Assembly: GCF_024218795.1 (NCBI RefSeq)
Contig: NZ_CP100400.1
Coordinates: 1,488,001-1,552,000 of the forward strand
Direction: 5' to 3'
From: Halorussus aquaticus
GTDB lineage: Archaea; Halobacteriota; Halobacteria; Halobacteriales; Haladaptataceae
DNA length: 64,000 bases
In this document: positions 1 through 64,000 of the stretch, one piece after another
Numbering within the stretch: the first letter of the stretch is position 1
Layout of the letters: each line of letters begins with the position of its first letter
Position numbers and translations under genes: made by a program
The notes under the pieces: generated by a model
Databases searched by the model: none
Seen by the model: only the letters and a program-made list of their open reading frames with translations
What the model was told of the DNA's origin: nothing

Positions 1-1775
1 CCGCGACCGACCGTCGCGGTGAACAGGTACTCGCCGTCGGCCTGCACCTCTACCGTCTCCCCGGCGTGGCCGTCGGTCGGGAGGACGATGTGCCGGGAGG
101 TGATGTCCGGCGTCACGACTTCGCCCTGCGTGGCCGTCGCGCCCGCCGCGCTCGCTCCCGCGCCACCGCCTGCGCCGGAGGCCGACTGGGGTAGTTCGTC
201 GAGGGTGCGCACGTCGATGTCGATGCCGAGGCGGTTCTCGATGTCGTCGATGCGCCCGCCGCCCTTGCCGATGACGTAGGAGATGTCGTCGTCGCTGACG
301 TACACCGTGGCGCGGTTCTGGCCCTGCACTTCCACCTCGACCGGTCCGCGAGCGACCGACTGAATCTCCCGCTCTATCTCCTGCTTGGCCAACTTCGAGA
401 CGCCGCCCTCCTCGCGTTCGCCCTCGTTCAGCGGCACCGTGACGACCTGCCGGTTGAAGGTGTAGATTTCGTACTCGGGGCGGCCGGTCTCGAAGTCCTG
501 AATCATGATGACCGGTCGCGCGAGGTCCTCCTCCATCAGGCCCTCGGGCACCTTGACCTGCGTGGACACGTCGTACACCTTGTTCACTTCCCCGGCCTCG
601 ATGTAGACCACGGTGTCCACTATCTGGGGAATCATGCCGAGTTCGACCCGGCCGACGAGGCGCTGGAGCGCGTCGATGGCGCGGGTCGCGTGGACGACGC
701 CAATCATGCCGACGCCCGCCAGTCGCATGTCGGCGAACACCTCGAAGTCGTCGGTCTTACGCACCTCGTCGTAGATGGTGTAGTCGGGGCGGACCATCAA
801 CAGCGAGTCGGCGGTCTTCTCCATCTCGCCGCCCAACTCGGTGTACTGGGTGATTTCGGGACCGACCTGCAGGTCGCGGGGCTTCTCCATCGTCTTGACC
901 GCGAAGTCGTGGTCCACGAGGAACTCGCCGACGGCCTGCGCGAACGTGGACTTCCCGGCACCGGGCGACCCGGCGATGAGGACGCCGCGCTGGCGTTCGA
1001 GGAGTCGGTCCTTGAGTTCGTCGGCGTGCTCGTAGTCCTCCATCGCGGTCTTGACGATGGGTCGGACCGCGGTTATCTCCCACCCGTCGGCGAACGGCGG
1101 TTCCGCGATGGCGATGCGGTAATCGCGGAACTGGACGATGGTCATGCCGGGTTCGTCGAGTTCGATGAACCCCTCGTCGCTCTCCTTCGCGCTGTCGATT
1201 ATCTCTTGGGCGATTTCCCGGACCGCCGCCTCGTCGGTCGGGTCCTCGCCGATGGTCTGGTAGGACATGTCGCCCACGTCGCCGCGCTTGGCCATCGGTT
1301 CGACCCCGGCCTTGAGGTGGACGCTCATGGTCTGCTCGTCGAAGTAGTCCTCGATAGAGAGGCGGCCCACGTCCGTCTCCTCGACCCGCGGGGAGACGTA
1401 CTCGACCTCGATGCCCTTCGCCTGCGCCACCTCGCTCTGGACCACGTCGCTGGTGACGAACACCGCGTCGTATTCGGCCGCCAGTTCCCGAATCAGGGCG
1501 TCTATCTCGCCTTCGCTGGCGCGGCCCTGCTCGTCGGCGTCGGGTCGCTCGCCGACGTAGTCCAGTTCGATGGTCCCCTCGTCGGCGAGGTCGGCGAGTC
1601 GCTGGAGTTCCGACAGGCCGTCCCACCCGCTCTCGGCCCCGCCGTTGGCCTGCGCTTCGAGTTCGGCCACCACGGCCTCGGGCACCAGTATCGTCGCGCC
1701 CTCGAAGTCGCCGTCCTCGATTCGGTCGGATATCCGACCGTCGATGACGACGCTCGTGTCCGGTAGTACGTTCAT
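1..1775 (-). CDS. PIN domain - RecA/PilT-like ATPase - KH domain protein (3' end outside window)
   Basis: Leftward gene starting at ATG 1775 and running off the left edge (about 591 codons visible; the family is usually a little over 600). Domain order: an N-terminal PIN nuclease fold (about residues 1-140, with the early acidic residue in LPDTSVVID), a PilT/VirB11-like RecA ATPase with Walker A GSPGAGKST at about 269-277, and a KH RNA-binding domain at about 485-550 containing VIGKGGGRID. Archaeal members are predicted to couple ATP hydrolysis to RNA processing or decay; the substrate is unknown. A Gly/Ala-rich linker follows the KH domain. It stands divergent from the membrane-protein pair at 1896. 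The family call is firm; the function is inference. Confidence 0.9.
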   Translation of the reverse strand, partial: MNVLPDTSVVIDGRISDRIEDGDFEGATILVPEAVVAELEAQANGGAESGWDGLSELQRLADLADEGTIELDYVGERPDADEQGRASEGEIDALIRELAAEYDAVFVTSDVVQSEVAQAKGIEVEYVSPRVEETDVGRLSIEDYFDEQTMSVHLKAGVEPMAKRGDVGDMSYQTIGEDPTDEAAVREIAQEIIDSAKESDEGFIELDEPGMTIVQFRDYRIAIAEPPFADGWEITAVRPIVKTAMEDYEHADELKDRLLERQRGVLIAGSPGAGKSTFAQAVGEFLVDHDFAVKTMEKPRDLQVGPEITQYTELGGEMEKTADSLLMVRPDYTIYDEVRKTDDFEVFADMRLAGVGMIGVVHATRAIDALQRLVGRVELGMIPQIVDTVVYIEAGEVNKVYDVSTQVKVPEGLMEEDLARPVIMIQDFETGRPEYEIYTFNRQVVTVPLNEGEREEGGVSKLAKQEIEREIQSVARGPVEVEVQGQNRATVYVSDDDISYVIGKGGGRIDDIENRLGIDIDVRTLDELPQSASGAGGGAGASAAGATATQGEVVTPDITSRHIVLPTDGHAGETVEVQADGEYLFTATVGR

Positions 1776-1895
1776 ACGCGCCTTTTGGTGCGGCGCGTTG
1801 ATACTCTTTACGAGGGGGCCACGCGCGTCGGCGGGCCAGCGAACGCGCGTTCGCGGGGCAACAACCTTCAATCGCGTCGGCCCCCTGTCACTGGT

Positions 1896-2483
1896 ATGGG
1901 TGTACTCGAATCGCTGACCGACGACGGCGGCGGGGTGAGTTGGCTCCTCGTCGGGGTTCTCGCACTGGCGGTGCTGGAGAACCTCGTGGACGGCGACCTC
2001 GTCTGGACCGCGTTTCTCGTCGCGACGCTGGTCGTCCTCGTCCTCCCGGCGGTCGTGTTACGCGACCCCGACGCGATGCTTCCGCCGACGGTGACCGCGC
2101 TGGCGGTCCTCCCCGGCGTGACGCGGGCGGTCGGTCCCGCGTGGGTCACCGAGTACGCGACCTACGTCGGGGTCGCCGCGGTGTCGCTCGCGGTCGTGGC
2201 CGAGTTGACGCTGTTCACCGAGGCCGAACTCTCGCCGCGGTTCGCCGACGCGATGGTCGTCCTGACGACGATGGCGGCCATCGGCGCGTGGGCGGTCCTC
2301 CAGTTCTACTCCGACCGCTACCTCGGAACCGAACTCCTCGGGTCGAAGCGCGCGGTGAACTGGGAGTTCGTCAGGGCCACCGTGGCTGGCGTCGTGGCGG
2401 CCGTCGTCTTCGAACTCTACTTCGAGTCCGAGACGAGTAGCGACGCCAACCTCGCCGATTTACCGGAGGGTGACTGCGGGTGA
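1896..2483 (+). CDS. Conserved haloarchaeal membrane protein
   Basis: A 195-residue protein with about five hydrophobic segments between residues 15 and 185 and a short acidic C-terminal tail. I chose ATG 1896 (MGVLESLTDD) rather than an upstream in-frame ATG because it sits just before the first membrane segment, and the upstream extension is Arg-rich and unlike a haloarchaeal protein. The stop codon overlaps the GTG start of the next gene (GTGA), so the two are probably co-translated. I recognise no catalytic motif. Function unknown. Confidence 0.75.
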   Translation: MGVLESLTDDGGGVSWLLVGVLALAVLENLVDGDLVWTAFLVATLVVLVLPAVVLRDPDAMLPPTVTALAVLPGVTRAVGPAWVTEYATYVGVAAVSLAVVAELTLFTEAELSPRFADAMVVLTTMAAIGAWAVLQFYSDRYLGTELLGSKRAVNWEFVRATVAGVVAAVVFELYFESETSSDANLADLPEGDCG

Positions 2484-3085
2484 CGGAACTGCTGTCCGAC
2501 GCCCGCGAACGACTGGCCGTCCGCCTGCTACAGGCCGGACTCGTCGCCATCGCGGCGTACGGTCTCTTCCGCGGTGAGGTGGGCGTCGCCGTCAACGCGG
2601 TCGTCGCGCTGGCGGTCACGTTCGTCCCGGCGCTGCTCCGGCGCGACGCCGGCGTCTCGATGGACGTTAGTTACGTCCTGTGGCTGGCGGTGGCGGTGTT
2701 CCTGCACGCAGTGGGCATGCTGGGTCCCTACCAGAACATTCCGTGGTACGACGCCGTGACCCACGCCCTCTCGGCGTCGATAGTCGCCGGAGCGGGCTAC
2801 GCCACGGTCGAGACGATACACCGGAACTCCGAGCGGACGACTCTACCGGGGGAGTTACAGTTCGCCTTCGTCTTCATCTTCGTGATGGCGTTCGGCGTCC
2901 TCTGGGAGATACTCGAGTTCGGGGCCGAACTGCTGGCGGGGTTCGTCGGCGCGAAGGTGCTGGTCCAGTACGGACTCGACGACATCGTCAACGACCTCGT
3001 GTTCAATCAGGTGGGTGCGCTCGTCGTCGCCGGGTGGGACGCCTCGCGACCGGAGGAAATCGCCGACGAGGCGACGGACGACTGA
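2480..3085 (+). CDS. DUF2238/YjdF-like integral membrane protein
   Basis: A 201-residue protein with GTG start at 2480, overlapping the preceding stop by four bases. It has about five membrane segments. Conserved-looking patches are WYDAVTHALSAS (about residues 93-104), GVLWEILEFGAELL (about 137-150) and DIVNDLVFNQVGA (about 168-180). This His/Glu/Asp pattern in and next to membrane segments resembles DUF2238 (YjdF-type) inner-membrane proteins, whose biochemical role is unknown. Pairing with the upstream membrane gene suggests a shared complex or pathway. The DUF assignment is from memory of the motif pattern and is moderately sure. Confidence 0.7.
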   Translation: MTELLSDARERLAVRLLQAGLVAIAAYGLFRGEVGVAVNAVVALAVTFVPALLRRDAGVSMDVSYVLWLAVAVFLHAVGMLGPYQNIPWYDAVTHALSASIVAGAGYATVETIHRNSERTTLPGELQFAFVFIFVMAFGVLWEILEFGAELLAGFVGAKVLVQYGLDDIVNDLVFNQVGALVVAGWDASRPEEIADEATDD

Positions 3086-3115
3086 TTTATCCGCCGCCGT
3101 CACGTAACGCGGTCC

Positions 3116-3493
3116 ATGCGTCACGAACACCTCGTGGTCACGGTCGAGGCCGGACTCAAGGAGCGCATCGACGCCGACCTCGACCCCGGCGAGTCGCTCG
3201 AATCGTGGATCGCCGACGCGGTGGAGCGGAAACTGGCCGCGGAGAGCGACGAGGGAGACGACGCCGAGGGGGTCCGCGAGCGCGACGGGGACCGTGGCGT
3301 CGGTGGGGGCCGCGACCCCGACAGTCGTCGCGGCGGCCCGCCGGACCGCGACCGAGACGGCGGACGCGGCGTCGGGGCGGGCCGCCGCGGTCGGAACGGG
3401 ACCGCACGGGACAGCGCCAGCGACGGTGACGACGCCGACGAATCCGGCGACTACGACGAGGGGTTCGAGTACGTGGACGACTGCGGCATCTGA
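3116..3493 (+). CDS. Small protein with ribbon-helix-helix-like N-terminus and charged low-complexity tail
   Basis: A 125-residue protein. Residues 4-45 read as a strand, helix (about VTVEAGLKERIDADL) and a second helix (ESLESWIADAVERKL), the layout of a ribbon-helix-helix DNA-binding fold. Residues 47-115 are a repetitive Asp/Gly/Arg-rich region that is probably disordered, and the end (EYVDDCGI) carries a single Cys. The stop codon directly abuts the stop of the convergent channel gene at 3494. A DNA-binding or antitoxin-like role is possible, but the RHH assignment rests on pattern alone and no toxin partner is adjacent. Confidence 0.6.
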   Translation: MRHEHLVVTVEAGLKERIDADLDPGESLESWIADAVERKLAAESDEGDDAEGVRERDGDRGVGGGRDPDSRRGGPPDRDRDGGRGVGAGRRGRNGTARDSASDGDDADESGDYDEGFEYVDDCGI

Positions 3494-4642
3494 CTACTCC
3501 GACCACGTCACGTTGCGAGTGAGGACGAACACGAGCAGCGCCATCACCAGTTGGCCGAGCAGCGCCTCCGACGCGGCGATGGGTTTGGCCCCCAGCAGCG
3601 GTTGCATGTCGCCGTACCCCAGCGTGGCGAACGTCACCGTGCTGAGATAGAGGCTATGGGGGAACACCACGAGGAGGTTGTACCACACGTTGGAGTCGTA
3701 GGTGTACCTGACTGGTTCACCACCCGGCGTCCCTCCCAGTACCTCACCGAAGAACGGAAACAGCAGCGCACAGGTGAAGATGATGACCACCGCGGTTCCG
3801 ATTACCCGCCACGGGTTCGACCCGTACCCGGTCGTCCACCGCCACGCCTCCTTGCCGAGCGCTCGCGGGTACGACTGGAACTCCCACGCCTCGCGCCGCC
3901 GGACGTTCTTGCGCTGGTTGTAGTAGTCCCGCGAGGCCTGCGTCAGGCCGTTCTCCTCGGCGAGTCGCTGGAGTTCGTTGTACGTCCAGTGGGCGGCCTC
4001 GTACCGACTCAGTCGGTCCCTGTTACGGTCCGACCGTCGCCTGCGGAGCGCCGCGAGTCGCCCCTCGTCGGTCGATTCCAGCAGTTCCGTCTCGTACACC
4101 ACGTTGTCGCCGAACGTCGTGGACTCGTCGATTCGGGCGTTGTCGAACACCGCGTAATGGAGTTGCGCCCCGGACAGGTCCGCGCCGCGGAGGTCGGTGC
4201 GGTGGAACTCGGTGTGTTCGAGGTTCGAGTCCCGGAGGTCCACGCCGTGGGCATCGACCCCCTCGAAGTGCGAGTACCGGAGGTCGGCGTCGCTCAGGTC
4301 GGCGTTCTCCAGGTTGGAGTTGACGAATCGAGCGTCGGTAATCGTCTTCCCGGCCAGCCAGTCCCCGTCTGACAGTTCGACGTCGCGGAAGATGGCCCCG
4401 TCGAGGCGTTCGCCGATTTCGGGTGCGGCGTCCTCCAGCACGCGGGTCGGTTTCTGGGCGACGTCGGCGTGCCAGATGCACCGCTCGGTGTCGCCCCAGA
4501 CCGGCCGCCAGCAGCAGACGCCGCCGAGGTTGGAGACCGCGCTGGCCTCGTGGACGTGTCCGCATCGGTTCTCCGTCGAGGACGCTCGCTCCCGAGAAAC
4601 GTCCGATGCTTCCCCGGACGTAGACTGCATCTCCCCAGACAT
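3494..4642 (-). CDS. Pentapeptide-repeat protein fused to a two-TM potassium-channel pore
   Basis: With the start at ATG 4642 (MSGEMQ) the protein has 382 residues; an in-frame ATG at 4717 would add 25. The N-terminal third has a Cys/His cluster (CGHVHEAS...GGVCCW...CIWH), possibly metal-binding. It is followed by pentapeptide A(D/N)LxX-type repeats (LENADLSDADLRYSHFEG, LRGADLSGAQ) at about 95-170. A charged helical region precedes two membrane segments, and the C-terminal pore carries TLGYGD at about 340-345, the potassium selectivity filter (TxGYGD type). It is expected to be a membrane K+ channel with a cytosolic beta-helix domain that may gate it or bind a partner. The architecture is seen directly; ion selectivity is inferred from the filter. 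Confidence 0.85.
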   Translation of the reverse strand: MSGEMQSTSGEASDVSRERASSTENRCGHVHEASAVSNLGGVCCWRPVWGDTERCIWHADVAQKPTRVLEDAAPEIGERLDGAIFRDVELSDGDWLAGKTITDARFVNSNLENADLSDADLRYSHFEGVDAHGVDLRDSNLEHTEFHRTDLRGADLSGAQLHYAVFDNARIDESTTFGDNVVYETELLESTDEGRLAALRRRRSDRNRDRLSRYEAAHWTYNELQRLAEENGLTQASRDYYNQRKNVRRREAWEFQSYPRALGKEAWRWTTGYGSNPWRVIGTAVVIIFTCALLFPFFGEVLGGTPGGEPVRYTYDSNVWYNLLVVFPHSLYLSTVTFATLGYGDMQPLLGAKPIAASEALLGQLVMALLVFVLTRNVTWSE

Positions 4643-4751
4643 AGACTGCTTTTCGTCCCGAACCTCTTTCAGGTTATGCCCGAGTAACCGCGTATCGGCC
4701 ACTCGGGGGTCGGCCACTCGGGTTTACCGACTCGGGAACGTACCTGCGGGC

Positions 4752-5021
4752 GTGCTCGAACTGTATCAGGCGGAAGGCTGTCCCTACTCGAAGAAAGTTC
4801 GGAAACAGATGCAGGCGCTCGGACTGTCCTACGTCGCGCACAACCCCCGTACCCACGGCGGCGAGGTGCGCGACGAGCAGGCCCACGAGCGACTGATAGA
4901 ACTCGGCGGCGAGGACCAGATTCCGTTCCTCGTGGACCCCGAGCGCGACGAATCGCTCTACGAGAGCGACGACATCGTTCAGTACCTCGACCGTCACTAC
5001 GGAGACACCGGCGGTACCTGA
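4752..5021 (+). CDS. Glutaredoxin-like / GST N-terminal thioredoxin-fold protein
   Basis: An 89-residue protein with GTG start at 4752. It begins with the beta strand LELYQAEGCPYSKKV; the motif CPYS at residues 10-13 is a monothiol-type glutaredoxin active site (single Cys). IPFLVDP supplies the cis-proline of the thioredoxin fold, and ESDDIVQYLDRHY at the end is typical of glutaredoxin and GST N-terminal domains. It is likely a cytosolic thiol-redox protein; haloarchaea lack glutathione, so the thiol partner is probably gamma-glutamylcysteine or a protein (inference). It is divergent from the channel gene, 109 bases away. Confidence 0.85.
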   Translation: MLELYQAEGCPYSKKVRKQMQALGLSYVAHNPRTHGGEVRDEQAHERLIELGGEDQIPFLVDPERDESLYESDDIVQYLDRHYGDTGGT

Positions 5022-5104
5022 CCGGAACCGCGCGAAGACACCGCTCTCGGAGTGGCGCCGGGGAGGCCACCACGCCTTTTCTCGCTCACCCCGTCCACTC
5101 CGAC

Positions 5105-5374
5105 ATGGTCGATATGCAAGCGATTCACGACGAGATATACCGAATCCGGGAGGAGACCGACGCCAGCAGTGAGGTTCGGAACACCCTCCAGTCGATAGAG
5201 CGCTCGCTGTCGGGGATGGAGTCGGACGAGGAGTCGCCGGGGAAGTACGCCGACCGAATCAAGGAGGTCCGGGCGGAACTCGACCGCCTCTCGGACGACA
5301 CCGAGGGCGAGACCGCCCGGGAACTCGACCGCCTGCGCGAGCAAGTCCGGGAGTACGAACGAGAGGACGCGTAG
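5105..5374 (+). CDS. Small coiled-coil haloarchaeal protein (unknown function)
   Basis: An 89-residue, very acidic protein, almost entirely helical with heptad-like spacing (IHDEIYRIREE, VRNTLQSIERSLSGM, VRAELDRLSDD, ARELDRLREQVREYE). It has no Cys, no membrane segment and no recognisable catalytic motif. It resembles short coiled-coil families seen next to housekeeping genes in haloarchaea. It may be an oligomerising adaptor; function unknown. It lies between the glutaredoxin-like gene and the M20 peptidase, same strand, with about 80-130 bases on either side. Confidence 0.65.
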   Translation: MVDMQAIHDEIYRIREETDASSEVRNTLQSIERSLSGMESDEESPGKYADRIKEVRAELDRLSDDTEGETARELDRLREQVREYEREDA

Positions 5375-5503
5375 GTACAAGTGGACGCGTCCGTTCTGGA
5401 GCGTTCGTCTGCCACCGAGGATACGGTCGCTCCCGAGCGATACCCGACGCGCCGCGGTTCCGCGACCCACGTTTTGAAGCGCCTCGCGGTCCACACCCGA
5501 CAC

Positions 5504-6646
5504 ATGAGCGAAGTCGTCGAGTTGACCCGCGGACTCGTCTCGATTCCGAGCCACGACGACGAGACCGAGGCGGGCGACTACATCGAGAACTGGCTCCGCG
5601 AGGAGACCGACGCCGAGGTGACCCGCGACGACGCCGGGAACGTGGTCGCGCGACGTGGCCCCGCCGACGCCGCCTCGCTCGCACTCGTCGGCCACCACGA
5701 CGTAGTTCCCCCGGCCGACTCTCAGACCACGGCGGCGGGCGAGTACGTCGTCGAGGAGCGCGACGGCCGACTCCACGGTCGGGGCACGGCGGACATGAAG
5801 GGCGCGGTGGCGGCGGCGATGCTCGCGTTCAGGGACGCCGCGGTGGGCGACACCGCGAGCGGTCGGACGCGGTCCGACGACGCCGACCGCGGCGGTTCGG
5901 ACGTCGACCAGCCCTCGGAACTCGTCTTCGCCAGTTTCGTCGGCGAGGAGCAGGGCGGCGTCGGCGCGCGAGCGGCCATCGAAGACGGCTTCGCCCCGGA
6001 CTACGCCATCGTGGGCGAAGGCTCGACGGGCTACTCCGCCGAGGGGGCGACCGACGTGGCGGTCGCCCACAAGGGACGCCGGGGGAGTACCGTCACCGCT
6101 CGCGGGTCGGCAGCCCACGCCAGCGAACCCGAGGCTGGCGAGAACGCGGTCTATCGGGCCTGCGACGCCGTAGACGTGATTCGGGACCTCGAGTTCCCCG
6201 CGGTCGAAGTGTTCGGCGAGGAGGTCAGGGGGAGCGTCGCCGTGACCGAAATCGACGGCGGGAGCGCGTGGAACGTGATTCCCGAGGCGTGCGAGGTGAC
6301 GGTGGACGAGCGAACCGTCCCCGGCGAGCGCGCCCCGCTGGAGCGCGTCGAGGAAATCGAGGGCGTGGAGTGGACCGTCGAGCAGGACCTCCCCCCGATG
6401 CGCTGCGACGACGCCGACTTCGCCGAGACCGTACTGGCGGCCGCGAGCGACGCACAGGTGGCCGACCCCGAACTGGTCTCGAAGCCCCACGCCACCGACG
6501 CGGGGTGGCTGGCCGAGGCCGGGACGACCTGCGTCGTCTGCGGCGTCGCGGAACCCGGCGAGGCCCACACCGACACCGAGAGCGCGAGTATCGAGGTGCT
6601 GGAGCGGTGCTACGACATCTACCGGGACGCGGCCGAGCGGTTCTGA
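5504..6646 (+). CDS. M20 family metallopeptidase (ArgE/DapE-type deacylase)
   Basis: A 380-residue protein. I chose ATG 5504 (MSEVVELTRGLVSIPSH), the normal start of the family; the reading frame extends upstream but without family-like residues. M20 metal-site blocks appear in order: LVGHHDVVPP (His), GRGTADMKG (bridging Asp), GEEQGG (catalytic Glu) and, in the lid-domain region, GSAAHASEPEAGENA. It probably hydrolyses an N-acyl amino acid or dipeptide with two zinc ions in the cytosol. Relatives include acetylornithine deacetylase and succinyl-diaminopimelate desuccinylase, but no arginine or lysine genes are adjacent, so the substrate cannot be assigned. Confidence 0.88.
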   Translation: MSEVVELTRGLVSIPSHDDETEAGDYIENWLREETDAEVTRDDAGNVVARRGPADAASLALVGHHDVVPPADSQTTAAGEYVVEERDGRLHGRGTADMKGAVAAAMLAFRDAAVGDTASGRTRSDDADRGGSDVDQPSELVFASFVGEEQGGVGARAAIEDGFAPDYAIVGEGSTGYSAEGATDVAVAHKGRRGSTVTARGSAAHASEPEAGENAVYRACDAVDVIRDLEFPAVEVFGEEVRGSVAVTEIDGGSAWNVIPEACEVTVDERTVPGERAPLERVEEIEGVEWTVEQDLPPMRCDDADFAETVLAAASDAQVADPELVSKPHATDAGWLAEAGTTCVVCGVAEPGEAHTDTESASIEVLERCYDIYRDAAERF

Positions 6647-6707
6647 GCGACGGCGTTTCGATTCGAAATCCGCGCTTTGATAACGCCTGACAGCGTACTC
6701 CTCCCCG

Positions 6708-8240
6708 ATGGCAAGCGAAGCCGCCGCCGACGAGGCGTCCGACACCTACTCGGAGTTCATCGACAAGGTAGAGCGACTGACGAACCTCGGACACGCCGGG
6801 GGCGTCCTCGGTTGGGACCAGGAGGTCATGATGCCCGAGGGCGGCACGCCCGCCCGCTCGAAGCAGCGCTCGGCGCTCTCGACGGTGACGCACGAGATTC
6901 TCACGTCCGACGAGATGGCCGAGATGCTCGACGAGTTGGAGGACGAGGACCTGACCGACGAGCGGGAAGCGGTCGTCCGCGAGGTCCGGCGTAAGCACGA
7001 CCGGGCCGCAAGAGTACCGCAGGACCTCGTGGAGGAGATATCGCAGGTCTCCTCGGAGGCGATGCCCGTCTGGAAGGAGGCCCGCGAGGAGGACGACTTC
7101 TCGACGTTCGCGCCCACCCTCGAGAAACTGGTCGAACTCAAGCGCGAGCAGGCCGAACACATCGACCCGGACCGCGACCCCTACGAAGTGCTGTTCGAGG
7201 ACTACGAACCGTACCTCGGCATCGACACCGCCGAGCGCGTCCTCCAGCGACTACGCGACGAACTCGTCCCGTTGGTCGAGGACATCCGGGAGAGCGACGC
7301 CGACCTCGCCACCGACGCGTTCGAGGGCGAGTACGACACCGACACGCAGGAGGAACTGACCCGCGACGTGCTCGACACGCTCGGCTACGACTGGGACCAC
7401 GGCCGCCTCGACACCGCGCCCCACCCGTTCTCGTCGGGCAACCAGTTCGACGCCCGCGTCACGACACGGTTCAACGAGGCGGACCCGCTGGGCGCGCTGA
7501 TGAGCACCATCCACGAGTTCGGCCACGCGACGTACACCCTCGGTCTCCCCCGCGAACACTACGGGACGCCGCTGGGTAGCTCGCGCGACATGACGGTCCA
7601 CGAGTCCCAGTCGCGCCTCTGGGAGAACCACGTCGGCCGGTCGGAGGCGTTCTGGCAGCGCTTCCTGCCGAAGGTCAAGGAGCGCTTCCCCGACAAACTC
7701 GACGACGCGAGCGTCGAGGACGTGTACGAGGCCGCCAACGAGGTGTACGAGGACAACCTCATCCGGGTCGAGGCCGACGAACTCACCTACCACATGCACA
7801 TCGTGGTCCGGTTCGAAATCGAGCGCGACCTCATCCGCGGCGACCTCGACGTGGAGGACGTGCCCGAGGTCTGGAACGACAAGTACGAGGAGTATCTGGG
7901 CGTCCGGCCCGACTCCGACGCCGAGGGCTGTCTGCAGGACATCCACTGGAGCCACGGTGACTTCGGCTACTTCCCGACCTACTCGCTCGGGAGCGTCCTC
8001 GCGGCCCAACTGTTCGACGCCGCGGAGGACGACGTCGAGAATCTGGACGAGAAGGTCGCGGCGGGCGACTTCGAGGACCTCCACGACTGGCTGACCGAGG
8101 AGATTCACCGACACGGGAGTCGCTACACCACCGACGAACTGATTCGGCAGGCCACCGGCGAGGAGTACACCGCCGACTACTTCCTCGACTACGTGAAGTC
8201 GAAGTACGGCGACCTCTACGAACTGGACGACTACCAGTAG
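6708..8240 (+). CDS. M32 family carboxypeptidase (copy 1)
   Basis: A 510-residue cytosolic zinc carboxypeptidase, the usual length for the thermostable carboxypeptidase 1 (Taq) family. The zinc motif HEFGH lies at residues 269-273, followed by the family blocks MTVHESQSRLWENHVGRS and [20 protein letters not shown], and the C-terminal block [17 protein letters not shown]. It removes C-terminal residues from peptides with broad specificity. A close paralogue lies 0.7 kb downstream (8919), separated only by an opposite-strand lipoprotein gene. The N-terminus has a short Ala/Asp-rich extension (MASEAAADEASD) relative to copy 2. Confidence 0.95.
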   Translation: MASEAAADEASDTYSEFIDKVERLTNLGHAGGVLGWDQEVMMPEGGTPARSKQRSALSTVTHEILTSDEMAEMLDELEDEDLTDEREAVVREVRRKHDRAARVPQDLVEEISQVSSEAMPVWKEAREEDDFSTFAPTLEKLVELKREQAEHIDPDRDPYEVLFEDYEPYLGIDTAERVLQRLRDELVPLVEDIRESDADLATDAFEGEYDTDTQEELTRDVLDTLGYDWDHGRLDTAPHPFSSGNQFDARVTTRFNEADPLGALMSTIHEFGHATYTLGLPREHYGTPLGSSRDMTVHESQSRLWENHVGRSEAFWQRFLPKVKERFPDKLDDASVEDVYEAANEVYEDNLIRVEADELTYHMHIVVRFEIERDLIRGDLDVEDVPEVWNDKYEEYLGVRPDSDAEGCLQDIHWSHGDFGYFPTYSLGSVLAAQLFDAAEDDVENLDEKVAAGDFEDLHDWLTEEIHRHGSRYTTDELIRQATGEEYTADYFLDYVKSKYGDLYELDDYQ

Positions 8241-8244
8241 AGCG

Positions 8245-8802
8245 TCAGTTCCCTTCGAGCGCCTGCTTCAATTCTCGCGCCGTCTTCTGCTCGCTCACGT
8301 GCAACAGGAACTCGCCGCTCCACTCCTCGGATTCGAGTTTGCGAGCCAAGCCGGGTGCGAGTGTCGCCTCGTAGAGCATCTCGCCCTCGAAGTACGCCCG
8401 GATGGGGTGGTCGTCGCGGTTCTCGAACGCGCCCGCCCGTTCGAGTCCGTCCGTGAAGGCCGTAGTTCCCTCGTCCGTGAGCGTCACGAGTAACTGATAG
8501 CCGTCGCCGGTTCTGCTCCGCTCGACGTCGCCCACCGAGGCCACGTCCGCGCCGGTCACGAGTTCGATTTCGCGGTCGCCGTCCGCGACGACGATTCGGA
8601 ACGCGCTCGCGTCGGTGGTGGCGGTCCCGTCGTCCGCGGTCGGTTCGTCACTGGAAGGAGTCTCACCGCTCGCGGTGGTTCCGTCTGTTTCGGTCGTTCC
8701 GTCGCCGCTGTCGGTCGAGACGGCGTCTCGGGCTCGACTGCAACCGGAACCGCCCCCCAGCGCGAGACATCCCGCCGCGAGGACCTGTCTTCGGGAAGGC
8801 AT
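8245..8802 (-). CDS. SecD head-domain-like lipoprotein
   Basis: A 185-residue protein from ATG 8802. It has an N-terminal Arg pair and hydrophobic stretch (SRRQVLAAGCLALGGGSGC), which looks like a twin-arginine-type lipoprotein signal with Cys just after Gly, then a Thr/Asp/Gly-rich linker to about residue 80. The C-terminal 100 residues (LVTGADVASVGDVE, LLVTLTDEGTTAFTDGLERAG, IRAYFEGEMLYEATLAPGLA, then a short helical end) resemble the periplasmic P1 head of SecD. It has no SecD membrane segments. It is likely anchored outside the cell membrane; a role in secretion is inference. It is wedged between the two M32 genes on the opposite strand. Confidence 0.7.
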   Translation of the reverse strand: MPSRRQVLAAGCLALGGGSGCSRARDAVSTDSGDGTTETDGTTASGETPSSDEPTADDGTATTDASAFRIVVADGDREIELVTGADVASVGDVERSRTGDGYQLLVTLTDEGTTAFTDGLERAGAFENRDDHPIRAYFEGEMLYEATLAPGLARKLESEEWSGEFLLHVSEQKTARELKQALEGN

Positions 8803-8918
8803 GCGAAAACGTTGCCTAATTAGCATCTTAAGCGTTCGGTCGGGGCGAGAACTGGTGACTACCCCCACGCCCTCGCCGCCACCCTCATTTTGATACGTCG
8901 GGAATGCGAGGTGAGCGT

Positions 8919-10400
8919 ATGGCCGACGCGTACGACGACCTCCTCGACCGATTCGGACGAATCTCCGCGCTCGGAGACAGCGGCGGCGTCCTCTACTGGG
9001 ACCAGCAGGTGACGATGCCCGAAGGCGGGACGCCTGCCCGCTCCAAGCAACTCTCGGCGCTCTCGGCGGTCACCCACGAGAAACTGACCGACGACGAGAC
9101 CGGCCGACTGCTCGACGCCGCCGCCGACGAAGACCTGACCGACGAACAGCGGGCGGTCGTCCGGGAGATTCGCCGCGAGTACGACCGCGAACGGAAGATA
9201 CCCGAGTCGCTCGTGGAGGACCACACCCGCCTCCAGTCCGAGGCACAGGACGACTGGCGGGAGGCGAAGGCGAACGACGACTTCTCGGCGTTCGAACCCA
9301 CGCTGGAGCGACTGCTGGACCTCCGCATCGAACGGGCCGAACACATCGACCCCGACCGCGACCCCTACGAGGTCATGTTCGAGGACGGCGAACCCTATCT
9401 CGGACTCGACACCGTAGAGCGCATCTTCGAGGAACTGAAGGACGGGCTCGTCCCGCTCATCGAGGACATCCGGGCGAGCGAGGACGTGCCGCCCGCCTTC
9501 GAAGGGACCTTCGACACCGACACTCAGCGAGAACTCTCGGAGGCGGCGCTGGACCTGCTGGGCTACGACTGGGACCGCGGACGCCTCGACACCTCGACCC
9601 ACCCGTTCACCTCGGGGACCCAGTTCGACGCCCGCATCACGACCCGGTTCGACGAGTCGGACCTCCTCGGCGCGCTGAGTTCGACCATCCACGAGTTCGG
9701 CCACGCGACCTACGCGCTGGGTCTGCGCGACGACGCCTACGGGACGCCGCTCGGCGACTCGCGCTCCCACGGCGTCCACGAGTCCCAGTCGCGCTTCTGG
9801 GAGAACCACGTCGGTCGGACGAAGGAGTTCTGGGAACTGTTCCTGCCGACCGTGAAAGATCACTTCCCGGAACTCTCGGACGTGACGCCCGAGGAGGCCT
9901 ACCGGGCCGCCAACCGCGTGGAGGCCGACAACGTGATTCGCGTTGAGGCCGACGAACTCACCTACCACATGCACATCATCCTGCGGTCCGAGATAGAACA
10001 CGAGTTCGTCTCGGGCGACCTCGCGGTGAGCGAGATTCCCGCCGCGTGGGACGACAAGATGGAGCAGTACCTCGGCGTTCGGCCCGACTCCGACGCCGAG
10101 GGCTGTCTGCAGGACATCCACTGGACCGGCGGGTTCGCCCGGTTCCAGAACTACACGGTCGGGAGCGTCCTCGCGGCCCAACTCTGGGCGACCATCGAGG
10201 ACGAACTCGACGACCCCCGCGGCCTGATTCGGGCGGGCGACTTCGAACCGCTCCACGACTGGTTCCGCGAGAACGTCCACCGCCACGGCCAGCGCTACAC
10301 CACCGACGAACTGATTCGACAGGCCACCGGCGAGGAACTGACCGCCGACTACTTCCTCGACTACGCCGAGGAGAAGTTCGGCGAAATCTACGACCTGTAG
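8919..10400 (+). CDS. M32 family carboxypeptidase (copy 2)
   Basis: A 493-residue paralogue of the gene at 6708, alignable by eye along its full length. HEFGH is at residues 258-262, and [35 protein letters not shown] and GCLQDIHW are all retained, so it should be active. I chose ATG 8919 because a GAGGTGA Shine-Dalgarno-like stretch lies just upstream; an in-frame ATG at 8904 would add five residues. It differs from copy 1 mainly at the N-terminus and in the mid-protein acidic loop. It is probably a cytosolic peptide-recycling enzyme with a different peptide preference (inference). Confidence 0.94.
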
Positions 10401-10565
10401 CGCTCGGAACCGACGGTTCTTCGCTCCGCATCGCGCTCGTCGGCGTCGGTTCGGACGACTATCGTCGCGCCGCCGACCGCTCCCGACCGACGGAACTCCC
10501 CGGCGACCGCAACGACTATTGGCCGACGGAGCGTCGAACGCGACGAACGGTCACGAACTCCACCG

Positions 10566-11339
10566 ATGGTCGTCTGGCTTCACATGGGGTGGCGCGACGT
10601 GCTGTTCGCCAACTGGGCGGCGGACCCGAGCGTCGTCGCCCCGCACGTCCCCGACTCGGTCTCGCTCGACACGTACGACGGCCGGGCGTGGCTCTCGGTC
10701 GTCGCGTTCGTCAACGTAGACGTGCGTCCCCGCTGGCTTCCGGCCGGGACGGGTATCCGGATTCCGGAGGTCAACCTCCGCACCTACGTCACCCGCGAGG
10801 GGCGACCGGGCGTCTACTTCTTCAATCTCGACGTGTCCGACCCGTTTACGGTCCTCGGCGCGCGACTCACTCACCTCCTGCCGTACTACTTCGCGTCCAT
10901 CTCGGTCGAATCCCGCGACGACCGAGTCCGGTTCGAGAGCAGACGCCGCCATCCGGGGGCGCGGCCCGCGAGGTTCGACGCAACCTACGGGCCGGAGGGC
11001 GAGCGGTTCGAGGCCGAGCGCGGGTCGCTGGCCGAGTTCCTCACCGAACGCGACCGCTACTACACTGAGTCGCCGCGCGGACGGCTTCGGTACGCCGACG
11101 TTCACCACGCGAAGTGGCCGCTCTACGACGCCGATGCGACCGTCGAGGAGAACTCGCTGTTCCGGGCCAACGCCTTCGAGACGCCCGACGCCGACCCGAT
11201 ATGTTACTACAGTCCAGCGGTCCGCGTCCTCGCCTCGCCGAGTCGTCGCTGGACGCCGTCCGCGGTCGAGGTCGAGACCGCCGCGAGCGAGGCCGACGAC
11301 GGTCGCCCGTCCGGCGAGCGACTCCAGCGACCGCCGTAG
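10566..11339 (+). CDS. DUF2071 / YqjF family protein
   Basis: A 257-residue protein. The opening MGWRDVLFANW (from residue 7) and the following VPDSVSLDTYDGRAWLSVVAF are typical of DUF2071 (YqjF), which has an acetoacetate-decarboxylase-like fold. Also seen are EVNLRTYV, GVYFFNLDVSDPF and a C-terminal YYSPAVRV block. The true start may be the second Met (10584). Members are soluble and of unknown reaction. The last 25 residues are an acidic tail. No operon partner is evident, with more than 100 bases on both sides. Confidence 0.82.
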   Translation: MVVWLHMGWRDVLFANWAADPSVVAPHVPDSVSLDTYDGRAWLSVVAFVNVDVRPRWLPAGTGIRIPEVNLRTYVTREGRPGVYFFNLDVSDPFTVLGARLTHLLPYYFASISVESRDDRVRFESRRRHPGARPARFDATYGPEGERFEAERGSLAEFLTERDRYYTESPRGRLRYADVHHAKWPLYDADATVEENSLFRANAFETPDADPICYYSPAVRVLASPSRRWTPSAVEVETAASEADDGRPSGERLQRPP

Positions 11340-11457
11340 TCCGACGTCGGTCGGAGTCTGACGGGGTCGGACTCCCGTAATCGAAGCCCGCCGTACTCTG
11401 ACGAGCGTCGTCACTCTCGGGTGACGAGACTTCCGTAAAAGATGCTAATTCGGACGG

Positions 11458-11724
11458 TTACGCGCCAGCCTCTTCGAGGGCGTCTTCGAGTTCGTCACGC
11501 TGGGTGACGCCGACGAACCGCTCCACGACGCCGTCGTCGTTCTCGACGACGATGGTCGGGATGGAACGGACCTGATACTCGTTCGCCACATCTTGGTGTT
11601 CGTCTACGTCTATCTTCTCGAATTCGACGCCGTCCCAGTCGCCCTCCATCTCTTCGAGAATCGGGTCCTGAGTCTTGCACGGCCCACACCAGTCCGCGTA
11701 AAAGTCCTTCAGTGTGACAGTCAT
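11458..11724 (-). CDS. Thioredoxin
   Basis: An 88-residue thioredoxin from ATG 11724. It has DFYADWCGPCKTQDP with the classical CGPC redox site at about residues 14-17, the cis-proline in RSIPTIVV, and the final helix QRDELEDALEEAGA. It lacks the first beta strand and helix of longer thioredoxins, as common short archaeal forms do. It should reduce protein disulfides in the cytosol using thioredoxin reductase. Upstream sequence extends open but becomes Arg-rich and unlike a coding region. Confidence 0.93.
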   Translation of the reverse strand: MTVTLKDFYADWCGPCKTQDPILEEMEGDWDGVEFEKIDVDEHQDVANEYQVRSIPTIVVENDDGVVERFVGVTQRDELEDALEEAGA

Positions 11725-11922
11725 CGTGTTCTTCCGAACGTATCTTCGCCGCGCGCATAAGGGTTTCCCACCGACGCGACTTTGCCGCGTTCCCGCCGAC
11801 CGCCGCGCCGGTCCGACGACCCTCGGTTCGACCTCGTGCGCACCGGACCGCTCCGATTCGACATCCCGACGCCGCCACCCCACTCCGAAAGGTTTAGGCG
11901 ACCGGCGAACGGAGCGACGAAC

Positions 11923-12087
11923 ATGAGCAGTGGCCAGAACTCCGGCGGACTGATGTCCAGCGCCGGACTCGTCCGGTACTTCGACGCCGAGGACCGCAAC
12001 GCGATACGCATCGACCCCAAGACCATCGTCGCCTTCGGCGTCCTCTTCGGCGTCTTCATCGAAGTCCTGAACGTCCTCGGACTGTAG
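11923..12087 (+). CDS. Preprotein translocase subunit Sec61-beta (SecG)
   Basis: A 54-residue protein. The N-terminus is Gly/Ser-rich ([24 protein letters not shown]), followed by the conserved IRIDPKTIV and one membrane segment ([18 protein letters not shown]). This is the exact layout of the archaeal Sec61-beta subunit, a tail-anchored part of the SecYE-beta channel. An AT-rich GGTTTAGG about 25-30 bases upstream of the ATG suggests a short-leader transcript. No other sec gene is adjacent, which is normal for this subunit. Confidence 0.93.
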
Positions 12088-12212
12088 TCGGCGAGCGCAC
12101 TCGATTCGGCGTCCCGGCTTTCGATTCCTCACTGTTACTCCGTCGTCATCGCCCGATTTCGCGCCCTCCGGACGGCCGTCAGCGCTATCCCGGTCGTCGT
12201 CGGCGTTCCCCT

Positions 12213-12800
12213 ATGCGCGTCCCGTTCACCAGCACCGCCGACCCGGAACGCGACCGTCGCGTCGATGCGGACTCGGCGAGTGCCACCGACAGCGCTCCTC
12301 GACTCGCCGCCAGAATCGCCGAGGGAGCGAGAGCCGGGTTCGTCGCCACGCTCGTGATGACGGCCTACCGGCTCCCGGTCTCTCGCTCGTTACCGCCGAC
12401 CGCGCTGTTCTGGTCGAAGTTCGTCTCCGGCGACGACCCCGACGACCATCCGATAATCGCGCTCGCGCTCCACCTGCTGTACGGCGCCGTCGGCGGAGCC
12501 ATCTTCGGCGCGCTGACACCGTTCGACGCGGGCAGTTCCGCCGGTTCCACTGGGTCGCACGAACCCGGACGTTCGACGGACGACGACCACCGTGAGACCG
12601 CCTCCCGGGAAGTCGTCGGTCTGCTCTGGGGGTCGGTCTACGCGCTCGCGCTCTCGGTCTTCGGCGAACGCGTCGTGTTGGAGCGGGTCCTCGACATGGA
12701 CCCCGAGGTGGACGAGCGCCTCGTCTTCCACGCGGGTCACCTCGTCTACGGTCTCAGCCTCGGCACGCTGTTCGGGTCCCGGACGAGCGACGAGGAGTGA
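12213..12800 (+). CDS. Haloarchaeal membrane protein of unknown function
   Basis: A 195-residue protein. A 30-residue Asp/Ser-rich N-terminus precedes four hydrophobic segments (about 35-50, 82-102, 133-150, 170-187), with an acidic loop (residues 105-130) between the second and third. Small Gly motifs inside the segments (LLYGAVGGAIFGAL and LVYGLSLGTLFGS) resemble each other, suggesting an internal two-fold repeat. I see no catalytic motif. It lies 53 bases before pdxT and could share its transcript. Confidence 0.65.
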   Translation: MRVPFTSTADPERDRRVDADSASATDSAPRLAARIAEGARAGFVATLVMTAYRLPVSRSLPPTALFWSKFVSGDDPDDHPIIALALHLLYGAVGGAIFGALTPFDAGSSAGSTGSHEPGRSTDDDHRETASREVVGLLWGSVYALALSVFGERVVLERVLDMDPEVDERLVFHAGHLVYGLSLGTLFGSRTSDEE

Positions 12801-12852
12801 GTCGGCGTCCCGAGGCGCGCCACTTTTGCTCTCCGAATCCGTACCGGCGGAC

Positions 12853-13470
12853 ATGACTCTCAGAGCGGGCGTCGTCGCGGTGCAGGGCGACGTGAGCGAA
12901 CACGCCGACGCCCTCCGGCGCGCCAGCGAGGAGTACGGTCGAGAGGCCAAAGTCGTCGAAGTACGGACCGAGGGGACGGTCCCGGACTGCGACCTGTTGG
13001 TGATGCCGGGCGGGGAATCGACGACCATCTCGCGACTGCTCCGCGACGAGGGCATCGCCGAGGAGATAGTCGCCCACGTCGAGGCGGCCAAGCCCCTGTT
13101 GGCGACCTGCGCGGGTCTCATCGTGGCCGCGACCGACGCCGGGGACGACCGCGTCGAGACCCTCGGCGTCGCGGACGTGACCGTCGAACGCAACGCCTTC
13201 GGCAGGCAGAAGGACAGTTTCGAGGCACCGCTCGACGTGGCGGGACTTGACGACCCCTTCCCCGCGGTGTTCATCCGCGCGCCGGTCATCGCCGACGTCG
13301 GCGAAGGCGTCGAGGTGCTGGCCGAGTGGAACGGTCGCCCGGTCGCGGTCCGAGACGGTCCGGTGGTCGGCACCTCGTTCCACCCCGAACTGACGCCCGA
13401 CTCCCGGATTCACGGTCTCGCGCTCTTCGAGAGCGAACTCGCCGAGCGCCTTCCGGCGCCCGACCAGTAG
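12853..13470 (+). CDS. pdxT: Pyridoxal 5'-phosphate synthase glutaminase subunit PdxT
   Basis: A 205-residue class I glutamine amidotransferase. It releases ammonia from glutamine and passes it to PdxS, which builds pyridoxal phosphate. Landmarks are GVVAVQGDVSEH at the start, MPGGESTTI (residues 51-59), nucleophile Cys86 in LLATCAGLIV, RNAFGRQKDSFE, and the His/Glu pair in SFHPELT. pdxS is not in the window. It starts a tight rightward run with the bifunctional nuclease gene (36 bases) and hisE. Confidence 0.95.
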   Translation: MTLRAGVVAVQGDVSEHADALRRASEEYGREAKVVEVRTEGTVPDCDLLVMPGGESTTISRLLRDEGIAEEIVAHVEAAKPLLATCAGLIVAATDAGDDRVETLGVADVTVERNAFGRQKDSFEAPLDVAGLDDPFPAVFIRAPVIADVGEGVEVLAEWNGRPVAVRDGPVVGTSFHPELTPDSRIHGLALFESELAERLPAPDQ

Positions 13471-13506
13471 GGCAGACTTTTCTTTCTGGCCGCCGTCGGT
13501 CGGGGT

Positions 13507-13959
13507 ATGAACGCCGACATCGACGCGGTGCGCGTGGCGATGACCGACGACGGGCCGGTCCCGGTCGTCGTACTCGCCGCAGACGACGAGGACGGTGTAC
13601 TCCCGATATTCATCGGTTTCGACGAAGCCGTCAGCATCGCTCGCGGCATGGAGGCCGAGGACATCGGCCGCCCGCTGACCCACGACCTGACGCTCGACCT
13701 CGTGGAGGAACTCGGCGGACGAGTCACCCGCGTCGTCGTCTCGTCGCTGGAGGACAACACCTACATCGCCGACCTCCACGTCGATACGCCGCGGGGCGAC
13801 ACCGTGGTGGACGCCCGGCCCAGCGACTCGCTGGCGCTCGCGGCCCGGACCAACGCCCCGGTCGAGGTCGAGTCGGACGTGTTCGAGTCGGGGCGGCGCG
13901 ACCGCGAGGAGTTCGACCAACTGCAGGACATCCGGGAGGTCGCGGAGCTGAACCCATGA
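13507..13959 (+). CDS. Bifunctional nuclease family protein (DUF151/BFN)
   Basis: A 150-residue protein. The family core is VLPIFIGFDEAVSIARGM, RPLTHDLTLDLVEELGG, then YIADLHV and the conserved DARPSDSLALAARTNAPVEV near residues 99-118. Relatives have been described as dual RNase/DNase enzymes with a compact alpha/beta fold. The end overlaps the hisE start by four bases (ATGA), implying translational coupling. The link to histidine and PLP synthesis is only positional. Confidence 0.9.
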   Translation: MNADIDAVRVAMTDDGPVPVVVLAADDEDGVLPIFIGFDEAVSIARGMEAEDIGRPLTHDLTLDLVEELGGRVTRVVVSSLEDNTYIADLHVDTPRGDTVVDARPSDSLALAARTNAPVEVESDVFESGRRDREEFDQLQDIREVAELNP

Positions 13960-14288
13960 GCGGGGACCAGACCGGCGAGTCGTCCGATGTCGAGGACGAC
14001 GCCACCGACGCCGTACTGGACGAACTGTTCGCGGTCGTGGAGGACCGCAAGGAGACCCTGCCCGAGGACTCCTACACCGCCTCGCTGTTCACCCACGAGA
14101 AGGGCGAGAACGCGGTGCTGGAGAAACTCGGCGAGGAGACCACCGAACTCCTGCTGGCCGCGAAGGACGACGACCGCGAGGAGATAGCCCACGAGAGCGC
14201 CGACATCGTCTACCACCTGCTCGTGCTGTTGTCGATGAAGGAGATGGACCTCGCGGACCTGCGGGCGGAACTGCGCGAGCGTCGCTGA
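13956..14288 (+). CDS. hisE: Phosphoribosyl-ATP pyrophosphatase HisE
   Basis: A 110-residue MazG-like enzyme that catalyses the second step of histidine synthesis, removing pyrophosphate from phosphoribosyl-ATP. Motifs are SYTASLF, KLGEETTELLLAAK and HESADIVYHLLVLL, giving the acidic metal-binding residues of the all-alpha NTP pyrophosphatase fold. It has a 20-residue acidic N-terminal extension. ATG 13956 overlaps the preceding stop. No hisI or other his gene is next to it, which is usual in haloarchaea where his genes are scattered. Confidence 0.93.
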   Translation: MSGDQTGESSDVEDDATDAVLDELFAVVEDRKETLPEDSYTASLFTHEKGENAVLEKLGEETTELLLAAKDDDREEIAHESADIVYHLLVLLSMKEMDLADLRAELRERR

Positions 14289-14379
14289 TTCGACCGCTCT
14301 CCCTCCGAGTCCGGTTCCCGTTCTCCATCCGGGATTCGTTTTCCAGTTTTTCGTCGTGCGGTCGGCGCGCGCTGGCGTC

Positions 14380-14576
14380 ATCGCGCCGTCGGCGCGATTG
14401 CTCGGAAGACGCGGTTGTCTTCCGGCGCGACCCGTCAGTGGTCGTGCCGATATGCGCGAGGGTGAGCATCGCAGGGAGCGGAGCGACCGAGAAGCGCAGT
14501 CGGTTGGGGAGGCGTGAGGCCCGCGGTCGCGGTGCTGTGCGGAGACTCATTCGTACCGGCAGTAGCTAGCTTTTCC
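14380..14576 (+). repeat. Dispersed intergenic element, copy A
   Basis: Occupies most of the gap between the convergent hisE and ASCH genes. It contains two perfect hairpins (8-bp arms ATCGCGCC at 14380-14398; 8-bp arms CGGAAGAC at 14403-14424), then a G-rich stretch, TGCTGTGCGG at 14533-14542, and CAGTAGCTAGCTTTTCC at 14560-14576. The last two blocks recur at 28066-28107, and the core CAGTAGCTAGCTT recurs inverted at 57160-57172. I see no coding frame of its own. It could be a small non-autonomous mobile element or a structured RNA. Confidence 0.5.
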
Positions 14577-14598
14577 GTCGTCTTCTCACCGAGCGGCT

Positions 14599-14652
14599 CC
14601 ACTATACCGAGAAATTCCACTACGCCGAAGAACTCCACCACGCCGAAAACCC
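14599..14652. repeat. Three tandem 18-bp repeats just after an ASCH gene stop
   Basis: Plus-strand units begin CCACTATACC (14599), CCACTACGCC (14617) and CCACCACGCC (14635), each 18 bases, differing at a few positions. They end exactly at the stop codon of the leftward ASCH gene at 14653. On the coding strand each unit carries a GTGGAG/GTGGAA block, like the last codons of the gene, so they may have arisen by slippage of its 3' end. Confidence 0.75.
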
Positions 14653-14967
14653 TTACTCCACCTTCTCGAACCGGTGGCGGACCACTTCGCTGTCGTCGCA
14701 CCACTCGAAGTTCTCGTGCGCCCGGTTCAGTATCTCGCGGTACTCCTCCAAGTCCGCCATCCCCTCGGCGCGGGCGTCCTCGTCGGTCAGGTCGCCGAGC
14801 GTTCGCTCGCTGACTTCTACGACCTCGAACGACTCGCCGTCCACCTCGAACCGGTCGCCCGCCTCGGCGTACTGGTCGCCCCGGTGAATCTGGGTGATCT
14901 GGCCGTCCTGTGCGCCCCGGCGCATCCGCTCGTTCGGGAGCAGGTCGTCGGCGTCGATTGTCGCCAT
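14653..14967 (-). CDS. ASCH domain protein
   Basis: A 104-residue protein. The core GQITQIHRGDQYAEAGDRFEVDGESFEVVEV is an ASCH (PUA-related beta-barrel) signature, followed by the helix LGDLTDEDARAEGMADLEEYREIL and a final strand. ASCH domains bind RNA or modified nucleotides; some act in translation control or as nucleoside amidohydrolases. This short single-domain protein is cytosolic and its ligand is unknown. The stop is followed at once by tandem 18-bp repeats. Confidence 0.82.
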   Translation of the reverse strand: MATIDADDLLPNERMRRGAQDGQITQIHRGDQYAEAGDRFEVDGESFEVVEVSERTLGDLTDEDARAEGMADLEEYREILNRAHENFEWCDDSEVVRHRFEKVE

Positions 14968-15067
14968 GCCACACGGTTCGGACCCGACCGGGAAAACGAT
15001 TCGCGTACAGGCGCAATTTCCGGTCCCGTTCTGGGTCCCGCCGTGGAGTCGGAGTCCGACCGCGAAT

Positions 15068-15433
15068 CTACGCCTCGGCTATCCACGCGCCCACTGCCCC
15101 GGCGAGCGCGCTTTCGAGACCCATCGCGAGCGCGATGACGACGCCGACGAGGAAGACGCCGCCGCTGAGGACGGGACCGAGCGGGCCGAGTCCGACCGCA
15201 CCGAGGGCGCTGACCGCGACGCCGAAAATCAGCGCCACGAGGACGCCGCCGAGCGACCCGGCGAGCAGGCCGTGCCACGCGCCGCGTCCCGCGCCGCCTG
15301 CGGCCATGTACCCGGCGACGAACCCGCCGACGAGACCGGCCGCGAGTTGCCCCACTCCGGGGACGGCGAGTCCGACCACGCCGACGACGGTCATGACGAC
15401 GAACCCGACAGCGACTGCGTACCAGTTGGTCAT
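15068..15433 (-). CDS. DUF5518 family membrane protein
   Basis: A 121-residue, almost wholly hydrophobic and Gly-rich protein with about four membrane segments. The pattern GQLAAGLVGGFVAGYMAAGGAGRGAWHG followed by GLLAGSLGGVLVAL matches haloarchaeal DUF5518 proteins, which are widespread and uncharacterised. It starts at ATG 15433 next to an AT-rich upstream region (AGTATTCTAT). It has no recognisable active-site residues; a transport or membrane-organising role is speculation. Confidence 0.72.
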   Translation of the reverse strand: MTNWYAVAVGFVVMTVVGVVGLAVPGVGQLAAGLVGGFVAGYMAAGGAGRGAWHGLLAGSLGGVLVALIFGVAVSALGAVGLGPLGPVLSGGVFLVGVVIALAMGLESALAGAVGAWIAEA

Positions 15434-15497
15434 AGAATACTTCTCGTACGTTCTACGGACGCATAAGCGTTCGAGGCGGACCCGGAGACGCCGCGTC

Positions 15498-16517
15498 TCA
15501 CTCCAGTCCGACTTTCTCGGCGTACTCCTCGAACACCGCCCACGAGGGGTCCACCTCGGGTGGTTCCACCTGCTCGCCGTCCACGAAGACGCCCTCGCCG
15601 TCGCGCACCGCACCGATTTCGGCCGCCGGGATTCCCTCCGCGTCGAGCGCGGCCAGCACGCTCTCGACGCCCTCGGACTCGACGGTCAGCACGAGCGTCC
15701 CCTCGCTCGTGGCGGCCCACGGGTCGATGTCGAAGAACTCGCAGGACTCGCGGACCCCCGGCAGGTAGGGGACCGCGTCCGAGTCCACGTCGAGGCGGAC
15801 GCCGCCCGCCCGCGCGAGTTCGACGAGCGCGCCCCGGAGGCCGCCCTCGGTCGCGTCGTGCATCGCCGTGACCGGTCCCGCCGCCGCGGCGGTCAGCGCG
15901 TCCCGGACCGGACTCATGTCCCAGAACCGCTCTTTGGCTTCGGCGAGGGTCGATTCCGGGAGGTCCACCGCGTCCTCGAACAGCGTCACGAGGAACCCCG
16001 CGACTTCGACGCCGGGTCCCTTCGTGACCAGCAGGCGGTCGCCCGGACTCGCCCCGTCGGGTCGCACGATGTCGGCGGGGTCGCCCACCGCGAGGGTGGT
16101 CGCGCCGCCGACCCACGGGTACCGGCACCCGCCGTATCTGGCGGTGTGGCCCGTCACGATGCTGACGCCCAACTCGCTGGTCACGCGGTCGAACGTCTCC
16201 CAGACGGTGCCGAACTCCTCGTCGGTCATCTCGGGCGGGAGCGTGAAGGTGACCGCGAGGTGCGAGGGCGGGATGCCCGACACCGCGGCGTCCGAGAGCG
16301 CGACGTGGACCGCGAACCACGCCGCCTTCTCGAACCCGAGCGCGGGGGTCAGCGAGAGGGGGTCGCTGGCCAGCACGACCGCCTCGCCGCCGACCTCCAC
16401 GACGCCGAAATCGACGCCGTGCTGGGGGCCGAGGCTCACGTCGTCCCGTTCGGCACCGAGGTGCGGGTAGATGCGCCGGTCGAAGAACTCGCGGTCCACC
16501 TTTCCGAGGTCGGTCAT
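15498..16517 (-). CDS. AIR synthase-related protein (PurM/HypE/ThiL superfamily)
   Basis: A 339-residue protein from ATG 16517. The family glycine-rich, Asp-containing motifs are visible: DDVSLGPQHGVDF, ASDPLSLTP, and the HypE/PurM-like GPVTAMHDATEGGLRGALVELA at about 215-235. PurM-type enzymes use ATP to activate an amide or carboxyl group. No purine, thiamine or hydrogenase genes are nearby and the protein lacks the HypE C-terminal Cys, so the substrate is unknown. Its promoter region is shared with the divergent HxlR regulator at 16740, hinting at coordinated control. Confidence 0.85.
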   Translation of the reverse strand: MTDLGKVDREFFDRRIYPHLGAERDDVSLGPQHGVDFGVVEVGGEAVVLASDPLSLTPALGFEKAAWFAVHVALSDAAVSGIPPSHLAVTFTLPPEMTDEEFGTVWETFDRVTSELGVSIVTGHTARYGGCRYPWVGGATTLAVGDPADIVRPDGASPGDRLLVTKGPGVEVAGFLVTLFEDAVDLPESTLAEAKERFWDMSPVRDALTAAAAGPVTAMHDATEGGLRGALVELARAGGVRLDVDSDAVPYLPGVRESCEFFDIDPWAATSEGTLVLTVESEGVESVLAALDAEGIPAAEIGAVRDGEGVFVDGEQVEPPEVDPSWAVFEEYAEKVGLE

Positions 16518-16673
16518 TGGCGGGCGTTGGGCGGGTGCGGACAAATCGGTGGTGGTTCGGCGGCCGCGGGTCTTACCTACTGCTCGATTGTACGGCACAC
16601 TGTGCCCCGGCGTTACTGCGCCAGCGTCCGCTCTCCACCGTTTCACCTCTTCCCTCCACAGCTCCCGAAGCGC

Positions 16674-16710
16674 CTAGTTACCCTCGGTAACTAGATGGCT
16701 AGAGGTAACT
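16674..16710. promoter_or_regulatory. Palindromic operator plus third half-site upstream of the HxlR gene
   Basis: A perfect 9-bp inverted repeat, CTAGTTACC-N3-GGTAACTAG, spans 16674-16694. A second direct copy of GGTAACT lies at 16704-16710, 18 bases (about two helical turns) after the first (16686-16692). The ATG of the HxlR gene is at 16740, so the sites cover the expected promoter. Most simply this is an autoregulatory operator; it might also influence the divergent AIR-synthase-like gene 157 bases away. Confidence 0.7.
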
Positions 16711-16739
16711 TTTTACGGGTCGCCGGAGTAGCCCCGACC

Positions 16740-17120
16740 ATGACAGACACCGACGCGAGCAACCGACTGCCGGTGTGGTGTGCCGGGAAGGACTGGTGCC
16801 CCATCACCGCGACCGCCTCGCTCCTCGGCAAGAAGTGGCACCCCGTAATCGTCCACCGCCTGCTCGAAGGCGGGCCGATGGGGTTCAACGAACTCAAGGC
16901 CGACGTCGGCGGCATCTCCAGCAAGGTCCTGTCCGACAGTCTCGAAGACCTCGAAGACAAGCAGTTGGTGAACCGGGAAATCGTGAGCGAGAAGCCGGTC
17001 CGGGTCAACTACTCGCTGACCGAACACGGCGAGTCGCTCGAATCGCTCATCTTCGAGATGCGCGACTGGGGGATGGAACACCTCGACGCCGCCGAGGAGC
17101 AGGAAGAGGCCATCGCGTGA
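16740..17120 (+). CDS. HxlR family winged-helix transcriptional regulator
   Basis: A 126-residue protein from ATG 16740 (an earlier in-frame ATG at 16695 lies inside the operator and is unlikely). HxlR features: ATASLLGKKWHPVIVHRLLEGGPMGFNELKADVGGISSKVLSDSLEDLEDKQLV, followed by the wing EIVSEKPVRVNYSLTEHGESL. Two Cys (VWCAGKDWCPI) sit before the first helix; in some HxlR proteins such Cys sense thiol or aldehyde stress, which is possible here but unproven. It probably binds the palindrome at 16674 and represses its own gene. Confidence 0.9.
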   Translation: MTDTDASNRLPVWCAGKDWCPITATASLLGKKWHPVIVHRLLEGGPMGFNELKADVGGISSKVLSDSLEDLEDKQLVNREIVSEKPVRVNYSLTEHGESLESLIFEMRDWGMEHLDAAEEQEEAIA

Positions 17121-17149
17121 GTTCGGCTATCTGACCCTGATTCTCACCC

Positions 17150-17782
17150 TCACCGGGTAGACGCACTCGATGCCAGAACGCGCGCGGTGTAGACCTGTTT
17201 CCAGAGCAGCCAACCGCCGAGACTCACCGCGAGCAGTCCGGCGACGGTCACGCCGACCGCGTCCCAGTGCGTGTTCTCCAGCGTACAGGCCAGCGTCTCG
17301 GTCGCGCAGGCCTCGAACAGTCCTCCCTCCACGGCGCTCACGTACACCAGCCACGCGCCCACCGCCGCGGAACCGACTCCGCACGTCGCCTTCGCCGCGC
17401 TTTCCGAGGGTGACGGCGGGTCGGCGAGTATCGCCGCGCGGACCTCCTCGCGCGGCCCGACTCGCTGGGAGAGGACGGCGGACCCGAGCAGGAGCAGCGC
17501 CGCGGGCGCGAGGAAGAGACCGATGGACCACATCCCGACGACCGAGAGTCCGGTCAACAGGAGCGCGGCGACCCAGACGAGTGGCGTCCGGTTCGTCCAC
17601 GCGCCGATTCCACCCGCGAGCGCGAGACCGACCGCGACCAGCACCCAACCGGTGAAGAACACGTCCGCGCGCGGTCCCGCCGAGAGCAGAATCGCGCCAG
17701 CCGCGCTGGCGGAGAGGACCGCGAGCGCGCTCAGCAGGTGACTTGCCCTTTCGACCGACTCGGAGTGGCTCGCCGAGACCAT
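17150..17782 (-). CDS. Membrane protein of unknown function
   Basis: A 210-residue protein with six predicted membrane segments in two groups of four and two, separated by a cytosolic-looking acidic stretch (residues 108-125, GPREEVRAAILADPPSPSES). Two Cys (EACATETLACTLENTHWD) lie in an external-looking loop and could form a disulfide. I recognise no family. It is convergent with the HxlR gene (30 bases between stops). Confidence 0.6.
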   Translation of the reverse strand: MVSASHSESVERASHLLSALAVLSASAAGAILLSAGPRADVFFTGWVLVAVGLALAGGIGAWTNRTPLVWVAALLLTGLSVVGMWSIGLFLAPAALLLLGSAVLSQRVGPREEVRAAILADPPSPSESAAKATCGVGSAAVGAWLVYVSAVEGGLFEACATETLACTLENTHWDAVGVTVAGLLAVSLGGWLLWKQVYTARVLASSASTR

Positions 17783-17923
17783 GAGTTGCCTTGTCGGTTA
17801 TGTAACTAATACGTTCGGTCGACGCGCTCGGCGGTTACTGCTTCACGCCGACTGATACCGGAGATACGGAATCGGGGCCGGAAGCGCCCACCGAGCGAGA
17901 ATCCGGTTAGCCCGAGCGCGGCG

Positions 17924-18571
17924 CTACTGCCGTTCGTTCATCCCGCGAAGCAGGAACTCCTCCAGTTCGTCCGGGTTCGGGATGTTCCGTGCCTTGATGA
18001 CCGTGGCGGCCGTCTTCCCGGCGGTCGCGATCTGGACGTGGCCGATGCCCAGCAGCGTTTCGAGGAAGCCGCGGCTGGCCTCGACGCCCCTCACGTCCCC
18101 GATGAAGGCGTTCCGGCGGCGGTTGCCGAGGAACCGGAACGACTTGATGAACCGATTGCTCGTCACGTAGTAGGTCGTCAGCGAGTTCGCCCAGAACCGC
18201 CAGAGACCGACCGCGAAGACGTACGCGCCGAGCGCCACGCAGGCGAACGGGTAGGCGTACGGAACCTGCGTGCCGACCAGCAGGTAGCCGCCGACCCCCA
18301 GCAGGACGACGCCCGCGAACAGTTTGACGAACGCCACCCGGAGGGTCGGGTGGAACTTGTCTGTCACGGTCTCGCCGTCGTGCATCTGCGGTTCCTCGGG
18401 AGCGACCGTGTGGACGTAGAGACCGCCGACGACCACGAGCGCCCCGAGTGCGAACAGAGGGTACGAGGCCAGACGGTTGTACGGTACTGCGCTCCCGTTG
18501 ACGTACACGCCCGCGGCGACGAACAGGCCACCGAAGAGCGCACTCCAGAGTGCTGGTTTGCCTCTCGCCAT
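17924..18571 (-). CDS. PH-domain (bPH2-like) membrane protein
   Basis: A 215-residue protein. Four hydrophobic segments in the first 125 residues are followed by the bPH2 pattern LTTYYVTSNRFIKSFRFLGNRRRNAFIGDVRGVEASRGFLETLLGIGHVQIATAG. Bacterial and archaeal PH domains of this type occur in membrane proteins of unknown ligand. Its ATG lies two bases after the stop of the PQQ-like protein gene, so the two form an operon. That pairing suggests a surface or membrane complex with the propeller protein. Confidence 0.82.
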   Translation of the reverse strand: MARGKPALWSALFGGLFVAAGVYVNGSAVPYNRLASYPLFALGALVVVGGLYVHTVAPEEPQMHDGETVTDKFHPTLRVAFVKLFAGVVLLGVGGYLLVGTQVPYAYPFACVALGAYVFAVGLWRFWANSLTTYYVTSNRFIKSFRFLGNRRRNAFIGDVRGVEASRGFLETLLGIGHVQIATAGKTAATVIKARNIPNPDELEEFLLRGMNERQ

Positions 18572-18573
18572 CG

Positions 18574-19998
18574 TTAGTTCTCCTTCCGCATCGAGTACAC
18601 CAGTCCGACGACCGACAGGGCGAATCCCGAGACAGTCAACATCCACGTCGAGACGTTCCCGCGCAGGACGCCGTCGCCCGCGACGAACAGTCCCCGTCCA
18701 TCGCTGGCGACCGTCGTGGCGTCGCGCAGTGGGGCCTCCGTGGTCGCCGACGAGGCGGTGGTCGAACGCGGCGTTTCGGTCCGGTCGGTCGTCGCCCGAG
18801 CGGTGGTCGCGCGCTCCGTCCCACCGCCGGTTCCACCGCCGGTTCGCGTGCTCTCGGTCGTCGCCTCTCGGGTCGTCGATTCCGTCGTCTCGACCGTCTT
18901 CTTCCGGCGGTACGCTTTGATACCGTCCTCGTGGAGCGCGTAGTAGTGGGTCGCGCTGGCGTCACCGCCCCAGATGTCGAGGTACTCCTTCTCGGTCTCC
19001 CACGTGACGATGCCGGTGTCGCTCCTCGTTCCGCGGACCGCTTCCTGGTCGCCGAAGTCGGCGACGTAGAAGAGGCGGCCCGCGTCGTAGGTGAGACCGC
19101 CCGCGACTCCCTGTCCCGACTGCCACTTCTGCTCGCCGGTCGCGCGGTCGTGCCCGAAGACGCGCTGGTCGCCTTCGTAGACGACGCGGTCGGCACCGAC
19201 CGCGACCGCGCCCACGCCGTCACCGTCGGAGCGCGCGCTCCACTGCTCGGTCCCGTCGGCGGCGTCGAAGAGCGTGACGCCCGCGACCTCCTCTCCCCGG
19301 AGGTAGTTCGCTGCGAGGTGTCGTCCGTCGGGCGAGAGCGCGAGGTCGGCGTCGACGGCGTACGCGTTCTCGCCGCTCGCTATCGACACCTGCCACTCGG
19401 TCGCGCCCGAATCGGGGTCGAACGCGTAGACCGCGCCCGACGAGGCCTCGCCGCCGGACCGAGCGTAGACGTACTCGCCGACGACCGGCGCGGCGGGGTT
19501 CTCGCCCGACAGCGTCTCGCGCCACTTGGTCTCGCCCGAGTCGAGGTCGATGGCGTAACACTCCCCGTCCTCGGTCACGGCGTAGGCCACGGTTCCGGCG
19601 ACCGTCACGCCGTTCACGTAGGCCGACAGCGACCGATGCCAGTTGTCCGTCATCGACTCGCGGTCGATGCTGTACAGCGACCCGTCTTTGGCACCTGCGG
19701 CGACGTAGGAGTCACTGGCTCCGACGCTCACCATGTCCTTGCCCGTGGCGGTCGTGCCGCGAACCGCTCCGTCGGCGGTATCGAAGGCAGTCACGCTCCC
19801 CGACGTGTCCGCGACGAACACCGCGTTCCCGTGGACGACGCACTCGCCGGGCACGCCCCCGAGAGTCGCCGTCCAGTCTGGGACCGCCTGCGCCGCCAAC
19901 GCCGGAACCGGTCCGACGGCGAGCGCGGCCGTGACCCCCGTCGCGGTGGTCAACAGTTCTCTCCGCGTACACCCGTCCGTATTGACATTAGTTCTCAT
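18574..19998 (-). CDS. Exported PQQ-like beta-propeller protein with C-terminal membrane anchor
   Basis: A 474-residue protein. ATG 19998 gives a signal with paired Arg (CTRRELLTTATGVTAALAVG), probably Tat-type. Residues about 40-360 contain repeated propeller blades of the YAIDLDSGETKW / YAFDPDSGATEW / FGHDRATGEQKW type (PQQ_2 repeats). A Thr-rich linker (about 370-430, probably O-glycosylated) leads to a single membrane helix (VSTWMLTVSGFALSVVGLVY) and a positive tail. It is expected to be anchored outside the cell as a binding or scaffold protein; PQQ binding itself is not implied. Co-transcribed with the PH-domain gene. Confidence 0.87.
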   Translation of the reverse strand: MRTNVNTDGCTRRELLTTATGVTAALAVGPVPALAAQAVPDWTATLGGVPGECVVHGNAVFVADTSGSVTAFDTADGAVRGTTATGKDMVSVGASDSYVAAGAKDGSLYSIDRESMTDNWHRSLSAYVNGVTVAGTVAYAVTEDGECYAIDLDSGETKWRETLSGENPAAPVVGEYVYARSGGEASSGAVYAFDPDSGATEWQVSIASGENAYAVDADLALSPDGRHLAANYLRGEEVAGVTLFDAADGTEQWSARSDGDGVGAVAVGADRVVYEGDQRVFGHDRATGEQKWQSGQGVAGGLTYDAGRLFYVADFGDQEAVRGTRSDTGIVTWETEKEYLDIWGGDASATHYYALHEDGIKAYRRKKTVETTESTTREATTESTRTGGGTGGGTERATTARATTDRTETPRSTTASSATTEAPLRDATTVASDGRGLFVAGDGVLRGNVSTWMLTVSGFALSVVGLVYSMRKEN

Positions 19999-20284
19999 AA
20001 ATATCGAACCGTCGCACTGTCCGCACGCCCGACAGTATTCCTCGTGGACCGTCCTAATAGCTGCATTACGATTGTAGCTCCCGACGCCATCGACTCGCTT
20101 CCGGCGATAGCGACGATAGCAATGTACTTCCAACCGTGGCAAAGGAGGCTTCTGATAAGAAGGTTACTGTATACGCAAACAAATAGTACAGGATATTATG
20201 ACAGTTTCGGGGGGGAAGATACGTCGCGCGAACCGCCCTCCGCCGAGCGTAGCTTTACATCCGAAGACGGGACGAATTCCGCCG

Positions 20285-20863
20285 ATGGGACACCGCGCAC
20301 TCCTCGCGTACCGCCGCGAGGGCGACGACACCGACTCGACCGACGCTTCCGACGACGGACCGGCCACCTACGACCTCCACCGTTCGCACTGGGGCGGTGC
20401 CGACTTCGCGCTCGCGGGCCGACTCTCGGCGAAGTCGCCCTACGCCGCCGACACCCCGTTCGCCGTGGACCCGTCTCCAGTTGCCACCGACCGCTCGCTG
20501 GCCGACATCGCCGCGAACTCCCTCGACTTCCTCCACCACGAGGCGTTCTACCGGATCGAACTCGACTACGAGATGACGGCGTTCCACGTCCTCTGGTTCG
20601 GTCTCGAAGCCGACAGCGACACCGTCGAGCGGAGCGAGACGGTCGGTCACGGCGCGCTGGTCGAGGTCCACCCGGAGGGGGACGACTCCTTCCCGCAGTG
20701 GTTCCGGGGAACGAAAGCGGTCGTCGGCGACGCGGTGGACTGGGGTGCGCTCTCTCCCGAGGCGGCGACCGAGTACCTCGCCCGGCGCGTCGAGACGCGG
20801 GCCGACGACCGGACGGTGATAGCTCCCGACCGAGCGTCGGACGGCGGACCGGTGGACGACTGA
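20285..20863 (+). CDS. DUF6735 family haloarchaeal protein
   Basis: A 192-residue protein with the opening MGHRALLAYRREG and the block YDLHRSHWGGADF, characteristic of a haloarchaea-specific family (DUF6735 as I recall it). Further conserved patches are SLDFLHHEAFYRIELDY and FHVLWFGLEAD. It is soluble and acidic with no Cys; a C-terminal block FRGTKAVVGDAVDWGALS precedes a variable tail. Function unknown. The 286-base gap upstream is AT-rich and holds promoter-like sequence for both flanking genes but no recognisable gene. Confidence 0.75.
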   Translation: MGHRALLAYRREGDDTDSTDASDDGPATYDLHRSHWGGADFALAGRLSAKSPYAADTPFAVDPSPVATDRSLADIAANSLDFLHHEAFYRIELDYEMTAFHVLWFGLEADSDTVERSETVGHGALVEVHPEGDDSFPQWFRGTKAVVGDAVDWGALSPEAATEYLARRVETRADDRTVIAPDRASDGGPVDD

Positions 20864-20968
20864 CTCCGCCAAACCGTCGGACGGCGGACTCCTCGACCGG
20901 CGACCGCGCGGTACGCTCGGCGGGGCGACGCGGGCCGCTTTAGTGCGTTCGCCGCCTACGCGGACCCA

Positions 20969-21703
20969 GTGACAATCGCAGACGGCGACTCCGCCACCCT
21001 CCACCGCCCGGACCCCGAGACGGCCCGCGACCGCGTCGCCGCGGCCGTCGCCGCCGAGAACCTCGTGACCGTCTTCGGTCGGTGTACCGTCGAGTACGAG
21101 GGCCGGGCCGCCAGCACGCTCGGTCCCGGCGACCGACTGGTCGTCCTCAAGCCCGACGGCACCGCGCTGGTCCACACCGACGAGGGCCAGAAGCCGGTCA
21201 ACTGGCAACCGCCGGGGTGTACCCACGAGGCGAGCGTCGCCGACGGCGAGTTCCGGATTCTCAGTCGCCGGGCCTCGCCCGAGGAGCGACTGGTCGTGGC
21301 GTTCGAGCGGGTCGAACAGCTATCCACGTTCGACGTGACCGACCGGAACGACCTCGCGCTCCAAGGCACCGAGGAGGACCTCCGCCAGCGCGTCCTCGAC
21401 GACCCCGACCTCGTGGAAGCCGGGTTCCGACCGCTCGCCACGGAGCGCGAGACGCCCGCCGGGGCGGTGGACATCTACGGGAAAGACCGCGACGGCGCGA
21501 CGGTCGTGGTGGAACTCAAGCGCAAGCGCGTCGGCCCGGACGCGGCGGGTCAGCTATCGCGGTACGTCGAGGCGCTGGACCGCGAACTCCACGCCGACGC
21601 CGAGATTCGCGGTTTTCTGGTCGCGCCCTCGGTGACCGAACGCGCCCGAGAACTGCTGGCCGAGAAGGGGTTGGAGTTCGTCTCGCTCGGTCCGCCGGAG
21701 TGA
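20969..21703 (+). CDS. nucS: Endonuclease NucS
   Basis: A 244-residue protein with GTG start at 20969. The N-terminal beta-rich DNA-binding half contains GRCTVEYEGRAAS and KPVNWQPPGC. The C-terminal RecB-like nuclease core shows GAVDIYGKDRDGATVVVELKRKRVGPDAAGQLSRYV, giving the Asp, Glu-x-Lys and Gln-x3-Tyr catalytic residues. NucS (EndoMS) cuts mismatched or branched DNA and associates with PCNA. This window also encodes MutS and a PCNA-like clamp, so two mismatch-handling systems co-occur. I see no clear PIP box at the very C-terminus (SLGPPE). Confidence 0.92.
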   Translation: MTIADGDSATLHRPDPETARDRVAAAVAAENLVTVFGRCTVEYEGRAASTLGPGDRLVVLKPDGTALVHTDEGQKPVNWQPPGCTHEASVADGEFRILSRRASPEERLVVAFERVEQLSTFDVTDRNDLALQGTEEDLRQRVLDDPDLVEAGFRPLATERETPAGAVDIYGKDRDGATVVVELKRKRVGPDAAGQLSRYVEALDRELHADAEIRGFLVAPSVTERARELLAEKGLEFVSLGPPE

Positions 21704-21709
21704 CGCCGC

Positions 21710-22504
21710 TCAGGTCGAGAACTCCTCGGCGTCGAGGGGCGTGGCGGTCCGCCAGTAGTGGTCGAGGGTGTCCTGCGCCCACGAACGCACCGCCCGGTCG
21801 TCGGTGTCCACCGACGCCTGCAGGACGCCGTTCTCGTCGCGCAACAGCAGGTGGACCGCGTCGTCGGCGACCGTCACCGCGAGCGGAATCCCCTCCTCGC
21901 GGACGCGTATCTCCGCGCCGTCGGCGTCGAGCAGCGACGCGAACTGTTCGCGCAACCCCGAGTCGTCGGCGAGCGCGTCGATGGCGTTGCGCGAGAGGAC
22001 GCCCCGGAACGTCGCGTCGCCAGCGACGGTCCGGTCGCGAATCAGTCCGAGGCTCTGCTCGTTGAACGCGTGGGAGAACGCCCGGACCTCCTCCGCGTCC
22101 CCGAGCAGGTCGAGGACCCGCTGGACCGGCGCGTTCGGCCGCATCTGGCTCGGAACGGTGATGGTGGCGTCGGCGAGTCGCCGGAGGTCGAAGTCCATCG
22201 CATGGGTCGGCAGGTAGCGCACGATGTCGCGGAGGTCGCCCTCGATTTCGAGAATCTCCAGCAGGTCGGTGAACCCCTCGGCGACGAGTCGCCCGGTCGC
22301 AGTCGCCGCGTACTCGCCGTCTTCGCGGCGAATCCACGACCGCTCCTCGAAGTCGCCGAGGATGCGACCGAGGGTCGCCTGCGACGCCCCGGTGGCCGCC
22401 GCGAGGTCGCTCCGCGTGCGTCGGTCGGCGGCGAGCAGGCGCAGCACTTCGACTCGATTGGGCGAGAGCGCGAGGAACTCGATTTCCTCCAGCGCGGACT
22501 CCAT
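21710..22504 (-). CDS. ArsR/MarR-type winged-helix regulator with MtrR-like C-terminal domain
   Basis: A 264-residue protein. Residues 6-75 form a winged helix (LALSPNRVEVLRLLAADRRTRSDLAAATGASQATLGRILGDFEERSW), followed by a long C-terminal domain of the kind seen in haloarchaeal DUF1724-like regulators (MRPNAPVQRVLDLLGDAEEVRAFSHAFNEQSL). The C-terminal domain probably senses a ligand. It is divergent from an EamA transporter, and the 200-base gap holds GTGAAA/TTTCAC palindromes that are good operator candidates, so it likely controls that exporter (inference). Confidence 0.82.
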   Translation of the reverse strand: MESALEEIEFLALSPNRVEVLRLLAADRRTRSDLAAATGASQATLGRILGDFEERSWIRREDGEYAATATGRLVAEGFTDLLEILEIEGDLRDIVRYLPTHAMDFDLRRLADATITVPSQMRPNAPVQRVLDLLGDAEEVRAFSHAFNEQSLGLIRDRTVAGDATFRGVLSRNAIDALADDSGLREQFASLLDADGAEIRVREEGIPLAVTVADDAVHLLLRDENGVLQASVDTDDRAVRSWAQDTLDHYWRTATPLDAEEFST

Positions 22505-22544
22505 GACCGACAGTCGAACCGCTCGCGGTAAATCGCTTTCGTAC

Positions 22545-22623
22545 CGTGAAACGATTTCACGCCTCGACCGACGTCCGCCGACTCACCGCCGTTTCTTACC
22601 GTGAAATAGTTTCTAAATGAAAC
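22545..22623. promoter_or_regulatory. Repeated palindromic operators between regulator and EamA exporter
   Basis: A perfect 7-bp inverted repeat CGTGAAA-N3-TTTCACG lies at 22545-22561. A related box, TACCGTGAAA followed three bases later by TTTC, begins at 22597, exactly 55 bases after the first TACCGTGAAA (22542). An overlapping inverted repeat GTTTC-N5-GAAAC lies at 22609-22623. They fill the divergent promoter region and are likely binding sites for the regulator encoded at 21710-22504. Confidence 0.65.
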
Positions 22624-22651
22624 TATAACCCCGGCGCTCCTACCGTGTCGT

Positions 22652-22720
22652 ATGATTCGTTCTCTCGACGCGCCGCACCTCGCAGGTCCGGCGCACGCGA
22701 TACGCGAGGAGGCGGCGTGA
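22652..22720 (+). CDS. Possible 22-residue leader peptide upstream of EamA gene
   Basis: A short frame, ATG 22652 to TGA 22720, encodes 22 residues (MIRSLDAPHLAG then PAHAIREEAA). Its stop overlaps the proposed GTG start of the EamA gene as GTGA, and a GGAGG Shine-Dalgarno-like stretch lies within its end. This arrangement suits a translated leader coupled to the transporter. It may instead be a chance frame; there is no independent support such as conservation. Confidence 0.3.
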   Translation: MIRSLDAPHLAGPAHAIREEAA

Positions 22721-23703
22721 CCGTGGTCGAACGCCGCACGCTCGTCTTCTTCGCAGTCGCCAGCGTCCTCTTCGGCGGCACGTTCGTCGCCGCGAAGGCC
22801 GGTCTCGCTTACTTCCCGCCCCTGCTGTTCGTGGCGCTCCGGTTCGACGTCGCGGCCGCGGCGCTGCTGGGGTACGCGGCGCTCACGACCTCGCGCGAGG
22901 ACCTGCTCCCCCGGACCCGCGGTGACGCCGCGGGCATCCTCGCGACCGGGATTCTGGCCATCGGACTGACGAACGCCCTGCTGTTCGTCGGTCAGCAGTA
23001 CGCCTCCAGCGCCGTCGCCTCCATCGTCTTCAGTCTGAACCCCATCCTGACGCCGGTGTTCGCGGCCGTCCTGCTCTCGGACGAGCGCCTCTCGGCGCGC
23101 GGGGCCGCGGGGATGCTCCTCGGTCTCGTCGGCGTCGGTCTGGTCGTCAGCCCCGACCCCGCGAACCTGCTCGGCGGCGACGCGGTCGGCAAGGCGATTC
23201 TGTTCGCGGGCGCGGTGAGCGGCGCGCTGGGGAGCGTCCTCATCCGGTGGGCCGACGGCGACCTGTCGAGTACGGTCCGCACCGCGTGGGGCCTGCCCTT
23301 CGGTGCGCTGCTCTGTCACCTCCTGAGTTGGTCGGCCGGGGAGTCGGCCGCGTCCATCTCGTGGACGCCGGAGGCGCTGGCCGCGCTCGGGTACGTCGCT
23401 CTCTTCGCCGGTGCGCTGGCGTACATCGCCTACTTCGGACTCCTCGACGTCACCGGCGCGATTCGGGCGAACCTCGTCTTCTACCTCGTGCCGGTCGTGG
23501 CGTCGCTGGGCGGGTGGGCGTTGCTCGGCGAGGACATCTCGGCGCTCGCGGTCGGCGGGTTCCTCACCATCTTCGCCGGGTTCGCGGTAATCGGCAGCGA
23601 GTCGATAGACGTGCGGGGGCGCTTCCGGTCTCCGTCCGCGGAGCGCGCGCTGACCGACGGCGGGCGACCGACCGACGAGCAGTACGGTTGCGAGTCCGAC
23701 TGA
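22717..23703 (+). CDS. EamA/DMT superfamily transporter
   Basis: A 328-residue protein from GTG 22717, chosen for the GGAGG about five bases upstream; a GTG at 22645 would add 24 Arg-rich residues. Ten membrane segments form two EamA repeats: FGGTFVAAKAGLAYFPPLLFVALRF opens the first, and GALGSVLIRWADGD opens the second. DMT exporters move metabolites, amino acids or drugs out of the cell. The C-terminal 35 residues are a charged tail. Probably controlled by the divergent winged-helix regulator at 21710. Confidence 0.88.
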   Translation: MTVVERRTLVFFAVASVLFGGTFVAAKAGLAYFPPLLFVALRFDVAAAALLGYAALTTSREDLLPRTRGDAAGILATGILAIGLTNALLFVGQQYASSAVASIVFSLNPILTPVFAAVLLSDERLSARGAAGMLLGLVGVGLVVSPDPANLLGGDAVGKAILFAGAVSGALGSVLIRWADGDLSSTVRTAWGLPFGALLCHLLSWSAGESAASISWTPEALAALGYVALFAGALAYIAYFGLLDVTGAIRANLVFYLVPVVASLGGWALLGEDISALAVGGFLTIFAGFAVIGSESIDVRGRFRSPSAERALTDGGRPTDEQYGCESD

Positions 23704-23812
23704 CCGACCGGGTCACTCGACTTCGGACTTCGGTTCCGGTACGCCGAACCGGACTTCGTGGTACGGGAGGTCGCCTGCTCACTATCGGACGTGCGACGCC
23801 CGCCGCTGCGAG

Positions 23813-24382
23813 TCAGAAGTTGGTCACCTTCGACTGAATTCGGCCGTCGTCCACCGCTGGCGTCTCCTCCTCTGCGTCCCGGAAGTACCGGGCCAACTCG
23901 TCCAACCCGACCTCGTCGCTCTCGTGGAGATACGCGACCTCGGTGAGCGACAGGTCTTCGCCCCGTTCCAGTTTGTGGCGCAACTGTTCGGCGGTCAGCG
24001 ACTGGAACGTCAGGTCGAGGTCCACGGTGGCGACCCGGTCGTCGTTCACTTCCGCGAGGTTGACCGCCTCGTTGAGCACCGTCTCGAACTCGAGGTCCGT
24101 GTCCTTCGTCGCCCGGTAGAGGAAGGCGACCCCAGACACCAGCGCGTCGAACGCCTCCGTCCCGTCGATGTCGCCGAGTCGCTTCTCGGTGACGAGTTCG
24201 CGGTCTCGCTCCGAGAGGTGCTCGACGAGTACCTCGAAGTCCAGCAGCGCGTGGTAGATCCGCTCCCGGATGCGGCCCCGAGCGTTCCGCTCGGACTGGA
24301 CGCTCGCGTGGTCGGCCTCCCCGCGGAGGTACGCTCTGTCGGCCCGACTCAGGATGCCACGGTCCCGCTCGTCCTCGGTCAT
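23813..24382 (-). CDS. Conserved haloarchaeal soluble protein (unknown function)
   Basis: A 189-residue protein from ATG 24382 (MTEDERDRGILSRADRAYLRGEA). It is charged, helical and without Cys. Its N-terminal third (SERNARGRIRERIYHALLDFEVLVEHLSERDRELV) is typical of a family I recall as common in haloarchaeal chromosomes and viruses, of unknown role. The rest contains another conserved-looking helix pair (LTAEQLRHKLERGEDLSLTEVAYLHESDEV). The upstream region has a good TATA-like stretch (ATTTATATAG at about 24413-24422). It is divergent from the PCNA-like gene. Confidence 0.7.
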   Translation of the reverse strand: MTEDERDRGILSRADRAYLRGEADHASVQSERNARGRIRERIYHALLDFEVLVEHLSERDRELVTEKRLGDIDGTEAFDALVSGVAFLYRATKDTDLEFETVLNEAVNLAEVNDDRVATVDLDLTFQSLTAEQLRHKLERGEDLSLTEVAYLHESDEVGLDELARYFRDAEEETPAVDDGRIQSKVTNF

Positions 24383-24502
24383 AATCTGATATGGGTTATG
24401 ATGTGCGTTTACCATTTATATAGATAATGGATTTTGGATTATGTCCGGCACACTCGGCAAAACGCTTATAGGTTCCGTCGATGATGGTTCCGACGCGACA
24501 CA

Positions 24503-25300
24503 ATGAGCGAGTCCGTCTCAGACGCCGACGCCCCCGAGGCATCGACCCGGTCGTTCCAAGCGACTGTCAACGCCGACGCGATTCAGACCGCCGTCGACCT
24601 CGTCGCCGCGCTCCTCGACGAGTGTCACCTCTCGTTCGACGAGGACGGCGTCCGGATGTGGGGGATGGACCCGGCGACGGTGGCGTCTGTCGACCTCACC
24701 TTGGAGCGGGCGGCGTTCGACGACTACGAGGCGACCGGCGTCCGGAGCGGCGTCGACCTCTCCCGACTCGGCGACGTCGTGGGAATGGCCGACCGCGGCC
24801 AGTCGGTTCACCTCGCACTCGACCACGAGACCCGCACGCTGGAGATTCGGTTCGGCGGTCTCGAGTACGCGCTGGCGCTTATCGACCCGGAGACGATTCG
24901 ACGGCCCCCGGACCGGCCCAGCGAGAACTTCGACTTCGAAGGTGGCGTCGTCGCCGACGCCGACGACTTCGACTGGGCCGTCCGGGCCGCGGACATGGTT
25001 TCGGACCACCTCGCCCTCGGTATCGACGCCGAGGAGGACGCCTTCTTCGTCGAGGCCGAGGGCGACACCGACGACGTGTCGCTCGTACTGACGGCCGACG
25101 ACCTCGTCGAGGTGAGGTCCGCGGAGGTCCGGTCGCTGTTCTCGCTCGACTACCTCTCGGTCATCGGCCGCGCGATGCCCTCGGACCTCGACGTCGACCT
25201 CCGACTCGGGACCGAACAGCCAGTCGCCATCGAGTACGAGTTCGCCGACGAGGCGGGGTCGGTAGCGTACTTCGTCGCGCCACGCATCTCTCGGCAGTGA
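24503..25300 (+). CDS. DNA polymerase sliding clamp (PCNA), divergent form
   Basis: A 265-residue protein; PCNA is usually about 247. It keeps the clamp pattern: AIQTAVDLVAALLDECHLSFDEDGVRMWGMDPATVASVDLTLERAAFDDY, SRLGDVVGMADRGQSVHLALD, then the second-domain AADMVSDHLALGIDAEEDAFFVEAEGDTDDV and the end YFVAPRISRQ. It forms trimeric rings that tether polymerases and repair enzymes. Differences from the usual haloarchaeal PCNA are an 18-residue N-terminal extension in place of MFKAIVSA and a shorter interdomain connector region. It may be the main clamp or a second paralogue. A TATA-like CTTATAGG lies about 30 bases upstream of the ATG. Confidence 0.9.
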   Translation: MSESVSDADAPEASTRSFQATVNADAIQTAVDLVAALLDECHLSFDEDGVRMWGMDPATVASVDLTLERAAFDDYEATGVRSGVDLSRLGDVVGMADRGQSVHLALDHETRTLEIRFGGLEYALALIDPETIRRPPDRPSENFDFEGGVVADADDFDWAVRAADMVSDHLALGIDAEEDAFFVEAEGDTDDVSLVLTADDLVEVRSAEVRSLFSLDYLSVIGRAMPSDLDVDLRLGTEQPVAIEYEFADEAGSVAYFVAPRISRQ

Positions 25301-25354
25301 CCACGGCAGTCGGCGCTACTGCACCTCTGTCTGACCTCTGGAAAACGAGATTAC

Positions 25355-27991
25355 CTACTCCACTTCGCGCTTCAGTTCCGCCAGTTCGTTCATCGCCTCC
25401 AGCGGCGTCATCGTCGCCACGTCCACCTCGCGGAGTCGCGCGGCGAGTTCGTCCTCCGCACCGTCTGCGATGGCCTTCGGTGTCGGTTCCGAGTTGTCGT
25501 CTTCGACTCCCCCGGTCTCGGGGTCCGACTCCTCGACTTCCACGTCGGCCGACTCCGCCTCGCTAAGCAACTCCCGCGCTCGCTCGACTATCTCGTCCGG
25601 AACACCGGCCTCGCGGGCCACCTGCACGCCGTAGGAGGCGGTGGCCGCGCCCCGGCGCACGTCGTGGTCGAAGACGACCTCCTCGTCGGTCTGGTCGGCG
25701 GAGAAGTGGAGGTTGAACGCCCGCGGCAGGTCCGCGGCGGTCCGGGTGAGTTCGTGGTGGTGGGTGGCGAACAGCGTGAGCGCGCCCACCTCGTCGTGGA
25801 CGTGTTCGGTCACGGCGCGGGCGATGGCGAGACCGTCGGTGGTGCTGGTTCCGCGGCCCACCTCGTCCAGCAGGACCAGCGACTCGTCGGTGGCGCTCTC
25901 CAGAATCGAGGCGAGTTCGGTCATCTCGACCATGAACGTCGAGCGGCCCCCGGCGATGTCGTCGCTCGCGCCGACCCGGGTGAAGACGCGGTCCACCGGG
26001 TCGATGCGGGCGCTCGCCGCCGGGACGAAACTCCCGGTCTGGGCGAGGACGGTGACGAGCGCGACCTGCCGCATGTACGTCGATTTCCCCGACATGTTCG
26101 GGCCGGTGATGACCGCGAAGGAGTCCTCGGCGTCGAGGCGGGTGTCGTTGGGCACGAACGACTGCTGGGTCCGCTCCACGACGGGGTGGCGGCCGCCCTC
26201 GATGCGGATACCGTCCCCGCCGATTTCCGGGCGGACGTAGTCCCGCGTGGCCGCGACCTCAGCCAGCGCGGCCAGCACGTCGAGTCGGGCGAGCGCGTCG
26301 GCCACGGCCTGCACGCGCTCGGACTCGGCGGCCACCGACGACCGCACCTCGCGGAACAGGTCGTGTTCGAGGTCGTCGGCCCGGTTCTCGGCCCGCAGAA
26401 TCTCGTCCTCGCGCTGCTTGAGTTCGGGCGTGTAGAACCGCTCGGAGTTCTTCAGGGTCTGGCGGCGCTCGTAGTCGTCGGGCACCGCGTCGAGGTTGGG
26501 GTTCGTGACCTCGATGTAGTAGCCGTGGACCGAGTTGTGGCCCACCTTGAGCGAGTCGACGCCGGTCCGCTCGCGCTCCTTCGCTTCGAGGTCGTCTATC
26601 CACGCCTTGCCCTCGCGCTCGGTCGCCCGGAGTTCGTCGAGTTCGTCGTCGTAACCGGGCTTTATCACGTCGCCTTCGGTGATTTCCCGCGCGGGGTCCT
26701 CCCGAATCGCGCGCTCGACGAGGTCCCGGACGTCGGCGAGTTCGTCGAGGTTCCCGCGGAGTTCGGTCAGCAACTCGGACTCGAAGTCGACCATCGCGGC
26801 CTTCAACTCGGGCACCACGTCGAGGGTGGCCTTCAGCGAGCGCAGGTCGCGGGCGTTGGCCCGCCCCCGCGAGATGCGGGCGATGAGGCGCTCGATGTCG
26901 TACACGTCCCGGAGCAGGTCCCGGGCCGCCTCACGGGCCTGCACGTCGTGGGTCCACTCCTCGACGGCGTCGAGTCTGGCCTCGATGCGGTCGGGTTCGA
27001 GCAGCGGACGCCGGAGCCAGTCCTTGAGCGTCCGACTTCCGAGCGCCGACGAGGTCTCGTCCAGCACGCCGAGCAGGGTCACGTCGGCGTCGCCGTGGAC
27101 CGTCCGGCGCTCGAACAGTTCGAGGCTGGCGAGCGCCACCCGGTCCAGCAGCATGTACTCGCGGGGTTCGTAGCGGGTCAGGTGGTTGAGGTAGTCGAGG
27201 TGCCCGTCTTCGCCTGCATGCCCGTCGGCACGTTTTCCACCGCGGGTGTACTCGGCGTACGCGAGGAGGGCACCGCAGGCGCGGACCTCCACGTCGGCCG
27301 CGAGCAGGGCGTCGGGCGACCCGAAGTAGCGCTCGACTCGGTCGGCCGCGGCGTCGGGGTCGAACGCCTCGGCGTCGTAGGGCGAGACCATGCAGTCGGC
27401 CTCGAACGGGTCGGCGGTGGCGTCGGGTTCCGTGATGGCCTCGGCCGGGGCGAACCGACTCACCTCGTCGGCGACCAACTCCTCGCGGCGCGCGCTGGTC
27501 GCGTAGAAGTCGCCGGTCGAGACGTCGAGCAGGGCGACGCCGTAGCGGTCGGGGTCCTCCGTGAGGCAGGCCACGAAGTTGTTGTCCTCGGTGTCGAGCA
27601 GTTCGTCCTCGGTCAGGGTGCCGGGGGTCACGATTCGGGTGACCGCGCGCTCGACCACCCCGGTAGCGTCCTCGGGGTCCTGCACTTGGTCGGCGACGGC
27701 GACCCGGTAGCCCGCGTCCAGCAGGGTCTCGATGTACGACTCGGCGTTGTCGATGGGGATGCCCGCCATCGGATACGTCCCGGTCGAGTCCTCGCGCTTG
27801 GTCAGCGCGATTTCGAGCAGTCGCGCGGTCCGTTCCGCGGCGTCACAGAACGTCTCGTAGAAGTCCCCCACCTGAAACAGCACGAGCGAGTCGTCGTACT
27901 TCCGGCACAACTCGAAGTACTGACTCATCATCGGCGTCAGGTCGTCCTCGTTCTCGGCCATCTTCTCGGGTGGCCCCAGCGCCGCGTCCAT
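25355..27991 (-). CDS. mutS: DNA mismatch repair protein MutS
   Basis: An 878-residue MutS1. ATG 27991 ([10 protein letters not shown]) is preferred over an upstream in-frame ATG at 28018. The mismatch-binding motif [15 protein letters not shown] (Phe-x-Glu wedge) is near residue 40. The connector, lever and clamp domains follow. The ATPase has Walker [10 protein letters not shown], the STFMVEMTE signature, Walker [14 protein letters not shown], and the His loop [10 protein letters not shown]. Its acidic C-terminal region (about 805-850) is low-complexity. No mutL is adjacent in the window. The function, mismatch recognition after replication, is firm for the family. Confidence 0.96.
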
Positions 27992-28034
27992 GAGTGATAG
28001 TAGAGTGGCCCGAGCCAAAAATAGGAATCGGATG

Positions 28035-28107
28035 CCGACGGCGGGATTGCTCCCCGTCGTCCGACTGCTGTGCGGTCACTATTGTTCAATCAGTAGCTAG
28101 CTTTTCC
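28035..28107 (+). repeat. Dispersed intergenic element, copy B
   Basis: Just upstream of mutS (leftward) and before the low-GC gene. It carries GGCGGGATTGCTC (compare GGCGCGATTGCTC in copy A), then TGCTGTGCGG at 28066-28075 and CAGTAGCTAGCTTTTCC at 28091-28107. The spacing between the two blocks is 25 bases here and 27 in copy A. It is shorter than copy A and lacks its two hairpins. No coding potential is seen. Confidence 0.5.
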
Positions 28108-28263
28108 CGTTCACCGACCTCTGCGGTGTGGTGAACTGCGTACGGGAGTGATAGCTGGCGCTGTCGAAACGCTTCGACTCTGCCCGGAGTTGGGGTGGAC
28201 GATGCGTGGTGCGAACGTATCGCTGACCGAGTTTGATTGGTACTGATACTGATTCTCTGAGAG

Positions 28264-28776
28264 TTATCCCGTCGATTGCAGGTTGTCTGAGTCGGACTGG
28301 GGCATCGCGTCGGTCTCTCGTCGCTTCCGAATCCAGCGGAGACTGAGACCGATGACAAACCCAAGTGAAGCGAGGACGAGTGCTTCAGGGAACGTACGCT
28401 CAAACGCCGCAACCGGGTCGAGATAATAATTCTCGATCGCCGTGGGAGACCCAATCGTCCAACTGACGTTCCCATACACGGGACTCCAGCCAAGGAGGAT
28501 ACTCGGGAGATACCCTTCATTTAGATACGCATGAAGGGCGGCGAGGCCGATAACGAAGAGCATGCCTGTTGCGTGCCAACTCGGGAGGTATCCATCGAGT
28601 AGGAACACCTCGTGAAGCGTCTCAATCACTCCACCCTCGAATTTCGTAAGAAAGAGGGCATATTCCAACACCACACCGACGATGGCAAACCCAACTGCGA
28701 GTATGAACGCCTGTCGTGTCCTCGACCACTTCTCCCCAAGAAGCAGGTCGGTGAATCGGTCAGACCCAAGGCTCAT
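28264..28776 (-). CDS. Membrane protein in a lower-GC patch (unknown function)
   Basis: A 170-residue protein with about four membrane segments (residues 22-45, 68-90, 93-100 region, 128-150) and a positive, polar C-terminus (RWIRKRRETDAMPQSD). I recognise no family. Base composition is visibly lower in GC than its neighbours, with many A/T-ending codons, suggesting recent transfer. A 6-bp inverted repeat, GAGCAA-N5-TTGCTC at 28778-28794, lies immediately before the ATG, and a TATA-like stretch (CATATTAGT, minus strand) sits about 20-30 bases upstream. Confidence 0.65.
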   Translation of the reverse strand: MSLGSDRFTDLLLGEKWSRTRQAFILAVGFAIVGVVLEYALFLTKFEGGVIETLHEVFLLDGYLPSWHATGMLFVIGLAALHAYLNEGYLPSILLGWSPVYGNVSWTIGSPTAIENYYLDPVAAFERTFPEALVLASLGFVIGLSLRWIRKRRETDAMPQSDSDNLQSTG

Positions 28777-29039
28777 AGAGCAAAGTTGTTGCTCAAATTA
28801 CTAATATGTTCTTCCCGTTCCAATTGGCTCAAAACCGAAACGATAGATAAACGCTCTATATCACGCGTATTCGGAGTTGTACTGTTCGGGAGAGAGGATT
28901 CCGACGAGGTTGTATCTTCCTTTCTCCTCTCTCCCATCACATCACCGACCGCTCGCCCACTCGACGACGGTCGAAGAAGAACCGCCAGAAGCCGCCGAGA
29001 GCGGAACGGCTAACCGGCGCTGGCACCGTAGAGTTACGC
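28777..29039. other. AT-richer intergenic region with an 11-bp inverted repeat
   Basis: This 263-base gap holds no recognisable gene. It contains a perfect inverted repeat, GGGAGAGAGGA at 28888-28898 and TCCTCTCTCCC at 28925-28935, separated by 26 bases. As RNA this would be a purine/pyrimidine 11-bp stem. It lies upstream of the thioredoxin-like gene at 29040, about 100 bases from its start, and could be a regulatory hairpin, a transcription-factor site or the end of a transferred segment. Confidence 0.5.
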
Positions 29040-29393
29040 GTGACCGACCAGAACGCAACGACCGCGGACAAGCCGGTTCACCTCCGCGACGCCGACGAAC
29101 TCGACGCCTTCGTCGCCGACAACGACCTCGCGCTGGTGGACTTCTACACCAAGGGCTGTTCGCTCTGTCAGGCCATCGAACCGGTCGTCGGGAACGTGGC
29201 CCGTGCGACCGACGCCGCCGTGGGGATGCTGAACCCCCGCGACGACCTGTCGCTCGTCGAGGCGTACGACGTTCGGAGCGTCCCGACACTGCTCCTGTTC
29301 GAGGACGGCGAACTCGTCGGGCGGATGGCGGAGGGGTTTCGGGGGACCGAGGCAGTCGTCGAGTTCGTGGAGTCGAGGGGCGAGACGCAGTAG
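29040..29393 (+). CDS. Thioredoxin-family protein with CSLC site
   Basis: A 117-residue protein with GTG start at 29040. The thioredoxin core is LALVDFYTKGCSLCQAIEPVVGNVA, with CSLC at about residues 41-44 instead of CGPC, and the cis-proline in RSVPTLLLFEDGELVGR. The 20-residue N-terminal extension is charged. The altered dipeptide should change redox potential; the partner is unknown. It is followed by a small membrane protein on the same strand. Confidence 0.88.
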   Translation: MTDQNATTADKPVHLRDADELDAFVADNDLALVDFYTKGCSLCQAIEPVVGNVARATDAAVGMLNPRDDLSLVEAYDVRSVPTLLLFEDGELVGRMAEGFRGTEAVVEFVESRGETQ

Positions 29394-29569
29394 CACAGTT
29401 CGTTTCGGAATCGGATTTTCGGTGCTTTTCGGAACGCGAATTTCCCGGAGCAATCCAGTCGATTGCCTCGCTGCAGTTCGCCGACTGCTCCGCGAGGGCT
29501 TTTGTCGGTGGCGGGCGTGCTCACGGCGACGCCGGTCGTTCGCGGCGCACGACCACGATAGAGAATCCG

Positions 29570-29851
29570 GTGTTCGTACTTGCCTCGAACGAGGGCGTGT
29601 TCGGCGTTCCCCACGGCATCCTCTCGTCGCGCGACGAGTGGATAGCGCTGGCCATCGGTCTCGTCGCCGTCGCGCTCCTCTACGACGGCGACTTGGACCT
29701 CAGACCGCGGGGAACCGCGGCTATCGTCGGCGTCGCCGTCTCGCTCGTTCTCTCCGGCGTCGGTCCGCCGGTCGTGACCGACGAGTGGCACGTCCCGGTC
29801 GTGGTCGTCGTTCTGGTGTTCGGCGGTGCCGCCGTCCTGTTTCGACGGTGA
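29570..29851 (+). CDS. Small membrane protein (three TM, unknown function)
   Basis: A 93-residue protein if the GTG at 29570 is the start; the frame is open far upstream but without protein-like composition. Three hydrophobic segments (about 25-40, 47-62, 72-88) are separated by short loops (YDGDLDLRPRG and VVTDEWH). No catalytic motif. The exact start is uncertain, and no clear Shine-Dalgarno sequence is seen. It may be transcribed with the thioredoxin-like gene 176 bases upstream. Confidence 0.5.
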   Translation: MFVLASNEGVFGVPHGILSSRDEWIALAIGLVAVALLYDGDLDLRPRGTAAIVGVAVSLVLSGVGPPVVTDEWHVPVVVVVLVFGGAAVLFRR

Positions 29852-29900
29852 CCGACGCGGGCGAGCGACGGCGACCCCCGGCCGTCGGTGACGATTCGGC

Positions 29901-30590
29901 TCAACTGACCGCGGACGACGGTGTCGCTTCCCCGACGAACGTCTCGATGATCTCGGAGCCGAACCCGCGCTTCGAGAACACCGTCACCAAGTCGCCGCTC
30001 CGAATCTCGGTGTCGCCCTGCGGGAGGAGGACCGACTGGTCGCGCTCGATGGCGACGACCCGAACGTCGTCCGGGAGAACGTCGTTCTCGTCGGCGGCGG
30101 CGAGGCTCCGACCGGTGATGGCGCTGTCCTCGCCCACGGTAATCTCGAATATCTCGGCGTCGCCCGAGAGGTGCATGAAGTCCTTTATCGAGGGTCGCTG
30201 GACCGCCCGATAGAGATACTCCGCGATGAGTTGCTCCGGATTTTCGAGGGCGTTGACGCCGAGCCGTCGGAAGAGGCTCATGTGCTCGGGGTCGTGGACG
30301 ACCGACACCTGCGAGGGGATTTCGAGTTCCCGAGCGAGTAGCATCACCATGATGTTCGTCGCGTCGGACTCGGTCGTGCTGATGATGGCGTCGGCCCGGT
30401 CGCCGCCCGCCTCTTCGAGCGCCTCCATCGTCGTCGCGTCCCTGTTCAGCACGAGGCAGTCGTGGTTCCGGGAGATGTCGCTGGCCACTGCCTCGTCGCG
30501 TTCGACGACGACCACGTCGTGGCTCTCCCTGCTGGCGAGTTCGACGAGCGGAGACCCGATGTCGCCTGCGCCAACGATAATTACGTACAT
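29901..30590 (-). CDS. TrkA-type RCK_N/RCK_C protein (potassium uptake regulatory subunit)
   Basis: A 229-residue protein. The Rossmann RCK_N domain starts YVIIVGAGDIGSPLVELA (GxGxxG) and continues VVVERDEAVA, LVLNRDATTMEALEEAG and ADAIISTTESDATNI, as in TrkA. RCK_C occupies about residues 140-222 (DFMHLSGDAEIFEITV ... LLPQGDTEIRSGDLVTVFSKRG). It is a cytosolic nucleotide-binding regulator of a TrkH-type K+ channel; no trkH is in the window. Its RCK_C is closely similar to that of the Lrp-type regulator at 31082. A TATA box (CTTTTATAGT, minus strand, about 30613-30622) suits a near-leaderless transcript. Confidence 0.92.
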   Translation of the reverse strand: MYVIIVGAGDIGSPLVELASRESHDVVVVERDEAVASDISRNHDCLVLNRDATTMEALEEAGGDRADAIISTTESDATNIMVMLLARELEIPSQVSVVHDPEHMSLFRRLGVNALENPEQLIAEYLYRAVQRPSIKDFMHLSGDAEIFEITVGEDSAITGRSLAAADENDVLPDDVRVVAIERDQSVLLPQGDTEIRSGDLVTVFSKRGFGSEIIETFVGEATPSSAVS

Positions 30591-30674
30591 GCTAGATTGA
30601 GGAACACAGAATACTATAAAAGTAGTTGGTTGCGATTCCGTAACTCTAAGTGGGATGGTTCCGAAATCCGGAGC

Positions 30675-31031
30675 ATGTCCCAAGACTCCGACAACCGGTC
30701 CGACTCCCCTGGCTCCTCGCTCCCCGACGACCTCGCGGAACGTCTCTCCGACCTGTCCGAGTCCGAACTCCGCGCGGTCATCTCCCACGCGGAGTCGCTC
30801 CTGCCGCGACCGCCGACGGTGACGGACCTGCTCGAAGCGCGCCCGGGAGAGGAGATTCTCGACGTCGAAGAGCGCGACGGCTACGCGAAGGTCGTCAAAC
30901 GCCAACCGTGCGCGCAGGGTTGCGAGGAGTGTCCCCACGGGCCGTACCTCTACCACGTCCGAGTGGAGAACCATCCCGAAGACGGAGCGGGACCGTCCCT
31001 GCACTGGGAGTTCGTCGGACTGGTCAAGTAA
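30675..31031 (+). CDS. Haloarchaeal protein with C-x3-C-x2-C-P-H-G-P-Y motif
   Basis: A 118-residue protein. An N-terminal helical region (LPDDLAERLSDLSESELRAVISHAESLL) is followed by a compact domain with VVKRQPCAQGCEECPHGPYLYHVRVE. The three Cys and His pattern is like that of DUF6788-type small proteins (often QPCG...CPHGPY), possibly metal-binding. Function unknown. It lies between the TrkA and Lrp-RCK genes on the opposite strand and may belong to the same regulatory block only by position. Confidence 0.7.
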   Translation: MSQDSDNRSDSPGSSLPDDLAERLSDLSESELRAVISHAESLLPRPPTVTDLLEARPGEEILDVEERDGYAKVVKRQPCAQGCEECPHGPYLYHVRVENHPEDGAGPSLHWEFVGLVK

Positions 31032-31081
31032 CCGTAGAGCGTGACCGGCGTAGTGACTACGTCTCGGAGCGACGGAGGACG

Positions 31082-31825
31082 TTACTGCTCGCTGAACGCC
31101 GCTATCGTCTCGTCGTCGATGCCGGTCCGCGAGAAGAGGGTGACCACGTCGTCGGGATTCATCTTGGTGTCTCCCTTCGGCGTCAGCATCTGTTCGTCGC
31201 GCTCTATCGAGATGATGAGCGCCTCCGAATCGATGATGCCTCGCTCGTTCGCCTCCTGAAGGGTAAGTCCGGCAATCGGTGCCGAACGGGTCACGGTGAG
31301 TTCCACCACTTCCGCACCGCCCGAGAGGTTCATGAAGTCGGTGATGGAGTGGCCCTCGGGTCCGTCCTCGGGGCCGAACGCGTCGTAGGGACCGCGATAC
31401 TCCTGCTGAATCAGGTTCTCCTCCTCGATGTCGATGCCGAGGGCCGCGAGGTCCCGCGCGACGCGCGAGAGGTCGGCCATGTCCTCGCCGACGGCGGTCA
31501 CGTGGAGGTTCCCGCGTCCCGTCATCAGTTCGCGGACGCCGATGACGCCGGGGATGTCCGCGACCTGCTTGGCGATGCGCTCGCGGTCGGGGACGTCGGT
31601 CGAACAGATGAAGAGGTTCCTCAGCCGACGTTCCGCGCGCTCGTAGTCGATGCGGACGTGATACCCCTCTATCACGCCCTCGGCTTCGAGTTGCTGGATT
31701 CGGTTCCGTATCGTCCCCGCCGAGACGTTGACCTCCTCGGCGATGTCCGGGGCCGAGATACCGCGTGCGTCCCGAGCGAGGTGGTAGAGGATGCGCTTGT
31801 CTATCTCGTCCAAGCGAACGCTCAT
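31082..31825 (-). CDS. Lrp/AsnC-type regulator fused to RCK_C (TrkA_C) domain
   Basis: A 247-residue protein. Residues 1-65 are an AsnC-type winged helix (LDEIDKRILYHLARDARGISAPDIAEEVNVSAGTIRNRIQQLEAEGVI). Residues 68-145 are the alpha/beta ligand-binding RAM-like part. Residues about 160-245 are an RCK_C domain (ITDFMNLSGGAEVVELTV ... MLTPKGDTKMNPDDVVTLFSRTG). It is probably a transcription factor whose second sensor is an RCK_C ligand pocket (nucleotide or ion). It stands divergent from the uspA-permease operon, which is its likely target; candidate operator arms lie at 32006-32032. Confidence 0.9.
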   Translation of the reverse strand: MSVRLDEIDKRILYHLARDARGISAPDIAEEVNVSAGTIRNRIQQLEAEGVIEGYHVRIDYERAERRLRNLFICSTDVPDRERIAKQVADIPGVIGVRELMTGRGNLHVTAVGEDMADLSRVARDLAALGIDIEEENLIQQEYRGPYDAFGPEDGPEGHSITDFMNLSGGAEVVELTVTRSAPIAGLTLQEANERGIIDSEALIISIERDEQMLTPKGDTKMNPDDVVTLFSRTGIDDETIAAFSEQ

Positions 31826-31986
31826 ACTTCGGAGGTGGGCGAGCGGGGGTAAACCGCTTCCGACTTCGGGTATCGCCGCCGCTCGGCGGTGCGACGCTCG
31901 TTCTCTCGATAGGCTGATAGTGATTCCCCGGTGGGATTTCGGAATGCTCAATTTTGACGTGTGTGATGACTGCCTGCAAAACCATA

Positions 31987-32032
31987 CTTATATACTCTAG
32001 AAGGATAACCTCCCGACTAACGAGAGAGGTTA
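31987..32032 (+). promoter_or_regulatory. TATA box and inverted repeat before the uspA-permease operon
   Basis: CTTATATA at 31987-31994 is a strong archaeal TATA element. About 20-25 bases downstream lies an inverted repeat TAACCTC (32006-32012) and GAGGTTA (32026-32032) with a 13-base spacer, close to the expected transcription start and just before ATG 32036. A repressor bound there would block initiation; the Lrp-RCK_C regulator encoded next door is the natural candidate. Confidence 0.6.
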
Positions 32033-32035
32033 CGC

Positions 32036-32479
32036 ATGACAGACACACTACTACAGCGAATCGTCCTGCCGGTCGCGTCGGTGGAGGACGCCGAGGCGAC
32101 CTGCGAGCAGGTGCTTCCTCGACTCCGAGACGGCGGCGGTGAGGTGTTGGCCGTCCACGTCGTCGAGAAGGCAGGCGGAGCGCCCGACAAGGCCTCCGTC
32201 GAACAGCGCGAGGAGTGGGCGCGCGACATCTTCGCGGTCGTCGAGGAGGGCCTCGCGGCGGACGGAATCGACCTCGAAACGCGAATCCTCTACGGCACCG
32301 ACGTCGCCGAGGCGATACTCGACGCCGCCGACGAGTTCGACGCTTCCGCCGTCGTCTTCACCCCCCGAGGCGGCAGTCGGTGGCTCAAGCTCCTGACGAA
32401 CGACACGGCGACTGGCCTCGTCCGGAACGCCGACAGGCCGGTCGTCGTCCTGCCGGACGAGGCGGAGGCGAACGGATGA
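32036..32479 (+). CDS. Universal stress protein (UspA family)
   Basis: A 147-residue single Usp domain: ILYGTDVAEAILDAADEFDASAVVFTPRGGSRWLKLLTNDTATGLVRNADRPVVVLP. The usual Gly-x2-Gly-x9-Gly-Ser/Thr ATP-binding motif is degraded here (TPRGGSRWLKLLTND), so it may not bind ATP. The TGA stop overlaps the ATG of the permease (ATGA), so it is co-translated with it and may regulate transport. Confidence 0.9.
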   Translation: MTDTLLQRIVLPVASVEDAEATCEQVLPRLRDGGGEVLAVHVVEKAGGAPDKASVEQREEWARDIFAVVEEGLAADGIDLETRILYGTDVAEAILDAADEFDASAVVFTPRGGSRWLKLLTNDTATGLVRNADRPVVVLPDEAEANG

Positions 32480-34722
32480 CCGACCAGGAACTCGCCCGTG
32501 ACCTCGGCTTCCTCGAAGCCTACACCATCGGTCTGGGCACGATGATCGGTGCGGGCATCTTCGTCCTGCCGAGCATCGCGGCCGAGGCGGCGGGTCCGGC
32601 GAGCATGATTTCGTTCGCCGTCGGCGGTCTCGTCTCGCTGCTCGCGGCGCTCTCGCTGTCGGAACTCGCCACGGGAATGCCGAAGGCTGGCGGGAGCTAC
32701 TACTACGTCAACCGGTCGCTCGGGAGCTTCTTCGGGAGCATCGTCGGATGGGGCATGTGGGGCGGCCTGATGTTCGCGTCGGCGTTCTACATGCTCGGCT
32801 TCGGCCAGTACCTCACGTACTTCGTCCCGATGGGTTCGACGGGCGTGGCCATCGCGGCGCTCGTCATGGCCGCCATCCTGACCGGCGTCAACTACCGGGG
32901 CGTCAAGGAGACCGGCGCGCTCCAGAACGTCATCGTCCTCGCGCTGGTCGGACTCATCATCGTCTTCATCGCGTTCGGCGTCCTGAACGTGGACATGGAG
33001 ACCCTCGACCCGTTCAACCCGAACGGATGGCCCGCAGTCGCGGCCACTGCCGGGACGGTGTACGTCACGTTCATCGGGTTCGAGGTCATCGCCACCAGCG
33101 CCGAGGAGATTAAGAATCCGAGCCGCAACCTCCCGCTGTCGATGATTGCGGCGGTCGTCACGCCGACGCTGATGTACGTGCTGGTGATGTTCGTCAGCAC
33201 CGGCACCCTCTCCATCGACGCGCTCGCCACCTCGAACATTCCGGTCGCCCGCGTGGCCGAGCAGTTCCTCGGCGAAATCGGCGCGATCGCGATGGTCGTC
33301 GGGGCGGTCCTCGCCACGGTGTCCAGCGCGAACGCGTCCATCCTGTCGGCGGCCCGCGTCAACTTCGCGATGGGCCGGGACAAGATTCTCACCAACTGGC
33401 TCAATCAGGTCCACGAGCGCTTCCGCACGCCGTACCGCGCCATCGTCGCCACCGGCGCGGTCATCCTCGCGCTCATCGCCAGCGGCGTCCCCATCGGGAC
33501 GCTCGCGGAGGTCGCCTCCTTCTCGTATCTCGTCACGTACGCGCTCGTCCACGTCGCGGTCGTCGTGATGCGGCGGGCCGACCCGGACGACTACGACCCG
33601 GCGTTCCAGATTCCGAGCGTCCTCTACCCGGTCGTCCCGATTTTGGGCTTCGTCGCCTGCATCGCGATCCTGTTCCAGATGAGCTGGGTCGTGCAGGCCA
33701 TCGGCGTCGCAATCGTCTTCGTCGGCGTCGTCTGGTACTTCGCGTACGCGCGCGACCGCGCTATCACCGAGGGACTGGTCGGGGAGGCCATCGCGCCGGA
33801 ACCGACGACCGCCGCCGACGGCAAAGGCAACTATCGGGTCGTCGTCCCCGTCGCGAACCCCGACACCGAGCGGGACCTGCTCTGGTTGGCGGCCGCGAAC
33901 GCCCACGCCCACGAGGACGAACACGCCGAAATCATCGCGGTCAACGTCATCGAAGTGCCCCAGCAGACGTCGCTGTCTCAGGACCTCGAGTTCGAGAACG
34001 AGCGCGTCGAGCGCCAACAGGAACTGCTCGACGCCGCCCGGAACATCGCCGAGGACCTCGACATCGGTCTCCGGACGCGAGCGATAGTCGGGCGCGACGT
34101 CGGTGACGTCGTTCTCGACGTCGTCGAAGAGGAGCGGGCCGACCACGTGCTGATGGGCTGGAAGGGGTCCCGGAGCGCCCGCGAACACATCCTCGGGTCG
34201 AACATCGACCAAGTCGTCCAGCACGCACCCTGCGAGGTGACGCTGGCGAAACTGGCGACGACCGAGCGTCAGGACGTAGTGCGGGACGTCGTCGCGCTCG
34301 CAGGCGAAGGACCGCACGCTCCCGTCGCCGCTCGTCGCGGCGCGGAACTGGTCGATACCATCCCGGGAGAGGGGTCGCTCACCCTGCTCAACGCCCAGCG
34401 TCCGGACGACGAGGAGGACCCGCGCGAGCGCGGCGAAGCCGTAATCGCGGACCTCGCCGAGCGCGCCGGTATCGAGTACGTGGACTACGAGAGCGAAGTC
34501 GTCGTCGGCGACGATATCGAGCAGACGCTGCTCGACGCGGTCGCTGCGTACGACACGGTCTGCGTCGGCGCGACGCGTTCGGGGTCGGTCTCCCAAGCAC
34601 TGTTCGGGTCGATTCCGGAGACGATAGGCGAGCGAGTGGACGCCACCGTCGCCATGGTTCGCGGACCGAAGCAGACGGCGCGGAGCGTCCGCGAAGGCGT
34701 GATAGACCGCCTGAACTCGTAA
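32476..34722 (+). CDS. APC-family amino acid permease with two C-terminal Usp domains
   Basis: A 748-residue protein. Residues 1-440 are an APC transporter with about 12 membrane segments: the opening GFLEAYTIGLGTMIGAGIFVLPS carries the substrate-binding GAGIFVLP, followed by AGGSYYYVNRSLG. Residues about 450-600 are a Usp domain with the complete motif GWKGSRSAREHILGS, and about 620-748 are a second Usp-like domain (GATRSGSVSQALFGS). The cytosolic Usp pair probably binds ATP or AMP and gates transport. Cationic amino acids are the usual substrates of such haloarchaeal proteins (inference). ATG 32476 overlaps the uspA stop. Confidence 0.93.
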   Translation: MTDQELARDLGFLEAYTIGLGTMIGAGIFVLPSIAAEAAGPASMISFAVGGLVSLLAALSLSELATGMPKAGGSYYYVNRSLGSFFGSIVGWGMWGGLMFASAFYMLGFGQYLTYFVPMGSTGVAIAALVMAAILTGVNYRGVKETGALQNVIVLALVGLIIVFIAFGVLNVDMETLDPFNPNGWPAVAATAGTVYVTFIGFEVIATSAEEIKNPSRNLPLSMIAAVVTPTLMYVLVMFVSTGTLSIDALATSNIPVARVAEQFLGEIGAIAMVVGAVLATVSSANASILSAARVNFAMGRDKILTNWLNQVHERFRTPYRAIVATGAVILALIASGVPIGTLAEVASFSYLVTYALVHVAVVVMRRADPDDYDPAFQIPSVLYPVVPILGFVACIAILFQMSWVVQAIGVAIVFVGVVWYFAYARDRAITEGLVGEAIAPEPTTAADGKGNYRVVVPVANPDTERDLLWLAAANAHAHEDEHAEIIAVNVIEVPQQTSLSQDLEFENERVERQQELLDAARNIAEDLDIGLRTRAIVGRDVGDVVLDVVEEERADHVLMGWKGSRSAREHILGSNIDQVVQHAPCEVTLAKLATTERQDVVRDVVALAGEGPHAPVAARRGAELVDTIPGEGSLTLLNAQRPDDEEDPRERGEAVIADLAERAGIEYVDYESEVVVGDDIEQTLLDAVAAYDTVCVGATRSGSVSQALFGSIPETIGERVDATVAMVRGPKQTARSVREGVIDRLNS

Positions 34723-34819
34723 CCACGCCGGTCCGCTCCGGCTCCGACCACGGTTCGGCTCCGACAGACAATCGCCGATTACCGATTTTCCAGCGCGAGT
34801 TACCGTCCAGCGATTCGAC

Positions 34820-35935
34820 TCAACACGCTCCCTGTGAACGCCCGGCCCGCGCCAGATTCCCGGCCAGCAGGCCGACGCTGACGACGAAGAACAGCGCACC
34901 GACCGGCGAGGCGAGGTCCACGAACAGCCAGTAGAGCGGCGCGGCCGCCGACGGCCCGACCGACACCACGGCCAACTCCGAGATGACCGGGCCGCAGCAA
35001 CAGCAGGCGTTCGGCGCGGCCACGGCCGCGGACCCGGCGGTCGCCTCCGCGCCGCCGCTCGCGGCGTTGGCTCGCCACTGGTAGGCGAGGAGAGCGGCGT
35101 TCAGTCCCACCAGCACCGCGACGAGACCGACGAGCAGCGCCATTCCGACAGACACGACGCCGCTCAGCGGCGTGGTGCCGACGAAGTCGTGGAAGTGGAA
35201 CTCGACGGCGGGCCAGTAGACCAGCGGGTTGGTGACCTGCGAGGTCGTGACGAAACTCCGGTTCAGGTTCACGCCGCTGCCGACCTCGGGCACGAACGTC
35301 AGCATGCCCATCGAGAACATGAAGAACAGTCCGGCGACGACGCCGGTGCCGACGCCGAACCACCGGGCGGCACGGTCGGTCAGCGCCCGCGCCAGCAGGT
35401 CCCAGCAGTCCCGCCGGACGACGTACCCGACCGTCACCGGGACGGCGAGGGCCAGCAGGTAGCCGACGGGGTTCGTCAGCGGTCTCGGCACGAGGACCGG
35501 GTAGGCGACCCACAGGCCCAGTAGCATCCCGAGCGCGGCGTACCGGGGGTCGTCGGGCCAGCGCATCCGGCCGACGACGAGACTCCCGACGACGATTGCG
35601 AGACCGATACCGAGCGTCAGCGGGCCGTACCACGCCCGCGAGATGGGGGGTTGGCTGGTCGCCAGCGTCTCGACCGGCGAGAGTTGGACCAGACCGACCG
35701 CGCCGATTGCGGCCACCACGATACCGGCGAACGCGACGCCGAGCGCGGTCGTCGGCGTCGTGCGGTGACGCGCGTACGCGCCGCCGACGGTCACGACGAC
35801 GCCGACGACGAGGACCGCGAGCGCCATCCACTGTGGCATCGGCGGGGCCGCCTCGCCGCCATGGGCCGAGGCGACCGGCACCGCGCCGAGCGCGCTACAG
35901 AGGGTCCCAGCGCGAGCGAACGAACGAGTGTCCAT
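34820..35935 (-). CDS. Polytopic membrane protein with Cys-Cys-Cys-Cys motif
   Basis: A 371-residue protein from ATG 35935. A signal-like N-terminus (TLCSALGAVPVASAHGGEAAPPMPQWM) is followed by about nine membrane segments, including MFSMGMLTFVPE with several Met, and FHFHDFVGT. Near residue 315 the sequence NACCCCGPVIS has four consecutive Cys at the start of a membrane segment. The His/Met/Cys content suggests metal (perhaps copper) binding, but I recognise no characterised family. The gene stands alone; the flavoprotein gene upstream is more than 100 bases away on the same strand. Confidence 0.7.
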   Translation of the reverse strand: MDTRSFARAGTLCSALGAVPVASAHGGEAAPPMPQWMALAVLVVGVVVTVGGAYARHRTTPTTALGVAFAGIVVAAIGAVGLVQLSPVETLATSQPPISRAWYGPLTLGIGLAIVVGSLVVGRMRWPDDPRYAALGMLLGLWVAYPVLVPRPLTNPVGYLLALAVPVTVGYVVRRDCWDLLARALTDRAARWFGVGTGVVAGLFFMFSMGMLTFVPEVGSGVNLNRSFVTTSQVTNPLVYWPAVEFHFHDFVGTTPLSGVVSVGMALLVGLVAVLVGLNAALLAYQWRANAASGGAEATAGSAAVAAPNACCCCGPVISELAVVSVGPSAAAPLYWLFVDLASPVGALFFVVSVGLLAGNLARAGRSQGAC

Positions 35936-36051
35936 GTCCGACTCTCGTCGTCGCGCCTGTATGTATGCGTTGGAACGACGACGACGCGTCCGGGACGCCC
36001 GCCGCGACAGTGACGGAGACGGCGGTCGCGATGCCGTCGCCGGGGTCGGAA

Positions 36052-36789
36052 CTACTCGTCGTCGCTCTCCACGCTCGGGTGCATCTCCGGTTCGTCCGGG
36101 TGCGGTTCGCCCAAGTGCTCGCGCATCGCCGCGAGCGACTCCTCCTCGCGGCGCTCGCGCTCCTCGTCGTCGATTTCCTCGCACCCGGGCGGCACCTCCC
36201 GGCCGCGACCCGTGAAGTACCCCTCCGGAGCGACCCAGTCGTGGTAGAACGGTCGGTCGTCGTCTTCGAGGAGCGTCACCGCGACTTCGGCCCCGTGCCC
36301 GGCGGCGACGACGGCCTGATGGGGCTTCCCGGCGAGTCGCCCCGCCGCGTAGAGACCCTCGACGGTGGTCCGTCCCTTCTCGTCGGTCTCCACGAACGTC
36401 TTCCCGCGCTCTCTCAGTTCCACGTCGAGCGGTTCGAGGTAGTCGGTCGCGTTCTTGGTCGCGGCGACGACGTACCGCGACCGATATCGGTCGCCGTCGG
36501 CCGTCTCGGTCACGAACCCGTCGTCCGTCGCCTCCACGCCGGTGGCCTCGGTCTCCCTGTACTCACAGCCAGCGCGTTCGCCCTGCTCGCGCATCATCTC
36601 CAGCAGCAGTCGGGCGTCCACGCCCGCGGGGAAGCCGGGGTAGTTCTCCAGCGCGGCGTTCCGCCGGAGAATCGACCCGCCGCCGTCGAGGACGACCGTG
36701 TCGAATCCGTGTCGCGCGGTGAAGACGCCGGCGGAGCGACCCGCGACGCCGCCGCCGACGATAAGCACGCCGTACGTCTCGTCTGGCAT
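36052..36789 (-). CDS. Thioredoxin reductase-like flavoprotein lacking CxxC and NADPH domain
   Basis: A 245-residue protein from ATG 36789. The FAD-binding start is VLIVGGGVAGRSAGVFTARHGFDTVVLDGGG, and the second FAD motif GLYAAGRLAGKPHQAVVAAGHGAEVAVTLL is near residues 150-180. Between them VVAATKNATDYLEPLDVE replaces the roughly 120-residue NADPH-binding domain and its CxxC, so it is not a thioredoxin reductase. The C-terminal 55 residues are a charged extension (VAPEGYFTGRGREVPPGCEEID). It may be a small flavin oxidoreductase using another electron donor. Function unknown. Confidence 0.85.
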   Translation of the reverse strand: MPDETYGVLIVGGGVAGRSAGVFTARHGFDTVVLDGGGSILRRNAALENYPGFPAGVDARLLLEMMREQGERAGCEYRETEATGVEATDDGFVTETADGDRYRSRYVVAATKNATDYLEPLDVELRERGKTFVETDEKGRTTVEGLYAAGRLAGKPHQAVVAAGHGAEVAVTLLEDDDRPFYHDWVAPEGYFTGRGREVPPGCEEIDDEERERREEESLAAMREHLGEPHPDEPEMHPSVESDDE

Positions 36790-36890
36790 GGTTCTCGGTT
36801 TCGTCTCGGTGAGGGTCCCCAATAGCGTGTTCGAAAGCTCGCCCGGTCCCGGCGAACGTCGGGGACCGTCTTCGTCTCTGGTAGTCCCGA

Positions 36891-38207
36891 CTACGGTGCG
36901 AGCGCGACGTACCCCTCCGGCGGGATAGACACCTCGACGTTCCCGTTCCCGTCGGCGCGACCGTTCTGGTCGCCGGTGTAGTCGTTGAGGTCTCGATTCC
37001 GCCAGCTAGTGTACGCCGTGCGAGTCTGCCAACTCGTGGAGTTGTTGATGGCGACCAGCAGGTTGTTGTACCGCTCGAAGGCGTAGACGTCGGCGTCGGT
37101 CACGCGGTCGTAGGCCGTGCCGCTGGCGAGGTTGTTCCGAATCCACAGGAGGTTCCCGATGGAGTCGTCGCCGACGCCGTAGTCCTCGCTGTAGACGCGG
37201 GGATACCCCTCGTAGGTCAGGATGAACGCGTGGGCCAGCAGCGACTGGGCCGGGTCGGGGCTGTCGTGGTTGCCCGCGAAGGTCAGCGCGCTGTACGGGT
37301 CGCGGTTGACGAACCCCGCCCCGGCCAACCTGCTCATGTCCCCGCCCGGGCCGTAGAACACCTCGTTCTTCATCACGTGGTAGAGCGTGTAGTCGGTGAC
37401 CGACATCCCGGTGTCGGCGTACCCCTGCAGGTAGTCCAGTTTGGACTTGCCGCCGTACGATTCGGGGATGACCTCGCCGACCGTGTAGAGGTCGCTCGCC
37501 CACTGGTTGGCGTAGTCGGCGAAGAACGACTCCGGGACGTGTTTGGCGGCGTCCCATCGGATGCCGTCCACGCCGATGTTTCGGTACTTCTCCACGTACT
37601 TCTTCAGTTCGCCGCGGACGTACGACGACTCCTGTTTCAGGTCGCGCAGGCCGACGAGCCAGCACCCCTCGACCGAGTAGTCGCTGGAGTAGTCGATGCT
37701 GCACTCCGGGTGGAAGTCGTCGCTGCCGAACTGCGGGATGTCGTCGAGGGTTACCTTCCGTTCGAAGGCGTCCCCGCCCGCGGCCATGTGGTTGACGACG
37801 GCGTCGGCGACGACGTCCAGTCCCTGAGTGTGGGCCTCGTCCACCATCGACCGGTACTCCGACTCGGTCCCGAACTCGCTGTCGAAGTTCAGCAGGTCGA
37901 TGGGCTGGTAGCCCAGCGGCGGGTCGTACTTCTCGCCCGTGTACTCCCGTTCGTGCTTGTAGACTCGACTGAACTGCGCGGGCGGGACCTGTATCGCGTC
38001 GTAGCCTTGGTCGGCGATAGTCGAGAGGTCGCTCTCGATGGTAGCCCAGTCGGTGTGGTAGTACTGGTACGCCGCGCTCGACCCGAGCGCGGACGCGTGG
38101 TCGGCGGTCAGCGACGCGCCCGCGGCGGCCGCGCCCAGTGCGCCGATTCCCTTCAGCACGTTCCTCCGCGAAGGTCGCTGTCCGTCTTCGATGGTACTTC
38201 GTTCCAT
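36891..38207 (-). CDS. Secreted alpha-amylase (glycoside hydrolase 13)
   Basis: A 438-residue protein. The N-terminus PSRRNVLKGIGALGAAAAGASL is a Tat signal, so it is exported folded. GH13 regions: DVVADAVVNHMA (region I), GVDGIRWDAAKH with the catalytic Asp nucleophile (II), LYTVGEVIPES with the acid/base Glu (III) and FAGNHDSPD with the third Asp (IV). It should hydrolyse alpha-1,4 glucans outside the cell. The last 60 residues form the C-terminal beta domain. Upstream is an AT-rich promoter region with an imperfect inverted repeat (AAGAAA...TTTCTT at about 38224-38246). Confidence 0.94.
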   Translation of the reverse strand: MERSTIEDGQRPSRRNVLKGIGALGAAAAGASLTADHASALGSSAAYQYYHTDWATIESDLSTIADQGYDAIQVPPAQFSRVYKHEREYTGEKYDPPLGYQPIDLLNFDSEFGTESEYRSMVDEAHTQGLDVVADAVVNHMAAGGDAFERKVTLDDIPQFGSDDFHPECSIDYSSDYSVEGCWLVGLRDLKQESSYVRGELKKYVEKYRNIGVDGIRWDAAKHVPESFFADYANQWASDLYTVGEVIPESYGGKSKLDYLQGYADTGMSVTDYTLYHVMKNEVFYGPGGDMSRLAGAGFVNRDPYSALTFAGNHDSPDPAQSLLAHAFILTYEGYPRVYSEDYGVGDDSIGNLLWIRNNLASGTAYDRVTDADVYAFERYNNLLVAINNSTSWQTRTAYTSWRNRDLNDYTGDQNGRADGNGNVEVSIPPEGYVALAP

Positions 38208-38405
38208 CCTCTCCTCAATCTGTGAAGAAATAGTATAACATTTTCTTACGCCAGTTTCAATGTTCGTATCCTAGTTACGTTAATTCATGATACTTCTGTC
38301 CCGTCCGAATCGAGCGTTCGTCGGTCCCGTTCGCACTCTATGCTCGGTCGGTGTCCGCGTTGCCCGGGTCGAAAGCTACGTCCGGGCGGACCGTGACAGT
38401 CCGGT

Positions 38406-39491
38406 ATGGACCGAGACGCCCTCTCCTCGTTCGGACGCCGCGACTGGCAGACGGAATCGGACCTCGAACCCGTGCGATTCGCCATGGTCGGACTGGGGTG
38501 GTGGACCCGCGAGGAAGCCATCCCCGTGACCGAGGACAGCGACTGGTGCGAGACGACCGTGGTCGTCAGCGGTGACCGCGACAAGGCCGAGGACGTGGCC
38601 GACGCCGTCGAGAGCGCCGAAGTCGCGCTCACCTACGACGAGTTCCACGACGGCGCGGCCACAGACGAGTACGACGCGGTGTACGTCGCCACGCCGAACG
38701 CCGAGCACCTCGCGTTCGTCGAGTCGGCCGCCGAGTTCGGCAAGGCGGTCCTCTGCGAGAAACCGATGGAGGCGACACCGGCGCGCGCCCGCCGGATGGT
38801 CGAGTCCTGCGAGGACGCCGACGTGCCGCTGATGGTCGCCTACCGGATGCACACCGAACCCGCGGTCCGGCGGGCGCGCGAACTCGTCGGCGAGGGCGCT
38901 ATCGGCGACCCCGTCCTCGTCCACGGGAGCATGTCTCAGAACCTGTTGGAGATGAATCCGAACCCCGACCAGTGGCGTCTCGACCCCGACCTCTCGGGAC
39001 CCGGCACCTCGGTGATGGACCTCGGCATCTACCCGCTCAACACAGCGCGGTTCGTCCTCGACGCCGACCCCGTTGCGGTCTCGGCGTTCGCGCGCTCGGA
39101 CGGCGAGGCCTTCTCGGACGTGCCCGACGAGGCCGCCACCTTTCAGGTCCGATTCGACGACGGCACGCTGGCGGCTTGCTCCGCGAGTCAGCACGCCGCC
39201 CAGTCCAGCCACCTGAAGGTCGTCGGCACCGAGGGCGTCGTGAGCGTCGAACCCGCGTTCTTCGACCGGCGCGACCGGGCGTTCGCGCTGGAGGTCGACG
39301 GTACACGGGCGGACGTAGAGTACGAGCAGGTAGACCAGATGCGCGAGGAGTTCGACTACTTCGCCCACCAACTCCGGACGGACGGCGAGATTCTCCCCGA
39401 CGGTCGGCACGGTCTCGTGGACCTTGAGACGATAGCCGCTATCTACGAGAGCGCGGAAACGGGTTCGACGGTATCGCTCTCGGGGATTTGA
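38406..39491 (+). CDS. gfo6: Gfo/Idh/MocA oxidoreductase, probable D-xylose 1-dehydrogenase
   Basis: A 361-residue protein. The NAD(P)-binding motif [18 protein letters not shown] and the conserved [10 protein letters not shown] (Lys-Pro catalytic region) identify the Gfo/Idh/MocA family. [19 protein letters not shown] and the whole N-terminus (SSFGRRDWQ) match haloarchaeal Gfo6 D-xylose 1-dehydrogenase, which starts the oxidative pentose pathway by making xylonolactone. None of the later pathway genes is adjacent, so the assignment rests on sequence pattern. It is divergent from the amylase gene. Confidence 0.85.
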
Positions 39492-39596
39492 TATAGCGAG
39501 GAGTAATTTAAACGCTGTCCCGGCAGGGGGTTTATCCGTTCATCGAGAACCGACTCGGACCGCACAGACGGTCGCGACGACCGGTAAGAGGAGTGC

Positions 39597-40166
39597 TCAG
39601 CCGAGGACGTACCGGAGTCGCGGGTACGTCTCGACCAGCGTTCGGCCGCCGAGGTCGTAGTTCTCGACGACGGCGTCGAGTCCGAGGATGCGGCCCGCGC
39701 CGAACGCCGCGACCGACAGGAAGACGAGCATGTACGCGAAGTCGCCGTTGATGAAGCCGTGGGCGACGTCCCAGTTGCCGAAGTAGAACATCAGCATCAT
39801 GAACGCCCCGAAGAACGCCGCGAGGCGGGTCACGAGGCCCGCGAGTAGAGCGAGGCCGATGAGCGTCTCGCCCCACGGGACGGCGACCGCGAGGAAGTCG
39901 GCGAACCACGGGGTCTGGCCCATCCACTGGAACGTCCCGTAGAGCGGACTCGCCTCCGGAACCGCGTTCAGCAGGTAGCCGGTCGCGCTGAAGGGTTCCG
40001 CCGCCAGCAGTTTGTCGAGTCCGGAGTGGAGGAACGCGTAACCCATCATGAGTCGGAGCGCCAGCACGAACCACGCGCTCAGACTGTGGGCCTCGCCCCG
40101 GACCGTGACGCCGCCGACCGTGCTCTCGAACTCGTTGACTCGGGTGTTGATTTCTGTAGTTGTCAT
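39597..40166 (-). CDS. DoxX family membrane protein
   Basis: A 189-residue protein. The four-helix DoxX core runs from ALRLMMGYAFLHSGLDKLL to YFGNWDVAHGF, including PWGETLIGLALLAGLVTRLAAFFGAFMMLMF. Members have been linked to thiosulfate:quinone oxidoreductase or to membrane redox stress complexes, but the role here is unknown. A TATA element (TATATAAAC on the plus strand, 40206-40214) and a 7-bp inverted repeat further upstream mark the promoter. Confidence 0.87.
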   Translation of the reverse strand: MTTTEINTRVNEFESTVGGVTVRGEAHSLSAWFVLALRLMMGYAFLHSGLDKLLAAEPFSATGYLLNAVPEASPLYGTFQWMGQTPWFADFLAVAVPWGETLIGLALLAGLVTRLAAFFGAFMMLMFYFGNWDVAHGFINGDFAYMLVFLSVAAFGAGRILGLDAVVENYDLGGRTLVETYPRLRYVLG

Positions 40167-40205
40167 CGTCGTTCACCTTACGTTCGAATCGACGGCCGGA
40201 GACGG

Positions 40206-40252
40206 TATATAAACAGCCAGTGGTTCCCAGAAGTAGAGAAGCGTAACTTCTG
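40206..40252 (-). promoter_or_regulatory. TATA box with upstream inverted repeat for the DoxX gene
   Basis: TATATAAAC at 40206-40214 (read as GTTTATATA on the coding strand) lies about 40 bases before ATG 40166. Fourteen bases further upstream is the inverted repeat CAGAAGT (40228-40234) and ACTTCTG (40246-40252) with an 11-base spacer. Its position just upstream of TATA/BRE suits an activator, or a repressor competing for BRE. Confidence 0.5.
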
Positions 40253-40278
40253 CGGCGAACGAGTTCGGCAACCTGCTC

Positions 40279-41112
40279 TCAGTCGGCGTTCACCGGACAG
40301 GACTCCTCGGCGTACTCCACCTGCGCCAGCGAGTCGATGGGGTCGTCGCCACAGACCGGACAGTCCGGGTTCTGGCGGAACTCGACCTCCTCGAACGACA
40401 TCGCCATCGCGTCGTAGAACACCATCCGGCCGTCGAGCAGTTCGGCCGCGTCGAGGCCTCCGCCCTCACAGAGCAGGTACTTGACCGTCTCGGTGGCCTG
40501 AATGTTACCGATGGTGCCGGGAAGGACGCCCAATACGCCGGTACTCGCGCAGTCGGCGACCATCCCCTCCGGGGGCGCTTCGGGGAACAGACACCGGTAG
40601 CACGGTCCCTCCGTGGTGAACGTCGTGACCTGCCCCTCGAACTTGTAGATAGCGCCGTGGGAGAACGGCGTGCCCGAGAGCGTGCAGGCGTCGTTGACGA
40701 GGTAGCGCGTCCGGAAGTTGTCGGTGGCGTCCACCACGAAGTCGTAGTCGGCGACGAGGCCCTCCACGTTGTCGGGTTCGACTCGGACCTCGTGGGTCCG
40801 CACGTCCACGTCGGGGTTGAGATCGGCCACGAAGTCGGCCGCAGATTCGACTTTCGGCCGCCCCACGTCGTCGTTGCCGTGGATTATCTGGCGCTGGAGG
40901 TTGCTCAGTTCGACCTCGTCGTCGTCGGCGACGCCGAGGGTGCCCACGCCCGCGGCCGCGAGGTACTGGATGACCGGCGCGCCCAGACCGCCCGCGCCGA
41001 TTACCAGCACGGCGGCGTCGAGCAGGGCTTGCTGGCCCTCCGGTCCCACCTCGTCCATGATGATGTGCCGGGAGTAGCGGTCGAGTTGCTCCGGGTCCAG
41101 CGAGAGACTCAT
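40279..41112 (-). CDS. ubaA: SAMP-activating E1 enzyme UbaA (ThiF/MoeB family)
   Basis: A 277-residue protein. The nucleotide-binding motif VLVIGAGGLGAPVIQYLAAAGVG, NLQRQIIHGNDDVGRPK and VDATDNFRTRYLVND are the E1 core. Zinc Cys pairs are GPCYRCLFPE and CPVCGDD; VADCASTGVLGVLPG contains the predicted catalytic Cys. UbaA adenylates ubiquitin-like SAMP proteins for protein conjugation (sampylation), tRNA thiolation and molybdopterin synthesis. It is the single E1 in well-studied haloarchaea. It lies downstream of rpl15e on the same strand with an intergenic gap containing tandem hairpins. Confidence 0.93.
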   Translation of the reverse strand: MSLSLDPEQLDRYSRHIIMDEVGPEGQQALLDAAVLVIGAGGLGAPVIQYLAAAGVGTLGVADDDEVELSNLQRQIIHGNDDVGRPKVESAADFVADLNPDVDVRTHEVRVEPDNVEGLVADYDFVVDATDNFRTRYLVNDACTLSGTPFSHGAIYKFEGQVTTFTTEGPCYRCLFPEAPPEGMVADCASTGVLGVLPGTIGNIQATETVKYLLCEGGGLDAAELLDGRMVFYDAMAMSFEEVEFRQNPDCPVCGDDPIDSLAQVEYAEESCPVNAD

Positions 41113-41305
41113 GGCCGGAAGTTGGGCGCTTTGAGGTATAAATCCGCGGTCGAAGACCTCCGGAGGGGAGCGTCCGCGTCGCGGACCCGATTTGTTCTCA
41201 GTTCCCTCTACGTCGTGCTGGTCGGCCTGTCGGCTATCGCACTGTGAGTGACGCGAAAGAAACGAAAATCGAGTCGTCGAGCGGTCGTCTCGGGTGCTGA
41301 AGTTA

Positions 41306-41401
41306 CTCCGCGGGAAACCCGCGCTACTTCTTCGCGGCAGAGCCGCGCTACTTCTTCGCGGCAGAGCCGCGCTACTTCTTCGCGGGAAACCCGCGCTACT
41401 T
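41306..41401 (-). repeat. Four tandem 24-bp hairpin repeats spanning the rpl15e stop codon
   Basis: Four exact-length units at 41306-41329, 41330-41353, 41354-41377 and 41378-41401. On the rpl15e coding strand each reads AAGTAG followed by a GC-only hairpin. The outer two units have CGCGGG-TTT-CCCGCG; the inner two have CGCGGC-TCT-GCCGCG, a compensating change of the inner stem pair. The first AAGTAG contains the last Lys codon and stop codon of L15e, so every unit repeats that stop. This looks like amplification of the gene's 3' end under pressure to keep the hairpins, perhaps as a transcription terminator or mRNA end signal. Confidence 0.85.
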
Positions 41402-41986
41402 CCCGCGACCCTGACCGCCGTTGTTGCTCGGGCGGGTGTGTTCCGTGCCCTTGCCGCGCTGCTGGAGACCGCGGTTGCTCTTTCCGGCGCTGGTCAGGCC
41501 GCGGAAGGCCCGGCCCTTGTGGGAGTCGTCGCAGATCCAGTTGAGGTCGTCGTCGTTCTCGATGGCCGGATGCTCCGGGTCCAGCAGAATCACTTCGAAC
41601 CACTTCTGGCTGCCGTCTTCGCCGACCCAGTAGGAGTTCAGCACGCGCAGGTTGCGGTACTTCCGACTGGCGCGCTCCTCACCGATGCGCTGGAGGTTCT
41701 TGCGTCGGTAGACTCGGTTGACACCCTGCCGCTTCGAGCGTCGGCCCGCCTTGAACCGTTCCTTGCGGGCCGACCCTTTGCGGACGCTGACGCGGGCGAG
41801 GACGACGCCCTGCTTCGCCTTGTAACCCAGTTCGCGGGCCTTGTCGAGGCGGGTCGGGCGTTCGATGCGCTCGATAGCGCCCTGGTCGCGCCAGTCCTGC
41901 TTGCGCTGCCACTGCAGTTCGGCGAGATCGCCGTCGCCGGGGTCTTTCCACGCGTCCTTGATGTGGGAGTAGAAGCTTTTTGCCAT
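41396..41986 (-). CDS. rpl15e: 50S ribosomal protein L15e
   Basis: A 196-residue archaeal/eukaryotic-type L15e of full length. Recognisable blocks are MAKSFYSHIKDAWKDP, KARELGYKAKQGVVLARVSVRKGSARK, and LRVLNSYWVGEDGSQKWFEVILLDPEHPAI. The C-terminus is basic and Gly-rich (RPSNNGGQGRGK), as in haloarchaea. It is part of the large ribosomal subunit, near the peptide exit region. The stop codon lies inside the first unit of a 24-bp tandem hairpin array. Confidence 0.97.
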   Translation of the reverse strand: MAKSFYSHIKDAWKDPGDGDLAELQWQRKQDWRDQGAIERIERPTRLDKARELGYKAKQGVVLARVSVRKGSARKERFKAGRRSKRQGVNRVYRRKNLQRIGEERASRKYRNLRVLNSYWVGEDGSQKWFEVILLDPEHPAIENDDDLNWICDDSHKGRAFRGLTSAGKSNRGLQQRGKGTEHTRPSNNGGQGRGK

Positions 41987-42152
41987 GGTTTGTCACCACG
42001 GGCGTTGCGTGGTTCAGCCCGCGAGACCCGACGTCTCGGAGGCCACATCCCGTCCTGCGGCCGCACGCGAGCGGCGTCGCCCGCTTCCGGCCCACAGGTG
42101 CCCGCTGGTGCCCGTCTGCCAGCGAGTTACCGTGAATTCTCGTCGTCGGCGT

Positions 42153-43679
42153 TTAAGGACTTCGGATTGGGACCTGCGCTCGGGCGACCTGACTCCGACC
42201 GGAGGCGTTCGACTCCGCCTCGGGCGTCACGTCGGCGGAGACCCCCGATAGCTGGTCCACCGTCGGCGCGTTCACGACGACGACCGTGTCTCCGCGCCGT
42301 TCGACGTTGAAGGCGTCGGCGAACTCGCGGTCGTCGGGGATGACCCACGCGTTCGGCCGCCCTTTGACCTGCTGCGCGCCGTGGATATTCAGTAGTTTCC
42401 GATAGGCCTCCGCGAACTGCTCGGCGTCCTTCTCGGAGTCCCAGACGGTCTTCCAGACGTAGCCCGTCTCGTTCTCCGGCACGTTCTCGTTGACGTACGC
42501 GTAGAGTTTGTCACCGTCCCACCCGGCCGTGGTCGGATGGCTGTAGTTGTACGCGTCGAGGGCGTTCTGGTCCGTTGCGGGGTTCCGGGTGGCGAACGAT
42601 TCCCGCGGAATCACCGTCTCTGTCCCCTCCTGCGTGAGACTGGGGTAGAGGAGCATCGTGAACAGTCCGGCCTCGCCGAACTCGGCGTAGTTGACCCCTC
42701 TGTCTTCCAGTTTGACTCTGCGCCAGTCCTCGTTGCTCTCGTCCCGTAACTCGACTTCACTCGGGAGGTCCTCGCCGTACAGTTCGGGGTGAATCACTTG
42801 CTCGGTGCTGTTGGGCGGGTCCTCGTAGAGCGCGTTCACGCCGTCCCACCCCGACTCGTTGCGAATCGCGGCGACGAAGGGCGGCCCGTCGCTGTACGGT
42901 TGGTACTTCAGGAGGTAGATACCGGCGTTGGCGAGCGTCCCGTTCCCGCCACCGGCCCGTCCCGTCCGTTCGAGACACGTCCCGCTCCAGTTCTGATTGC
43001 AGTTTTTCGTGTAGAGATACTGGACGTAGTTCGCGTCACCCTCGACCAGTCCGTCGATTTCGTTGTGTTCCTCGCGGGTCGAGCGGTTGAACTCCGTCAG
43101 GTCGAAGTGCTGGTCCTGAAGCGCGTGGACGAGTTCGTGGGCCAGCGTGAGTTCGTCCACCTTCGGCGGTCTGGTCTCCGAGATGACGACGATGGAGTCC
43201 TCGGTCGGACTGTAGAATCCGCCGATGGAGGACCCGGCGTTGCGCTCCTGAACGGCCAGCGAGTTCGTCGTCTCGTTGACCATGAACAGCGCTTCGAACT
43301 TCACGTTGTCGAACGTCCGCCTGCGGTCCTCTACCGGACCCTGACTCCGATTCTGGAACCGTTCGCGCGGAATCACCCTCACCGGAACCGTCTTCCGAAA
43401 TTCGAGTTGCCTGATGCGCTCGACGCGCGCCATCGCCCGCGCCACGATTTTCCGCCGCTCGGACTCGTTTATCCCGTCGTTGCGAACGATGCTGAGCGAT
43501 TCGTTGTACCAGTAGCCGTTCTCCCACCCGAGCACGTCGGACTCGGGGTCCGGCGGCGCGCCGTCCTGCGCCCGCGCCGCGTCCGAATGCGCGCGGGCGT
43601 CCGCACCGGCCGGTACGGCGACGAACGTCGTCGTCGCCGAGACGAGTACGAGCAGTGCGAGTGCTAACGGAGTTCGCAT
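42153..43679 (-). CDS. Secreted Hvo_1808-type surface protein with HExxH motif
   Basis: A 508-residue protein with a classical signal peptide (LALALLVLVSATTTFVAVPAGADA). A central zinc-protease-like pattern, DELTLAHELVHALQDQHFDLTEF (HELVH) with downstream GLVEGDANYVQY (possible Glu third ligand), suggests a metallopeptidase. Two Cys (KNCNQNWSGTCLE) probably form a disulfide. The rest resembles the haloarchaeal surface-protein family named after Hvo_1808. Many Asn-x-Ser/Thr sites suggest N-glycosylation. It has no C-terminal membrane helix, so it is likely soluble outside the cell or attached to the S-layer. Peptidase activity is inferred from the motif only. Confidence 0.85.
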   Translation of the reverse strand: MRTPLALALLVLVSATTTFVAVPAGADARAHSDAARAQDGAPPDPESDVLGWENGYWYNESLSIVRNDGINESERRKIVARAMARVERIRQLEFRKTVPVRVIPRERFQNRSQGPVEDRRRTFDNVKFEALFMVNETTNSLAVQERNAGSSIGGFYSPTEDSIVVISETRPPKVDELTLAHELVHALQDQHFDLTEFNRSTREEHNEIDGLVEGDANYVQYLYTKNCNQNWSGTCLERTGRAGGGNGTLANAGIYLLKYQPYSDGPPFVAAIRNESGWDGVNALYEDPPNSTEQVIHPELYGEDLPSEVELRDESNEDWRRVKLEDRGVNYAEFGEAGLFTMLLYPSLTQEGTETVIPRESFATRNPATDQNALDAYNYSHPTTAGWDGDKLYAYVNENVPENETGYVWKTVWDSEKDAEQFAEAYRKLLNIHGAQQVKGRPNAWVIPDDREFADAFNVERRGDTVVVVNAPTVDQLSGVSADVTPEAESNASGRSQVARAQVPIRSP

Positions 43680-43922
43680 AGTCCGCGACCGTGTACCATC
43701 GTCCGTCAGAAGTGGCTTCGGGCCGCCGAGACCCGAGAAATCACGCGTTGTCGTCTACCGTTTCGGACCGTTTCACGGGGGGTCCCGGCGTCCTCGGCCG
43801 ACCCGCGAGGATTAGCCACCTGATAACTAAGCGCGTGGACGAGAAATCCGGAGACATGTTCGGAACTATCCGACGTGTGAGAACGGTCGAGAAACCGACG
43901 CGGTGTCTCGGGGGTCGATAGC

Positions 43923-44075
43923 ATGGCGATTCTCGAACTCGCCATCGCCTTCTTCGTCCTCGCAATCATCGCCGCCGCGCTCGGCGCGGGCGGGGTCGCG
44001 GGACTCTCGATGGACGTCGCCAAGTGGCTGGTGATAATCTTCCTCGTACTGGCGGTCGTGTCCTTAGTCTTCTGA
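43923..44075 (+). CDS. DUF1328 (YtjA-like) small membrane protein
   Basis: A 50-residue protein from ATG 43923. Two hydrophobic helices, [21 protein letters not shown] and [16 protein letters not shown], are joined by [10 protein letters not shown], matching DUF1328 (E. coli YtjA), a short membrane family of unknown function. Its last 12 bases overlap the 3' end of the convergent rio2 gene. Confidence 0.85.
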
Positions 44076-44978
44076 CGCGTGGTCGCGGGCGGACTCGAAC
44101 GTCCCGTCCGCGAGGGCCGCAGAGAGCGCCGGAACGTCCACGTCGGGCACGAGTTGGGGGTACTTCCGCCGGAAGTAGCCGACCACGTTGTCCACGTCGC
44201 GTTCGAGGAACTCCTCGGCGTTCTCGTGGTCGGTCGGGGTCGCCTGCGGCCAGTCGAAGATGGTGATGCCTTCGGCGTTGACGAAGACGTTGTACTCGCT
44301 CATGTCGGCGTGGACGTAGCCCTCGGCGTAGGCGTCGCTCATCTCCGACAGTATCAGGTCGAGTATCGGCACCACCTGCTCGTCCTCGAGTTTCGTCCGC
44401 GAGAGTTCCACGCCGTCAATCTTCTCCATCACGATGGCGTGGCGGTTGTGGTCTATCGGGCGGGGGACCTTCACGTCGGGGTAGAGCGCTTCGAGCGCCT
44501 CGTACTCGCGCTCGGCGGCCTTCCGCGCGGTGTAGAGCCACGAGACGTGTTCGCGGTCGGACGTGTAGTCGCGCTCTTTCATCACTTCGCGGAAGTTGGT
44601 GTAGCCCTCGCGGTGGTACTTCAGCGCGAGCGGTTTGTACGACTGGACCTCGTACACGTCGCTCTCCTTGCCGACGCCGAGGGGCGAACCGAACCCCTCC
44701 AACGTGTCGCGCTCCGCGAAGGTGTGGAGCGCCAGCGCGTCGTACCCCTCGAACTTGAGTTTGTAGCCCTCGTACTGTATCGTCTTGCGCTCGACCAGTT
44801 CGCGGTCGAGACACCTGTCGATGCGGTAATCGACCTCCTCGGCGGTCAGCCGTGAGAACTCCGGAATCTTCTCGCGGGCGACCCACTCAGAGAAGCGCAT
44901 CCCCTGTTCGATACCCGACAGCAAGTGGAAGTCCTCCACCTCCAGTTCGGAGAGCATGCCCGCGACGTTCTGGACCAT
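44064..44978 (-). CDS. rio2: RIO-type serine/threonine protein kinase Rio2
   Basis: A 304-residue protein from ATG 44978 ([22 protein letters not shown]); a Met three codons earlier is possible. The N-terminal winged helix (to about 85) is followed by the RIO kinase fold: [11 protein letters not shown] (P-loop), [13 protein letters not shown] (ATP Lys), [12 protein letters not shown] (catalytic Asp, Asn) and ITIFDWPQ (metal Asp). Rio2 acts in maturation of the small ribosomal subunit. Family assignment is firm. Its 3' end overlaps the convergent DUF1328 gene by 12 bases. Confidence 0.95.
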
Positions 44979-45287
44979 CACCGTCACGTAGTCGCCCGGT
45001 CGGTAAAAGCCCCGCGCAACCCGACGTGACGCTTCGACCGCGACGCCGCGTCTCCGCGCGTGTAGCGTGCGAACCGACAGGACCCGTGCGCTGCGCGATT
45101 CGGGGTCCGGTGCGCGGCCACCAAGTATAAACTAACTACTGCGATACAAAATGTAGGATTTGGGGCCGATTAGGGTTTCGCGGTCCGGCCGCCGAAAAAC
45201 TGTGGCGTTAGCTGATTTTACCAAGCGATTCGTATTCGCTCACGGATACGGGGATAAATGCAACTCGAAGCCGTGCTTTCCGTTGTC
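44979..45287. other. Intergenic region between rio2 and the ABC substrate-binding protein gene
   Basis: About 309 bases between divergent genes. The middle (45120-45160) is AT-rich (TATAAACTAACTACTG) and may contain promoter elements for the rightward gene; another AT-rich block, GCTGATTTTACC, lies at about 45211-45222. I see no ORF, tRNA or repeat. Confidence 0.5.
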
Positions 45288-47087
45288 ATGGTGGGACAAG
45301 ACACGAGCCGCCGGTCCTTCCTCGAAGCGACCGGCAGTGCGGCGTCGGCCGTCGCGCTCGGGAGTGCGTTCACGGGAGAGGCGGACGCTCAACAGACGAC
45401 GACCCAGCAGGGGCAGGGCGCAAGCGGCACGCTCAACCTCATCAACTCCACGATGAGTACCCTCGACCCAATCAAGGCGACCGACACCGCCTCCGGAGAG
45501 GTCATCCAGCAGGTGTTCGACGCCCTGATGAACTACCCGGACGGGAACATCGAGGTCCAACCGCTGCTGGCGAAGAACTACGAGGTCTCCGACGACTTCA
45601 CGACGTACACCTTCACGCTCAAGGAGGGGGCGACGTTCCACGACGGGTCGGAGGTCACCGCTCAGGACTTCGTGTACTCCTTCGAGCGGTTGGCTCAGTC
45701 GCCGGAGTCGCGGCGGGCCTACTTCATCCTCCAGTCCATCGGCGTCAAACACTCCACCGACGCCGACGGGAACTACCAACCGGACACGCTATCGGTCACA
45801 GCCGTGGACGACCGCACCCTCCGGATACAACTGGAAGAGCCGTTCCACGCGACGCTGGAGATGCTGGCGTACACGGCGTTCGCCGCCGTACCCGAGGGCA
45901 TCGTCGGCGACATCCAAGGGTACAACGGGGAACTCGAATACAGCGAGTTCGCCACCAGTCAACCCGTCGGGTGCGGACCGTTCAAGTTCGAGTCGTGGCA
46001 ACCGAACACGGAGGCTTCGGTCACGCGGTACGGCAACTACTACGGGAACAAGGCCGAGGTGGAGCGAGTCCACTGGCAGATAATGTCGGACGCGAACGCG
46101 CGGTACACCTACGCGATGAACAAGAACGCCGACGCGTTCTCCATCCCGACGGAGTTCTACGACCCGAACAAGGTCGAGGTCGAGACGACCGACGAACGCG
46201 GCCGCGAGGTCGGCACGTACGGGCCGGTTCGGAACGGCGAGACCCTCAACTTCCTCGCGGTTCCGACCATCAACACGTTCTACATCGGGTTCAACACGAA
46301 CCGGGTCGAACAGGCCGCCCGGCACGCCGCGGCGTACGCGATGAACAAGGAGCAACTGGTCGAGCAGGTGTTCAAGGGCCGCGGGAGACCCGCGTTCCAC
46401 TTCACGCCGCCCGCCATCTACCCCGGTGGTCCCGACGCCTATCAGCAGCACGCCCAGCAGGAGTACCCGTACAGTTACCGCCAGACCGACCTCCAGAAGG
46501 CGCGACAGGTGATGCGAGAGGCGGGCTACGGCCCGGACAACCGGTACCAGTTCACGTTCACGGTCTACCAACGCTCCAACACGTGGCCGCAGGTGGGCCA
46601 ACTCCTGCGCGACAAACTCTCCAGCGCGTTCATCGACATGAACATCGAGACCGCGCCGTTCTCGACCCTGCTCAAGCGCGGTCGGAACGGGAACCTGCAG
46701 GCGTACTCGCTGGGGTGGGTCATGGACTGGCCCGCGCCCGACAACTTCCTGCAGTTGCTCAACCCGCCGCTGACCGACACCTCCCAGAGCGCGCCCATCT
46801 CGTACGTCAACTGGTCGGGGACCGAGGCGTCCGAGCGCGCCAGACGGGCCTGGACCACGGTCCAGCAGAACCCCGCACCGACCGATCAGGCCGAGCAGGC
46901 GCGCAACGAGGCGTACATCGAGATGGAGGAGGCCAACTGGCAGGACACGGTGTTCCTCAACGTCTACCACCAGACCGACCAGCGGTTCTGGTACGACTAC
47001 GCCCAGATTCCGAAGTTCGGCGCGGCCGGAACGAGTCGCCAGATGTTCAACGACGCGACGGTGGATAAGCCGAACGGCGGACAGTAG
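45288..47087 (+). CDS. ABC transporter substrate-binding protein (peptide/nickel family 5)
   Basis: A 599-residue protein from ATG 45288. The N-terminus DTSRRSFLEATGSAASAVALG is a Tat signal, and the mature protein starts with a Gln/Thr-rich segment. The SBP_bac_5 fold is clear: LNLINSTMSTLDPIKATDTASGEVIQQVFDALM, FTLKEGATFHDGSEVTAQDFVYSFERL and PVGCGPFKFESWQPN. It lacks an obvious lipobox Cys. No permease or ATPase genes are adjacent, so it is an orphan receptor, probably for oligopeptides, that must pair with a transporter elsewhere or act in sensing. Confidence 0.92.
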   Translation: MVGQDTSRRSFLEATGSAASAVALGSAFTGEADAQQTTTQQGQGASGTLNLINSTMSTLDPIKATDTASGEVIQQVFDALMNYPDGNIEVQPLLAKNYEVSDDFTTYTFTLKEGATFHDGSEVTAQDFVYSFERLAQSPESRRAYFILQSIGVKHSTDADGNYQPDTLSVTAVDDRTLRIQLEEPFHATLEMLAYTAFAAVPEGIVGDIQGYNGELEYSEFATSQPVGCGPFKFESWQPNTEASVTRYGNYYGNKAEVERVHWQIMSDANARYTYAMNKNADAFSIPTEFYDPNKVEVETTDERGREVGTYGPVRNGETLNFLAVPTINTFYIGFNTNRVEQAARHAAAYAMNKEQLVEQVFKGRGRPAFHFTPPAIYPGGPDAYQQHAQQEYPYSYRQTDLQKARQVMREAGYGPDNRYQFTFTVYQRSNTWPQVGQLLRDKLSSAFIDMNIETAPFSTLLKRGRNGNLQAYSLGWVMDWPAPDNFLQLLNPPLTDTSQSAPISYVNWSGTEASERARRAWTTVQQNPAPTDQAEQARNEAYIEMEEANWQDTVFLNVYHQTDQRFWYDYAQIPKFGAAGTSRQMFNDATVDKPNGGQ

Positions 47088-47141
47088 CGGTCGCGTCGGT
47101 GAGACCGCTTCTTTCGTACTAGCCCGGTGTTCGATGCGGTC

Positions 47142-47618
47142 TCATTCCCGTGAGAACGTCCCGGTGAACCGGTCGGAGTCGATGCTCTTCGCGTCGAGTT
47201 CGTCCTGCACCTCCGGCCGAGGGACCCCCGCATCGACGTTCAACTCCTCGTCCAGCACGTGGAGCGTGAACCGGTACTCGTGCGGGTCGTCGCCCTCCGG
47301 CGGGCAGGGACCGCGGTAGCCGACGTCGCCGAAGTCGTTCTCGCCCTGCCTCGCGTCGCCGAGTTCCGAGACGGCCTCGCGTCGCGGCACGTCCTCGGGA
47401 ATCTCGACCGTGTCGGGCGGCAGGTTCCAGAGCAACCAGTGGGTGAACGTCCCGGCGGGCGCGTCGGGGTCGTCCACGACCACCGCGAGCGACGCCGCGT
47501 CGTCCGGCACGTCCGCGAGGGTCAGTTCCGGAGAAACGTCCTCGCCCTCGCAGGTGTACTTCTCGGGGACCGATTCACCGTGGGTGAACGCCGGAGTTCG
47601 AATCGAAGCGTCTGCCAT
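47142..47618 (-). CDS. YbhB/YbcL family (PEBP, Raf-kinase-inhibitor-like) protein
   Basis: A 158-residue protein from ATG 47618. PEBP signatures are PEKYTCEGEDVSPELTL (residues 19-35), VVDDPDAPAGTFTHWLLWNLP, and YRGPCPPEGDDPHEYRFTLHVLD. It is likely a small-molecule or phosphate-binding cytosolic protein; the cellular role of the archaeal family is unknown. It is tandem with the 37-residue protein gene upstream (46 bases). Confidence 0.93.
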   Translation of the reverse strand: MADASIRTPAFTHGESVPEKYTCEGEDVSPELTLADVPDDAASLAVVVDDPDAPAGTFTHWLLWNLPPDTVEIPEDVPRREAVSELGDARQGENDFGDVGYRGPCPPEGDDPHEYRFTLHVLDEELNVDAGVPRPEVQDELDAKSIDSDRFTGTFSRE

Positions 47619-47664
47619 GGTACCCCCTCTCACAGGTCGCCGTCCACGTCAAAAGCCGTGACGG

Positions 47665-47778
47665 CTACTGAGTCTCCTCGCGCTCGTCGGACGAGGAATC
47701 GCCGAACAGGCCCGCGCACACCGCGGCCCACGTTCGAGTCCGCTTCGCACGCGTCTTGCCGAATCGGTTCAAGTCCAT
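47665..47778 (-). CDS. 37-residue basic/acidic small protein behind a DtxR-like box
   Basis: A short frame from ATG 47778 to TAG at 47665 encodes 37 residues: a basic start (MDLNRFGKTRAKRTRTWAAV), a single Cys, LFGDSS and an acidic tail (SDEREETQ). The composition and strong third-position GC look coding. A DtxR-type palindrome (47785-47800) ends seven bases upstream, and a TATA-like AGTTAAGT lies just beyond it, so the gene appears to have its own repressible, leaderless promoter. Function unknown. An iron- or manganese-responsive role is inferred only from the operator. Confidence 0.5.
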   Translation of the reverse strand: MDLNRFGKTRAKRTRTWAAVCAGLFGDSSSDEREETQ

Positions 47779-47784
47779 ACGTAG

Positions 47785-47800
47785 TTTAGGCGGGCCTAAA
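47785..47800. promoter_or_regulatory. DtxR/IdeR-type metal box
   Basis: A perfect inverted repeat TTTAGGC-GG-GCCTAAA. Its core TTAGG-N4-CCTAA has the arm sequence and spacing of DtxR-family iron boxes. It lies seven bases upstream of the 37-residue gene (leftward) and 55 bases before the lipoate-ligase-like gene (rightward). It overlaps the expected initiation region of the leftward gene, so a metal-loaded repressor would block it. Confidence 0.65.
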
Positions 47801-47855
47801 TCACTTAACTGTTCGGCTTCGCAATCCACTTGGCACCCTCGCCCGAACTCCCGGT

Positions 47856-48668
47856 ATGGCCCTGTCCGACCGCGAGTGGCGGCTGATTCGAGAGGAGTCC
47901 CGACGCGGCCCGATGAACATGGCCCTCGACGAAATCGCGGCCCAGACCGCGGCCGAGGAAGGGATTCGAACCGTCCGAGTCTACCAGTGGGACCCCAGCA
48001 CGCTCTCGCTGGGCTACCGGCAGGACCCCGACACCGTGGCGTGGAACTACTGCGACCGCGAGGGCATCACCGTGACGCGCCGACCGACGGGCGGCGGCGG
48101 TATCTACCACGACCGGGACGCCGATATCTCCTACTCCATCGTCGCGCCCGCCGACGAACTGCCGGGCGACCTGATGGAGACGTACGAACTGCTCTGCGAA
48201 CCCGTCTTCGACGCGTTCGAGCGACTCGGCATCGACGCGCGGTTCACCGACGAGAGACTCCCCGAAATCCACCAACCGGCTTGCTATCTCCGGGAACTCC
48301 ACCCCGCTCACGACGTGGTCGCGGGCGAGGGGCGAAAAATCTCGGGCAACGCCCAGTACCGCCGGAAGGACGCGGTCGTCCAGCACGGGTCGCTCAAGTT
48401 CGACCTCGACGCCGACCGTCACCTCTCGACGTTCGCCGACCCCGACACCGCGCCCGCGGAGTTCCGCGAGCGCGTGACCAGCATCGCCGAACAGTCCGGC
48501 GCGGACCGGGACGAGGCCGTCGAAGCGGTCGAGGACGCCCTCGGCGACTGGGCAGAGACCGACGACGGGAGTTGGACCGACGACGAACTGGCGCGCGCCG
48601 AGGAACGCGCCGAGGCGAAGTTCGAGAGCGAGGCGTGGGTCCGGGACCGCGAGGACCCGACCGAGTGA
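47856..48668 (+). CDS. Lipoate-protein ligase A family protein (BPL/LPL fold)
   Basis: A 270-residue protein. BPL_LPL motifs: GPMNMALDEIAAQ, LSLGYRQDPD, VTRRPTGGGGIYHD (Arg-Arg-x-Thr-Gly-Gly-Gly), DISYSIV, and GRKISGNAQYRRKDAVVQHGSL with the reactive Lys. It should attach lipoate (or octanoate) to acyltransferase E2 or GcvH. A C-terminal helical domain (residues 195-260) follows. It might alternatively be a lipoyl/octanoyl transferase. The DtxR-like box lies just upstream, between it and the 37-residue gene. Confidence 0.9.
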   Translation: MALSDREWRLIREESRRGPMNMALDEIAAQTAAEEGIRTVRVYQWDPSTLSLGYRQDPDTVAWNYCDREGITVTRRPTGGGGIYHDRDADISYSIVAPADELPGDLMETYELLCEPVFDAFERLGIDARFTDERLPEIHQPACYLRELHPAHDVVAGEGRKISGNAQYRRKDAVVQHGSLKFDLDADRHLSTFADPDTAPAEFRERVTSIAEQSGADRDEAVEAVEDALGDWAETDDGSWTDDELARAEERAEAKFESEAWVRDREDPTE

Positions 48669-48741
48669 CCGCTCGGTCGGTGCGTCGGGGATCGGAGAAC
48701 CGTAACCGTATCGCGGGGACGGCTAACGGTAAAATAGCTGG

Positions 48742-48758
48742 TAGTATAATTAATACTA
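48742..48758. promoter_or_regulatory. AT-rich palindrome upstream of the LLM-ALDH fusion gene
   Basis: TAGTAT-N5-ATACTA (6-bp arms) lies in an AT-rich block (48729-48766), about 36-52 bases before GTG 48794. It overlaps where a TATA/BRE element would lie. It could be an operator, or simply the core promoter. Confidence 0.45.
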
Positions 48759-48793
48759 AATTATAAGTCTCTCTGATTTGATGTTCGCGTATC

Positions 48794-51721
48794 GTGGTTC
48801 ACCTCGGCACCTTCCACAACGCGACGACCAATCTCCCGCTCGAACGGACCGACGACGGCCACCTCGTCCCCGACGCCTCGGTCGAAGAGATACACGAGGC
48901 CGCCAAGCAGGCCATGCGCGACCAGATTCGCCACGGCGTGCTGGCCGACGACCTCGGCTACGACTCGCTGTTTCTCTCGGAACATCACGCCCAGACGATG
49001 GGCCAAGAGGTCAGCACCAACCCGCTCCAGACCCTGACCGCAATCGCGGCCCGGACCGACGACCTGCGCCTCGGGCAGGCGTCGTGCATCCTGCCGTGGT
49101 ACGAACCGGTCCGGTTCGCCGAACAGGCCGCGCTCCTCGACGTGGTCAGCGACGGACGCGCCGAAATCGGCATCGGGCGCGGGTATCAACCCCGCGAGGC
49201 CGAACTCATGGGACAGTACTGGGGCGGCGGCGTCCAGAACCAGCCACGGAACTACGAGTCGTTCGAGGAGAAGTACGAAATCGTCCGGAAGGCGTGGACC
49301 GAGGACGTGTTCTCCTACGACGGCGAGTACCACAGCGTCCCGCCGAAGGGGACCAAGTGGCACCACGAGCAGGAGAAGGCCTACTACGAGAGCGACGCCT
49401 GCGAGTACGACCTCGACGACGTCATCGACTGGACCGACTCGGACCTCTACGCCAGCGACGGGGCGAACGAAGTCGTCTCGGGCGGTTCGACGCTCGACGC
49501 GGTGTCGGTCTATCCGCAGCCAGAACAGTCACCGCACCCGCAACTCTGGCAACCCGCGTTCTCGCCGCGCTCGATGAAGTTCGCGGCCGAGCGCGGCATC
49601 AACGGCTTCTACATCGGCCTGCCCAACGACGCGCTGGAGGACGCCATCGGTGCCTACTACCGGTTCGCCGAGCAGGCGGGGTGGCCCGACCACCGCCCGG
49701 AGTACGACGGCGAACCCTTCGCCTTCGGGTGGGACGAGCGACGGAACCGCGGCGTCGCGGTCACCCGCTACGTGTTCAACACCGACGCCGCCGACGCGGA
49801 GACGCTCGACCGCTGGAAGCGCGGACTGGAGAACCAGTGGAACTACTACGCGCCGCTGGGCCTGCTCGGAGCGGTCTCCGGACTCGATTACGAGGAAGCG
49901 ACGGCGGCGCTGCGCGAACACGGTGCCGACCTGTTCGTGGAGAAGGGCGTCGCCATCGTCGGCGACACCGACCACATCCGGGACGAGGTGTCGAGCATCG
50001 TCGAGGAGTGCGGACTCGACGGCCTGAACTTCCAACCGGCGTTCGAGGTCAACGGCGTCGGCGGCGAGGCGGTGGACGACCAGTTGCGCGCGTTCGGCGA
50101 GGACGTCGCGCCCTACCTCCGCGAGCAGTTCCCCGGCCCGTCCGCGGAGGCGACTTCCGGAAGCGCAGCGGCCGCCGACGGCGGAGGCGTCGAGACTGCG
50201 AGTGCGTCGGCCCAGACGGCCGCCGCCTCCACCGAGAGCAGTCCGGAGCGGTCGGCCGCGTCCGCCGATTCGGCGTCCGAGCGACCTGACGCTCCGGCCG
50301 ACGGCGAAGCGGACGCGTCGCTCGACGCCGACGACCTCGTGGCCGGGGTCGTCGCCCGGGCCGAGCGAGCGATGGACGCCATCGCCGACTACGACCAGTC
50401 CGCGACCGACGAACTGGTCCGAGCGGTCGGGTGGGCCGCCTATCGGGACGACAACGTCGAACCGGTCGCGCGCGCCGCCGTGGAGGACACCGCCATCGGC
50501 AACGTCTCCGACAAAGTCTACAAGGTGAAACGACAGGTCGAGGGGACGCTGGCCGACCTCCGGGACGCCCCGTCGGTCGGCGTCGTGGAGCGCGACCCCG
50601 AGCGCGGCGTCCGCGAGGTCGCCAAGCCGGTCGGCGTCGTCGGCGCGTTCACCCCCTCGACCAACCCCGTGGCGACGGTGCCGCAACTGGCGATGCTCGC
50701 GCTGAAGGGACGAAACGCCGTCGTCTTCTCGCCGTCGCCTCAGACGCGGCGCGCCTGCGCGGAGTTGGTCGAACACGTCCGCGAGGAGTTGGCGGCGGTC
50801 GGCGCGCCCGCCGACCTCGTGCAGGTGGTGCCCGGCGAGATAGACAAGCCGAAGGCCCACGCGCTGATGGAACGGGCCGACCTCCTGCAAGTTACGGGGT
50901 CCCAGAACAACGTCGAGGCCGGGCAGTCGTCGGGGACGCCCAACTACAGCGTCGGCGCGGGCAACGTCGTCAGCGTGGTGGACGAGACCGCCGACATCGC
51001 GCAGGTCGCGGAGTTCGTCGCGGTCAGCAAGCCGCTGGACGACGGCGCGACCTGCGTCAACGTCAACTCGCTCGTCGCGGAGTCGTCGGTCGCCGACGAA
51101 CTCCGAACGGCGCTCGAAGTCGCGGGCGGGTACTACTGCGACGACGCCGAACGCGACCGAGTCGAGGAGACGCTCTTCCGCGACGGCCACCTCGACCGGC
51201 GGGCCATCGCCTCGGACGCGGGGACGCTGGCCGAGATGGCGGGCATCGACCGCGCCGCGGACGCCGACTTCCTGCTGGTGGACGGCGAGGGCGTCGGCGA
51301 ACGCCACCCCCTCTCGGGCGAGAAGCTCACGCCCGTCCTGACGGTGTACGAAGCGCCGGACTTCTCCGCGGCGCTCGACCTCACCCAGTCGATAGTCGAG
51401 TACGAGGGCATCGGCCACTCGTGTACGATTCACACGTCGGAAGACGACCGCGCCGAGCGCATGGGCGAGGCCATCGACGTGGGTCGGGTGTTGGTCAATC
51501 AGCCCTCGCTGTGTCTCGCTGGCGCGGGGAACAACGACCTCGACTTCACGCTCTCGCTGGGCGGCGGCACGTGGGCGGGCAACCAGTTCGACGACAACCT
51601 CGGCTACGAGTACTTCCTGAACTACACGACCGTCGCCGCGGACGACGGCGGCCGCCTCCCGGACCGCGAGGACCTGTTCGGCGACTACCCCGTCGCCGAG
51701 GAGCGGCCTCCCGAACTGTAG
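48794..51721 (+). CDS. Fusion: luciferase-like flavin monooxygenase + acylating aldehyde dehydrogenase
   Basis: A 975-residue protein with GTG start at 48794. Residues 1 to about 450 are an LLM-class flavin monooxygenase: VHLGTFHNATTN, LFLSEHHAQTMG with E63-H64-H65, DGRAEIGIGRGYQPRE, and VAIVGDTDHIRDEV. Residues about 455-510 are an Ala/Ser/Asp-rich linker. Residues about 515-975 are an aldehyde dehydrogenase of the acylating type: VGVVGAFTPSTNPVATV, GRNAVVFSPSPQT, predicted catalytic Cys754 in DDGATCVNVN, and YEGIGHSCTIHTSED. Acylating ALDHs oxidise aldehyde to acyl-CoA, and LLM enzymes can make aldehydes (for example by desulfonation), so channelling is plausible. The linkage is visible in one frame; the substrates are inference. 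Confidence 0.92.
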   Translation: MVHLGTFHNATTNLPLERTDDGHLVPDASVEEIHEAAKQAMRDQIRHGVLADDLGYDSLFLSEHHAQTMGQEVSTNPLQTLTAIAARTDDLRLGQASCILPWYEPVRFAEQAALLDVVSDGRAEIGIGRGYQPREAELMGQYWGGGVQNQPRNYESFEEKYEIVRKAWTEDVFSYDGEYHSVPPKGTKWHHEQEKAYYESDACEYDLDDVIDWTDSDLYASDGANEVVSGGSTLDAVSVYPQPEQSPHPQLWQPAFSPRSMKFAAERGINGFYIGLPNDALEDAIGAYYRFAEQAGWPDHRPEYDGEPFAFGWDERRNRGVAVTRYVFNTDAADAETLDRWKRGLENQWNYYAPLGLLGAVSGLDYEEATAALREHGADLFVEKGVAIVGDTDHIRDEVSSIVEECGLDGLNFQPAFEVNGVGGEAVDDQLRAFGEDVAPYLREQFPGPSAEATSGSAAAADGGGVETASASAQTAAASTESSPERSAASADSASERPDAPADGEADASLDADDLVAGVVARAERAMDAIADYDQSATDELVRAVGWAAYRDDNVEPVARAAVEDTAIGNVSDKVYKVKRQVEGTLADLRDAPSVGVVERDPERGVREVAKPVGVVGAFTPSTNPVATVPQLAMLALKGRNAVVFSPSPQTRRACAELVEHVREELAAVGAPADLVQVVPGEIDKPKAHALMERADLLQVTGSQNNVEAGQSSGTPNYSVGAGNVVSVVDETADIAQVAEFVAVSKPLDDGATCVNVNSLVAESSVADELRTALEVAGGYYCDDAERDRVEETLFRDGHLDRRAIASDAGTLAEMAGIDRAADADFLLVDGEGVGERHPLSGEKLTPVLTVYEAPDFSAALDLTQSIVEYEGIGHSCTIHTSEDDRAERMGEAIDVGRVLVNQPSLCLAGAGNNDLDFTLSLGGGTWAGNQFDDNLGYEYFLNYTTVAADDGGRLPDREDLFGDYPVAEERPPEL

Positions 51722-51731
51722 CACCCCGGAG

Positions 51732-52052
51732 TCACGTCGCTCTCGTCCGGTAGTAACTCCGCTCGCCCTCGCCTGTGTCGAGGACTCTTCGCTCCAGCGC
51801 GCCGTGGTCCACGAGTCGGTCCAGAATCGCGCTCACGGTCGCCACGTCGACGATACAACCGATGAGGTCGTCGTTGCCGTCGCCGACCGGGTAGTCCACG
51901 TTGGCCTCGGACCATCCGGTGTCCATCACCGCCTCGGTAATTTCCAAGACGTTGTACGCCTGCTGGTCGTTCTCCCTGAGGAACGTCAGCACCCGCCTCT
52001 CGACGGAGTAGCGCTCCCCGCCCCGTTCGAAGGTTTCGAGGCTGATAGGCAC
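51732..52052 (-). CDS. Winged-helix DNA-binding protein (haloarchaeal)
   Basis: A 106-residue protein. The order is ERYSVERRVLTFLRENDQQAYNVLEITEAVMD, a helix-turn-helix start, then GCIVDVATVSAILDRLVDHGALERRVLDTGEGERSYYRTR as recognition helix and wing. It has no ligand domain, so it probably acts as a small regulator. It is convergent with the LLM-ALDH fusion (10 bases between stops) and may or may not regulate it. Confidence 0.75.
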   Translation of the reverse strand: MPISLETFERGGERYSVERRVLTFLRENDQQAYNVLEITEAVMDTGWSEANVDYPVGDGNDDLIGCIVDVATVSAILDRLVDHGALERRVLDTGEGERSYYRTRAT

Positions 52053-52189
52053 ACACCCGGTAGCGTTCGGAGTTCAATAAGAGTGGGGGCTGGTACCGCG
52101 ACCCACGACTGCGGGTCGGCGCGTCGGTCCTCCGGTAGTCGGCCCCCGGTTCCGAAGCGCCTTTCACCCCTCCATCCATCCTCGAACAC

Positions 52190-53020
52190 ATGAGAGTAGG
52201 TGCGCACGAATCCATCGCTGGCGGCGTCTACAACGCCGTAGACGAGCAGATAGAGGACGGCGGCAACTGCGGACAGATATTCACTCACTCCCCGCAGGTG
52301 TGGCAGGACCCGAACATCGGCGACGACGAGGCCGAGCGGTTCCGGACGGTGTCCGCCGAGAACGACGTGGGACCGTGGGTCATCCACTCGTCGTACCTCG
52401 TGAACCTCTGCACGCCGAAGGACGACCTCCGAGCGAAGTCCATCGACTCGATGCAGAAGGAGGTCGACGCCGCGGCCAAACTCGACATCCCGTACGTCAA
52501 CGTCCACCTCGGCGCGCACACCGGGGCTGGCGTGGACGGCGGCCTCGACAACGCCGCGTCCGCGCTAGACGAGTTGGACATCCCCGAGGGCGTCACCGTC
52601 CTCATCGAGAGCGACGCCGGGTCGGGGACGAAACTGGGCGGCGACTTCGAACACCTCCACGAGGTGCTGACCCGGTCGGAGCAGGACCTCGACGTCTGCA
52701 TCGACACCGCCCACGCCTTCGCGGCGGGCTACGACCTCTCCACCGAGGAGGCGGTCCACGACACCATCGCGGAGTTCGACGACGTGGTGGGACTGGAGCA
52801 CCTGAAGTGCGTCCACCTCAACGACTCGAAGCACGAGTGCGGGACGAACAAGGACGAACACGCCCACATCGGCGAGGGTCTCATCGGCGAGGAGGGGATG
52901 CGCGCGTTCGTCAACCACCCCGACCTCGAAGACGTGCCCCTCGTCCTCGAAACGCCCCACGAGGACGGCAAGGGCTTCGCGTGGAACATCGAGCGCGTGA
53001 AGGAACTGCGCGAGGACTGA
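52190..53020 (+). CDS. nfo: Deoxyribonuclease IV (AP endonuclease Nfo)
   Basis: A 276-residue EndoIV TIM-barrel enzyme. Motifs: [93 protein letters not shown] and PLVLETP. All the His/Asp/Glu ligands of the tri-zinc site are present. It cuts DNA 5' of abasic sites in base-excision repair. It has no operon partner. Confidence 0.95.
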
Positions 53021-53241
53021 GCGTTCGCTCGGTCCCGAACGCCGGTCGGTCGGCGCGACTTCTTTGCGGGACTAAACGGCGCTACGAACCGGTAGCGCGT
53101 CCGCTACAGCTGTTCGGATCGCCCGCGCGATGCACGGCGCTCTGCGGACGACGGACACCGTACTTTCCGAATGCTACGGCTCGCCGAGGCAGTTACCGCC
53201 GAATGACAAATTCTAAGTAATTTCCCAATTCTGTCACTGGT

Positions 53242-54012
53242 ATGGAGTTATCGGAGAACGAACTAAGCGACGGAGCAGCAGCCGACCCAGAGTCCTCGAA
53301 GGGGACGCGATGGATACGGGGACTGGTAGCCGTGGGCCTGACGGTCGTCGCCGTCGTGGTGAACGGCGTCTTCACGTTGCCCGCGCTCCTCGGGTTGACC
53401 GGTATCGAGCGGACCGTCGCGGCGACGGTTCTCGGTGAACTGGCGTTCGTCGTCGTCGGCGCAGGATTTCTGAAACTGAGTGGGCGGGGACTGGACTTTC
53501 TCGACCTCTCCATTCCCGATACCCGAACGCTCGCGAAGTACGTACTCGGTGCGACCGTGGCGTTGTTCGCGCTACGGTCGGCTATCGTCGGGGTGGCGTC
53601 GCTGGCCGGCGTCCCCCTCGCTCCCCCGAGCATCCTGCAGACGTCGGTCGATACGCAGTTACTCCTGTTGGCGATGGTTCCGCTCTCCGTCCTCGTAATC
53701 GGCCCTTCCGAGGAGTTGCTGTTCCGCGGAGTCATCCAGCGATATCTCGCCGGGGCGTTCTCGGTCCGCAGCGCCGTCGTCGGTGCGGGAGTTCTCTTCG
53801 CGTCGATACACCTCCCGACGCTGGTGGTCGTGCCGTCCGCGCTCGGTATCGCGGTCACCCTCCTCGTCATCCTCCTCGTCGGTCTCGCCTTCGGCTGTCT
53901 GTACGCGTCTACCGGTTCGCTCCCGGTCGCGATGGCCGTTCACGGCCTCTATAACGCGTCTATCTTCGCGTCGGCGTACCTTCTGCTCGAGTTCGACGTC
54001 ATCGCCGCGTGA
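53242..54012 (+). CDS. CPBP family intramembrane metalloprotease
   Basis: A 256-residue protein with about eight membrane segments after a 25-residue acidic N-terminus. ABI/CPBP motif 1, PSEELLFRGVIQ (E157-E158-x3-R), motif 2 ASIHLPT with His, and motif 3 AMAVHGLYNASIF are all present, so it is probably active. In bacteria such proteases act in protein processing or peptide maturation; the target is unknown. It stands alone, with an AT-rich upstream region. Confidence 0.9.
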   Translation: MELSENELSDGAAADPESSKGTRWIRGLVAVGLTVVAVVVNGVFTLPALLGLTGIERTVAATVLGELAFVVVGAGFLKLSGRGLDFLDLSIPDTRTLAKYVLGATVALFALRSAIVGVASLAGVPLAPPSILQTSVDTQLLLLAMVPLSVLVIGPSEELLFRGVIQRYLAGAFSVRSAVVGAGVLFASIHLPTLVVVPSALGIAVTLLVILLVGLAFGCLYASTGSLPVAMAVHGLYNASIFASAYLLLEFDVIAA

Positions 54013-54100
54013 GTTTCGTGGTAGTGTGATACGACCGGGACGAGTTCTCTCGAAGAGGACCGACGTGTGCGGCGAACTTGCGAACACACTCGTCGGTCCG

Positions 54101-54442
54101 CTATCCGAAGACGAACGTCAGGAGCCACAGGCTCGCCATCCCGGCGAGGAGGGTCGCCAGCACGTCCTCGGTTCGCCACGCCACCAGCGCCGCGAGCGCG
54201 CCCGCCAGCAGTCGCGGATTCCCGGCCGAGAGCGCGACGCTTCCGTCTACGACGACCAACTGGGGAACCACCAGCGCCGAGAGGACCGCCGCCGGGACGA
54301 ACCGGAGTGCTCGCTCGACGCCCTCGGGCACGTCGTCGAGGAGACCGAACAGTCCGATGAACGAGAATCGAATGAGGAACGTCCCGACGCCCGCCGCGAG
54401 GATGACCAGCCACAGCGTCGCCGACCCGTAGTCGGTCGCCAT
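54101..54442 (-). CDS. azlD: AzlD family branched-chain amino acid exporter subunit
   Basis: A 113-residue protein with four membrane segments (ILAAGVGTFLIRFSFIGLFG...VPAAVLSALVVPQLV...). AzlD pairs with AzlC to export branched-chain amino acids. Its ATG immediately follows the azlC stop (TAGATG), giving a two-gene operon. Confidence 0.88.
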   Translation of the reverse strand: MATDYGSATLWLVILAAGVGTFLIRFSFIGLFGLLDDVPEGVERALRFVPAAVLSALVVPQLVVVDGSVALSAGNPRLLAGALAALVAWRTEDVLATLLAGMASLWLLTFVFG

Positions 54443-55123
54443 CTACGCCACCTCCTCGGCCAGTAGTCCGGCCGCGATGCCGACGACGGCGGCGGTTATC
54501 AGTCCCAGATTGAACGGCAGTCCGTTGGCGGCGACCCCGACCGCTCCGCCGACGAGCGCGGCGACACCGGTCGCTCGGTCGGTGACCGCGGGGACCAGTA
54601 CTGCGAGGAACACCAGCGGGACCGCGAACTCCAGTCGCCAACTGTCGGGGACGCTCGCGCCGAGGGCGATACCGACGACGGTGGCGAGTTGCCACGTCAC
54701 CCACAGCGCACCGCCGACGCCGAGATAGTACCACCGCCGGGAGACGTCCTCGTCGTTCTCGAACCGTAACAGCGAGACGGCGTAGGCTTGGTCGGTGAGG
54801 AGGTACGCCAGCGCGCCCTTCCACCGGGCCGACTCGCGCTGGAAGTACGGCGCGATGGAGGCGCTGTACATCATCATCCGGAGGTTGATGACGAGGACGG
54901 TGAACACGACCACGACGGCGGGCGCGTTCCGGCCGACGAGTTCGGCCGCCGCGAGCTGGGAGGCCCCGGCGAAGATGACGACCGACATCGCGACCGCCTC
55001 GACCGCGGGGATGCCCGCGTTGACCGCGGCCACGCCCGCCACCATTCCGAACGGAACGATACCGAGGAGAATCGGGAGGGCGACGCGAACGCCCGAACGG
55101 AAATCTGCACGTGGAGATGGCAC
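54443..55123 (-). CDS. azlC: AzlC family branched-chain amino acid exporter subunit
   Basis: A 226-residue protein. I chose GTG 55123 (VPSPRADFRSGVRVALPILLGIVPFGMVAG); the frame extends upstream, but that extension is Arg/Ala-rich and unlike a coding region. Family features are GIVPFGMVAGVAAVNAGI, SVVIFAGASQLAAAEL, and LVINLRMMMYSASIAPYF. It has about seven membrane segments. It exports Leu/Ile/Val with AzlD. The start is divergent from a methyltransferase gene, so the intergenic gap holds both promoters. Confidence 0.88.
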   Translation of the reverse strand: MPSPRADFRSGVRVALPILLGIVPFGMVAGVAAVNAGIPAVEAVAMSVVIFAGASQLAAAELVGRNAPAVVVVFTVLVINLRMMMYSASIAPYFQRESARWKGALAYLLTDQAYAVSLLRFENDEDVSRRWYYLGVGGALWVTWQLATVVGIALGASVPDSWRLEFAVPLVFLAVLVPAVTDRATGVAALVGGAVGVAANGLPFNLGLITAAVVGIAAGLLAEEVA

Positions 55124-55318
55124 TGTCCGTTCGTAGGCGCACCGAGGGGTATCATCCTTGGTTTTCCGGCGAGACGTTCGGACCGAGCGTCCACCGAGGT
55201 GCAGACCGAATGCCCGGCGAAGCGCGGCCCGTGCGCGCCGGGCGGACCGTCCGGCGACTCGCTCGCCGGAACCGCCCCGCTTTTCACCGACCGCCTCCAA
55301 GCCCGACCAGAATCAGCC

Positions 55319-56119
55319 GTGCGACAGTTCTCCGCCGACTACCTCCGAGACACGCGCCGCGGGATGTGGGACGACCGCGAGGCGCTGGCCGACCTCGAAC
55401 TCGACTCGCGAGAGCGCGTCCTCGACGTGGGATGCGGCACGGGCGAACTCTCCCGCGTCCTCGCCGAGGAGACGTCCGGCGAAGTAATCGGGGCGGACGC
55501 CGACCGCGACCTGCTCGCGGTGGCGCGCGAGCAGGCTGACATCGAGACGGTCGCCAGCGACGCCCTCCGCCTCCCCTTCCCCGACGACTGCTTCGACCTC
55601 GTGGTCTGTCAGGCCCTGCTCATCAACCTGCCCGACCCGGCCGCCGCGGTCCGGGAGTTCCGGCGGGTCTCCTCGGACCTCGTGGCCGCGGTCGAACCGG
55701 ACAACGGCGGCGTGTCGGTCGAGTCCACCGTCGAGTCCGAGGACGGTCTCGCGGCCCGCGCGCGCCGGGCGTACCTCCGCGGCGTCGAGACCGACGTGAC
55801 GCTCGGCGGCAAGGGGACCCGCGGGGCGTTCCGCGAGGCGGGACTGTCGGACGTGACCACCCGCCAGCACTACCACTCCCGGACGGTCGAACCGCCCTAC
55901 GCCGAGCGAGACCTGCGCTCGGCCCGCCGGAAGGCCAGCGGCGAGGGACTGGCCGACGACCGGGCGACCCTGCTCGCGGGCGACCTCTCGGTGGCGGAGT
56001 ACGACGACCTCCGGAGCGACTGGCGCGAGATGGGCCGCGAGGTCGTCGAGCAGATGAGCGCGGGCGAGTACCGCCGCGCCGAGGTCGTCCCTTTCTACGT
56101 GACTGTCGGGTCGGTCTGA
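55319..56119 (+). CDS. Class I SAM-dependent methyltransferase
   Basis: A 266-residue protein with GTG start at 55319 (VRQFSADYLRDTRRGMWDDREAL). Motif I is VLDVGCGTGELSRVLAE, then EVIGADADRDLLAVA, DALRLPFPDDCFDLVVCQALLINLPDP (motifs II-III) and the C-terminal region. It transfers a methyl group from SAM to a small molecule; the substrate is not evident. A frame continues far upstream without protein-like residues. Confidence 0.87.
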   Translation: MRQFSADYLRDTRRGMWDDREALADLELDSRERVLDVGCGTGELSRVLAEETSGEVIGADADRDLLAVAREQADIETVASDALRLPFPDDCFDLVVCQALLINLPDPAAAVREFRRVSSDLVAAVEPDNGGVSVESTVESEDGLAARARRAYLRGVETDVTLGGKGTRGAFREAGLSDVTTRQHYHSRTVEPPYAERDLRSARRKASGEGLADDRATLLAGDLSVAEYDDLRSDWREMGREVVEQMSAGEYRRAEVVPFYVTVGSV

Positions 56120-56405
56120 AGTGGGAGAACAGTCGCCGCCGATAGCGCGTTCGCGTCGACGTGTTAGTGGACACGAGCGAGGATTCGTACGTCGAGGTGG
56201 ACGGCAAAAATCGTCCAGTGGGACGGGCATCTCCGTTCGAGCAACAGCGCCGACTAAAATTCAAGTACAAGAACGGAACGAACCCCGTCCGTGACCTGAA
56301 CCCTGTCGCGCGGGCAGTCGAGGCGGGTGCGCTGTGGACTCCCGTGCGAACTCGAACTCGTCACAGCCTGTTCGCCAATCCGGTTCCGGACCGATTGTGG
56401 AGTGG
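56120..56405. other. Intergenic region with no supported gene
   Basis: 286 bases between two convergent genes. A short open frame through 56161-56454 runs into the antisense of the next gene and has no family features. No hairpin, tRNA or repeat is evident. Confidence 0.5.
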
Positions 56406-57053
56406 CTACACCACGTCGCCCCGGACCGTCGCGCCTTCTTGGCGCTTCCGGTAGGACTCGACCGCCTCGGCGGCCTCGTCGGTCTTCACCTCGTCCATGC
56501 CCAGCATCTCCAGCGCGTCGGGCAGCGTCGGGAAGGGGAGTTCGCTCTCCCGGAGTTTGCGGAGGGCCTCGTCGCTCCGCTGGCCGTCGGCCCAGAGGCA
56601 GACGCCCCGCGGGTCAAGAATCTGCTCGTAGGCCTCCCGCGCGATGGCTCCTTCGAGTCGTTGGGTCACGTTGTCCTCGAAACTGGAGTTGCAGACTTCG
56701 AGGTGGACGGGTTCGTCGTCGGGCAGGAGGTGGGCGGCCAGACACCTCTCGGGCGCGACGTGGCCGCTGTCGTTCGCGCGCAGGAGGTCGGGGTGTCGCT
56801 CGGCCCACTCCGCCCGGACGGTCTTGCCGACGCCTTCGACGCCGTGGGACTTCCGGAACCGCTCGGCGGCGTCGGCGTCGTCGCCGCGCAGGAGGATGTC
56901 CTTAGTGACGTACACGTCGAGTCGCTCGACGGGGTCGAGGCCCAGCGCCACGTCGCCGTAGACCCACAACTCCCGGACCGGAACGGGCATCGTCTCGTTC
57001 TCGACGGTGGCGAGAATCTCCTCGACGCGTTCGATGGCTTCGTCTCGGTTCAT
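56406..57053 (-). CDS. Conserved haloarchaeal protein, DUF7095-like
   Basis: A 215-residue protein. It has MNRDEAIERVEEILATVEN, the strand-rich MPVPVRELWVYGDVALGLDPVERLDVYVTKDILLRG (nucleotidyltransferase-like strand with Gly-Asp), and DPRGVCLWADGQRSDEALRKLRESELPFPTLPDALEMLGMD. Haloarchaea-specific; I recall it as a DUF7095-type protein. Residue patterns such as YGDVALGL...RLDVYVT hint at a minimal nucleotidyltransferase (Gly-Asp... Asp-x-Tyr), which is speculative. Function unknown. Confidence 0.65.
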   Translation of the reverse strand: MNRDEAIERVEEILATVENETMPVPVRELWVYGDVALGLDPVERLDVYVTKDILLRGDDADAAERFRKSHGVEGVGKTVRAEWAERHPDLLRANDSGHVAPERCLAAHLLPDDEPVHLEVCNSSFEDNVTQRLEGAIAREAYEQILDPRGVCLWADGQRSDEALRKLRESELPFPTLPDALEMLGMDEVKTDEAAEAVESYRKRQEGATVRGDVV

Positions 57054-57159
57054 CGGCGCAGTGTTAGAGTTCGGGCGGGTTAACGGTGCTGTGTTGGGCG
57101 TCGATCGGTATCGCGGAGATTCGTAGTCCGAATCTCGTGAAGGGGCAGGAGGTGACGAG

Positions 57160-57307
57160 AAGCTAGCTACTGCTTGAGCCGAGGAGTACAGGGCCACGCC
57201 AACCGCACCGTCACGGCACGGTACTACCGCGCGGCACCGCAACCGCGCCCCGTTCCTCCCCGCTTGCACGGACGCTCGGCCGCAACCGCACTGCGTGCGG
57301 CCGAGCG
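57160..57307 (-). repeat. Dispersed intergenic element, copy C, with a 12-bp hairpin
   Basis: On the minus strand the element runs from a strong hairpin, CGCTCGGCCGCA-N11-TGCGGCCGAGCG (57273-57307), through a GGGGAGG and GCGGTTGCGGTGC stretch also found in copy A, to the core CAGTAGCTAGCTT (57160-57172). The gap between the DUF7095-like and TrmB-like genes is filled mostly by this element. The remaining part (57308-57437) holds nothing recognisable. Confidence 0.5.
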
Positions 57308-57437
57308 CGAGCGCGGCGCGTCCCGTGGTCTGTCGAAATTAGAGAGAAGTGTGTGTCGAACCCCGGGAAGAGAGCGATATCGGGTATCAGATGCCGAAAG
57401 AGAACGCGGGAGCGTGGCGGGACCCGAGCGGCGTCGC

Positions 57438-57833
57438 TCAGTTCTCGGCCGCGACCGGTTGCTGGTCGTACTTGTCGCGGAACTCCTGCACCAACTGGCC
57501 CATCTTGGCGTACCAGTCGTTGAGCATCCGCTGCATGTCGTCGGCCACCTCGTCGGGGTCGGTCGGTCGGTAGACGTGATAGTAGCCGCCCTGCTCGTAG
57601 TTGACCTGTTCCTTCTGGACGAATCCGGACTGGAGGAGTCGCTGGATGGAGCGGTACGCCGTCGAACGCTCGCGGTCCACTTGGTCGGCCATCTCGTCGA
57701 TGGTCAGCGGTTCCTCGCTCTCGACGAGGACCTGGAAGCACTCCCGGTCGAGTTCCTTCAGACCGTGGATGCACTCCAGCAGTCCCTCACACTCCATGTC
57801 GCTCTGAAGATATTCGGCCATCGAGTCTGCCAT
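57438..57833 (-). CDS. TrmB-like helix-turn-helix regulator
   Basis: A 131-residue protein from ATG 57833. GLKELDRECFQVLVESEEPLTIDEMADQVDRERSTAYRSIQRLLQSGFVQKEQVNYEQGGYYHVYRP is a TrmB-type winged helix, followed by a coiled C-terminal helix for dimerisation. The sequence opening (YLQSDMECEGLLECIHGLKELDRECF) is highly conserved among haloarchaea in my recollection. No sugar-binding TrmB domain is present, so the ligand is unknown. It stands alone with a long gap upstream. Confidence 0.85.
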   Translation of the reverse strand: MADSMAEYLQSDMECEGLLECIHGLKELDRECFQVLVESEEPLTIDEMADQVDRERSTAYRSIQRLLQSGFVQKEQVNYEQGGYYHVYRPTDPDEVADDMQRMLNDWYAKMGQLVQEFRDKYDQQPVAAEN

Positions 57834-58210
57834 TCTTAGCGGTCGGTACGGACCAAACACGTAAAAGGATTTGTATAGTGCGCACAACACTGCTCTGCAA
57901 TCGCCCCGTGTCGGCCACTCGCTGCGGCAGCGACGCCCTCTTCGATGGCCAGCAGAAGTGGTCTCGCTCGAACCTCCCCCGCAGATGTAGTAAACTGAAT
58001 ATCGGTATATCAAACGTCCGTGGCGGAGTCCGAACAGGGAATCGCAGCACGCCTCCTACGAATCGACTCTCTGTCGCTCCGTATCCGACGACCGGCCACG
58101 CCTCTCCTTCGTCGTCGAACTGTCCGCTCTCGAACGGACACGGCTATCTCGTTGATTTATGACTACTCTCTTACCTCTACCAAGCGTCGTTCAGTCAGTA
58201 ACCGTACGGC
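57834..58210. other. Long upstream region between TrmB-like and M50 genes
   Basis: About 370 bases between divergent genes. It contains an AT-rich block (AGTAAACTGAATATCGGTATATC at about 57992-58014, shown here in two pieces: AGTAAACTGAATA and TCGGTATATC) and GGATTTGTATAG at about 57869-57880, a promoter candidate for the TrmB-like gene. I see no gene. Confidence 0.4.
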
Positions 58211-58240
58211 GGTGGCGATGTGCCACCAAGCATATTTTGT
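58211..58240 (+). promoter_or_regulatory. Operator-like palindrome and TATA box for the M50-CBS gene
   Basis: GGTGGC-GATGT-GCCACC (6-bp arms) at 58211-58227 is followed by CATATTTTG at 58231-58239. The TATA centre is about 26 bases before ATG 58262, as expected for a leaderless transcript. A regulator bound at the palindrome would sit at the BRE side. Confidence 0.5.
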
Positions 58241-58261
58241 CTCAATTCGTATGCTTCCGTA

Positions 58262-59407
58262 ATGTGGAACTACAGGATTACCTCGGTCTGGGGTATCCCG
58301 ATTCGAATCAACGTCTCGCTGCTGGTGTTCCTGCCGGTCTTGGCGTGGCTCATCGGAAGCGGCGAACAGATCACTATCTACACCGGCATCATCAACGGGT
58401 TCACCCCGTCGCCGCTCGACGCGGCGGACCTCCGAGCCGGGAACACGCCGTGGCTCGTCGGTAGTCTGGCGGCGGTCGGGTTGTTCGTCAGCGTCGCGCT
58501 CCACGAACTCGGACACTCGTGGGCCGCGCGACGGTACGGTATCGGGGTCGATTCGATCACCCTCTGGTTGCTCGGCGGTCTCGCCAACCTCGAGACGATT
58601 CCCCGCGAGTGGCAGAAGGAGTTCTGGATAGCCATCGCCGGACCCGCGGCCAGCGTTCTCGTCGCCGCCGTGGCCTACGGCGTCGTCCTCGTCGTCCCCG
58701 CTTCGCTCCCCGTCGTGACCTTCGTCTTCGGGTGGCTGGTGGTGACGAATCTCGTCCTGACCGTGTTTAACCTCCTGCCGGCGTTCCCGATGGACGGCGG
58801 GCGCGTCCTCCGGGCGCTCCTCGCCCGGTCGCAACCGTACGCGACGGCGACGCGGACCGCCGCGCGCGTGGGTGCCCTGTTCGCGCTCGGCTTCGCCATC
58901 TTGGGAGTCCTCTCGTTCAGTCCGCTCCTCCTGCTCCTCGCGCTGTTCGTGTACGGGGGCGCGACGAGCGAATCGCGACTCGTCGCGCTCGACACGCTGC
59001 TCGACGGCGTCACCGCCGCGGACGTGATGGCGACGGACACGGAGAGAGTCACCGGAGACACCACGATGGCGGACCTCGCGACGCGAATGGTGGAGGAGGG
59101 CCGGACGACCTATCTGGTGACCGGCGACGACGGAACCGTCGCTGGCATCGTCTCGGTAGACGACTTCAAACGCAGTCGCGGGAAGGCGACTTCGGTCGAG
59201 GAAGCGATGGACACGAACGTCCCTCGAATCACCGGTGAAACGTCGCTGTTCGACGTGTACGCGCTGATGAACCGCGACCGGGTGAACGCGGCAATCGTGG
59301 AAGCGGACGGCGATATTCAGGGCGTCATCACTTCGACGGAGATGACGACGGCGTTGCAGATTCGCCGGGAAGCGGGGAGCGTCGCCCCACCGCGGACCGC
59401 CATGTGA
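58262..59407 (+). CDS. Site-2 (M50) intramembrane protease with CBS domains
   Basis: A 381-residue protein from ATG 58262. The membrane part (residues 1-225) contains ALHELGHSWAARRYG with HELGH at 81-85 and NLLPAFPMDGGRVLRALLA, the third-ligand Asp motif of S2P. Residues about 250-375 are two CBS domains (VMATDTERVTGDTTMADLATRMVEEGRTTYLV, then VEEAMDTNVPRITGETSLFDVYALMNRDRVNAAIVE). CBS pairs bind adenine nucleotides and may regulate proteolysis. It probably cleaves membrane-tethered factors; the substrate is unknown. Confidence 0.93.
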   Translation: MWNYRITSVWGIPIRINVSLLVFLPVLAWLIGSGEQITIYTGIINGFTPSPLDAADLRAGNTPWLVGSLAAVGLFVSVALHELGHSWAARRYGIGVDSITLWLLGGLANLETIPREWQKEFWIAIAGPAASVLVAAVAYGVVLVVPASLPVVTFVFGWLVVTNLVLTVFNLLPAFPMDGGRVLRALLARSQPYATATRTAARVGALFALGFAILGVLSFSPLLLLLALFVYGGATSESRLVALDTLLDGVTAADVMATDTERVTGDTTMADLATRMVEEGRTTYLVTGDDGTVAGIVSVDDFKRSRGKATSVEEAMDTNVPRITGETSLFDVYALMNRDRVNAAIVEADGDIQGVITSTEMTTALQIRREAGSVAPPRTAM

Positions 59408-59528
59408 CACCGGTCGTCTGCGGCGATTCCGTTCGGTAGTCGGGGACGCCCCGACGTTCCGAAACACACGCTCTGTCGAAATCAGCCTCCCAGAGTACTT
59501 CTCCACTGAATCTCGCGTCGCGACAGTT

Positions 59529-60413
59529 TCACCGAATCAGCAGGTCGAGCTGGTGGGCGACGTACACCAGTTCCGCGTCCTCGACCTGTTCGCGGCGGCG
59601 CGCGACCCACGCCGACAGTCGCCGGTCGTCGAGTGCCGACTCGGCGCGGACCGCGCTCCCGACCATCTCGACGATGCAGTCGAGGAAGTAGGCCTCGTCG
59701 GCCGGATACGCCTCGCCGCGGGGTCGGACCACCCAGTCCGACCCGCCCGCCGCCAGAACGTCGCCCTCGTCTCCGGCGTCGGCGGCCAGCGAGAGCAGGT
59801 GTCGGCCCGCCCTGCTGTCGCCCGACCGGTCGAGGTGGCGGTGGAACGCGTCCAGCAGACGGGCCTCGAACTCGGCGTCGGCCACGGGTTCGAGAATCGT
59901 CTCGCCGTCGAAGGTGATGGGACAGTAGACCAGACCGCCGGGTGCCAGCGCGTCTCGGAACGCCGCCAGCGCGTCGGCGGGGTCGACGAGGTCCGCGAAG
60001 GCCTGAGCGACCACGAGGTCCCACATCGCGTCGGTCTCCGCGAGGAACTCGAAGGCGTCGGCCGCTCGGAACTCGACTTCGACGCGCCGTCTGCCCCGAG
60101 AGAGGACGAACCGGTCGCCCGCGCGCCGGACCGCGTAGCCGAGGGCGGCGGCGCGCGGCGGCAGGCGCTCGCGGGCGGCCGCGACGTTCCGCTCGTCGAT
60201 GTCGAGCGCGGTGTAAGTCACCCGGTCGGGGAGCCACCGCCGGTCGAGGAGTCGGAGTGCGGCCGAACCGACGCCAGCGCCGACTTCGAGGACGTTCAGG
60301 GGGTCGGTCCGTCGCCGCTCCGCGAGTTCCTCGCCGAGTCGTTGCTCGACGCGGCGGTTCAGCGCTCGCTCGTCCACGGTCCGCTTGGCCGAGAGGTAGC
60401 GCTGGAAGTTCAC
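59529..60413 (-). CDS. SAM-dependent methyltransferase in the PTPS/glycosyltransferase cluster
   Basis: A 294-residue protein with GTG start at 60413, overlapping the glycosyltransferase stop (GTGA). N-terminal FQRYLSAKRTVDERALNRRVEQRL precedes SAM motif I NVLEVGAGVGSAALRLLDRRWLP, YTALDIDERNVAAARERL, DAFEFL and WDLVVAQAFADLVDPADALAAFRDALAPGGLVYCP. It methylates an unknown substrate, likely the product of the cluster. Co-translation with GT4 strongly suggests they act on the same molecule. Confidence 0.87.
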   Translation of the reverse strand: MNFQRYLSAKRTVDERALNRRVEQRLGEELAERRRTDPLNVLEVGAGVGSAALRLLDRRWLPDRVTYTALDIDERNVAAARERLPPRAAALGYAVRRAGDRFVLSRGRRRVEVEFRAADAFEFLAETDAMWDLVVAQAFADLVDPADALAAFRDALAPGGLVYCPITFDGETILEPVADAEFEARLLDAFHRHLDRSGDSRAGRHLLSLAADAGDEGDVLAAGGSDWVVRPRGEAYPADEAYFLDCIVEMVGSAVRAESALDDRRLSAWVARRREQVEDAELVYVAHQLDLLIR

Positions 60414-61507
60414 GGTTCGGCCTCCTGCCGGTGACTCTCGTGGAGTCTCCCCGACTCGTCCGCGACCGACTGGAGGAAGCGCCGGGCGGTCGCCATGGAC
60501 TCGCTCCACCCCGGGTGGCGCTCGAATCGGCGTCTGGCGGCCAGACTCATCTCGCGGAGGCGGTCGCGGTCGCTCAGCAGAGTCTCGACCGCTCGGGCGA
60601 CCGCATCGGCGTCGCCCGGCGGGACGAGGAACCCGTCGTCGCCGTGAGTGACGAGTTCCGTCGCGCCGCCCGCGGTCGTGGCGAGCGCCGGGAGTCCGAA
60701 CCCCATGCCTTCCAGATAGACGATGCCGTACCCCTCGAACCGCGAGGGGACCGCGAGCAGGTGGCTCTCGGCGAGTCGGTCGGCGAGCGCGGCGTCCGAG
60801 AGTCGCCCCTCGAACCGGACCCCGTCGGCGATTCCGAGCGTCTCGGCGAGTTCGCGGGCGTCGTCCGCGTACCCCGGGTCGGCGGCGTCGCTCCCGACGA
60901 CCGAGAGGTGCCAGTCGCCCGCGACGCGGGCGAGTCCGCGGAGCAGAACCCGGAGACCCTTCCGCGGGACGAGGGTGCCGACGAAGGCGATTCGGAAGGG
61001 GTCGCGGTCGGCCCGGGTGACGATGCTCCGGGTGTCCACGTCGGGGTCGAATCGGTCTCCGGCGGGCCGGGCGACCACCGAGGGACGGGGACCGGCGAGT
61101 CGCTCGGCGTCGCGCCGCGTCGCGTCGCTGGCGTAGACTGCCGCGTCGGCGGTCCGGAGGTAGCGCCGCTCGACCGCGCGATAGAGTCGCTCGCGCCACG
61201 CGGGCCACCGCTCGCTGCTCCGGAGGTGGTGGACGACCGCGACTATCGGCGCATCGACGGCCCGGTTGTGGCCGACTAGTGAGGGGTGACAGAGTTCGTC
61301 TTCGACCAGCAGGTCGAACCCCCGGAGTCGAGAGCGGATTCGGGGGTCGAGGTTGTCGGCGAGCGCCCGGGGGTAATCGCGCCACGGGAGCGAGACGACC
61401 GAGACCCGGTGGCCCGCGTCACGGAGCGCCGCGGCGAGTTTCCGGTCGTAGAGGAACCCGCCGCTGGTGGTCCCGAGGTCGCCGTAGACCACCAGTCCGA
61501 CGTGCAT
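60410..61507 (-). CDS. GT4 family glycosyltransferase
   Basis: A 365-residue protein of GT-B fold. The N-terminus is MHVGLVVYGDLGTTSGGFLYDRKLAAALRDAGHRV; the C-terminal donor domain has IAFVGTLVPRKGLRVLLRGLARV and the EX7E-like VPSRFEGYGIVYLEGMGFGLPALATTAGGATELV. It transfers a sugar from a nucleotide donor. Two tight junctions, three bases after the PTPS-like gene and a four-base overlap with the methyltransferase gene, place it in one operon. The acceptor is unknown; a pterin is suggested by the neighbour. Confidence 0.9.
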   Translation of the reverse strand: MHVGLVVYGDLGTTSGGFLYDRKLAAALRDAGHRVSVVSLPWRDYPRALADNLDPRIRSRLRGFDLLVEDELCHPSLVGHNRAVDAPIVAVVHHLRSSERWPAWRERLYRAVERRYLRTADAAVYASDATRRDAERLAGPRPSVVARPAGDRFDPDVDTRSIVTRADRDPFRIAFVGTLVPRKGLRVLLRGLARVAGDWHLSVVGSDAADPGYADDARELAETLGIADGVRFEGRLSDAALADRLAESHLLAVPSRFEGYGIVYLEGMGFGLPALATTAGGATELVTHGDDGFLVPPGDADAVARAVETLLSDRDRLREMSLAARRRFERHPGWSESMATARRFLQSVADESGRLHESHRQEAEP

Positions 61508-61510
61508 CGC

Positions 61511-61888
61511 TCAGACCGCTCGCTCGTGGGACGCCCGCGCCACGTCGTCCTCCCGGAGCGTGACGGTCACGGTATCGACCTCGGGCGCGTCGAGGCTCTC
61601 CTCGAATCGACCGCCGAACAGGCGCGCGAAGTGTTCCAGACTCGGGTTCCGCCCCTCGAACTCCGGTAAGTCGTTGAGCGTCGCGTCCCGATAGCGCGCC
61701 ACCGTCGCGTCGAGGCGCTGGGTCACGGCGTCGATGTCTGCGAGGTAGCCGTACTCGTTCAGTCGCTCGCCCGCGAGTTCGACCGTCGCGGTGTAGTGGT
61801 GCGAGTGCAGGTCGCCCTCGGGTCCGGGGTTCGGAACCGTCAGGAAGTGCTGTGCTACGAAGTCACGCTGGACCGTGACGGTGTACAT
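61511..61888 (-). CDS. 6-pyruvoyl-tetrahydropterin synthase homologue without Cys (PTPS-III-like)
   Basis: A 125-residue T-fold protein with the zinc ligands H14 (DFVAQHFL), H28 and H30 (DLHSHHYTATVELAG), Asp-rich GYLADIDAVTQRLDATV, and PSLEHFARLFGGRF, with the conserved Glu (SLE). The usual catalytic Cys four residues before the first His of H-x-H is Glu24 here (PEGDLHSH), and the protein has no Cys at all. In PTPS-III enzymes a Glu at this position is reported to redirect the reaction toward 6-hydroxymethyl-dihydropterin. In this operon it may start a modified or glycosylated pterin. The reaction is inference. Confidence 0.88.
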   Translation of the reverse strand: MYTVTVQRDFVAQHFLTVPNPGPEGDLHSHHYTATVELAGERLNEYGYLADIDAVTQRLDATVARYRDATLNDLPEFEGRNPSLEHFARLFGGRFEESLDAPEVDTVTVTLREDDVARASHERAV

Positions 61889-61968
61889 TCACAGACGGCA
61901 CGACGCCCGTCGGCTTGAAAGTCGGGGGTCGCGGGGTTCGAGGACTCTCGGGGCGTCACCGCCCTCCG

Positions 61969-63015
61969 TCAGTACCGGAAGGTCACGCCGAGCGCGTCCG
62001 CCGGATTCTCGTCCAGCAGTTCGTAGGCTCGTCCGGCCTCGCCGACGTCGAACTCGTGGGTGAGGAACCGCTCGGGGTCCACCTCGTGGAGTCGGTCCCA
62101 CGCCACGGCGAGTCGCCGGTCCTTCGACCACCGGCCTCGGAGTTCCGGGTCGATGGTGCTGACCTGACTGCTCTCGACGCTGACCCGACTCCGGTGGAAC
62201 CGCCCGCCGAGGTCGAGTTCCGCGGGCTTCGTTCCGTACCACGACCCGACCACGACCCGACCGTCGTAGCCCGTGGCCGCGATGGCCGAGTCGAGCGCGT
62301 CCGGACACCCCGAGAGTTCGTAGGTCAGGTCCGCGCCCGCCGCCTCCTCGTCGGCGCGACCCAGTCGCTCCCGGATTCGCTCGCCGGGGTCGCCCTCGCC
62401 GCCGAAATCGTGGCCGTCCGGGTCGAGCGCGGCGTCCGCGCCGAGTTCCAGCGAGCGCTCGCGCCGCGCGGCGTGGCGGTCCACCGTGACGAGTCGGTCC
62501 AGCGGACAGTCGGCCAGCAGCGCGGTCGTCAGCAGGCCGACCACGCCCTGTCCGAAGACGGCCGCGCGCTCGCCGAGTCTGGGCGCGCCGTCGTGCAGGA
62601 AGTTGACCGCCGTCTCGACGTTCGGCAGGAAGGTGGCCGCCGCGGCCGAGCAGTCCTCGGGCACCGCTAGCACGTCCGAGACCGGCGCGCAGAAGTGGCT
62701 CTCGTGCGGGTTGAACCCGAACACGCGACGGTCCTCCCACGCGCTATCGACGCTCGGTCCGGTCGCCGTCACCCGGCCGACGACCGCGTAGCCGTACCGG
62801 AGCGGGAACTCGAACCCACCCGACAGCGCGTCGATGGTCGCGTCGGCGGCCATCCCCGTCGGCACCTCGCCGCGGTAGACCAGTAGCTCCGTGCCGGGAC
62901 TGACCGCCGACCGCTCGGCTCGGACCCGAACCTCCCCCTCGTCCGGGTCGGGTATCTCTCGCTCGCGCACCTCCACCGCTCCGTCCCCCGTGAAGTAGAG
63001 TGACCGTGCTGGCAT
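61969..63015 (-). CDS. Zinc-type alcohol dehydrogenase-like (MDR) protein
   Basis: A 348-residue medium-chain dehydrogenase/reductase. GroES-like half: SAVSPGTELLVYRGEVP, FPLRYGYAVVGRVTATG; Rossmann half: ERAAVFGQGVVGLLTTALL (GxGxxG) and VTVDRHAARRERSLELGADAAL. The usual zinc Cys of the catalytic site is not evident at its usual place (SAVSPGTEL has no Cys), so it may be an MDR without catalytic zinc. It probably reduces or oxidises an intermediate of the cluster using NAD(P). It is 80 bases upstream of the PTPS gene. Confidence 0.85.
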   Translation of the reverse strand: MPARSLYFTGDGAVEVREREIPDPDEGEVRVRAERSAVSPGTELLVYRGEVPTGMAADATIDALSGGFEFPLRYGYAVVGRVTATGPSVDSAWEDRRVFGFNPHESHFCAPVSDVLAVPEDCSAAAATFLPNVETAVNFLHDGAPRLGERAAVFGQGVVGLLTTALLADCPLDRLVTVDRHAARRERSLELGADAALDPDGHDFGGEGDPGERIRERLGRADEEAAGADLTYELSGCPDALDSAIAATGYDGRVVVGSWYGTKPAELDLGGRFHRSRVSVESSQVSTIDPELRGRWSKDRRLAVAWDRLHEVDPERFLTHEFDVGEAGRAYELLDENPADALGVTFRY

Positions 63016-63126
63016 GCTCCCCCGACGGCGCTCGGCCGTCCGACCGGGATACGACGGGCCGACTTATGCCTCTTTGGCCCCGAACCGACGCGAGAACGTT
63101 CCAGCGCCCGGAAACTGTTCGGGACG

Positions 63127-63723
63127 CTATCTCCCGAAGTAGCCGTCGAGCGCGTCCTCGACCGCCCCGCAGAGGCGCTGTCGGAGGGGCCGGACCACGC
63201 GGTTCGCGCCGACGCCGACGTAGGCGCGTCGGGGCGAGAACTCCCCCGAGCGCATCCGGAGCGCCAGCGCCACCGCGCGGTGGTTGCCGTCGGCCACGTA
63301 TCGCGGGACGCACCCCTCCCGCGTCGAGAGGACCAGCGGACCGTCGGGCATCTCGTCCACGAACTCCACCACCGTGGACACGTCGACGCCCGTCTCGTCG
63401 GTCAACTCGCCGGGGTCCCCGTCTGCGATTCTGTCGGCCGCGCCGCGAATCGTCCCGTCGGGCGAGAGGGCGCGCCACCGCAGTCTGTCGGGTCCCTCGA
63501 CCACGCGGAGGTCCGCGAAGTCCTCGCGGCCGAGGGTCGTCTCGTACCACCGCACGGGGGCGTCCCGCCAGACGAACGCGGCCGCGCCGGGTTTGCGGTC
63601 GAGCAGTTCGTCCAGCGCCGCTCGCTCGTCCAGCGATTCGACGGGGAACCAGTCCACCTCTGGGTGGCTTCGCTCCACCCGGAGCCACTCGCGGAGGACC
63701 TCGATTTGGGCTACGCGGCGCAT
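63127..63723 (-). CDS. ParB-like (ParB/Srx fold) protein
   Basis: A 198-residue protein. The central motif VPRYVADGNHRAVALALRM (residues about 142-160) is the DGNHR/DGxHR signature of ParB/sulfiredoxin-type domains, which bind nucleotides. It is a small cytosolic protein without a helix-turn-helix, so a chromosome-partition role is unlikely; ParB-like kinases of free amino acids or small substrates are one possibility. It precedes the dehydrogenase gene by 111 bases on the same strand and may belong to the cluster. Confidence 0.72.
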   Translation of the reverse strand: MRRVAQIEVLREWLRVERSHPEVDWFPVESLDERAALDELLDRKPGAAAFVWRDAPVRWYETTLGREDFADLRVVEGPDRLRWRALSPDGTIRGAADRIADGDPGELTDETGVDVSTVVEFVDEMPDGPLVLSTREGCVPRYVADGNHRAVALALRMRSGEFSPRRAYVGVGANRVVRPLRQRLCGAVEDALDGYFGR

Positions 63724-63854
63724 TCGTCGGTCCTACGGGCCGAAGTCACTCAATTCCGTTCCCCGACAGCCACGGGTCGCCCTCCCCACTGACCGGGTAC
63801 CGAATCGACTTTGACACCCGGTCGCGAACGCCGCGAACGAGTTCGACTCCCACG

Positions 63855-64000
63855 ATGACCGGTTCGCTCACCTACGTCGAGTTCCTGTCGGCCTTCCTCG
63901 CGGTCCCCGCAGTCGGGTTGACCGTCGCTGTCGCTCGCCGGACCGACGCCCCGCGACGAGTGCTCGCGGGCGTGGCCGCGCTGGTCTGCATCGCGGTCGC
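63855..64000 (+). CDS. Membrane protein, possibly lycopene cyclase-type (partial at right edge)
   Basis: The first 48 codons of a rightward gene starting at ATG 63855. The sequence MTGSLTYVEFLSAFLAVPAVGLTVAV, a short Arg-rich turn, then VLAGVAALVCIAV is a two-helix start reminiscent of CrtY/CarR-type haloarchaeal lycopene cyclases (TYLxFxxxFxxP opening). Too short to be sure. Confidence 0.45.
   Translation, partial: MTGSLTYVEFLSAFLAVPAVGLTVAVARRTDAPRRVLAGVAALVCIAV

Follow-up and report, generated by a model that had tools for sequence, protein, structure and literature searches.

A haloarchaeal gene joining a luciferase-like monooxygenase to a predicted CoA-acylating aldehyde dehydrogenase

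The window analysed here, a 64,000-nucleotide stretch of the Halorussus aquaticus genome, contains a gene that encodes a luciferase-like monooxygenase (LLM) and an aldehyde dehydrogenase (ALDH) in a single chain (Table 1). The gene is carried on a 3.59-Mb contig of a genome that measures 4.74 Mb in total. A first-pass annotation of this DNA had described one continuous frame for the two enzymes, and the 975 codons are indeed open throughout from the GTG start. Pfam recognizes both halves: Bac_luciferase matches in two stretches, the best of them at residues 37-187, and Aldedh (PF00171, 6.3e-21) covers residues 518-774. Alignment agrees with the positions previously assigned to the E63-H64-H65 motif and to Cys754. 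The location of the TTATAAG element suggests a leaderless promoter and transcript for the fusion gene. Leaderless transcripts are usual in haloarchaea.

Table 1. Features of the fusion gene and its borders (positions within the window)
Feature	Position	Strand	Basis
Fusion gene, 975 aa, GTG start	48794..51721	+	Single open frame; counterpart fusion in G013 and G026 at 97%; purifying selection on both domains
LLM domain, residues 1-448	48794..50137	+	PF00296, 4.4e-43; profile and fold matches
E63-H64-H65 motif, luciferase/FMN type	48980..48988	+	Alignment
Ala/Ser/Asp-rich linker, residues 449-508 (~60 residues), predicted disordered, length variable between species	50138..50317	+	pLDDT <50; in-frame indels among three genomes
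Predicted CoA-acylating ALDH domain, SauS-like, residues 509-975	50318..51721	+	NF047625, 516.5 bits against a cut-off of 600; nearest solved structures SucD 8cei and GtACDH 5j7i
Val720, replacing the general-base Glu of non-acylating ALDHs	50951..50953	+	Aligned to Glu in a non-acylating ALDH from this genome
Predicted catalytic Cys754	51053..51055	+	Aligned with Cys of SauS, ethene-plasmid and other SauS-like ALDHs
His875, GHS motif conserved in acylating ALDHs	51416..51418	+	Alignment
TATA-box-like TTATAAG, ~27 nt upstream of GTG	48761..48767	+	Sequence; conserved in G026
Left flank, lipoate-protein ligase-like gene, empty-site border, outside the system	47856..48668	+	PF21948; empty sites in G016, G012 and G021
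Right flank, small conserved gene, other empty-site border, outside the system	51732..52052	-	Empty sites in congeners

Among the flanking genes scanned, we found none for a flavin reductase, a transporter or a pathway enzyme beside the fusion, in keeping with the earlier remark that neither a sulfonate transporter nor a flavin reductase is adjacent. The neighbours (lipoate ligase-like protein, substrate-binding protein, PEBP, AP endonuclease family, RIO kinase and AzlCD) give no pathway, and a local pathway context was rejected. Since they include no pathway and the fusion is missing here in congeners, the flanking genes are probably unrelated to it.

Within the genus, the fusion occurs in three of 18 genomes examined, namely the window genome (G000), G013 and G026, and it is absent from all 10 other genomes of the family that were examined. 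The G013 and G026 proteins consist of 969-971 residues (97% protein identity), and their linkers are shorter than that of the window by 4 and 6 residues through in-frame indels only. Comparison of the three genes gave dN/dS values of 0.042-0.082 for the LLM domain, 0.067-0.095 for the ALDH domain and 0.24-0.30 for the linker. Hence, both domains are under purifying selection, and the constraint on the linker is relaxed. Since the linker differences are in-frame and both domains are constrained, we can eliminate a frameshift or assembly error as the origin of the fusion; the split in sister genomes that the first-pass annotation had considered did not appear, as G013 and G026 carry the fusion intact. 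In G016, G012 and G021, only ~40-65 bp separate the lipoate-ligase-like gene from the small gene, and the interval is empty. This empty site between the same flanking genes indicates that the fusion is a discrete unit that was gained (or lost). Between the window and G013, the fusion shows a dS of 0.14-0.22 and the flanks one of 0.32-0.56. This difference speaks against purely vertical descent together with the flanks and suggests that the fusion has been exchanged within the genus.

We detected no further fusion in 79 relatives or in overlapping sets of 116, 148, 292 and 392 genomes of the class or phylum. The sampled archaeal genomes outside the genus, several hundred in number, yielded none, although undersampling may hide others. 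Six peptide patterns run against the genome collection returned separate ALDHs only, and plasmid searches with each half returned separate genes wherever features were annotated. A phage origin was also rejected, as phage records yielded only ALDH-like matches with ~31% identity. The open-access literature searched, with incomplete coverage, does not describe such a protein. Both families are known; their combination is without counterpart in the genomes or literature searched.

The AlphaFold model of the fusion (mean pLDDT 75, pTM 0.49) assigns a pLDDT below 50 to residues 450-508, and its confidence is also low at residues 129-148, 594-610 and 905-953, which are parts of both domains. A disordered linker, as predicted by this model, fits a tethering of the two domains. 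Because the domains are joined in this way, the model does not predict a fixed tunnel inside the monomer, and any channelling would rest on proximity.

The ALDH half is predicted to be of the CoA-acylating type. Its best NCBIfam model is SauS (acylating sulfoacetaldehyde dehydrogenase), followed by AdhE and EutE-type models. The nearest solved structures by sequence and by fold are the acylating enzymes SucD from Clostridium kluyveri (8cei-8cek) and ACDH from Geobacillus (GtACDH, 5j78/5j7i). The active site is of the acylating type: Val720 occupies the position that carries the general-base Glu in a non-acylating ALDH encoded by the same genome, and Cys754 and His875 are conserved. Family models, nearest structures and Val720 together rule out a non-acylating ALDH. 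This assignment bears out the acylating type proposed in the first-pass annotation, which had also considered that this half might match only non-acylating enzymes; the best families and structures are acylating.

The match to SauS raises the possibility that the LLM half desulfonates or oxidizes a C2 sulfonate to sulfoacetaldehyde, which the SauS-like half would convert to sulfoacetyl-CoA. The first-pass annotation had hinted at sulfonates as well. SauS is the best model at 516.5 bits, and the fused ALDH is 50-52% identical to haloarchaeal SauS proteins that are encoded with Xsc, CoA-transferase or Tct genes. However, the curated cut-off of NF047625 is 600 bits, which is passed by an Xsc-linked relative (L041, 675.8 bits) and by L014 (652.9 bits) but not by the fused ALDH. 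In our tree the fused ALDH lies outside the Xsc-linked SauS clade, and its active-site loops 745-765 and 896-935 follow the pattern of an ALDH from Haloarcula JP-L23, not that of SauS. Moreover, G000, G013 and G026 contain no Xsc: the best score of the Xsc model in G000 is 316 bits against a cut-off of 676.4, a level common to every genome tested. In G090, which encodes a true SauS, the neighbouring match to this model scores 671 bits. Score, tree and absence of Xsc rule out membership in SauS proper. Together with the differing loops, and with no sulfonate transporter adjoining the fusion, they make the sulfonate pathway a very doubtful explanation. Clade, loops and missing Xsc likewise indicate that sulfoacetaldehyde is unlikely to be the aldehyde of the fusion.

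The fused ALDH groups with the JP-L23 ALDH (100/98) and with two ALDHs of G347 (99/98); since JP-L23 is a long branch, its exact position is less sure. The JP-L23 ALDH and one of the G347 ALDHs adjoin genes for ACP, ketoacyl synthase, AcpS and malonyltransferase, and the second G347 ALDH is encoded near MaoC dehydratases. Going by the neighbours of these relatives only, our guess is that the aldehyde is neutral or fatty. A fatty-acid-synthesis partner in the same genome was rejected, because no FabF-type synthase was found in the fusion genomes. Two haloarchaeal loci (L063:11365-14978 and L105:639-6510) contain small type II fatty-acid/polyketide synthase-like clusters (ACP, KAS, AcpS, MAT, SDR), each adjoining an ALDH of the fused type.

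Our survey shows that haloarchaeal SauS-like ALDHs have radiated into at least three genomic contexts. In G090 and Halomarina PSR21, the SauS proteins above the cut-off or in the clade are accompanied by Xsc, phosphate acetyltransferase, CoA-transferase III and Tct transporters; their companions in QH_8_64_26 and Haloterrigena KLK7 are CoA-transferase and Tct genes. Loci L041:250-10885 and L067:8902-19317 hold complete-looking haloarchaeal sulfoacetate clusters that consist of SauS, Xsc, phosphate acetyltransferase, CoA-transferase III and a Tct transporter. Other SauS-like ALDHs (L064:1-11356, L042:8839-18327, L027:835-8991) adjoin an iron alcohol dehydrogenase and a large AMP-binding/ECH/ADH protein of 1811 residues that resembles propionyl-CoA synthase, joined in Natribaculum by methylmalonyl-CoA mutase. 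This module may possibly convert malonyl-CoA or 3-hydroxypropionate to propionyl-CoA in haloarchaea. Actinobacterial ethene plasmids encode related ALDHs close to coenzyme M genes. On those of Nocardioides JS614 and Mycolicibacterium NBB4 (L065:7935-10324, L068:4188-8329), the ALDH gene is beside or near that of an LLM of family TIGR03564, and the two could possibly form a pair for 2-hydroxyalkyl-CoM oxidation. The fused ALDH falls in none of these three contexts. Finally, homologues in an apparent dap lysine-synthesis cluster (L030:8903-10474, L045:3127-4620, L046:9026-10618) have lost the catalytic Cys (DFGAHPAG) and are predicted to be dead enzymes.

The LLM half appears to belong to a small family of FMN type, as profile and gene neighbours favour FMN over F420. 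E63 and H65 are invariant in an alignment of 11 sequences. Compared with solved structures, a profile of 11 sequences matches RslO1 (7bip) and Enhygromyxa luciferase (8cbb) at 4e-32, LuxA at 4e-19 and a diketocamphane monooxygenase (4uwm) at 6.5e-18; the best F420 enzyme, 3b4y, follows at 1.3e-8. The matches of a fold search (2i7g, 7bip, 8cbb, 1luc) agree with the FMN-type ranking. SsuD (TIGR03565) is not among the best 25 of 50 NCBIfam hits, and relatives score 19.6 and 30.1 bits against its cut-off of 518.

Stand-alone relatives of the LLM half are of two kinds. The first resides in catabolic clusters. Those of G087, G471 and Rhodococcus USK10, with relatives at 38-51% identity, include a PF01613 flavin reductase, which in USK10 is encoded 1.1 kb upstream of the LLM relative, and the G529 relative adjoins genes for acyl-CoA dehydrogenase, enoyl-CoA hydratase, 3-hydroxyacyl-CoA dehydrogenase and two AMP-ligases. 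A further relative in G067 has no clear context. The second kind forms a haloarchaeal clade (100/100) with members near LanM class II lanthipeptide synthetases in G002, G012, G035, G156 and G299. The fused LLM is placed outside this clade, its exact place among the relatives being weakly supported. The loci of the lanthipeptide clade (L024:8818-11471, L025:8885-10141, L028:9033-10307, L029:6685-7971, L044:9135-10415, L134:9309-10541) often contain MFS or ABC transporters. The one member that was scanned gave no match to TIGR03564, which includes the known lanthipeptide reductases LxmJ and Cao12 (PMC8068269), and the proteins of the clade are candidates for new lanthipeptide tailoring enzymes.

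The LLM half could instead be an F420-dependent alcohol dehydrogenase with the ALDH half acylating its product, so that the fusion would oxidize an alcohol to acyl-CoA without oxygen in the manner of AdhE. F420 metabolism is general in haloarchaea. Furthermore, AdhE is the second NCBIfam match of the ALDH half and is itself such a fusion, and the LLMs encoded on the JS614 and NBB4 plasmids are of the F420 type. Yet the profile favours FMN enzymes by more than 20 orders of magnitude in E-value, the JS614 LLM belongs to another subfamily and flavin-reductase genes recur near LLM relatives. We judge this explanation to be decidedly unlikely.

The first-pass annotation had also drawn an analogy with the lux pathway. 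If the fusion worked as luciferase and LuxC do, the ALDH half would use NAD(P)H to reduce an acyl-CoA to a (fatty) aldehyde, from which the LLM half would form the acid by oxidation with FMNH2 and O2. The synthase-like genes next to the closest ALDH relatives are consistent with this direction, and the structures nearest to the LLM half include bacterial luciferases, although RslO1 and diketocamphane monooxygenase come about equally close. On the other hand, the fusion genomes lack a FabF-type synthase, LLM relatives outside the lanthipeptide clade accompany degradation genes, and the net reaction would waste reductant unless it yielded light or a dedicated product. A LuxC model is neither among the Pfam families shown nor among the best 25 of 50 NCBIfam hits, and LuxC presumably belongs to a different ALDH branch. 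The analogy is not the best reading, and we consider a lux-like direction unlikely. There is little chance that the fusion is an archaeal version of the lux core in a single chain, in which the aldehyde made from acyl-CoA would be oxidized with FMNH2 and O2, possibly for light, as a dedicated signal or as a redox valve.

It is also conceivable that the domains have unrelated substrates and that the tether serves co-expression or assembly only. The long disordered linker with its relaxed constraint would permit this, and we saw no LLM gene beside the separate haloarchaeal ALDH genes examined and no ALDH gene beside separate LLM genes. The intact fusion in three species and the strong constraint on both halves argue against this explanation, which we hold to be very improbable.

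The best explanation, to which we give about an even chance, is that the fusion is a bifunctional oxidase of carbon catabolism, in which an FMNH2-dependent monooxygenase releases an aldehyde and the tethered ALDH converts it to acyl-CoA. A flavin reductase encoded elsewhere in the genome would supply FMNH2. The LLM half would use FMNH2 and O2 to oxidize the substrate to an aldehyde, which the ALDH half would capture on Cys754, reducing NAD(P)+ and passing the acyl group to CoA. The product would enter central or beta-oxidation metabolism. Meanwhile, the flexible linker of ~60 residues would hold the two sites close and limit escape of the reactive aldehyde. Observed are the joined domains, their conservation, an acylating-type active site in the ALDH half and, for the LLM half, an FMN-type family whose relatives occur in clusters with flavin-reductase or beta-oxidation genes; we infer the cofactor, the direction and the coupling of the two halves. 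The immediate neighbourhood, which lacks a flavin reductase, a transporter and pathway genes, gives no local support for cofactor or substrate. Sequence does not fix the direction either, because ALDHs of this type are reversible, and the fatty-acid-synthesis-like neighbours of the closest ALDH relatives, for which the reverse direction is natural, count against this explanation. An oxygenase and a CoA-acylating dehydrogenase in one chain would offer a compact means of capturing a reactive aldehyde. Encoded by one gene as one protein, the fusion is also an experimentally simple handle on this LLM family.

Several known systems resemble parts of this protein. RslO1 (7bip), the Agrobacterium monooxygenase 2i7g and the diketocamphane monooxygenases (4uwm, 5aec) provide the nearest solved structures for the LLM half, but they are only 17-19% identical, single-domain and ~100 residues shorter. 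SauS shares the catalytic Cys, the GHS motif, the acylating type and 50-52% identity over the ALDH half; the fused ALDH differs by its sub-cut-off score, other active-site loops, a separate clade, the lack of a genomic Xsc and its fusion to an LLM. The JS614 and NBB4 plasmids place an ALDH of the same subfamily near an LLM-class gene, but as separate genes, with an F420-type LLM of another subfamily and in a coenzyme M pathway. LuxAB and LuxCDE also combine an LLM fold with EHH motif and aldehyde and acyl chemistry in one system. Unlike the fused ALDH, LuxC is a separate protein, and the fusion shows no evidence of light and probably runs in the opposite direction. Comparable logic is found in AdhE, where an ALDH of the same acylating class shares its aldehyde with a second redox enzyme in the chain; this partner is a C-terminal iron alcohol dehydrogenase in AdhE and an N-terminal LLM in the fusion.
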